NCBI GenBank assembly: GCA_903827955.1
Contig: CAIKKJ010000039.1
Span: 1-32,304, forward strand
Length of the DNA stretch: 32,304 nucleotides
Direction of reading: 5' to 3'
Source: an uncultured Verrucomicrobia subdivision 3 bacterium
GTDB lineage: Bacteria > Verrucomicrobiota > Verrucomicrobiia > Limisphaerales > UBA11358
The translations under genes were made by a program, and so were the position numbers. Under the pieces are notes generated by a model that was given only the letters and a program-made list of their open reading frames with translations, had not been told where the DNA came from and did no database searches. This document shows positions 1-32,304 of this stretch, one piece after another. Numbering within the stretch: the first letter of the stretch is position 1; each line of letters starts with the position of its first letter.

Positions 1-1956
1 GCGGCGGATGCGGCGGGCGTGAACATCATGCTCGACGAACCGTTTAACCATACCGCCTATGACTGCGAGCTCGACGCGAGCGGGGTTTATTATTTTGCAA
101 CCAACGCCGCCGCGACCGACGAAATCCGCAATCGCGAGGCGCGTTTCTATTCCCTTTCCGGCGATTACTGTCAGCGCGCCAGCGCGGCGGGGAATGTCGC
201 CGTCGCGCCGGATCGCGGCGACTTTGGGAAGTTCGCCGACACCCATGATGTTTTCTTTGGCCGCTACGCCGCGCTGGTCTGTCAGAATCCCAGCGACAAC
301 GGAAATTATCTGAACGAAAGCGACACGTTTGATTACTCGACCAACTCGGGAAGCTTCGACCGCGTCACGCAAAACACCTGGCGTTATTTTGCCGACAGCG
401 TCCTCTATTGGCTCGATAAGACCGGTTGTCCGCAAGGCACAGCGGCGAACCAGACTTACAAGGGCATCGACGGCTTGCGTGCCGACTTCGGCCAGGGGCT
501 GCCGCCGCAGTGCTGGGAATACATCATCAACAAAGTCCGCGCCCGCAAATGGGATTTCGTTTTCATGACCGAGTCGCTCGATGGCGGCGCAGTGACCTAT
601 CGCTCAAATCGTCATTTCGACGTGCTGAATGAGAACCTGATTTTCTCCCTGCAATCGGCGTCCACCGCGAGCGACTATCGCAGCGCGTTTGAAGCGCGAC
701 GCACGGCCTACGGCCAGAGCCTCGTGCTGCTGAACCACGTTTCGCACGACGAACAAAGTTACAGTGACCCCTATCAGGCGCTCATCCGCCACGCCGTCGT
801 CAGCACGGTTGATGGTGCACCGATGATTTTTTACGGCGAGGAACTCGGCATTTCGACCACGTTCGGGTTTAATCTTTACGAGCTGAATTTTGGAAAAAAC
901 ATTCCGCACTTCAAAAAATTCAATTCGATGCAACCGATCTTCAGTCCGGCAAACCGCAACTATGGACTCGACCAGCTATGGCCGGTTTACGCGGGCATCA
1001 ACCAGGCGCGAAACTTCAGCAAGGCCATGCGCAGTTCCAACCGCTATTTCATTGATCAGATCGGTGGCGGTTCGCAGCCCAGCATCTTCTCCGTCGCGAA
1101 ATACGAGCAGGCCAACGGCGCGCCGAACTTTAACGATGTGGTCTTCGGCTTTGCCAACCTGGATCGCGACAATAACCAGCAGGGCAATTTCAACGTCAAC
1201 ATCACGCAGAACGGGGCGAACCTCTTCGGCATTAAACCCAATCGGGTTTACAACGTGAAGAACATTGCCGCCTATACGGCCATCGATCCCAACCGTCGGA
1301 ATTACTTTCTCATACCCGGCAACACCACTGGCAGCAACTTGCTCAACAACGGCCTGTTCGCTTTGCTGAAGAAAGTTCCCGCAACCAACAGCGCTTGGGC
1401 GACGGATCCGTTCGAGGCGCAATATCTCAAACTGTATGACGTCACGCCGCCACCCGCGCCCGGCGTGCCGGTCGTGGTGGGCACGACGAATAATTTTATT
1501 TTCACCAACGTGCTGACGTTCGCGTGGTCAGGCGTTGCGGATGCTGAAGGCGGCATTTCCGGCTATCATGTTTGGGTCGGGACAACTCCCGGAGGCTCGA
1601 ATGTTTTTAATGGCACCATCAGCAGCACGTCCCTGGGCGTGACGAACAGTTTTGGCGCACATCTTTACGCAACCGTCACGGCGGTAAATAACGCGGGGAT
1701 TGAAAGTTCGGCCGCCGCTGGCGCGGGAATTTTGCTGCTCAATCCGACGTGGGTTCCGCTGGCAACCATGCCTTTGCCGAACATGCTGAACTGGTCGAGC
1801 GTTTCCGGTCTGACGTATCAAGTCTGGTCCACGACGAATTTGCAGACAGCCTTTACGCCCTTCAGCAGCGTTGTCACCGCCACCGCGCCGGTGTTCACGT
1901 TCACCAACAACCCGACGAACGCGGCGCGTTATTTCAAGGTGCAGTTGGTTCCGTGA
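1..1956 (+). CDS. GH13 alpha-amylase-family secreted glycosidase, 5' end missing
   Basis: The reading frame is open from base 1, so the true start lies left of the window; the GTG at 19 is internal. GH13 conserved regions are visible in order. Region I is DEPFNH, almost at the window start. Region II is GLRADFG, with the nucleophile Asp at 484-486. Region III is MTESLDG, with the acid/base Glu at 571-573. Region IV is NHVSHDE, with Asp at 748-750. The family hydrolyses or transfers alpha-1,4/1,6-glucosidic bonds, so starch or glycogen is the likely substrate. From about base 1440 a Pro-rich linker leads into a fibronectin-III-like domain, then a C-terminal module ending RYFKVQLVP at the stop, which recurs in other secreted proteins here. 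The domain layout implies export, but the signal peptide is outside the window. GH13 membership is secure; the subfamily and exact product (amylase, pullulanase-like or transferase) are not. Confidence 0.85.
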   Translation, partial: AADAAGVNIMLDEPFNHTAYDCELDASGVYYFATNAAATDEIRNREARFYSLSGDYCQRASAAGNVAVAPDRGDFGKFADTHDVFFGRYAALVCQNPSDNGNYLNESDTFDYSTNSGSFDRVTQNTWRYFADSVLYWLDKTGCPQGTAANQTYKGIDGLRADFGQGLPPQCWEYIINKVRARKWDFVFMTESLDGGAVTYRSNRHFDVLNENLIFSLQSASTASDYRSAFEARRTAYGQSLVLLNHVSHDEQSYSDPYQALIRHAVVSTVDGAPMIFYGEELGISTTFGFNLYELNFGKNIPHFKKFNSMQPIFSPANRNYGLDQLWPVYAGINQARNFSKAMRSSNRYFIDQIGGGSQPSIFSVAKYEQANGAPNFNDVVFGFANLDRDNNQQGNFNVNITQNGANLFGIKPNRVYNVKNIAAYTAIDPNRRNYFLIPGNTTGSNLLNNGLFALLKKVPATNSAWATDPFEAQYLKLYDVTPPPAPGVPVVVGTTNNFIFTNVLTFAWSGVADAEGGISGYHVWVGTTPGGSNVFNGTISSTSLGVTNSFGAHLYATVTAVNNAGIESSAAAGAGILLLNPTWVPLATMPLPNMLNWSSVSGLTYQVWSTTNLQTAFTPFSSVVTATAPVFTFTNNPTNAARYFKVQLVP

Positions 1957-2037
1957 AGCTGGCGCACCGCATGAATGTGCGGGTAGGCAATTTTCCCCAG
2001 ATTGATAGCATCTTACTAATCCTAAACTATAAACCTG

Positions 2038-2745
2038 ATGAACCCGAAAGCTGTTGTCTTAACTACTGCGCTTCTATTGTCAGCCACGTTCGTGGCGAGC
2101 GCCGTCACCTACATAGATGCCACCGGTGAAAACTTCACGACCGCTGGCGGCGGAATTCTCGACATCTCCTCGGTGGAAGTGAATAACACCGCGACGGATT
2201 TGAATTTTAAAATCAATCTAACCGGCAATCCGGTTGCGACCGATTGGGGTAAATACATGATTGGTATAAGCTCCACTAGCGGTGGCGACACGGCTGGCAA
2301 TGGTTGGGGCCGTCCGATTTCGCTGGCAGCGGGAATGAATTATTGGGTTGGCAGTTGGGTGGATAGTGGTAATGGCGCTGAACTCCGCAACTACACCGGC
2401 TCTTGGGGCCTCCAGTCGGCCACTTACGCAGCTAACCCCGACTCCATCAGTATCACCAAAGACGCTTCCTCTGTTACGCTCAATTTCAATTTTGCCGGAC
2501 TCGGTTTGAGCAGTGGCAGCACTTTTCTTTTCGATGTCTACACCTCCGGCGGTGGCGGCTCAGACGGTGCCGTGGATGCTTTGTCCAATCCGAGCCAGAG
2601 CATCGCCAACTGGGGCGATTCCTATAACACTGCATCTCCCTTCGTCAACTCCTACACCATTACCCCCGTGCCGGAACCGACCTCATTCGCGCTGCTCGGT
2701 CTAGGCGGCTTGCTATTGGCTCGCCGGGTGATTGACCGGAAGTAA
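2038..2745 (+). CDS. PEP-CTERM sorting-domain protein
   Basis: This is a 235-residue exported protein of unknown function. The N-terminus is a signal peptide, with a hydrophobic stretch in residues 5-20 and probable cleavage after FVASA. The body is Gly/Ser/Asn-rich, beta-type and almost Cys-free. The tail from about residue 210 is a textbook PEP-CTERM signal: a VPEPTSFALLG motif, a short hydrophobic helix and a terminal cluster with RR and RK. In known systems exosortase (EpsH/XrtA type) recognises this tail and processes the protein for export to the surface or matrix. No exosortase gene is in the window. The ATG has no clear Shine-Dalgarno; TATAAA lies just in front of it. A strong terminator follows, so the gene is probably monocistronic. 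The sorting class is certain, the molecular role unknown. Confidence 0.88.
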   Translation: MNPKAVVLTTALLLSATFVASAVTYIDATGENFTTAGGGILDISSVEVNNTATDLNFKINLTGNPVATDWGKYMIGISSTSGGDTAGNGWGRPISLAAGMNYWVGSWVDSGNGAELRNYTGSWGLQSATYAANPDSISITKDASSVTLNFNFAGLGLSSGSTFLFDVYTSGGGGSDGAVDALSNPSQSIANWGDSYNTASPFVNSYTITPVPEPTSFALLGLGGLLLARRVIDRK

Positions 2746-2764
2746 TTCCACCGAAAATTTCGCG

Positions 2765-2800
2765 AAGGCCGTTGTTCACCGCAACGGCCTTTTTTCTTTT
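2765..2800 (+). terminator. Rho-independent terminator after the PEP-CTERM gene
   Basis: A perfect 10-bp stem is formed by AAGGCCGTTG (2765-2774) and CAACGGCCTT (2782-2791), with a 7-nt loop and then a T-rich run to 2800. It lies 20 bases past the stop codon at 2745. It also argues against starting the next gene upstream of it. Confidence 0.9.
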
Positions 2801-2851
2801 GCGGGCTTGTTTGGCTATCCGTTAAAATCGGCGACCTATTCACTAAATAAA

Positions 2852-4852
2852 ATGACTGCGCCTGAAGAAAACCTTGCCCCGGCGAAGACGAATAAACTTC
2901 CGTTGCGGAAGCGAATTTTATTCATCGGCATGCTGGCTGTGTTGCCGCTGCTTGGTCTGCTCATTTTGGAAGCCGTGCTTCGTTTGACGGGGTTGGGCGG
3001 GTATGCACCGATTCTCAAGCTCGTTGGACAGACCGATAAGGGTGCGCTTGTTATCACCGACCCGGCGGGCGCGACGTCGTATTTTTTTGCTAACCCGGCC
3101 CGGCCCGGCTACAACGAGCAATATTGCTTTTACCAGCCCAAAGCGACCAATGCCGTCCGCATCTTTCTCGTCGGCGAATCGGCCATGAAGGGTTTTCCGG
3201 AACCACGCAACCTCGCGGCCTCGGCATTTTTTTCGGCCATGTTGCAAGATGTATGGCCGGATCGAAAAATTGAAGTCATCAATCTCGGCACCACCGCCAT
3301 TGCCAGTTATCCAGTGCGGGAAATTCTCACCGAAGCACTCGCGTTTCAGCCCGACCTCATTATCGTTGGCACCGGTCACAACGAATTTTTCGGCGCATAT
3401 GGCGTGGCTTCCACCGGCAGCGCGGGCGGCAAACCGTGGATGCTTTCCGCCTGTCGCTGGTTTTATTCGCTGGCGACCGTCCAAGCGGCAATGAAGCTCC
3501 GGCCCAAACCCGGCCCGCAAGAAACCAAAACCCTCATGGATCTCATGCTGGGCCGGAACGACATCGCGCCAGACTCGCCACTGCGCCGCGAGGCGGCTGC
3601 CAATTTGCGCCACAATCTCGGCATCATGATTGAGCGTTGTCGGGCCAAAGCAGTTCCCATTCTCATCTGCACGCAACCGTCCAACGAGCGAGAGTTGGCT
3701 CCCATCGGAGCGGATGCAACTTTGCCTGCGCCAAATCTGCAATTATTGCTCAAGCCAAACCCCAGCAGTGCCCGTGCTCATTTTGAATCCGCAAAAAATC
3801 TTTATGCGGCCAGCAACTTCCCAGCGGCGGCCGTGGAATTTTCCGCTGCGCGTGATGCTGATACGCTACCGTGGCGTGCGCCGGGAATGTCGCAGGCCGC
3901 CATTATGCAAGCAGCGCATGAACAGGGTGCGCCGATTTGCGATCTCGAAAGTGTTTTTCGCGCCGCGAGTTTTGGTGGTGTCATTGGCTGGGAACTGATG
4001 GATGATCATGTTCACCCGACGTTGCTGGGACAGGCGCTCATGGCGCGGGCTTGGATGCACAGTCTGACCAAAATGCCCGGCAAACTGCACGTCACCGCCG
4101 ATGACTTGGCCAAACTCGCCACGGATGATGAATACTCGAAGCGACTGGGCGACAATCCTTATGATCGCTACACCGTGGCTCACAACATGCGGGTGATTTT
4201 TCAGATTCCCTTCATGCGCGAAAACAACCCCGAAGCTGCCGCGCGCTTTGACCAAGTTTGCCGGGAAATTGAAGCCACGAATTCCACCGAAGTCATCGCC
4301 GTCATGCGCGAGTGGCAGACCGCCCGCCCGCACGCGGGCGGCAAACGTCCCCTCACCGGCATGGTCGCGCGCGTGTTGATGCAGCACGGAAATTTTGCCG
4401 GTGCCTATGACCTGTTACGCATCGCGCAGAAGTCCGTGCCGGAATACACCTCGTGGCACATGGAATACATTTATTTTGCGCTTGTCTGTCAGGAAAAAAT
4501 TCACGGACGGCTCACCGAACTCCAACGTGCCGAGGCGGCTGATGAAATCAAGCAGGGGGAATTTTTGTTGCGCAATGGCTTTTCTGAATCTGGCATGGCC
4601 GAGCGCCACCTTGCGCGGCTGCATCAGTTGCGCGGGGAGTTTGTCGAAGCCATTCCCTATTTGCAAGCTAGCCGGCAAAAGCTTGGCGGCCTGGATTTAG
4701 TCGCTGCGGACGAAGCACTGGTTCTGTCTTATCTTAAAACCGGCAAGGTCGCCGAAGCACGCCAGTTGATTCAAAATGGCATTGATCACAGCGGCAATTA
4801 CGCCGATTACTACCGCGCGATGCTCAAGGCTTTGCCGGCCGGCGGACGCTGA
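2852..4852 (+). CDS. Membrane-anchored SGNH/GDSL hydrolase with C-terminal helical repeats
   Basis: This is a 666-residue protein. I chose the ATG at 2852 because an earlier in-frame GTG (2732) would place the start inside the previous gene and across its terminator. Residues 22-46 form one hydrophobic helix after a Lys/Arg-rich N-terminus, so the enzyme is probably tethered with its catalytic domain outside. SGNH blocks are visible: GES with Ser110, INLG with Asn144, GTGHNE with Asn177, and DDHVHP with Asp385/His388. Such enzymes hydrolyse or transfer O-acyl esters on glycans, lipids or peptidoglycan; the substrate here is not readable. Residues 430-666 are Ala/Leu/Glu-rich helical hairpins resembling TPR repeats, for example around 'GNFAGAYDLLRIAQ', which may bind a partner. 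An insertion at about residues 290-330 (with SSARAHFESAKNLY) also looks TPR-like. The gene converges on malQ with a 16-bp gap. Confidence 0.8.
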   Translation: MTAPEENLAPAKTNKLPLRKRILFIGMLAVLPLLGLLILEAVLRLTGLGGYAPILKLVGQTDKGALVITDPAGATSYFFANPARPGYNEQYCFYQPKATNAVRIFLVGESAMKGFPEPRNLAASAFFSAMLQDVWPDRKIEVINLGTTAIASYPVREILTEALAFQPDLIIVGTGHNEFFGAYGVASTGSAGGKPWMLSACRWFYSLATVQAAMKLRPKPGPQETKTLMDLMLGRNDIAPDSPLRREAAANLRHNLGIMIERCRAKAVPILICTQPSNERELAPIGADATLPAPNLQLLLKPNPSSARAHFESAKNLYAASNFPAAAVEFSAARDADTLPWRAPGMSQAAIMQAAHEQGAPICDLESVFRAASFGGVIGWELMDDHVHPTLLGQALMARAWMHSLTKMPGKLHVTADDLAKLATDDEYSKRLGDNPYDRYTVAHNMRVIFQIPFMRENNPEAAARFDQVCREIEATNSTEVIAVMREWQTARPHAGGKRPLTGMVARVLMQHGNFAGAYDLLRIAQKSVPEYTSWHMEYIYFALVCQEKIHGRLTELQRAEAADEIKQGEFLLRNGFSESGMAERHLARLHQLRGEFVEAIPYLQASRQKLGGLDLVAADEALVLSYLKTGKVAEARQLIQNGIDHSGNYADYYRAMLKALPAGGR

Positions 4853-4868
4853 CTTTGCCGAATTAGAA

Positions 4869-7532
4869 TCAAGATATACGGCCTGATTCCTTGAGCAAAT
4901 CGGTGAGGCGGGCATTGAAAGTTTTCTCCTTTTGTAGGCCATCCAAAGTCACGTGTAGCCGGTAACGCCAGTAGAAATTGGGAATCGCCGGCACGTTGAT
5001 GCGCTCGGCCTCAATGTCTTTGCGGCGCAACTTCGCGTCCATGCCGAGCAAATCCTGCAATTGAAAAATGCTCCACATCGCCGGCGACGCGAGATGCTGC
5101 CGCACGACGGCTTCGACAATTTCTGGTGTCGCCACCTCCGGAGCTGCCCCTGGTTGGCCAAGCTCGCCGTTGAAAAATTTCTGCGAGAACGCCCGGTCTT
5201 CCGTCCACCAACCGCGCAGCGTGCTCATGTCATGCGTGCCGGGCGTGACGACGCTCAAATAGGGCGCGTCTGCCGGGCGCGAAAATTCCTGGCCGGGATT
5301 TTTTGGCATCCGCTGGATTTCCAAACTCAAAAATCCAAGGTCGCGCATCACCTCCGGCACGCACGCGGGCACGAGGCCGAGGTCTTCGCCGCAGACGAGC
5401 ATGTTTGTGACGCGCTTGAGCGCGGGCAATTTTTGCATCGCCTCGCGCATCCAGAAGTCGTCCTGCCGCCGGAAAAAATAATCCACATACAGGTCGCGTA
5501 ACTTCGCCTGCTGGTCAGGCGGCAGATTTTTGAATGACGCCGTTTGCTCCATCGCAAAGCGGAAATGAAATTCCCCTTCTACCTCCAGCAGGATGACGTT
5601 GCTGATCAAATCGAACAGGCCGAGCTTGAGCTTTTCATCCGCGCTCCGCTCCGAAAAATATTTTTCCACCTGCCGTTGCGTGCCAAAGGCCGGCTTGAGC
5701 GAATACTGGTCGTTGCCGGCGGCCGTCAAAAACTCGCGCCGCACCAAATCCGTCTGCCCACCAAAAATTTCACGCAGCACGCCGTCGGTGATGAATGGCT
5801 TCGTCAGCCGCTCGCGGTCAAAAGCTATTCCGCGGGCGGCGAATTCTGTTTCCGCCACCGGAATCGCCGGGACAAAATGACCAAGAATTCCCTCGACCGC
5901 GTGCGCCGGGCTGCTCCAGATGCGGAAGAAGCCGAGGATGTGGTCAATGCGAAACGCATCGAAATAATTTCCCATTTGCTCGAAGCGTTGCTTCCACCAC
6001 GCGAAGCCGTCGGCGGCCATGCGCGGCCAGTTGTAAGTGGGGAAGCCCCAGTTCTGACCCTTCGCCGCGAATGGATCGGGCGGCGCGCCAGCCTGTTGTT
6101 GCATGTTGAAAAGCTCCGGCGATTGCCATGCATCCGCGCCGTGGCGGAACACGCCGATGGCGATGTCGCCCTTCACGACGAGGCCGCATTTATGAGCGTG
6201 CGCCGTGGCGGCCTGCAGTTGCGTGTGCAAATGGAATTGGATGAAACAATGGAACGCGATTTCGTTATTCCCCTTTGCCAGAGCGGCAATTTTCAATGCG
6301 CCAAACTTGGAATGTTCCGGCCAGCGGTTGAAATCCGCCGTGCCGAACTGGTCGCGCAGAAAACAGAACGCGGCGTAGGGCACAAGCCAGTGCTGGTTCT
6401 CAGTGAAAAACTTTTTGTATTCCTTCGTGCGGAAGGTGGCGGCTTTTTGCGATGGGAAAATCTTCCGCAGAAATTCCAGTTTCAGCTTCATCACCGCCTC
6501 GTAATCCACGTCCTTGAGCCGGTTCAGTTTTTTGCGCGCGGCTTCCAGCGGCTTGAGGTGTTTCTGATTTTTTTTGTCTGCGACGGCGGCGAGGTTCAAA
6601 TAAATCGGATGCAGCGCAAACGCGGAAATTGCGGCGTAAGGATAGGAATCTTTCCAAGTGCCGGTCGCACTGGTGTCATTGACCGGAAGCAATTGGATCA
6701 ACTTCAGCCCAACTTGTTTTCCCCAGTCAGCCAGCGATTTCAGGTCAAGAAATTCGCCGACACCAAAGCTGTTTTCGCTGCGCAGGCTGAAAACCGGCAC
6801 CGCCACCCCCGCACCTCGCCAAGTGTTGTCCGGCAGGTTGGCGAAGCCGTCGTTGACGAGCGTATGTTTGTCGCGTGCGATTTCATCGGCGAGCACGCGA
6901 TTTGCGCCGTCCTCAAAGCGGATGAAAGAATTTTTTGCGACATCAAACACCCCGTATTTATAATTGAACGGAAACGTCTGGCCGCGCAAATCCAGTTGCA
7001 CGGAGAAAAAATCTTCGCCGCGTTTGCGTCCGAGTAGTGCGGGGGCTTGCGGGCTCCAGTTTCCCAGAACCGCGCCCTCGCCGAGCAGGCAGAGGGTTTG
7101 ATTTTTTTGCAGCAAGGGCGCTTTGACGCGAAAGGTGTGCGTCGGATTTTCCAACGCGACGGTTTTGACCGCGGTGAGATTTTCGGCCAGCAAAACTTTT
7201 TTGAACGGGGCGGTGGCGAAGGCATTGCCGAAAAACGCGGGTGCGTTCCACGAATCCAGCACGAGCAGTTCGGCGCAGTTAAAATCCGCCGGACGTAGCG
7301 AACGATCTTGCCCCCAGTCAGTCGCCTGCGCCTCGCCGCTGCGGAAAAGGTAATTGTAATTGAATCGTTCGCCGCAAGCCTTGGTGACCAGGGGCACGGT
7401 AACCTGCCAATGTCTCGCATCAAAAAAGTGCAGCGGCAGCGGATGTCCCGGCAGCGGATGCCCGCCGGCCAAAGCGAGCACCTGGCCTGGCTGCGTGGCG
7501 AATCGAAGGCGAAAGGTCAAATTCACTTGCAT
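4869..7532 (-). CDS. malQ: 4-alpha-glucanotransferase, DPE2-type GH77 with N-terminal CBM20-like modules
   Basis: This 887-residue enzyme moves alpha-1,4-glucan segments between maltooligosaccharides or glycans, acting in maltose, starch or glycogen metabolism. No signal peptide is visible, so it is probably cytoplasmic. Residues 1-110 and about 130-230 resemble two tandem CBM20 starch-binding folds (LLGEGAVLGNW is typical of the second). The GH77 catalytic residues are in FRIDH (Asp about 530), CGEDLG (Glu about 716) and GTHDMS (Asp about 768). The nucleophile-to-acid/base distance is about 186 residues, against about 47 in the short Thermus amylomaltase. That large insertion plus CBM20 pairs is the signature of plant DPE2 and its bacterial relatives rather than ordinary MalQ. 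The ATG at 7532 is preceded by an A-rich stretch and no clear Shine-Dalgarno. With the GH13 gene nearby it suggests an alpha-glucan metabolism cluster. Confidence 0.93.
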   Translation of the reverse strand: MQVNLTFRLRFATQPGQVLALAGGHPLPGHPLPLHFFDARHWQVTVPLVTKACGERFNYNYLFRSGEAQATDWGQDRSLRPADFNCAELLVLDSWNAPAFFGNAFATAPFKKVLLAENLTAVKTVALENPTHTFRVKAPLLQKNQTLCLLGEGAVLGNWSPQAPALLGRKRGEDFFSVQLDLRGQTFPFNYKYGVFDVAKNSFIRFEDGANRVLADEIARDKHTLVNDGFANLPDNTWRGAGVAVPVFSLRSENSFGVGEFLDLKSLADWGKQVGLKLIQLLPVNDTSATGTWKDSYPYAAISAFALHPIYLNLAAVADKKNQKHLKPLEAARKKLNRLKDVDYEAVMKLKLEFLRKIFPSQKAATFRTKEYKKFFTENQHWLVPYAAFCFLRDQFGTADFNRWPEHSKFGALKIAALAKGNNEIAFHCFIQFHLHTQLQAATAHAHKCGLVVKGDIAIGVFRHGADAWQSPELFNMQQQAGAPPDPFAAKGQNWGFPTYNWPRMAADGFAWWKQRFEQMGNYFDAFRIDHILGFFRIWSSPAHAVEGILGHFVPAIPVAETEFAARGIAFDRERLTKPFITDGVLREIFGGQTDLVRREFLTAAGNDQYSLKPAFGTQRQVEKYFSERSADEKLKLGLFDLISNVILLEVEGEFHFRFAMEQTASFKNLPPDQQAKLRDLYVDYFFRRQDDFWMREAMQKLPALKRVTNMLVCGEDLGLVPACVPEVMRDLGFLSLEIQRMPKNPGQEFSRPADAPYLSVVTPGTHDMSTLRGWWTEDRAFSQKFFNGELGQPGAAPEVATPEIVEAVVRQHLASPAMWSIFQLQDLLGMDAKLRRKDIEAERINVPAIPNFYWRYRLHVTLDGLQKEKTFNARLTDLLKESGRIS

Positions 7533-7834
7533 GTTTTACCAGTGAACGGCAGCGTGTGCAAACCCGCACAAAAATGCCGGGAACTGGATTCCATTATGGG
7601 CGGCAAGGTAGGCAGGACGGTGACATCATCAGAATGGGGGACAAGCAAGCGAGGAGGGTTTACAGTAAATTACCGCGTCCCTGAAAAAAGGTCTTAAAAA
7701 CCGTGCATTTAGCCGCATCACACATTCATGCGATTATCTTTGGCCGCAAACCAGATAATCTTGGCCAACCCTAGATTTTTTGGAGCGGCTTGGTGTCGTT
7801 CCGCCATCACCTCACGCAACCAAACCCACGAAAT
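7533..7834. promoter_or_regulatory. Divergent intergenic region between malQ and the giant repeat protein
   Basis: No convincing gene was found in these 302 bases. The region must hold the promoters for malQ (leftward) and the repeat protein (rightward), but I cannot pick confident -35/-10 boxes. One inverted repeat, GATTATC (7732-7738) and GATAATC (7754-7760) with a 15-nt spacer, lies about 75-100 bases before the rightward start. It could be an operator, or chance. Confidence 0.35.
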
Positions 7835-10800
7835 ATGAACACCGCAACCCCCACTCCTAGTCTCACCCGCCGCTGGAATTTCCGGCTGCAACGTTTTGGA
7901 ATTTTGCTCACAGCCTGCGCCTTGACCGGGCTCGCACATGCGCAGCCAGCTGCTTTTACTTGGAACGGTGGCGGTGCCGATGGCAACTGGACTACGGGCG
8001 GCAACTGGGGCGGCAGCGCGCCGGGCAGCCCGCAAGTGTTCCTGAATTTCAATGGCGCGGCGCGGACGACGAACACGAACAATTTCGCGGCTGGCAGCCC
8101 GGGCTATCAGATTTATTTCAAGAACGGCGCGAACGCGTTCAACCTCTTTGGCAATTCAATTTTCTTTTATGATTTCGGCGGCGGGGTGAATGATCCGAAC
8201 ATCCAGAATGAAGGGGCGAACACCAACCAGACCATCAACTTCCCCATCGCCAACGGCAACAATAACGGCACGTTCCACGTCTTGAATATTAATGTCAACA
8301 CCGGCACCAGTCAGGGGCCGCTGACGTTTAACGGCACGGTCAGTTCTGCTGATGCGGGCCAGGCGTTACGCGTGGTCAATGTGTATGGCCCGTCGGCCGT
8401 CGCTTTCAATGGCATCATTTCCGATTTTGACAGCACTCACAAACTGGCGCTATCCCAGCTGGGCAGCGGCACGATGACATTGCGCGCGACGAACACGTTC
8501 ACCAGTGATATGACGGTGAACGCGGGCACACTGGTGCTCGCCACGAACAGTGCGCTAGCCAACGGCGGAAATTTCATCCGCCTCGGCGACACGACGGCCA
8601 CGGGCATTGGTGCGAATTTGAATTTGAACGGAGGGAACAATCTTTCGACTCCCATCAACGTGCGCAACGGCAGTGCTGGGGGCAAAATAATTGCCAACAC
8701 CGCCGGCACCAGTGGCACGGCGCGGTTCTTAGGAAGTTTGTTTTTGGACGCCCCAGTCACGCTGTTTGCCAACTCTGGCGGCGGCAACGTGCTTTCCGGA
8801 AGTGTGCTGGATTTGAAGGCGCAGACGTTGACCTGCGACGGCACGGGAACAAACACCATCTCCGGCTCACTAACTAATTCCACCGGCAGTGGCGGGTTGA
8901 CCAAGAACGGGACCGGTTTTCTGGTCATTTCTGGAACCAACACCTATTCCGGTGCAACCGCCATAAACGCCGGCGAACTGATCGGCGTAACTGGCGGTTC
9001 CTCTTCCAACAGCACATTCACCGTGTCGTCGGGCGCGACGAACGGCGTGCAAGTGCAGACAGCCGGCGGAAGTTGGGCGTGCGGCGGGCTGACCTATAGC
9101 GCGGGCAGCACGTTCGCCGATTTTAACTTCAACGGTTTTGCGCCTAGCACTACCAGCGCGCCGCTTTTTGTGAACGGTAATCTGGCCTTCACAGTTGCGC
9201 CGAATGTTATCGTGCGTTCCGCCAACGCCACCATCGTGCCGGGCACATATCCGCTTATCAAATACACCGGCACACTTTCCGGCACGCCGCCGACCACGGC
9301 GCTGACATTGCCCGTCGGCGTCACCGCGACCATCGTCAACAACACCGGCAATAAATCCATCGACCTTAACGTGACCATCGGCAACGCCGTGCAATGGGCA
9401 CTTGGTAATACGAACTGGGATATCAACACTTCGACTGTCTGGAAAAATACCAGCGGTGCGGCGGTGAATTATCTGGACGGAGAAGCGGTGGTGTTTGATG
9501 ACACTGCCAGCGGTGCATCACCAATCACCGTTTCCTTGAGCACACTGGTCACGCCGGCGTCCATCACGGCAAACTTGACGAACAAGAATTATACCATTTC
9601 ATCCAACGCGGTAAACGCGGCCTTCGTTGGCAGCGGACCGCTGGTCAAAAATGGTTCCGGCACGCTGACTATCGTCACGACGAACACCGCCTATACCGGC
9701 AGCATCACACTGAACGGCGGCACGCTCGCCATGGGATCCGGCTCCAGCATCGGCAGCGGGCCGATGACGATGAACAACGGCACCACCTTGTCCCTGCCGA
9801 ACAGCGGCGCAAGCGCATTTCCCGGCAACCCGATTACCATCCCCGCCGGCGCGACGGCCACCTTCTCCACGACGGCACTGGGTAATGGCGTTGGCGGAAC
9901 CATCACCTCTGGCGACAGCACGAGCATCATCAACATCAGCGGCTCGGTCAGCTTCAGCACCTCCACCCGCCAGCTTGATCCCTTCACCGGCACCGTCTCC
10001 GTTCCATCCGGTGCCACCTTGCGTTTCTCCGCCACCAGCGGTGTCAACGGCAGCACCAACGCCTCGTTCGTGGTGAACGGAACCCTGCAGGATCGCAATG
10101 CCGGCCTCGGACCTTACATCCTTGGTTCCCTGTCCGGTTCGGGACAGATCGGGCCGAACCAAACCGCCAACGGCACCGGCACGGTGAGCTACCAGGTCGG
10201 CACCAACAACGCGAGCACCAGCTTCTCCGGGAAGTTTGTTGATTTCGGTATCAGTCCCAGCGTGACGAACACGGCCTTCACCAAGATGGGAACCGGCACG
10301 TTCACCATGAGCGGCAACTCGCTGCACTCGGGTGCCACGACCGTGGCCGTCGGCGCGCTCATCGGTGTCACCGGCGGCTCGTGCTCGAACAGCTCCGTCA
10401 CCGTCAACGCCGGCGCGACGAACGGCGTGTCCATCACGACCTCGGGCAGCCAGTGGGCTTGCACAAACCTGACCTACGCAGCGGCGGGAACGGAATACGC
10501 ATTGTTCGCGTTCAACGGCAACACGCCCAGCACCACCGTCGCGCCGTTGCAGGTGTTGAACAACCTCACCATCAACGGCACCTTGAATGTCATTGTCACC
10601 GGCGGCAGCTTCGTGATTCCGCCCGGCATTTATCCACTGATCGCCTATGCCGGCGCGTTGACCGGCACGCCGCCGGCGGTGCCGCTTTCCCTGCCGCCAT
10701 ACATCAGCGGTATCCTCACCAATGACACGGCGAATAAACTGATCTCCCTCATCGTCACCAACGTTGCGACCCCATCCGCGCTCGTCTGGACCGCCGGCAC

Positions 10801-13789
10801 CGGCACCTGGGATTTCTCCAGCCTGAACTGGACCAACGCCGCCGGCACAAGCGTCGCCTGGGCAGATACGAACGCGGCGGTGCTCAATGACACCGCCAGC
10901 GGCGCCGGGCCGTTCACTGTCACGCTCGGCGCCAACGTCGCTCCCGTCGGCGTCACCGTCAGCAACGCGACCAAAAATTACACCCTCGCCGGTTCCGCTG
11001 GCATCACCGGCAACAACACACTCACCAAGGCGGGCAATGGAATCCTGACCATCGCCAACAGCAACACCTTCGTCGGCCTCACGACCATCAGCGGCGGCAC
11101 GCTCCAACTCGGCAACGGCGGCACGACCGGCACGCTGGCAAACATGGCCATCGTGGACAACGGCGCACTCGTCATCAACCATTCGGACGCCGTCGCCATC
11201 AGTTCCGCCATCAGCGGCAACGGCTCCTTCACAAACGCCGGCGGCGGCACGACGACGCTTTCCGTAACGAACACCTACGCAGGCAACACCACGGTCAAAG
11301 CCGGCACGCTTCAGTTGACCGACTCCGGCAACCTGGCTCCCGCCTCCACCCTCGTCATGGCAGGCGGCCAGTTCACCCGCGCCGCGCAGAATTTCACACC
11401 GGCTCGGGCCAACGCCTACAAGTTCGGCCTGGCCGTGACTGCCGACTCCACCGTCGCCACCACTTCGACCACCACGCGCACAGTTCATTTTGATTCTGCC
11501 GCCGTGAGTGCCGTCCCAGGGACGACGTTATTAGTGACCAACGCCGCCGCGACCGGCACCAACCACTTCCGTTTCTACGCCGGCGGCTTCACCTACGCGG
11601 GCAATGTCGTCCTCGGCGGCAATGGCGCGAACAATATGACGTTCCTCGAGTCTTACAACACGAACGACACGCTGCCGGATCAGATTTTCAGTGGCGCTAT
11701 CAGCGGCTCTGGAAAAATTTACAAAAACATCGAAGGCTCCAACCCCGGCGGCAACCTCATCATCAGTAACGCCGCGAACACCTTCGCTGGCGGCACGGAA
11801 CTGCGCGCCGGCTTCATCGGCCTCGGCGCGGACAGCCCGCTCGGCACCAACCGCGTCACCTTCGGCTTTGATCTCAACCCGCTAGGACTCTACGCCGTCG
11901 GCGCGCCACGCACGCTAGCCAACGACATCCTCGCGGACGTGAACAGCAGTTCCGCCTCCACGGCCACCGGCTGCACCAACCTGCAAATCAAAGGTTCGCA
12001 GAACCTCACCCTGTCCGGCCGCATCCTGATTCACACGAACATCCAGTTCTTCACCATCAACAACTCTGCGCTCACGACTTTCTCTGGCGCGGTCACCAAC
12101 GCGGCAGCAAACTCACTGGGCATCGCCAAGCTCGGCAGCGGCACGCTGGTGCTCGCTGGCAACAATACTTACAGCGGCGACACGCGCGCCAACGTCGGTG
12201 TGCTTCGCCTCGGTGCCAGCAACGTCATCCCGGATGGATCCGGCAAAGGTGATGTCACGGTCGCCAGCACGCTCGACTTGAATACCTTCAGCGAAACCAT
12301 CAACGGCTTGAGCGGCGCAGGTATCATTGACACGATCGCCGGCGGCAGCCCGCTATTGACAGTTGGCAACAACAATGTTTCCAGCACCTTCAGCGGCGTC
12401 ATCCAAAACACCGCCGGTTCGCTGGCCTTGACCAAAACCGGCAGCGGCATCCTGACCTTGACCGGCGCGAATACTTTCACTGGCACGACGGTTATCGGCG
12501 CCGGCACACTCGTCTTGAGTGGTGCATCCGTGACGCTGGCCAGTGCAAACATAGCAGTTTCCGCCAGCGCATTGTTTGATGTTTCCGGTGTCACCGGCGG
12601 CTTCACGCTCAGCGCAGCGCAGACGCTCTCCGGCTTCGGCTCGGTCAACGGCACATTCACCAACAACGGCACCATCGCCCCCGGCGCATCCATTGGCACA
12701 CTCACCTTGAGCAACGCGCCGGTGATGAAAGGCACCGTGCTGATGGAACTCAACCGCACCAACGCGCAGAACGCCGACAAGCTGGTGCTGACATCCGGCA
12801 CGCTGACCTTCGGCGGTAGTTTGATCGTGACCAATGCCGGCCCCAGCCTCGTCGGCGGCGATACTTTTGTGCTGTTTGCCGCCGCTGCCTACGCCGGCAG
12901 CTACACCAACCTTACCCTTCCGCCGCTGAATGCCGGTTTGGTGTGGAACACCAATAATTTGGCCATCAATGGCAGTATCACAGTGGTCACCATTCTCCCG
13001 ACCGCGCTGGCGCTGACCAGCTCCGCCAATCCCTCCGGCTACCAGGATACACTCAACTTTACCGCCACAATCACCCCCACGAATGCCACCGGCACCGTGA
13101 CGTTCTACAACGGCGTAACTCCCTTCAGCACCAACGGTATCATCGCCGGCGTGGCGACCAGCGGTAGCCTCAGCACTCTGGCTCGCGGCAACAACAACAT
13201 CACCGCGACCTACCTCGGTGAAGTGTTCTACTACGGCAGCACCAACTCGTTGAACCAGATCGTCACCAACCATCCGCCCGTGGCCAGCAATGCCAGCGTC
13301 ACGCGCAACTCCGGCGTTCCGGCTCTACGTTTGTTAGTCAGCAACCTCCTCACCAACGCTGCCGATGTGGATGGCGACGTCCTCAGCTTAATCTCCGTCG
13401 GCAGCAGCACCAACGGCGCTTTCGTCAGCCTCTCCGGCGCTTACGTGCTTTACTACAACACGAACAACGTCAACGACACCTTCACCTACACCGTGCAGGA
13501 TAGTTTCGGCGACACCGGCACCAGCACCGTCAGCATCACCGTCAACGGCACGACCATCTTTGGTCAGAGCAATCCGCAGATCAACACCATCGGCGGCATT
13601 CCCACCGTCACCTTCTCCGGCATCCCCGGCTATAGCTACACGGTGCAACGCTCTACCAATCTCGTTGGCTGGGTTTCCTTGCTCACCACCAATGCGCCGG
13701 CTCTCGGTCTGTTTGATTACACGGACAACTTCAGCGACCTCGGCGGCATCCCCGGCTCCGCCTACTACCGGTTGCAATACAATCCTTAA
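7835..13789 (+). CDS. Giant exported autotransporter-associated beta-strand repeat protein
   Basis: This 1984-residue surface or secreted protein is dominated by Asn/Thr/Gly/Ser beta-strand repeats. The ATG at 7835 is preferred over the GTG at 7790 because it leads directly into a signal peptide, with an Arg-rich start, a hydrophobic core around residues 22-34 and cleavage near GLAHA. At least eight copies of the autotransporter-associated repeat are visible, of the form LTKxGxGxLxLxGxNTYxGxTxxxxGTL, near residues 203, 355, 602, 815, 1062, 1131, 1429 and 1531. Residues about 1725-1810 resemble a bacterial Ig-like domain, about 1815-1905 a cadherin-like domain (DVDGD, FTYTVQD), and the last 60 a C-terminal module ending YYRLQYNP. 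No C-terminal beta-barrel is visible, so it is not a classical type V autotransporter. A passive adhesive or structural stalk is the likely role; no enzymatic motif was seen. A good terminator follows. Confidence 0.85.
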   Translation: MNTATPTPSLTRRWNFRLQRFGILLTACALTGLAHAQPAAFTWNGGGADGNWTTGGNWGGSAPGSPQVFLNFNGAARTTNTNNFAAGSPGYQIYFKNGANAFNLFGNSIFFYDFGGGVNDPNIQNEGANTNQTINFPIANGNNNGTFHVLNINVNTGTSQGPLTFNGTVSSADAGQALRVVNVYGPSAVAFNGIISDFDSTHKLALSQLGSGTMTLRATNTFTSDMTVNAGTLVLATNSALANGGNFIRLGDTTATGIGANLNLNGGNNLSTPINVRNGSAGGKIIANTAGTSGTARFLGSLFLDAPVTLFANSGGGNVLSGSVLDLKAQTLTCDGTGTNTISGSLTNSTGSGGLTKNGTGFLVISGTNTYSGATAINAGELIGVTGGSSSNSTFTVSSGATNGVQVQTAGGSWACGGLTYSAGSTFADFNFNGFAPSTTSAPLFVNGNLAFTVAPNVIVRSANATIVPGTYPLIKYTGTLSGTPPTTALTLPVGVTATIVNNTGNKSIDLNVTIGNAVQWALGNTNWDINTSTVWKNTSGAAVNYLDGEAVVFDDTASGASPITVSLSTLVTPASITANLTNKNYTISSNAVNAAFVGSGPLVKNGSGTLTIVTTNTAYTGSITLNGGTLAMGSGSSIGSGPMTMNNGTTLSLPNSGASAFPGNPITIPAGATATFSTTALGNGVGGTITSGDSTSIINISGSVSFSTSTRQLDPFTGTVSVPSGATLRFSATSGVNGSTNASFVVNGTLQDRNAGLGPYILGSLSGSGQIGPNQTANGTGTVSYQVGTNNASTSFSGKFVDFGISPSVTNTAFTKMGTGTFTMSGNSLHSGATTVAVGALIGVTGGSCSNSSVTVNAGATNGVSITTSGSQWACTNLTYAAAGTEYALFAFNGNTPSTTVAPLQVLNNLTINGTLNVIVTGGSFVIPPGIYPLIAYAGALTGTPPAVPLSLPPYISGILTNDTANKLISLIVTNVATPSALVWTAGTGTWDFSSLNWTNAAGTSVAWADTNAAVLNDTASGAGPFTVTLGANVAPVGVTVSNATKNYTLAGSAGITGNNTLTKAGNGILTIANSNTFVGLTTISGGTLQLGNGGTTGTLANMAIVDNGALVINHSDAVAISSAISGNGSFTNAGGGTTTLSVTNTYAGNTTVKAGTLQLTDSGNLAPASTLVMAGGQFTRAAQNFTPARANAYKFGLAVTADSTVATTSTTTRTVHFDSAAVSAVPGTTLLVTNAAATGTNHFRFYAGGFTYAGNVVLGGNGANNMTFLESYNTNDTLPDQIFSGAISGSGKIYKNIEGSNPGGNLIISNAANTFAGGTELRAGFIGLGADSPLGTNRVTFGFDLNPLGLYAVGAPRTLANDILADVNSSSASTATGCTNLQIKGSQNLTLSGRILIHTNIQFFTINNSALTTFSGAVTNAAANSLGIAKLGSGTLVLAGNNTYSGDTRANVGVLRLGASNVIPDGSGKGDVTVASTLDLNTFSETINGLSGAGIIDTIAGGSPLLTVGNNNVSSTFSGVIQNTAGSLALTKTGSGILTLTGANTFTGTTVIGAGTLVLSGASVTLASANIAVSASALFDVSGVTGGFTLSAAQTLSGFGSVNGTFTNNGTIAPGASIGTLTLSNAPVMKGTVLMELNRTNAQNADKLVLTSGTLTFGGSLIVTNAGPSLVGGDTFVLFAAAAYAGSYTNLTLPPLNAGLVWNTNNLAINGSITVVTILPTALALTSSANPSGYQDTLNFTATITPTNATGTVTFYNGVTPFSTNGIIAGVATSGSLSTLARGNNNITATYLGEVFYYGSTNSLNQIVTNHPPVASNASVTRNSGVPALRLLVSNLLTNAADVDGDVLSLISVGSSTNGAFVSLSGAYVLYYNTNNVNDTFTYTVQDSFGDTGTSTVSITVNGTTIFGQSNPQINTIGGIPTVTFSGIPGYSYTVQRSTNLVGWVSLLTTNAPALGLFDYTDNFSDLGGIPGSAYYRLQYNP
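8981..9736 (+). repeat. Internal protein-level duplication, copy 1 (about 252 codons)
   Basis: The segment starts IGVTGGS and ends in a GTLAMG strand. It shares order, length and landmarks with the segment at 10361-11113: SNS, GATNGV, WAC..LTY, NGxxPSTT, G-Y-PLI-Y-G-L-GTPP, DTASGA, KNYT and a closing beta-strand repeat. The copies are clearly diverged at DNA level, so the duplication is old. Confidence 0.75.
10361..11113 (+). repeat. Internal protein-level duplication, copy 2 (251 codons)
   Basis: This is the partner of 8981-9736. It starts IGVTGGS and ends GTLQLG, with the same landmark order and nearly the same length (251 against 252 codons). The two copies are separated by about 208 codons holding other repeat units. 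Confidence 0.75.
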
Positions 13790-13808
13790 TCAGCCAACCC
13801 TAAACGGG

Positions 13809-13844
13809 CGGGCTTTGGCGCAACGCGTCAAAGCCCGTTTTTTT
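13809..13844 (+). terminator. Rho-independent terminator after the giant repeat protein
   Basis: The stem CGGGCTTTGGCG (13809-13820) pairs with CGTCAAAGCCCG (ending at 13837), with one G-T type mismatch and a short loop. It is followed by seven T residues to 13844. It starts 20 bases after the stop codon. Confidence 0.9.
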
Positions 13845-13939
13845 AGACCCGAGAAAATGCCGAATCCGCCAATGGATTTGCATTCCTTCAAAAACTTTTG
13901 CCGTTGGTTCACGCCGCCGCTTTGCTCTAACCTCGGGGC

Positions 13940-15706
13940 ATGAAATCCAAATTTATTGTTGCCGCGCTCCTGTTCTGCGCTGCAACAATTTCAGCCCAAA
14001 CCAATCTCTTCGTCGCTACCGACGGATCGGCGCAGTTCACCACCGTGCAATCCGCCATCATGTCCGTGCCCTCCGGTAGCCGCGAAAATCCCGTCGTCAT
14101 CCACGTCGCGCCCGGCACTTATCAGGAACTAATCTACATCCAACGCGAGAAACGATTTTTCAAACTCGTCGGCCAAAACGCGACGAACACCATTCTCTCT
14201 TTCAATCTTTACGCCGGCATCACGAACGCCGAAGGCAAACCCATCGGCACATTCAAGACACCCTCGACCACGATTGATGCGGATGACTTCAGCGCTGAGA
14301 ATATCACGTTTGAAAATTCCGCCGGGCCGGTCGGTCAGGCCTTGGCCATCCGCGTGGACGGCGACCGCGCCATGTTCCGCAACTGCCGTTTCCTCGGCTG
14401 GCAGGACACCATTCTCATCAATCGCGGGCGCCAGTATTTTGAGAACTGTTACATCTGCGGCCACGTTGACTTTATTTTCGGCGCGGCGACAGCGTGGTTT
14501 GAGAAGTGCGAAATCCATTCCCTGCGCGATGGCTACCTCACCGCCGCCTCCACGCCGGTGGACGTGCCGTTCGGCTACGTTTTCTCCAATTGCAAGATCA
14601 CCGGCGAGCCGGGCGTGAAAAGTTTTCTCGGCCGTCCGTGGCGGCAGTTTGGCAGCACCACGTTTCTCAATTGCGAATTGTCCGACGTGGTGAAACCCGC
14701 AGGCTGGAACGACTGGGGCAAAAGCCATGACACCATCCGCTATGCCGAATTCAATTCCACCGGCGCGGGGGCGAATCCGACAAACCGCGTGGACTGGGCG
14801 AAGCAGTTGAGCAAAGCCGACGCGCAAAAGATCACCGTCGAAAAAGTCCTCGGCGGCGCGGACGGCTGGGACCCTGATTCGAACCAGTCTTTCAGCGCGA
14901 ACCGTTTGAACATCCAATACGGCGAAGCGGGCGGGGAGAAATTGTTTCTCGATGCGCACGTTCCAGCGGGCGGCGGAACTCATCCAGTCGTCCTCATCGT
15001 CCACGGCGGTGGCTGGATGACGGGCGACCGCGAGAAGGACATCGTGCCGGTTTTCGCGCCGTTCGCGACGAACTTCACCTGGTTCACGATTTCCTACCGG
15101 CTCGCGCCGACGAATCGCTGGCCCGCGTGTTACGACGATGTGCAGACCGCCATCCGCTGGGTGAAGGTGCACGCGGCGGAATACAAGGGCGACCCGAACC
15201 GCATCGCGCTACTGGGCTATTCGGCGGGTGGACAATTGGTGACGCTCGCGGGAACACGCAGCGGGCAAAAAACGTTTCTGCAACGGCTGCATCTCGCAAA
15301 GCCAGCACACGAGCGCGTGCAAGCCATTGCCGCGTTCGCGCCGCCGACGGACTTGGTGGCCGACAACGAACGGCGCGGCGGCTTGAGCATCTCCATGCGG
15401 AATCTGTTCGGCTACGAATCCAGCAATCTCACCGACCGCGTGCGCGGGGTGTTGAAGAAAAACTCGCCGCTCACCTACGTCCGGCCGGGGCTGCCGCCGT
15501 TCCTGCTCCTCAACGGCAGCGCGGACAAGACCGTGCCGTTCGGCCAGACGCAGCATTTTTATGAAGCGCTGAAGGCGGCGCAGGTGGATGCCACGTTGAT
15601 CTCCATCCCCGAAGGCCAGCACCGCATCGCCGACTGGAAAAAATTCACGCCCGACTGGCAGCAGCAGCTCGTGGCGTGGCTCACCGAAAAACTCGCAGCG
15701 AAGTAA
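13940..15706 (+). CDS. Exported pectin methylesterase (CE8) fused to an alpha/beta-hydrolase esterase
   Basis: This is a 588-residue, two-enzyme protein. The signal peptide is residues 1-19 (cleavage near ISAQ). Residues about 20-310 are a CE8 pectinesterase, a right-handed beta-helix that removes methyl esters from homogalacturonan. Its signature residues are GWQDT (Asp156), GHVDFIFG (Asp177) and LGRPW (Arg232). Residues about 325-588 are a BD-FAE/acetylxylan-esterase-like alpha/beta hydrolase: oxyanion motif HGGGW, nucleophile Ser428 in GYSAGG, Asp529 in GSADKT, His561 in EGQH. All catalytic residues of both halves are present. The second half probably removes acetyl (or feruloyl) groups, so one polypeptide may strip both kinds of pectin ester; that specificity is inference. 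Its stop abuts, with no gap, the stop of the convergent polygalacturonase gene. No Shine-Dalgarno is convincing beyond GGGG just before the ATG. Confidence 0.93.
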   Translation: MKSKFIVAALLFCAATISAQTNLFVATDGSAQFTTVQSAIMSVPSGSRENPVVIHVAPGTYQELIYIQREKRFFKLVGQNATNTILSFNLYAGITNAEGKPIGTFKTPSTTIDADDFSAENITFENSAGPVGQALAIRVDGDRAMFRNCRFLGWQDTILINRGRQYFENCYICGHVDFIFGAATAWFEKCEIHSLRDGYLTAASTPVDVPFGYVFSNCKITGEPGVKSFLGRPWRQFGSTTFLNCELSDVVKPAGWNDWGKSHDTIRYAEFNSTGAGANPTNRVDWAKQLSKADAQKITVEKVLGGADGWDPDSNQSFSANRLNIQYGEAGGEKLFLDAHVPAGGGTHPVVLIVHGGGWMTGDREKDIVPVFAPFATNFTWFTISYRLAPTNRWPACYDDVQTAIRWVKVHAAEYKGDPNRIALLGYSAGGQLVTLAGTRSGQKTFLQRLHLAKPAHERVQAIAAFAPPTDLVADNERRGGLSISMRNLFGYESSNLTDRVRGVLKKNSPLTYVRPGLPPFLLLNGSADKTVPFGQTQHFYEALKAAQVDATLISIPEGQHRIADWKKFTPDWQQQLVAWLTEKLAAK

Positions 15707-18700
15707 TCACGGATATACGAGCCGCAGGAAAACGCTCCCGTTCAGGTTGTCAACGGGAACAACGACAGAATTCACCGTAGTGGAATTCGGCACCGTGCTC
15801 CAATTGGTGGAGAGGCCAGCACTCACATCGTTGGTCTGGATCTGCAAACGCCAGCCGAGGTGGCTAGACGGCCACGACAGCAACAGTTGCGTTCCATCGA
15901 ACGATGACACGAGATTCGTGGCTAGATTGGAAGGTAACGGTGCGGCGCTGGCTTGCGCGGAGTTCGTGCTCTCGCCGACGTTGTTGAACGCGGTGACGAC
16001 GTAGTAATAAGTCACGGCATTGGTCACGTCCGCGTCGGTGTAGTTCGTGGCGCTGGTATTGATGACGGTCGGGAAAGGGCCGCCGCTTACGTTGCCACGT
16101 TTGAGAAAATAATTGTTCACGCCGCTGACAGCGTTCCATTTCAACCGCACTTGCAGATTGGTTCCTACCGCCGTGAAATTCGTCGGCGCGGCGGGCGGCA
16201 CGGGTGTGTTGGCGGCGAGCGCGGCGGTGAGGGTGATCTTGTTAATGTCAATCGTCGTCGTCTGGCTGGCGGTTTCGCGCCAGCCGATGGCGAGGGCGTC
16301 GAAGCTGTTCGTCAAAAAATTTCCGCCGCTCGCCACCGCGCCGAATTGCGAGAGCAGCGCGCCGTTGGTATTGGTGCCGGCGTAAAGTTGGTTGGTGATG
16401 GCCAGCTGGTTTGTGGCGGCGAGCCGGAAGGTCAGCACTTCGGTGTAGGGATTGCCGGCGGTGAGCGCGAGCGAAGGCGCGGTGGACGCGCTGCCAACGG
16501 TTCCCGCGGCGGGGTTGGCGTAGCTGGAACTGCTGCTGCCACTGGTGACGAGGTCTTGGTTGTTGTTGGCCGTGCCCGACTGCGCCTGACGCGTCACAAT
16601 CTGCGAACTGGAACCGGTGAAGGCAAGTTGCCCGACGTAACCAATCCAGTTTTGTGCGTTGCCAATGGCGTTGCCGGAACCACCCGTCGTGGTCGCCGTG
16701 CCGTTCAAACCGCCGGGCACGGGAAAATTTCCGCCGCTGCGATACATGCCCACACCCAGCACGCAGTTGGACGTCAGCAATCCAGCGGTGTTCGTGAATG
16801 CAATGGTGAGCGTGAGCGTGTCTCCGATACTTGCGAGCACGACTGGGTTGCTGGCAAAGAGCGCCTGCGCCTCCACGCTGCCGCTCGACGTGGCGGCGAT
16901 GCCGAAGACAAAATGCCCTGCGCTGAGGCTGGGTGAAGGACTCCACGTTTTAGAAGAAAGCATTTCGTAGCTCGTGCCGTTGGAAACCGGTGTGGCCGGC
17001 GACGCGGAGTTCAGCGTGCTGCTGTTGAAAAGATCGCTGAACAAAATCGGCACCGGCGGCGTGGCGCTGGCCTGTGTGGAATTCGCGCTTTCGCCACCAG
17101 CGTTGATGGCGGAGACGACGTAATAATAAGTCACACCATTGGCCACCGCCGGATCGGCGTAGTTCGTTCCGCTCGCGGTGGCGATGGTCAGATAGCCGCT
17201 GCCGCTGGTGTTCGAACGTTTCACGTTGTAATTCGTGGCGGTGGCCGCGGGCGACCAGGTGAGCGTGATGAGCGAGTTGGAAGCGATAGCCACGAGATTC
17301 GTCGGCGCGGCGGGCGGCGGCACGGTGGCAGTGACGCTGACTTTGACTTGGCCAGCCGTGGCGGTGTTAATGGCGTAGGCGTAACCAGCCGGACCGGCGC
17401 CGACGGTCGGCGTGCTGCCACCGAGCGTGCCGGTGTAAGTCATCAACGTGTAAGTGCCGTTGGTGAAGCCGGGGCCGGCGAGGAAATTGTTCGAGCCACC
17501 AAGCACGAGGTTGCCTTTCACGGCGAGCGTGGCCGCGTTCGTGCCGAGGGCAAACGTGATGACATTGGACACAGTCAGCGCGAGATTGTTGCTGATGGTG
17601 AATGTGGAATTGTTCAACGTGACAAACGAATCAACGCTAACGGCGTTGGTGCTCTTCAACGTCGGCAGAAAATTGAAGAACGAAAAATCATTCGCGATGC
17701 CATTGGTCGTCACGCCATCGAGCGTCACCATCGCGGCGGGCGTGACGGTGTTGGAGAAAATTACCTGCGAATCGAAGAACGAATATTGAGGCGTGCCGGA
17801 AGCGAGAATCGTGTTCGTGCAGTCGATGAGTCGGACATTTTTCGCACAGTAGATGCCGAAGGTTTTTTGGCTGGAGATGGAAATCTTCGCGAGCGTGAGG
17901 TTGCTGATGCTGGATTCCGGCAATCCCCAGATGAGACCGGCGGCGCGACCGGATTGCGTGGTGCCGGTGAGGTTGCTGATGGTGATGTCGCGGAAATGCG
18001 GCGTGGTGCCGGTGACCGCCGCCGCCGGATACGATGCAGCCACGCCCGGCGAAATGCTGTCCACCGCGCGATAGGCGGAGACGGTGTTGGTGTATTGGCA
18101 GTAGATGAGAATCGCGCGCATCACGTTCGTCATCGAGAGATTGTAGTAATTGATGTTGTGGACGAAGCCGCCGCGGTCGCGGTCGGTCTTGATGCGGATG
18201 CCTTGGTCGGTTCCGGTAAACGAGCAGTTGATGACCGTCATGTTCGAGACATACGGCGACGTGTAGCTGCCGATGGAAACGCCGTGGCCGTTGCCATAGG
18301 TGCAGTTCGTGATGAGAATATCGGAGGTGTTGCCGCCGCAGGTGAAATTGTCATCGCCCACGCTGATGTCGCAATCGCGGACGAGGATGTTCGTGCCCTT
18401 CACATCGCAAGCATCGGTGTTGTGCGACGGCGGATTCGCGCCTGACGATGGCGCGCGGATGGTGACGCCTTGAACCGTGGTGTTCCCCGCCGAACCGCCG
18501 ATGGCGATGTGAAACATCGGCGAATTGGACAGCGTGATGTTCTGGATCAACTCGTGGTTGCAGCCGCTTAAGCTGATCATGACGGGACGGTCGGCGAGGT
18601 TGGTGTTGGCCCACGGCCACCACGGCAGCCCCTGGCCGTCAATCGCGCCCGGCCCGCTGATAGCGATATTCGTGAGGCTGGAGCCGGAAATAAAATCGCC

Positions 18701-19102
18701 AGAGTTCACGAAATAAATATTCGTGCCGCCATTCGTGAACCACGTCACCGGATACGCACCGAACGGCAGCATCCGCAAAATACCGCCCGCATCTACCTGC
18801 AAGTTCACATTGTTCTTCATGTTCAACGGCCCGCTCAAAAAAATTCCCGCCGGAATCCGCACGACGCCACCCCACAATCCGTTGGTATTGCCGCCGAGCG
18901 TGGCGGCATTGATGGCGTTTTGAATCGCGGTGGTATTGGTTGCCACGCCGTCGCCTACGGCGTTGTAGGGAGAATTGGTGACGGTGATGATGTTGTTCGT
19001 GTTGATGGCAATCGTCCACGGCACGACATCAGCCAAGCCAGGCGTAAGCCCAACGAAAAATGTAGCGGCGCCAAGCAGCAGGCTGACAACAAAATCTTTC
19101 AT
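15707..19102 (-). CDS. Multidomain secreted GH28 polygalacturonase-family enzyme
   Basis: This is a 1131-residue exported enzyme. The ATG at 19102 starts a good signal peptide (MKDFVVSLLLGAATFF, cleavage near GLADV). It leaves 19 bases after the upstream GH28 gene; a longer start at 19144 would overlap that gene. Residues about 25-460 form the GH28 beta-helix with SHNTDACD (Asp230), VGDDNF (Asp250/251), GNGHG (His273) and RIKT (Arg303/Lys305). The family hydrolyses alpha-1,4-galacturonosyl or related pectic bonds. GDD is followed by NFTCGG rather than the usual CIAIKSG, so specificity may differ. Next come a beta-strand segment (about 480-590, with a GTYTLMTYTGTL strand like one in the giant repeat protein), an fn3 domain (about 597-685), a jelly-roll-like domain shared with the pectate lyase (about 688-967), a second fn3 domain and a C-terminal module ending FLRLVYP. 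Confidence 0.9.
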   Translation of the reverse strand: MKDFVVSLLLGAATFFVGLTPGLADVVPWTIAINTNNIITVTNSPYNAVGDGVATNTTAIQNAINAATLGGNTNGLWGGVVRIPAGIFLSGPLNMKNNVNLQVDAGGILRMLPFGAYPVTWFTNGGTNIYFVNSGDFISGSSLTNIAISGPGAIDGQGLPWWPWANTNLADRPVMISLSGCNHELIQNITLSNSPMFHIAIGGSAGNTTVQGVTIRAPSSGANPPSHNTDACDVKGTNILVRDCDISVGDDNFTCGGNTSDILITNCTYGNGHGVSIGSYTSPYVSNMTVINCSFTGTDQGIRIKTDRDRGGFVHNINYYNLSMTNVMRAILIYCQYTNTVSAYRAVDSISPGVAASYPAAAVTGTTPHFRDITISNLTGTTQSGRAAGLIWGLPESSISNLTLAKISISSQKTFGIYCAKNVRLIDCTNTILASGTPQYSFFDSQVIFSNTVTPAAMVTLDGVTTNGIANDFSFFNFLPTLKSTNAVSVDSFVTLNNSTFTISNNLALTVSNVITFALGTNAATLAVKGNLVLGGSNNFLAGPGFTNGTYTLMTYTGTLGGSTPTVGAGPAGYAYAINTATAGQVKVSVTATVPPPAAPTNLVAIASNSLITLTWSPAATATNYNVKRSNTSGSGYLTIATASGTNYADPAVANGVTYYYVVSAINAGGESANSTQASATPPVPILFSDLFNSSTLNSASPATPVSNGTSYEMLSSKTWSPSPSLSAGHFVFGIAATSSGSVEAQALFASNPVVLASIGDTLTLTIAFTNTAGLLTSNCVLGVGMYRSGGNFPVPGGLNGTATTTGGSGNAIGNAQNWIGYVGQLAFTGSSSQIVTRQAQSGTANNNQDLVTSGSSSSSYANPAAGTVGSASTAPSLALTAGNPYTEVLTFRLAATNQLAITNQLYAGTNTNGALLSQFGAVASGGNFLTNSFDALAIGWRETASQTTTIDINKITLTAALAANTPVPPAAPTNFTAVGTNLQVRLKWNAVSGVNNYFLKRGNVSGGPFPTVINTSATNYTDADVTNAVTYYYVVTAFNNVGESTNSAQASAAPLPSNLATNLVSSFDGTQLLLSWPSSHLGWRLQIQTNDVSAGLSTNWSTVPNSTTVNSVVVPVDNLNGSVFLRLVYP

Positions 19103-19121
19103 CACGACACTGCAATATAAC

Positions 19122-20480
19122 TCACTTCGCCGGTTCCAGCACACAATCCACCAGCTTCACGTCAGCCTCGATGATCTGGTCGGGCTTTTTGACCTGCTTG
19201 AAAGTGGAATTGTAAATCCGGACCTCGCTGATGCTCGCCGCCGGAAAGCCGCGCACGTTCAGCACGCGCGGAGTCTGCGCGACCTTGATGTTTTCCATCA
19301 CCACGTTTCGTGCGACCGGTTTCTGTTCGCCTTTCGCGCCCTCCTCGTAGAGAAAATCAATCTGCAACACCGAGTCCTTCACCAGCCCGACGTTGATATT
19401 GCGCATGAAAATATTTTGCAACACGCCGCCGCGCATGGCGTTCGATTTGAGGCGCAGCGCGCAGGTCAATTCCGGGCTGTCCATCTCGCAGTTCTCCACG
19501 AACACGTTGCTGACGCTGCCGGAAATTTCGCTACCGATGGTCGTCCCGCCGTGGCCGTCGTGCATCGTGCAGTCGCGGATGATGATGTTTTGCGATGGCA
19601 CGCCCACGCGGCGGCCATCGGCGTTGCGACCGGACTTGATGGCGATGCAATCATCGCCGGTGTCGAACAAACATTTTTCAATCAGCACATCGCAGCAACT
19701 TTCGGGATCGCAACCATCGTTGTTCGCGCCGTGCGAATTTATGTCCACGCCGCGCACCGTGACATTCGTGCAAAGCAGCGGATGCAATTCCCACATCGGC
19801 GAGCGGCGGATCTTCACGCCCTCGATCAAAACATTCCGGCACAAATTAAACTCCACAAACGGCGGGCGTAAAAAATCTCCCTCGCCAAATACGCGCTGGC
19901 TTACCGGCACGCCGTCGTTATTCATCTTGTCGAGCCGGGCGCGGGCGGCCTTTTGCGTTCCTTCACCAGTGCCTTTTTCACCTTTCCATTTCAACCAGGT
20001 GGTTTCATCCGCTTGTCCATCGAGCGTCCCCTGCCCTGTCACCGCGATATTTTGCTGGCCGTAGGCGTATATCAACGGCGAATAGTTGTAGCACTCCATG
20101 CCTTCAAATCGCGTCGCCACGACGGGCAAATACTTCTTCGGATCGGTGCTGAATTTCAAAACTGAATTTGTCGCTGTCAGGTGCAGCTCGACGTTGCTCA
20201 ACAAATGCACCGGCCCGGTCAGAAATTCTCCCGCCGGAACCACCACGCGCCCGCCGCCCCGTTTTGCAGCGGCGACGATGGCCTTGAAAATCGCCCGCGA
20301 ACAATCCGTCTGACCGTCACCCACCGCACCAAACTTGGTGATGTCAAAATCACGCGCTTGGAATTTCGGCGCGACGATGCGCGACAATATTTCCGGCATT
20401 TGCTTCCATTCCGGTGCTTCGGCGTGAAGTGTGCAAACGACTGCGACGGCGGCAAAAACAATGGCAATGGCGGTTTTCAT
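19122..20480 (-). CDS. Exported GH28 polygalacturonase-family enzyme, single domain
   Basis: This is a 452-residue enzyme. The ATG at 20480 begins directly with a signal peptide (MKTAIAIVFAAVAVV, cleavage near LHAEA); a GTG five codons earlier (20495) is a weaker choice. GH28 residues are all visible: NNDGCDPES (Asp about 255), DTGDDCIAIKSG (Asp about 276 and 277), DGHGGTTIGSE (His about 310) and RLKS (Arg about 343). These belong to inverting exo- or endo-polygalacturonases; the NNDGCDPE form and overall layout resemble exo-acting bacterial members (inference). Length is normal for the family, with no accessory domains and no C-terminal tag, which suggests a periplasmic or soluble enzyme acting on oligosaccharides released by its larger neighbours. 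It lies in a leftward run with the pectate lyase 157 bases upstream and the second GH28 gene 19 bases downstream. Confidence 0.93.
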   Translation of the reverse strand: MKTAIAIVFAAVAVVCTLHAEAPEWKQMPEILSRIVAPKFQARDFDITKFGAVGDGQTDCSRAIFKAIVAAAKRGGGRVVVPAGEFLTGPVHLLSNVELHLTATNSVLKFSTDPKKYLPVVATRFEGMECYNYSPLIYAYGQQNIAVTGQGTLDGQADETTWLKWKGEKGTGEGTQKAARARLDKMNNDGVPVSQRVFGEGDFLRPPFVEFNLCRNVLIEGVKIRRSPMWELHPLLCTNVTVRGVDINSHGANNDGCDPESCCDVLIEKCLFDTGDDCIAIKSGRNADGRRVGVPSQNIIIRDCTMHDGHGGTTIGSEISGSVSNVFVENCEMDSPELTCALRLKSNAMRGGVLQNIFMRNINVGLVKDSVLQIDFLYEEGAKGEQKPVARNVVMENIKVAQTPRVLNVRGFPAASISEVRIYNSTFKQVKKPDQIIEADVKLVDCVLEPAK

Positions 20481-20604
20481 TTTTGGAATCGCCACAAGGT
20501 AACACGCGCAGAAAAATTGTCAGCCGGACAGCCTGCAATTCTGTTTGAAAATTAGGAACGCACCGTAGCAGTTCCACGGCAGAGAGCCGCATTTTTATTT
20601 TGGC

Positions 20605-20630
20605 TGGCGGCGTTCTGCGAGACGCCGCCA
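20605..20630. repeat. GC-rich perfect hairpin between pectate lyase and GH28 genes
   Basis: TGGCGGCGT (20605-20613) and ACGCCGCCA (20622-20630) form a perfect 9-bp stem with an 8-nt loop. No T-run follows it on either strand, so it is not a standard Rho-independent terminator. It may be a REP-like palindrome or an mRNA-processing/stability hairpin in a shared transcript. Confidence 0.6.
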
Positions 20631-20637
20631 CGTTGCA

Positions 20638-23600
20638 TCATGGCTCAAGCTGGATGCGGTAGAAGCGTTTCGGAAAATTGCCGGCGGCGGCATCGCTCCA
20701 GACGAACGGCAGCGTCGCCGGGTTGGTGGTGAACAGCGTCGCCCAGTCAATCAAGTTGGTGCTAGCCTGCACGAGATACGTTTGCCCCGCGCTGCCGGTG
20801 ACGCTGAAACCAAACACGCCCGCGTTGAAAATTACGGACGATACTTGCGGCGGTAAAACGACGCCGCTGGAAACCGTCAGCACCGCGACGGAGCTTGTCA
20901 CCACGCCGGCGGAGTTGGTGATGACCACGGAATAACTTCCGGCGTTTGTGCTCTGCACATTTGCCAGCGTGAGCGTGGAATTCGTTGCGCCGGAAATAAA
21001 ATTGTTCGTGTTGAAAAACCAGCGGTAACCCAGCGGCGCGCTGCCGCTGGCGACGACGATGAAATTCGCCGTGTTGCTTGGTGCGAGCGTCACGCTTTGC
21101 GGTTGCGCGACGATGACCGGCGCGGTCGGCGCGTAGGTCGTGAGCAGCCAGTTGGTTTTGTTCCACGTCACCGCGCCCGCGCCCGCGCTCGTCGCCAACA
21201 TCGTGGGAAGCTGGCTGGGGTCATCCATCGTGTAAGCGTAAGGCAGCACGCCGCCGGAGAAATTCCACGAGAACGGAATGACCGGCGCCTGCACGGGGCC
21301 GAGCGTATTTACGCCGCCGGGGTCGGTGCTGTTGCCGCGAAAAAACGCGCTGTCGAACTGGTAAATCGTGTCGAGCGCGAGAATTTTTCCGGTGTAGGCC
21401 GGGTTGCTCGGATCGGTCTGGTTGTTGCGCAACGGCGTGAGACAGCCGTTGTAAACCGATTTCTCCACCAACACCGCGCCGTTTTCCGTCGCGATGCTGC
21501 CATTCAAAAACGGATTGAAACTGTAAGTGTTGTTCAACGTGTTCTGGTTCGCCGTGGACATCGCCGCGGCGCGTGTGTCACGCAAGCGCTTGGCCGCGAG
21601 GCCGCGCGTGTCGTCGGCAAAAATATTGTAGTTGTGGACATTGCCGCCGCGCAGCCGTGGCAGACGATCCCACGGATTCATGAACCACTCGTGATGCAGC
21701 GTAATTGTGTGCTGCGCGTTCACGGCGGCGTTGGCGGCCTTGCTCACGCCGTCGTTCGCGCCGATGAGATGCGTTTTGTCATGGCCTTGAATCACGGTCA
21801 CGATGTCGGTGGTGCTGAATCCGTTGTTGCGGAGAAAATTGTAAAATGCGTAGCTCGTTTTATTCGACTCCAGCGCATTGATTTGTTGCCAGCCGAAGCT
21901 GTTCGTGTTCACCGCGCCATCGTCGCCGGTGTATTTGCACCAGGAGATCGTGATGCCGCTGCTGCCCTGCTTGATGTCCACGATGCCGTCGTAGGTCTTG
22001 GTGAACGTGCAATGATCCAGCCAGATGTTCGTCACCGTGCCGCCGTTGCCGAGGTCAATGAAGTCCCAGTCGTTCTTGTCGTAATTGCCTTTGCTCGATT
22101 CATCCCATTCCCACAGCTCGTCGAATTTCAAATTGCGGACGATGACGTTGTGCGTATTTTTAATGTTGAAGCAGCAATGCCGGATCGTCGCGCCGTTGGC
22201 GGAAAAAATCGTGAGGCCGCTCTTCGGCTGCATGTCAATTAGGCTCACCCCGGTCGTCAGCAAACGCGGATGCAACAGCGCGGGGTTGTGCGCGCGGAAT
22301 GGCGTGGAGGCAAGGGTCTGGACCGCGGAGCCAATCTCATTCCAACCCAGATCAAGGTTCGTAGTGATTTCGATGACTTTCACGGAACCCGCAGTTTTAT
22401 AGGCGGAAACCAGTGCGTTCGCAAAATCCAGCGCGTTGGTCACCTTGCGATACGCCGGGTCGGTTTCTGGAATCACGCCGCCGCCGGTGGTCTGAAAACC
22501 AAAACCCGCGAGGTTGAATGAAGAATTCGGCAGCGATGACGAGATGGTGATAGCTAGCGTTGCGTTGCTACTTACCACCGTGCCGACGCTGTTCGATGCG
22601 CGCAACGCGAAGCTCGCAGCGTCGGAGTTTTGCACGTTCGTCAAAGTCAGAGTCGTGTTCGTCGCGCTGGAAATTGCCGAACCATTTTTCAGCCACTGGT
22701 AAAAAACCGGTGCGGTGCCGCTCGCCGCCGCGCTGAAACCCACCGTGCTGCCCGCGAGCGCGATGACCGATGCCGGTTGCAATATAAACGACGGCGCGAC
22801 CGGCGTGTTGTCCAATGCGAGGACCGCCACCGAACTGGTCGCGGAACCGGCGAGGTTGTTGACGATGACGTGATACGTTCCCGCGTTGACCGCCTGCACG
22901 TTATTGATGGTGAGCGTAGAATTGTTCGCGCCGCTCACGGCGGTGTTGGTGTTGAAGAACCATTGATAATTCAACGGCGCGGAGCCAGCGGCAGCCACGG
23001 TGAAATTCGCGCCCGCGCCGGGCGACACGGTCACGTTTTGCGGCTGCGCGAAAATCGTCGGCGCGACCGGCACGGTCACGGTGAGCTGCGCGACGGCGCT
23101 GGTGTCCGAGCCGAATGAGTTGGTGACGATGCACAAATACGCGCCGCTGTCGGTCGTTTGCAAATTGTTCAACGTGAGCGAGGAATTCGTGCCGCCGGCT
23201 ACCGGCGTGTTCGTGTTGAAATACCATTGATAACTCAACGGCGCGCTGCCGTCGGACACGACGCTGAAAAACGCGCTCTGCCCGACGTAGGCCGTCGCGT
23301 CGTGCGGGTCGAGGCTAATGGACGGCGGCGTCCCGATTCCGCTGCTAACCAGGTCAATTTTTACCTCGTTGAAAATCATGTTTGTCACCACCGAAGCCGC
23401 GCCCGCCGGACGCAGCGCGAGGCCGTCAAAATTAAACGTGCTTGCCGCACTGTCCGTCACCGAAGTCGAGAGTGACGCACTGTTCGCCAGGTTCTGCCAC
23501 GTCACTGTGATGGCGAGCGAAGTTGTATCGAGCCGTTGAAACTGAAATTGCAAAGTATATTGCCCGCCGTTCGTGAAGCCGGGGAAATTATTCGTGTTGC

Positions 23601-24225
23601 CCGGCCCGGTGATGAGCGAAGACCAGTCGCCGCTAGTGCCAAGCAAATCCTTGTCCGCCGTGGTCGTGCGCTTCATCAGGCTCATCGGCGACGCGCTGCT
23701 GAAGGTCGTGCTGAAATTTTGAAATAATCCGTAGCCCTGCACGTTGGTCCCCTGCGATTGCGAGCTGAAACCGTCCGCCGTCACCCACTTCGGCGAAAGC
23801 GTGGAATCCGCAAAATCAAAAATACCCACGCGCAGTCCCGTGGATGAATTTGCCGCGGCAAAATTTGTCAACGTCAGTTTGAGCGTCGCCGTCAGCGTGT
23901 CGCCGATTTGCAACTGGACGGGCGATGATGAATTCGTTTCAAAATAACAGATACCCATGAACGAGCCGCTGGGGAGCGTCCACTTCATTGCGCCGGTTGA
24001 CACGCTGACCACCGACGCGCTGGACGCAAACCACGCGGCATCCGTCGGCAGCAGATGGTTGCTGCGCGTGCCGTCGGCGAAGGTGTCATCGAGTAAAGTT
24101 GTGGCCCGGCTTGAAACCGCCAGCAACATTCCGGCGGCGACAGCCATGATAAAGCGGAGAGCGGAAAAAAAATTGCGCCGGATTGAAAAACATACAGAAA
24201 CAGTCATGCGTGTTGGAATAATCAT
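20638..24225 (-). CDS. Multidomain secreted PL1-type pectate lyase with Ig-like domains
   Basis: This is a 1195-residue exported enzyme; an alternative ATG at 24207 would give 1189 residues. A long signal peptide ends near residue 40 (LAVSSRA). Residues about 42-296 are a beta-sandwich-like domain also found in the neighbouring large GH28. Residues about 300-560 are three Ig-like domains, each with SG-APL/V-YQW and a TTL-L-N-Q signature. About 565-1020 is the PL1 lyase: IWLDHCTF near 734-741 and HHEWFMNPWDRLPRLR near 844-859, the second holding the Arg expected to abstract the proton. Calcium-dependent beta-elimination of polygalacturonate is the family reaction. A fourth Ig-like domain (about 1030-1115) and a C-terminal module ending RFYRIQLEP complete it. 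It is the first gene of a leftward run of three pectinases. Confidence 0.9.
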   Translation of the reverse strand: MIIPTRMTVSVCFSIRRNFFSALRFIMAVAAGMLLAVSSRATTLLDDTFADGTRSNHLLPTDAAWFASSASVVSVSTGAMKWTLPSGSFMGICYFETNSSSPVQLQIGDTLTATLKLTLTNFAAANSSTGLRVGIFDFADSTLSPKWVTADGFSSQSQGTNVQGYGLFQNFSTTFSSASPMSLMKRTTTADKDLLGTSGDWSSLITGPGNTNNFPGFTNGGQYTLQFQFQRLDTTSLAITVTWQNLANSASLSTSVTDSAASTFNFDGLALRPAGAASVVTNMIFNEVKIDLVSSGIGTPPSISLDPHDATAYVGQSAFFSVVSDGSAPLSYQWYFNTNTPVAGGTNSSLTLNNLQTTDSGAYLCIVTNSFGSDTSAVAQLTVTVPVAPTIFAQPQNVTVSPGAGANFTVAAAGSAPLNYQWFFNTNTAVSGANNSTLTINNVQAVNAGTYHVIVNNLAGSATSSVAVLALDNTPVAPSFILQPASVIALAGSTVGFSAAASGTAPVFYQWLKNGSAISSATNTTLTLTNVQNSDAASFALRASNSVGTVVSSNATLAITISSSLPNSSFNLAGFGFQTTGGGVIPETDPAYRKVTNALDFANALVSAYKTAGSVKVIEITTNLDLGWNEIGSAVQTLASTPFRAHNPALLHPRLLTTGVSLIDMQPKSGLTIFSANGATIRHCCFNIKNTHNVIVRNLKFDELWEWDESSKGNYDKNDWDFIDLGNGGTVTNIWLDHCTFTKTYDGIVDIKQGSSGITISWCKYTGDDGAVNTNSFGWQQINALESNKTSYAFYNFLRNNGFSTTDIVTVIQGHDKTHLIGANDGVSKAANAAVNAQHTITLHHEWFMNPWDRLPRLRGGNVHNYNIFADDTRGLAAKRLRDTRAAAMSTANQNTLNNTYSFNPFLNGSIATENGAVLVEKSVYNGCLTPLRNNQTDPSNPAYTGKILALDTIYQFDSAFFRGNSTDPGGVNTLGPVQAPVIPFSWNFSGGVLPYAYTMDDPSQLPTMLATSAGAGAVTWNKTNWLLTTYAPTAPVIVAQPQSVTLAPSNTANFIVVASGSAPLGYRWFFNTNNFISGATNSTLTLANVQSTNAGSYSVVITNSAGVVTSSVAVLTVSSGVVLPPQVSSVIFNAGVFGFSVTGSAGQTYLVQASTNLIDWATLFTTNPATLPFVWSDAAAGNFPKRFYRIQLEP

Positions 24226-24770
24226 TGGGACTCAAAGAAGATACTTCAATTCGGCGGGAAGTCATCCGCACCGCTGTGCAAATGCTATTGAAATAAATGC
24301 ACCCAATCCGGTGTTTGGCGGCGATGACCTACCTGTAGAAAACTGAGCCATCGCGGAATAGAAGAAAAATCGGGTTAATTGTTTTTCCTAGGAACCAAAT
24401 CGCATCAAAGCAAAGCTCGATTCCATTCACAGACATCTTATCGCAAAATTCGCAAAAAGTTTTTGCGCGCACCGCGGAACTGAAATCTGCTTGCTTGAAA
24501 TTGGAGTTAACCAAATCCATAGCAATTGCTGCCTTCGGACTTGATGAACCAGATTTTTGGCCGCGCCTGAACCAGAAGTTTATGATGGCATCCTGAGTGG
24601 ACGATTACTGGCAAAAACTAGCCGAAGGTAAAATTCAATGCCGCAGCGTGAAGCAGTGAATACCCGCTGTCACCGTGCAGAAATCCCGACTCACCGTAGA
24701 CTCGACCAAAAGATCTCCAGGCGTTGCAGAGTTGCCGTTGTAGCGAGCTGAATAATTTTACAACAACCGG
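24226..24770. promoter_or_regulatory. Leader/promoter region of the pectinase run, no convincing gene
   Basis: These 545 bases separate the pectate lyase start from the regulator stop. I see no credible gene; a 63-codon leftward frame at 24329-24520 has no recognisable features. The region holds the palindrome described separately at 24451-24468 and is AT-richer than its flanks. Short open stretches near 24590-24655 could be remnants of a decayed gene, but I cannot name one. Confidence 0.4.
24451..24468. promoter_or_regulatory. Candidate regulator site upstream of the pectate lyase
   Basis: CGCAAAAA-G-TTTTTGCG (24451-24467) is a perfect 17-base palindrome. A further CGCAAAA copy sits at 24442-24448. 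Read leftward, 24468-24458 is GCGCAAAAACT, which fits the GCGCAAA-R-W-CT pattern of the two direct repeats in front of the GH30 gene. It lies about 230 bases upstream of the pectate lyase start. No second copy 21 bp away is present here, so binding by the same regulator is a hypothesis. Confidence 0.4.
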
Positions 24771-25982
24771 TCAGACTTTTTGAAACGCCGCCTTGCCCAA
24801 CGCTGAACCTTGCGCGGCGCGGCGGAATTTTAACGGTGTGACTTTCAGTTCGCGCCGGAAATAATACGTCATGTATTCCGGCGAACCAAAACCGCACGCC
24901 TCGGCGACTTGGTCAATGGACAAATCCGTTTCCGCAAGCAACATGCGAGCGCGGTCGAGGTGTGTGCGGCGAATCTGGGCCGCCGGCGTGCGGCCCAACG
25001 TGGTGATGAAACGCTGTTCCAACAACCGCCGCGAGACGCCCGCGTGCGCGGCGATTTCACCGACGTGGATGCGCTTGTTGGCCTTTTCGCGGATGAAGCT
25101 CAACGCTTTCACCAGCGCGACATCGGAAATGGCCATCGTGTCCGTGGATTGCCGGGTGACGACGCGCAACGGCGGCACGAGCATCGGGCGGGCGGGCGGT
25201 TTCCCGCCACGCATGAGGCGGTGGAGCAACGCGGCGGCTTCCCGCCCGATGCGTTCCGCGTTGGGCTGCACCGCCGAAATCGGCACGCGCGACGCCTCGC
25301 AGAGGAAATCGTCCGAACTGCTCAACAGCGCGACTTCCTCCGGCACACGCAGACCGATGGCGTGACAGGCGTGGATCACTTCGCGCCCGCCGCTCCAGGT
25401 AAGAATCGCGACGGGCTTGGGCAGCGAGCGCAGCCACTCGCCAAGTTTTTCGATGCGCAAATTCCAATCCGGCGTCTGCGCACCGGCGTGGGTTTTGACG
25501 CCATAGACGGCGCACCGGCCACCGGCTTTTTCCACCGCGGCGACAAACGCGTCTTGTTGACGGACGGCATATTCCAAGCCGAGCAAACTCAAGTAGGCAA
25601 AATTTTTGAAGCCGCGCTCCAGAAAATAATTCACGGCCACTTGTGCGGTGTCGGCGACGTCGGTGTTGACGCGCGGAAATTCCACCGAGCCGGGCAGTTG
25701 GATGGCTGAGACGTTGACGACGGGCAGGCCGCGCGCATGCAGATTACGGGCGAGTTTTTGGTTGCCGATGCGGGCGATGACGCCATCGCCCTGCCAACCG
25801 CGCGGCAGTTCAATTTTTTCTTCCGTGCCGCGCGATTCGACGTAGAGATGCCAGAAGTCATGCACGCGCACATACTGGACGATACCGCTGATGACGCGGC
25901 GCGACCAGTCCGTGGACGTGTCCACCAGCAGGGCGACGCGGGGAATGTGGTTCGGCGGCGGCAGGCGGCGTTTGGCTTTCAT
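24771..25982 (-). CDS. XylR-type AraC-family transcriptional regulator
   Basis: This is a 403-residue regulator; the ATG at 25982 is preferred over a TTG four codons earlier. Residues about 15-280 form a LacI/periplasmic-binding-protein-like sugar-sensing domain (HIPRVALLVDTS at the start, DDFLCEAS and PPLRVVTRQS towards its end). Residues about 300-395 are an AraC double helix-turn-helix, with GVSRRLLEQRF in the first and DQVAEACGFGSPEYMTYYFRRE in the second. E. coli XylR has the same architecture and binds direct half-sites 21 bp apart. Here two direct repeats exactly 21 bp apart lie immediately upstream, in the 80-bp gap to the divergent GH30 gene. From context the inducer is likely a pectin-derived or other plant sugar rather than necessarily xylose. 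It probably activates the GH30-transporter pair and perhaps the pectinases, and may autoregulate. Confidence 0.9.
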   Translation of the reverse strand: MKAKRRLPPPNHIPRVALLVDTSTDWSRRVISGIVQYVRVHDFWHLYVESRGTEEKIELPRGWQGDGVIARIGNQKLARNLHARGLPVVNVSAIQLPGSVEFPRVNTDVADTAQVAVNYFLERGFKNFAYLSLLGLEYAVRQQDAFVAAVEKAGGRCAVYGVKTHAGAQTPDWNLRIEKLGEWLRSLPKPVAILTWSGGREVIHACHAIGLRVPEEVALLSSSDDFLCEASRVPISAVQPNAERIGREAAALLHRLMRGGKPPARPMLVPPLRVVTRQSTDTMAISDVALVKALSFIREKANKRIHVGEIAAHAGVSRRLLEQRFITTLGRTPAAQIRRTHLDRARMLLAETDLSIDQVAEACGFGSPEYMTYYFRRELKVTPLKFRRAAQGSALGKAAFQKV

Positions 25983-25988
25983 TTGGCT

Positions 25989-26020
25989 GCGCAAAATCTA
26001 TGAAAAAAAGCGCAAAGACT
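25989..26020. promoter_or_regulatory. Direct repeats 21 bp apart: probable XylR-like operator
   Basis: GCGCAAAATCT (25989-25999) and GCGCAAAGACT (26010-26020) match at 9 of 11 positions and start exactly 21 bp apart, two helical turns. That is the spacing used by AraC/XylR dimers. The first copy overlaps the regulator's own translation start region. Both lie 43-74 bases upstream of the GH30 ATG, a good place to activate that gene. Confidence 0.6.
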
Positions 26021-26062
26021 GCTAGTTTAATTTCAACGTAAAACTTATGCTTTCCACGAACC

Positions 26063-27574
26063 ATGAAGTTTTTTGACAGCTTATTTCTTGCGCTGGCGTT
26101 ATGCGGCGTGGCGGCAAGTGGGCGGGCGGAGTATCCCGTGCAACGTCCGGCACGCACCCATGCCGCGCCGGCGGAAAGTTCCTTCACTATTTACCCCGAA
26201 CAGCCGAAGCAAATCATCAAAGGCCTCGGTTTTGAAATCCAATCTGACTCCATCGCATCTGGGAATCTAGGCTTGCCGGAAGCCACAACCAGCGTGCCGC
26301 ATGATCTCCTGCCAGCAGAGCGGGAGCGTTTTTACCATGAGCTGCTCAAAGGCTTTCGTTACTGTCGGCTGGCGGGCGGGCTTTACTGGCGCGGTCTGGA
26401 CGCGGAGCAAAAGTTTTTGCAGCCGCGCTGGCCGGAACAACTGGTGGAGTTACGCGAGATGATTCAGTCGGCGGGTATCGAAGGCGTGTCACTTGAATAC
26501 TGGTCGCCCGCACCCTTCTGGAAAGCCAATCGCAAATACACGGGTGCAGACGGTTCGGAAAACATGTTGCGCTGCTTTGGTAGAAATTTTGCGGACGATC
26601 CCGAATACCACGGCGACACAAACCGTTTTCTTGCGGACTTCGCCATCGCGAACCGGCGAGATTTGGAAACCCTGCGCGCGAACGGAATTCCCATTTCGAT
26701 GTGGGGCTTAAAAAACGAGCCGACAGTGGATCAGAAATATTCCTCCTGCAAATTCACACCGGCGCAATATGCCAAAACTTTTCTCGCCGTCGCGCCGCAG
26801 GTTCGCGCGTTTGATCCGAAGATTAGAATCATCGCCGACACCGCGTTTGGCTGGGATTTCAAATTCATCCGTCCCGTGCTGAATGATTCCAAAACCTCAG
26901 GTTTAGTGGATGATCTGGTGATTCACCATGTGGGTTCAGATGCCAATGTCATCCTCGACATCCCCAAAGAAAAAACCGGCAAGCCACGATTTCAAAATGA
27001 GTTTGAATACCTTGCTGGCCCGGCGTCTCCCGCGCGCTGCCTCAATACCGTGCAGCACATCATGAACTGGTTTCAAGTGGGCGAAGCGCCGACGTGGTTT
27101 TGGATTCATGCGCTCAAGCCGGCTGCCAACGCCGAGGCAAGCGGCTACTCGCTCGGTTTATGGCGACCGGCCAACGACACCAACGTCGCCGATAATCCCC
27201 AATTTCCCGGCCTTAAGCCCGGCGGTTGGACGTGGAACAAATATAACTGGCACGCCGTCGGCAGTTTCGTGCGGCATCTGCCGTGGGATTCTCGCGCGGT
27301 TGAAGTGACAGAGGAAACGCGCGACCCGGACTTGCGCATCTTCGCGTTCAAGAAGCCTGACGGCAAACTGACCATCGTGCTTTCCAACCGCAGTTTTCAC
27401 GAACACACTTTTCACTTCGCCACCGGGTTGAGCGGCGCGACGTTCAAAGGTTTTCGCTACACACCGGACATGGCGGGAGAAAATTTCATGGGCGTTGAAA
27501 TCGGCACGTTGCGTGGCGACACCATTTCGCCCAAGCTTGGCGACCTGACGTGGGAATTTTGGGAGCAGCAATAA
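26063..27574 (+). CDS. Exported GH30-like glycoside hydrolase
   Basis: This is a 503-residue enzyme. The signal peptide is residues 1-22 (cleavage near SGRAEYP). The fold reads as GH30: an early QIIKGLGFEIQ strand, YWSPAPFWK, the acid/base motif WGLKNEPT (Glu219), a likely nucleophile in FQNEFEY (Glu313), then a beta-sandwich side domain with LTIVLSNRS and a late FRYTPD strand. GH30 enzymes are retaining hydrolases; members cut xylan, beta-1,6-glucan, beta-glucosides, beta-fucosides or beta-xylosides. Sequence alone does not fix the subfamily. The nucleophile sits in an unusual NEFE context, so assignment of that residue is inferred. It is divergent from the XylR-like gene and followed after 6 bases by the transporter, so it is co-transcribed and likely under that regulator. 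Confidence 0.8.
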   Translation: MKFFDSLFLALALCGVAASGRAEYPVQRPARTHAAPAESSFTIYPEQPKQIIKGLGFEIQSDSIASGNLGLPEATTSVPHDLLPAERERFYHELLKGFRYCRLAGGLYWRGLDAEQKFLQPRWPEQLVELREMIQSAGIEGVSLEYWSPAPFWKANRKYTGADGSENMLRCFGRNFADDPEYHGDTNRFLADFAIANRRDLETLRANGIPISMWGLKNEPTVDQKYSSCKFTPAQYAKTFLAVAPQVRAFDPKIRIIADTAFGWDFKFIRPVLNDSKTSGLVDDLVIHHVGSDANVILDIPKEKTGKPRFQNEFEYLAGPASPARCLNTVQHIMNWFQVGEAPTWFWIHALKPAANAEASGYSLGLWRPANDTNVADNPQFPGLKPGGWTWNKYNWHAVGSFVRHLPWDSRAVEVTEETRDPDLRIFAFKKPDGKLTIVLSNRSFHEHTFHFATGLSGATFKGFRYTPDMAGENFMGVEIGTLRGDTISPKLGDLTWEFWEQQ

Positions 27575-27580
27575 TTTATC

Positions 27581-28054
27581 GTGACACTGAAAGTTCCATA
27601 CCTGCGCTGGTTCGTCGCGTTCGCCCTCTTCATGGCGGCGCTGCTGAACTACGTTGATCGCAACGTCCTCGGCCTGCTTGCCACGACGATTCAGAAAGAC
27701 CTGAACATCTCGAATCAGGAATACGCCAGCATCATCAATTTTTTTCTGATCGCGTATACGATTGCGAATCTACTTTCAGGCCGCGTGGTGGACAAACTGG
27801 GTGTGCGCTGGAGCCTCGCGCTGTTCGTTGCGTGGTGGACGGTGGCCAACGCCCTGACTGGCATGGCGCGGTCGCTCGGACAAATTTGTGGACTGCGCTT
27901 CATGCTCGGACTCGGCGAAGCCGGTTGCTACGGTCACTTCGTCGCCGGGCATCAAACTGGTCTCAATTTGGATGATATCCTCGTTTTCAAAGCAATCCTG
28001 CAGTTCCGCTATTATCTCATCGGCAACTGGCGGTATTACTCCGCCAAAATTTAA
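27581..28054 (+). pseudogene. Truncated ExuT-like hexuronate transporter (MFS), N-terminal part only
   Basis: The GTG at 27581 is the only usable start, because a stop lies just upstream in frame (the GH30 stop, 27572-27574). Residues 1-115 are typical of the anion:cation symporter MFS group that imports glucuronate and galacturonate: NYVDRNVLGLL in helix 1, GRVVDKLGVRWSLAL at the helix 2-3 loop, and LRFMLGLGEAG in helix 4. After about base 27925 the frame reads antisense to an RfaH/NusG-like gene and gives 42 unrelated residues. A full member has about 430 residues and 12 helices; only about four helices remain, so it cannot work as written. In an intact locus it would import the uronates released by the pectinases. 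Either a real truncation or a chimeric assembly. Confidence 0.8.
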
Positions 28055-28318
28055 CATCCGATTGACGCCGGACGTGTGTTGAATCTCATTGAGCCGATCT
28101 TCCAGAACGCAACGAACGAAAATATAGCATGGAAACAATGGTTCTGTGACCGAAACCAAACCGCGCCGGGTCAGTTTTTCCAAACGGAGGCGAGGTGAAA
28201 AAACTTCCAGCCCAAGGTTTTTACGCAGGTTGGCTGCGGCAATGTGCTCGTGCTTGGGCTTTGTCCGGGCACCGAACCAAGCTGGGTGGGGGGTAAACAT
28301 TTGTGGGGATGGCCGCAT
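27776..28318 (-). pseudogene. RfaH/NusG-like antiterminator, KOW domain lost at the junction
   Basis: ATG at 28318, or ATG at 28300 (six codons later). Residues about 10-120 look like a NusG N-terminal (NGN) domain of the RfaH/UpxY class: AWFGARTKPKHEHIAA, GLEVFSPRLR, LFPCYIFVR, and a VNRMLNFGG strand. The linker LMPGDEVTVATG begins the KOW domain at about residue 124, then homology stops near base 27920 and the frame runs antisense through the transporter to 27776. Specialised NusG paralogues bind RNA polymerase and let it read through long surface-polysaccharide or secondary-metabolite operons, and they usually sit at the operon's start. Here it reads leftward, so the operon it served is missing or lies across the breakpoint. 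A possible leftward TATAAT is at 28438-28443, 120 bases upstream. Confidence 0.75.
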
Positions 28319-28652
28319 TTTGGTTTGGTCATGAACAATGACTTAATTTCCCTGCCAAAAATTTTCGCCAGAAACAGCGAAGAGTGGCAAGTTGCGTCGC
28401 CCGATTGTTCGCACTGAAACAATCTCCATGTCCTTAAATTATACAAACTGTCTCCCCTTGTCTATAATTTAATTCACCCCACAAGAACACCTAACTTTGA
28501 AGCCACAATTTGAAAAATCACCGAAGCACCAAATGTAGAAATCTAAAACCAAAAAATACCACCCGGAAAAAATTCACGGGCAATTTCATCCCCTTCGTGT
28601 CTCATGCAAACACAGTGTATGACATTTTTTGAGACACCGACCTGATACGGAA
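28319..28652. other. AT-rich intergenic region
   Basis: These 334 bases contain no convincing gene. There is a leftward TATAAT-like box (28438-28443) in front of the antiterminator fragment and a rightward TATAAT at 28463-28468. Nested inverted repeats are also present: GTGTCTCA (28597-28604) with TGAGACAC (28630-28637), enclosing ACAC-A-GTGT. Composition is clearly AT-richer than the pectin region to the left. Confidence 0.4.
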
Positions 28653-28850
28653 TTAGCAGGCGGACGGCAAATTAGTTTGTTTGTCGGCCGTTTTCACACC
28701 GTAGTGGAAACCGGTTTCATCTTGATAACCCACTGGAATTTCGATTTTTACCATATTGCGCAGCTTGGCCATGAGACCAGCGGCGGAAAAGCCGATGTTG
28801 CCGGTGTGTGACAAGGTCTTTTGAGTCAGGATGGATTGTTTGTATGTCAT
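28653..28850 (-). CDS. Small hypothetical protein (65 residues)
   Basis: It has an ATG start at 28850 and no signal peptide. The N-terminal half is Ser/Thr/Lys-rich; the middle reads AKLRNMVKIEIPVGYQDETGFHYG, which has the charge and residue balance of a real protein rather than a shadow frame. I recognise no family. It is the only credible frame between the antiterminator fragment and the secreted fn3 protein. Upstream lie TATAAA, a few bases before the ATG, and a perfect GCATCG-G-CGATGC dyad at 28863-28875. It could be co-transcribed with the secreted protein upstream, 45 bases away. Confidence 0.45.
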   Translation of the reverse strand: MTYKQSILTQKTLSHTGNIGFSAAGLMAKLRNMVKIEIPVGYQDETGFHYGVKTADKQTNLPSAC

Positions 28851-28895
28851 ACGTCTTTTATAGCATCGGCGATGCCAACAAAGATTTAAGCTTTT

Positions 28896-30476
28896 TTACG
28901 GCAAATAATACGAGCGGTAAAACCGTTGGCCGAAACTGGCGGCATTTGTCTCGGTGTAGGTGAACGGGGCCGTGTTGGTCTGCACTGCCGACCAGTGTTT
29001 CAGGTCTTCCGTAGCCAAGACCACATACTTGGCCCCCGTCAGACCGGACACTTGAAAGCTGAACTGGCCGTTGATGCGAATCGGTGTCGAAATCATTGGA
29101 ACCGTGTTCGTTATCGAACCCAGTGCCGTTTTCACCGCCAACTGGGTGTTGGTTTGCGCCACCACGCTATTCGTCGGCATCAACACGCATAATTCCGCTA
29201 CCGAACTATTCGTGAAACCGTAACTGTTCGAGACATAAACCGAATAAAGCCCCGCCTGATTGGTGTTTGCTTTTTTAAAGGTCAATATCGAACCGGTCGC
29301 ACCCGGCAGGTTCGTCCCGTTGCACATCCACTGATACCGAAAGGGAGCACGCCCTGACATCGCCACGCTGAAGGAGGCTGACTTACCGGCCAGAACATTT
29401 GTCCCGCTCGGTTGTTTGGTAATTTTCGGCAAGGCCGCCAGCCGGACGGTGTTGATCACGGTCACCGTAAAAGTTTGTGTGACAATGTTATTGCTCGCAC
29501 CGCCATCATCTACCGTCACCGTGATCGTCACCACGCCGGACGCATTAGCCACGGGTTTAAACTTCAAAGTGGCGACGCTGGCTAGATTAGTATAGGCGAC
29601 CTTCTGAATCGAGATCACATTGTTATTGCTGGATTTTGCGGTGATTTTAATCAACTTGTTCGTATTGGGAAAACCCGCCCCGATGCCCGTCAGCAGCACG
29701 GTTTGCAACGCTGAATTCATATTGATCGACAGGTCGTGAATGGCGTCCAAGGTCGGTAACTGCTTCTGTGCCACGGGCAAAAAGTAATTAACTTCCGTCG
29801 ATATCGGGCTTTCGTTCCAAGCCGAATCATATTCGCGCACTGCAAAATAATTCGTCGTCCCTGCAACCAGTCCCGTCACGACTAAACTGTTTACCAACCC
29901 CAAATTCGTCACATTAAGATAATTTCCGCTCGCCGTGCCATAAAACACCTGATAGCCGGTCACGCCCGCATCGCTGCTCACATCCCACGTCATAATCAGG
30001 CTCGTCGCATCCGCCGGATTTGTTGTTACCAAAAGGTTTGCCACCGCGTTCAATACTGGTGGCAGGTTCGGCGGCGTGGAGTTCGTCGGCACTGGATCAA
30101 TAACGATGTTTGTAATGCTATTCGTGTCACTGATTTTCACCGATGGCACCACAAAAACCACCTCATCCGAATGGATACTTTCATTTGTAGAAGCATCGTA
30201 AGTCGTGGCGGAAAAATAATTGGTCGAGCCGTCAGCCAAGTCGGGAATCATCACATTCGTCGCGTTTCCAGCATCAATGACGCTCGTATAAGCCTGGCTA
30301 GCCGTGCCGCAATAAACCTTGTAACCCACTACACCTGCCACCGTGCTTGGATTCCAGGTCAACGCCACGTTCTGAACGCCCCACGCCGGCAGTTGCACCA
30401 GCAACCCCAGCAGGGCGGGCAACCATGAACCACGGATACTTTTAACCGTCCAAAATCTGTTGGCAACGCACGACAT
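28896..30476 (-). CDS. Secreted fibronectin-III/Ig-like domain protein
   Basis: This is a 526-residue exported protein with no catalytic motif that I can see. The signal peptide covers residues about 1-33 (hydrophobic LPALLGLLVQL). Two related fn3 domains follow (about 35-110 and 140-232); each carries a GYKVYCGTAS or GYQVFYGTAS strand and an N-ES motif near its end. Then come a cadherin/Ig-like region (about 240-350, VTITVTVDDGGASN), an Ig-like domain (about 355-440, PFRYQWMCNG and AGLYSVYVSNSYG), and the C-terminal module ending RFYRSYYLP at the stop. A surface or matrix adhesion or scaffold role is plausible. The C-terminal module matches those of the pectinases and amylase elsewhere in the window, so they probably share one export or attachment route. 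Confidence 0.8.
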   Translation of the reverse strand: MSCVANRFWTVKSIRGSWLPALLGLLVQLPAWGVQNVALTWNPSTVAGVVGYKVYCGTASQAYTSVIDAGNATNVMIPDLADGSTNYFSATTYDASTNESIHSDEVVFVVPSVKISDTNSITNIVIDPVPTNSTPPNLPPVLNAVANLLVTTNPADATSLIMTWDVSSDAGVTGYQVFYGTASGNYLNVTNLGLVNSLVVTGLVAGTTNYFAVREYDSAWNESPISTEVNYFLPVAQKQLPTLDAIHDLSINMNSALQTVLLTGIGAGFPNTNKLIKITAKSSNNNVISIQKVAYTNLASVATLKFKPVANASGVVTITVTVDDGGASNNIVTQTFTVTVINTVRLAALPKITKQPSGTNVLAGKSASFSVAMSGRAPFRYQWMCNGTNLPGATGSILTFKKANTNQAGLYSVYVSNSYGFTNSSVAELCVLMPTNSVVAQTNTQLAVKTALGSITNTVPMISTPIRINGQFSFQVSGLTGAKYVVLATEDLKHWSAVQTNTAPFTYTETNAASFGQRFYRSYYLP

Positions 30477-30663
30477 TGGTGCGTGCTATTGCAACTGCCT
30501 TGCCACCAAACCACTGTCCGCAACAAAATCGCCCGGTTTTTTCGGCGGACGGCTGGAAATTTATAAAACCATTGATTTAAAAGCTTTTTATCGCTTTTTT
30601 AATCTGCGCCAACAACCGCCAAAAATGTCACACCACCCCCACCGACAAACCGATTTGAAACTC

Positions 30664-30696
30664 TTCAAGACAACCGATGTCCCGCACTGTCTTGAA
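30664..30696. repeat. Perfect 9-bp inverted repeat
   Basis: TTCAAGACA (30664-30672) and TGTCTTGAA (30688-30696) are separated by 15 bases. It lies just beyond the aminotransferase terminator and about 190 bases upstream of the fn3/Ig gene. No T-run follows it, so it may be an operator or a secondary RNA structure. Confidence 0.5.
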
Positions 30697-30705
30697 AACA
30701 CGCAA

Positions 30706-30737
30706 GAAAAAAGGACGCCGGATTGCTCGCGGCGCCC
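30706..30737 (-). terminator. Rho-independent terminator of the aminotransferase gene
   Basis: Read leftward, GGGCGCCG (30737-30730) pairs with CGGCGTCC (30720-30713), with one G-T pair and a 9-nt loop. It is followed by a run of six T and then CTTG. It lies about 37 bases after the stop of the leftward aminotransferase gene. Confidence 0.85.
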
Positions 30738-30773
30738 TCGAAAATGCGGCCAAAACCGCCCTGTCATCAATGG

Positions 30774-31886
30774 CTATTTTTTGAAAAAAGACTTTACCAC
30801 TTCGACCACCCGCTGGATCTGCTCCTCCGTCAGTTCCGGATAGATTGGCAGGCTCAAGCACTGGTTCGCCGACTTTTCCGCGTTCGGGAAAGACCCCTGC
30901 TTATAGCCGAGTTCCGCGTAGCACTTTTGCAAATGCAGCGGCAGCGGATAATGCAGCGCGCAACCCACGCCGTTCGCCTCCAGATGCTTCTTCAATTCCT
31001 CGCGCTGCGGATGGCGCACCACGTAGAGATGCCACACGCTTTCCGCGTAGCTCGGTTCCGACGGTAATTGCAGCGGTGTGTCCTTCAGCAATTCCGCGTA
31101 ACGCTTCGCCACGCGCTGACGTTCGCTCGTCCACTTCGCCAGATGCTTCAATTTGATACCCAGCACCGCGCCTTGGATGCCTTCCATGCGATAATTGAAT
31201 CCCACCTCGTCGTGGTAATAACGCACCGTCGAACCGTGTTCGCGCAATGACCGCGCGCGTTTTGCAAACTCTGCGTTGTTCGTCACCAGCGCCCCGCCCT
31301 CGCCGAACGCACCCAGGTTTTTGCCCGGATAAAAACTGAAGCACGACACTTCGCCCAGTCCGCCCACCGTCTTGCCCTTGTATTTTGCGCCATGCGACTG
31401 GCAGGCATCTTCCATCAACGGGATTCCGTATTTTTTGCCAATATCGCGGATCGCATCCACATCAAACGGCAGTCCGTAGAGATGAACCGGCAAAATCGCC
31501 TTTGTTTTCGGTGTGATGGCGCGTTCGATCAACTTTGGGTCAAGGTTCATCGTCACGTCGTCCACGTCCACATAAACCGGCTTCGCACCGATATACGAAA
31601 TCGCCCAACTCGTCGCCACAAACGTGTAAGGCGTCGTGATGACCTCATCGCCGGCCTTCACGCCGAGCAACATCAGGCCGACATGCTCCGCCGACGTGCC
31701 GCTGTTGAACGCCACGCAATGTTCCGCGCCGCAATACTTCGCAAAATCTTTTTCGAACTGCGCCACATCCGGCCCGAGACAGAATGAGCAGTTGTCAATC
31801 GTCTTGGAAATGGCCGCATCAATCTCCGCGCGGAGCGGTTTGATTTGCGCTTTGAGGTCGAGGTAGGGAACCGGTTGATGTGACAT
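30774..31886 (-). CDS. DegT/DnrJ/EryC1/StrS-family sugar aminotransferase
   Basis: This is a 370-residue, PLP-dependent aminotransferase of normal family length. Visible motifs are an N-terminal PYLDLKAQ, the phosphate-binding NSGTSAEH (about 61-68), PYTFVATSW, EDACQSHG with Asp160 contacting the pyridine ring, and the Schiff-base Lys189 in SFYPGKNLGAFGEGG. Late motifs are NYRMEGIQGAVL and LSLPIYPELTEEQI. The family aminates keto-sugar nucleotides on the way to amino sugars of O-antigens, capsules, exopolysaccharides or glycosylated products. The N-terminal DLKAQ and C-terminal layout are close to WbpE-type enzymes, but I would not fix the substrate. Cytosolic. Its own terminator follows, and the LemA gene lies upstream on the same strand. 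With the antiterminator fragment it hints at a polysaccharide locus. Confidence 0.92.
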   Translation of the reverse strand: MSHQPVPYLDLKAQIKPLRAEIDAAISKTIDNCSFCLGPDVAQFEKDFAKYCGAEHCVAFNSGTSAEHVGLMLLGVKAGDEVITTPYTFVATSWAISYIGAKPVYVDVDDVTMNLDPKLIERAITPKTKAILPVHLYGLPFDVDAIRDIGKKYGIPLMEDACQSHGAKYKGKTVGGLGEVSCFSFYPGKNLGAFGEGGALVTNNAEFAKRARSLREHGSTVRYYHDEVGFNYRMEGIQGAVLGIKLKHLAKWTSERQRVAKRYAELLKDTPLQLPSEPSYAESVWHLYVVRHPQREELKKHLEANGVGCALHYPLPLHLQKCYAELGYKQGSFPNAEKSANQCLSLPIYPELTEEQIQRVVEVVKSFFKK

Positions 31887-31973
31887 AATTTGTCCGGCAA
31901 GTTATCTACCCCTGCCCCGTTTGGAAATTAAAAAATCCTCTTCGTCCGCCTACTATTCATCATTCTCGAAAAA

Positions 31974-32304
31974 CTACCCCGCCAAATCCACCTTCACCGG
32001 CGCACGCTCAAAATCATTCGCTGCCATCAACGCCTGCGGCTTCATCGCGCCAAGTTGCGCCACGTAGCGTTCCGGCACAATCTCCAGCCGTGTGTTATAG
32101 TGCGTGGCGATCTCGTTGAAATAACTTCGCGCCAGCGCAATCCGCTGCTCCGTGTCCGCCAGATTTTTTTGCAGCGACAAAAACAATTTGTCCGCCTTCA
32201 GTTCCGGGTAGCGCTCCGCCATGCCGATGACAATTCCGCTCACCGCACCGTTATCCGGTCCTGCCACCCCCGGCGGCGTGGCATTGAGCTGGTTCCGCAA
32301 CGCC
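31974..32304 (-). CDS. lemA: LemA-family protein, N-terminal part beyond the window
   Basis: Only the C-terminal 110 or so residues are in the window; the frame is open to the right edge and the TTG at 32300 is internal. The LemA signature is clear: AERYPELKADKLFLSLQ, then a helix with LADTEQRIALARSYFNE and IATHYNTRLEIVPERYVA, and a short ANDFE tail. LemA proteins have one N-terminal membrane helix and a long helical domain. Their function is poorly defined; they are often near membrane-stress or TPM/YgcG genes. The visible end VDLAG is normal for the family. The gap to the aminotransferase gene is 87 bases on the same strand, with no hairpin terminator that I can see. Confidence 0.88.
   Translation of the reverse strand, partial: ALRNQLNATPPGVAGPDNGAVSGIVIGMAERYPELKADKLFLSLQKNLADTEQRIALARSYFNEIATHYNTRLEIVPERYVAQLGAMKPQALMAANDFERAPVKVDLAG

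Follow-up and report, generated by a model that had tools for sequence, protein, structure and literature searches.

Two unrelated genes truncated tail to tail at one point in a contig of an uncultured Verrucomicrobia subdivision 3 bacterium

The locus raises the question of how a transporter gene and a NusG-type gene came to lose their 3' parts at the same point, and whether a natural event or a false join in assembly is responsible. The window, meaning the whole stretch of DNA analysed, is contig C39 at its full length of 32,304 bases, from a short-read metagenome-assembled genome (MAG) of 3.86 Mb in 213 contigs that is rated 95% complete and 3.4% contaminated. Lake MAGs of Verrucomicrobia subdivision 3 are among the named relatives of the transporter. 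The left 27.9 kb includes a pectinesterase, two GH28 genes, a pectate lyase, a XylR-like regulator, a GH30-like gene and the transporter. The right 4.4 kb carries a NusG-family gene, a conserved 65-aa protein, an fn3/Ig protein, a DegT aminotransferase and a LemA fragment.

Two truncated genes

A sequence-only reading had described a breakpoint or chimera at which two genes are truncated. Both truncations are indeed present, meeting tail to tail at one point, and column counts against relatives place the change from one gene to the other within a few bases. The features around the junction are as follows.

26063..27574, + strand: GH30-like glycoside hydrolase, intact (Pfam Glyco_hydro_30C just under cut-off; by synteny the upstream partner of the transporter also in G070 and G033)
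27581..27931, + strand: 5' fragment of an MFS (ExuT-like) transporter, 117 codons (MFS_1 profile positions 1-102 of 347; homology stops at 27931)
27932..28054, + strand: hybrid tail of the transporter open reading frame (ORF), a chance extension antisense to the NusG-type gene (ORF list; tail in no relative)
27921..27931, no strand: junction zone compatible with both parents, true shared stretch 2-11 bp (column counts)
27921..28318, - strand: 5' fragment of a NusG/RfaH-type gene, NGN domain kept and KOW domain lost (Pfam NusG; RfaH profile positions 1-121 of 159, against 1-157 in the intact G067 copy)
27776..27920, - strand: hybrid tail of the NusG-type ORF, a chance extension antisense to the transporter (ORF list)
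28653..28850, - strand: conserved 65-aa protein of no known family, operon head (53-76% aa identity in seven relatives' loci)
28896..30476, - strand: fn3/Ig protein, operon head (domain match and relatives' synteny)
30774..31886, - strand: DegT-type aminotransferase, operon head (domain match and relatives' synteny)

Transporter residues 1-117 share 92% aa identity with G070 and G021 and 87% with G033, and the DNA match ends at window position 27931 (query 351) in all three alike. The intact transporter in relatives has about 421 aa, and the intact G070 copy covers MFS_1 positions 1-345; the fragment thus lacks a full-length MFS domain of twelve helices. The ORF continues for 40 codons beyond the break. 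The best NCBIfam model, TIGR00893 (D-galactonate transporter), stays under its cut-off even with the intact copy, and the name ExuT-like is a guess from context, the surrounding pectin genes hinting at uronates. With so little of the MFS profile covered, the remnant is not likely to work.

The NusG-type gene is 80% identical in amino acids to its G067 counterpart and 63-70% to five other relatives. Homology is lost between 27932 and 27921, where the KOW region begins, and the ORF runs about 48 codons past the break to 27776. The N-terminal NGN domain is retained (Pfam NusG 50 bits versus a cut-off of 22), while the C-terminal KOW domain, into which relatives continue, is missing. The fragment scores 65 bits against the RfaH equivalog TIGR01955 (cut-off 144.5 bits). 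Since the intact G067 copy reaches only 95 bits, we class the gene not as RfaH proper but as a NusG paralogue of the RfaH/UpxY kind. Having neither the KOW domain nor its operon, the remnant is not likely to be functional.

Truncation had been expected to show as intact exuT and rfaH-like genes in relatives, and both were found whole there, the NusG-type gene at 190-201 aa and running through the KOW region. The converse, that homologues naturally end here, does not hold, as close relatives are full length. Relatives carry the two genes in different operons, and the C-termini seen here are therefore not natural. No relative carries the hybrid tail of either ORF, and junction-spanning 15-mers are absent from all loci compared. 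Among the assembled contigs searched, from which near-identical records may be left out, there was no second, independent assembly of the species.

Fine structure of the junction

The switch between transporter and NusG-type sequence is confined to 27921-27932. Agreement with the transporter is found in 4-5 of 5 relatives at 27929-27931 and in 0 of 5 at 27932-27935, and 6-8 of 8 relatives agree with the NusG-type gene at most of the positions 27933-27945. The zone fitting both parents is 27921-27931 (CCGGTTGCTAC), an overlap of at most 11 bp as judged against relatives rather than the junction's own parental sequences. Inside it the NusG-type column agrees in 1 of 8 relatives at 27926 and in 0 of 8 at 27929, which suggests that the true overlap is perhaps nearer 2 bp than 11.

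The sequence-only reading was correct in placing a break at a single point, although its placement at 27920-27925 gives way to the interval above. It had also offered GGCGAAGCCGG (27914-27924) as the microhomology. Agreement with the NusG-type gene there is 0/8 at 27915, 27916, 27918, 27919 and 27920 and 2/8 at 27917. We reject that stretch in the form proposed, since 6 of its first 7 bases fit none or a minority of the NusG relatives; CCGG alone falls in the zone fitting both parents, and the proposed microhomology is off by about 7 bases. A search for a mobile element, a tRNA or a long repeat at the junction found none. A 17-nt imperfect inverted repeat (88%) with arms at 27823-27839 and 28101-28117 flanks the junction, probably by chance.

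Gene order in relatives and the missing parts

In G070 and G033 the GH30 gene and the transporter are followed by a 772-aa protein resembling FAD oxidoreductases. The right-hand side finds its counterpart in G004, G021 and G028, where DegT, the fn3/Ig protein, the 65-aa protein and the NusG-type gene precede polysaccharide genes starting with a sugar transferase; the same run occurs in G067 without DegT and in G027 without fn3/Ig. After the NusG-type regulator the relatives' operon goes on through a sugar transferase, a Gfo/Idh oxidoreductase, an acyltransferase, FemAB and Wzc to an exosortase, which in G067 lies about 36 kb downstream, past Wzc and glycosyltransferases (the polysaccharide gene names rest partly on our reading of the sequences, the exosortase on a Pfam match). 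These gene orders indicate that the ancestral neighbours remain on the 5' side of each fragment and are gone from its 3' side. As in the NusG-headed polysaccharide/exosortase operons of the genus (G067, G021, G028, G004 and G027), the 65-aa protein here precedes the NusG-type gene in the same order and on the same strand, mostly with fn3/Ig and DegT also ahead. Unlike them, the operon here breaks off within the NusG-type gene, with everything after it missing, the exosortase included. Literature on exosortase and NusG in Verrucomicrobia yielded nothing specific. The 65-aa protein gave no match in Pfam or NCBIfam and lies beside the NusG-type gene in seven relatives' loci, as a small unnamed member of the polysaccharide/exosortase locus.

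The missing parts are absent from the rest of the assembly. For the transporter 3' part, expected at about 88-92% identity, the best match in the genome reaches 33%, and the NusG C-terminus returns nothing but the fragment itself and weak matches. The next operon genes after the NusG-type gene find matches of at most 46%, and the FAD oxidoreductase that adjoins the transporter in relatives finds one of 34%. Wzc, the locus exosortase, TPR and PrsR-like proteins are present at 50-86% in G004, G021, G027 and G028 and have no orthologues in this genome. The parts that a deletion would have removed are thus absent, within 95% completeness. However, G007 likewise has the NusG head without the remainder of the locus, on a short contig that ends 289 bases beyond the gene; absence from a bin is therefore no proof of deletion, and missing contigs are a real alternative. 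Another exosortase remains in the genome at G000:C148:13803-14540. Although the locus exosortase is missing, the gene at 2038-2745 (+) of the window encodes a secreted protein whose tail (VPEPTSFALLGLGGLLLARR) is PEP-CTERM-like.

Two further loci bear on the surroundings of these genes. A Lake Pavin MAG (L119:182-3181, JAPLTE010000140.1) has an intact transporter with a convergent exosortase gene 34 bases later. That exosortase is of another type, with XrtD as its best match (under cut-off); the next genes encode a TPR protein and one that is PEP-CTERM-like. In a bin assigned to Geobacteraceae, a small contig (L120:901-1158, CAIUUR010000344.1) carries a closely related transporter (92% aa, 86% DNA) that breaks off at residue 79, after which come ThiF-like and other unrelated genes. 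Either this gene family is broken abruptly a second time there, or the contig is misbinned or chimeric.

Origin of the junction

The right block falls in the lowest 2% of the genome's own fragments for GC and tetranucleotide correlation, and a left-side stretch (8601-12900) is as unusual. The AT-richer right flank noted from the sequence is partly a trait of the locus, and the GC drop alone is weak evidence, because in five relatives, too, the GC content of the block is 2-4 points lower than around it. A foreign origin of the right block is unsupported, since it recurs in genus-mates at ordinary divergence, though it is a composition outlier. Both sides of the junction diverge within the range of the species' core genes (61-97%). 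Neither fragment shows relaxed selection, with dN to the nearest relative at 0.044 for exuT and 0.093 for nusG, the lowest of their sets. Both fragments still look under normal purifying selection, and the event was accordingly either very recent or an assembly chimera.

With slightly better than even confidence, we read the junction as present in living cells and as what remains of a single recent deletion, in a freshwater Verrucomicrobia-type bacterium, that joined two loci oriented convergently. In the ancestor, a pectin-utilisation module (GH30, transporter, FAD oxidoreductase) would have been convergent with a polysaccharide/exosortase operon. The deletion would have removed the 3' parts of both genes plus everything between, with joining at a short shared stretch of 2-11 bp within 27921-27931. 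One event would account for every absence and for the tail-to-tail geometry. The deletion-inversion proposed earlier is unnecessary, as one plain deletion makes two convergent genes lose their 3' parts. Retention of ancestral 5' neighbours, divergence fitting core genes on both sides and the convergent exuT/exosortase pair in L119 also argue for a deletion. Against it stand the undecayed fragments, which require a very recent event, and the composition of the right block; the predicted convergent ancestor occurs in full in no close relative. Scars of short-homology (illegitimate) deletion similarly switch between unrelated sequences within a few bases, with 2-11 bp fitting both and the intervening DNA absent, but here the undeleted ancestor is unseen and the putative scar is that of an assembled contig.

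An assembly or library chimera is a serious contender, though held at somewhat less than even chance. Two places in the species, or two co-occurring members of the genus, would have been falsely joined inside both genes, with the true continuations left unbinned. The short-read origin, a contig seen once, the undecayed fragments and the outlying composition would all fit, as would the locus without its remainder in G007 and the abruptly cut transporter in L120. However, the overlap, at most 11 bp as judged against relatives, would be shorter than usual assembler k-mers, and a bin that is 95% complete would have to lack both remaining parts together with their neighbours. MEGAHIT assembly and MetaBAT binning produced the genomes of the named relatives (PMC8121793). 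Amplification chimeras share the abrupt switch and the few shared bases; in multiple displacement amplification (MDA), 2-21 complementary bases occur at more than 70% of chimeric junctions, and the chimeras are typically inverted and within 10 kb (PMC1855051). By contrast, the lost parts here are absent altogether, and there is no sign of amplification for this genome.

It is very improbable that a real junction arose by inversion, translocation or insertion of a segment with the operon head, the rest being lost later. That would take more steps than one deletion, and the junction has no mobile element, tRNA or long repeat. In its favour, LemA lies beside DegT here and not in the relatives' loci examined. 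The right block's four genes also occur in another order and orientation in G007 (L057, G007:C43), with NusG and the 65-aa protein on the - strand and DegT and fn3/Ig on the + strand, which points to a block prone to rearrangement or misassembly; the arrangement there is rearranged or misassembled too. A view of the hybrid proteins as naturally short but functional draws on both frames being open past the junction and on the lack of decay. It is extremely improbable and was rejected, as all close relatives are full length, none has these tails, and the operon that such a regulator would serve is missing. Scarcely more credible is the reading that a pectin-degrading lineage recently lost the whole polysaccharide/exosortase locus in a real and favoured event, and that the KOW-less NusG paralogue left behind might still bind RNA polymerase.

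The finding is biologically ordinary and of little biological reach. It does call for caution in annotation. Neither the transporter nor the regulator should be annotated as a working gene here, and the closeness of pectin genes to polysaccharide genes on this contig is no ground for seeing a single functional cluster. Should reads confirm the junction, it would mean that an exosortase locus kept by most NusG-bearing members of the genus examined was lost here naturally and recently.
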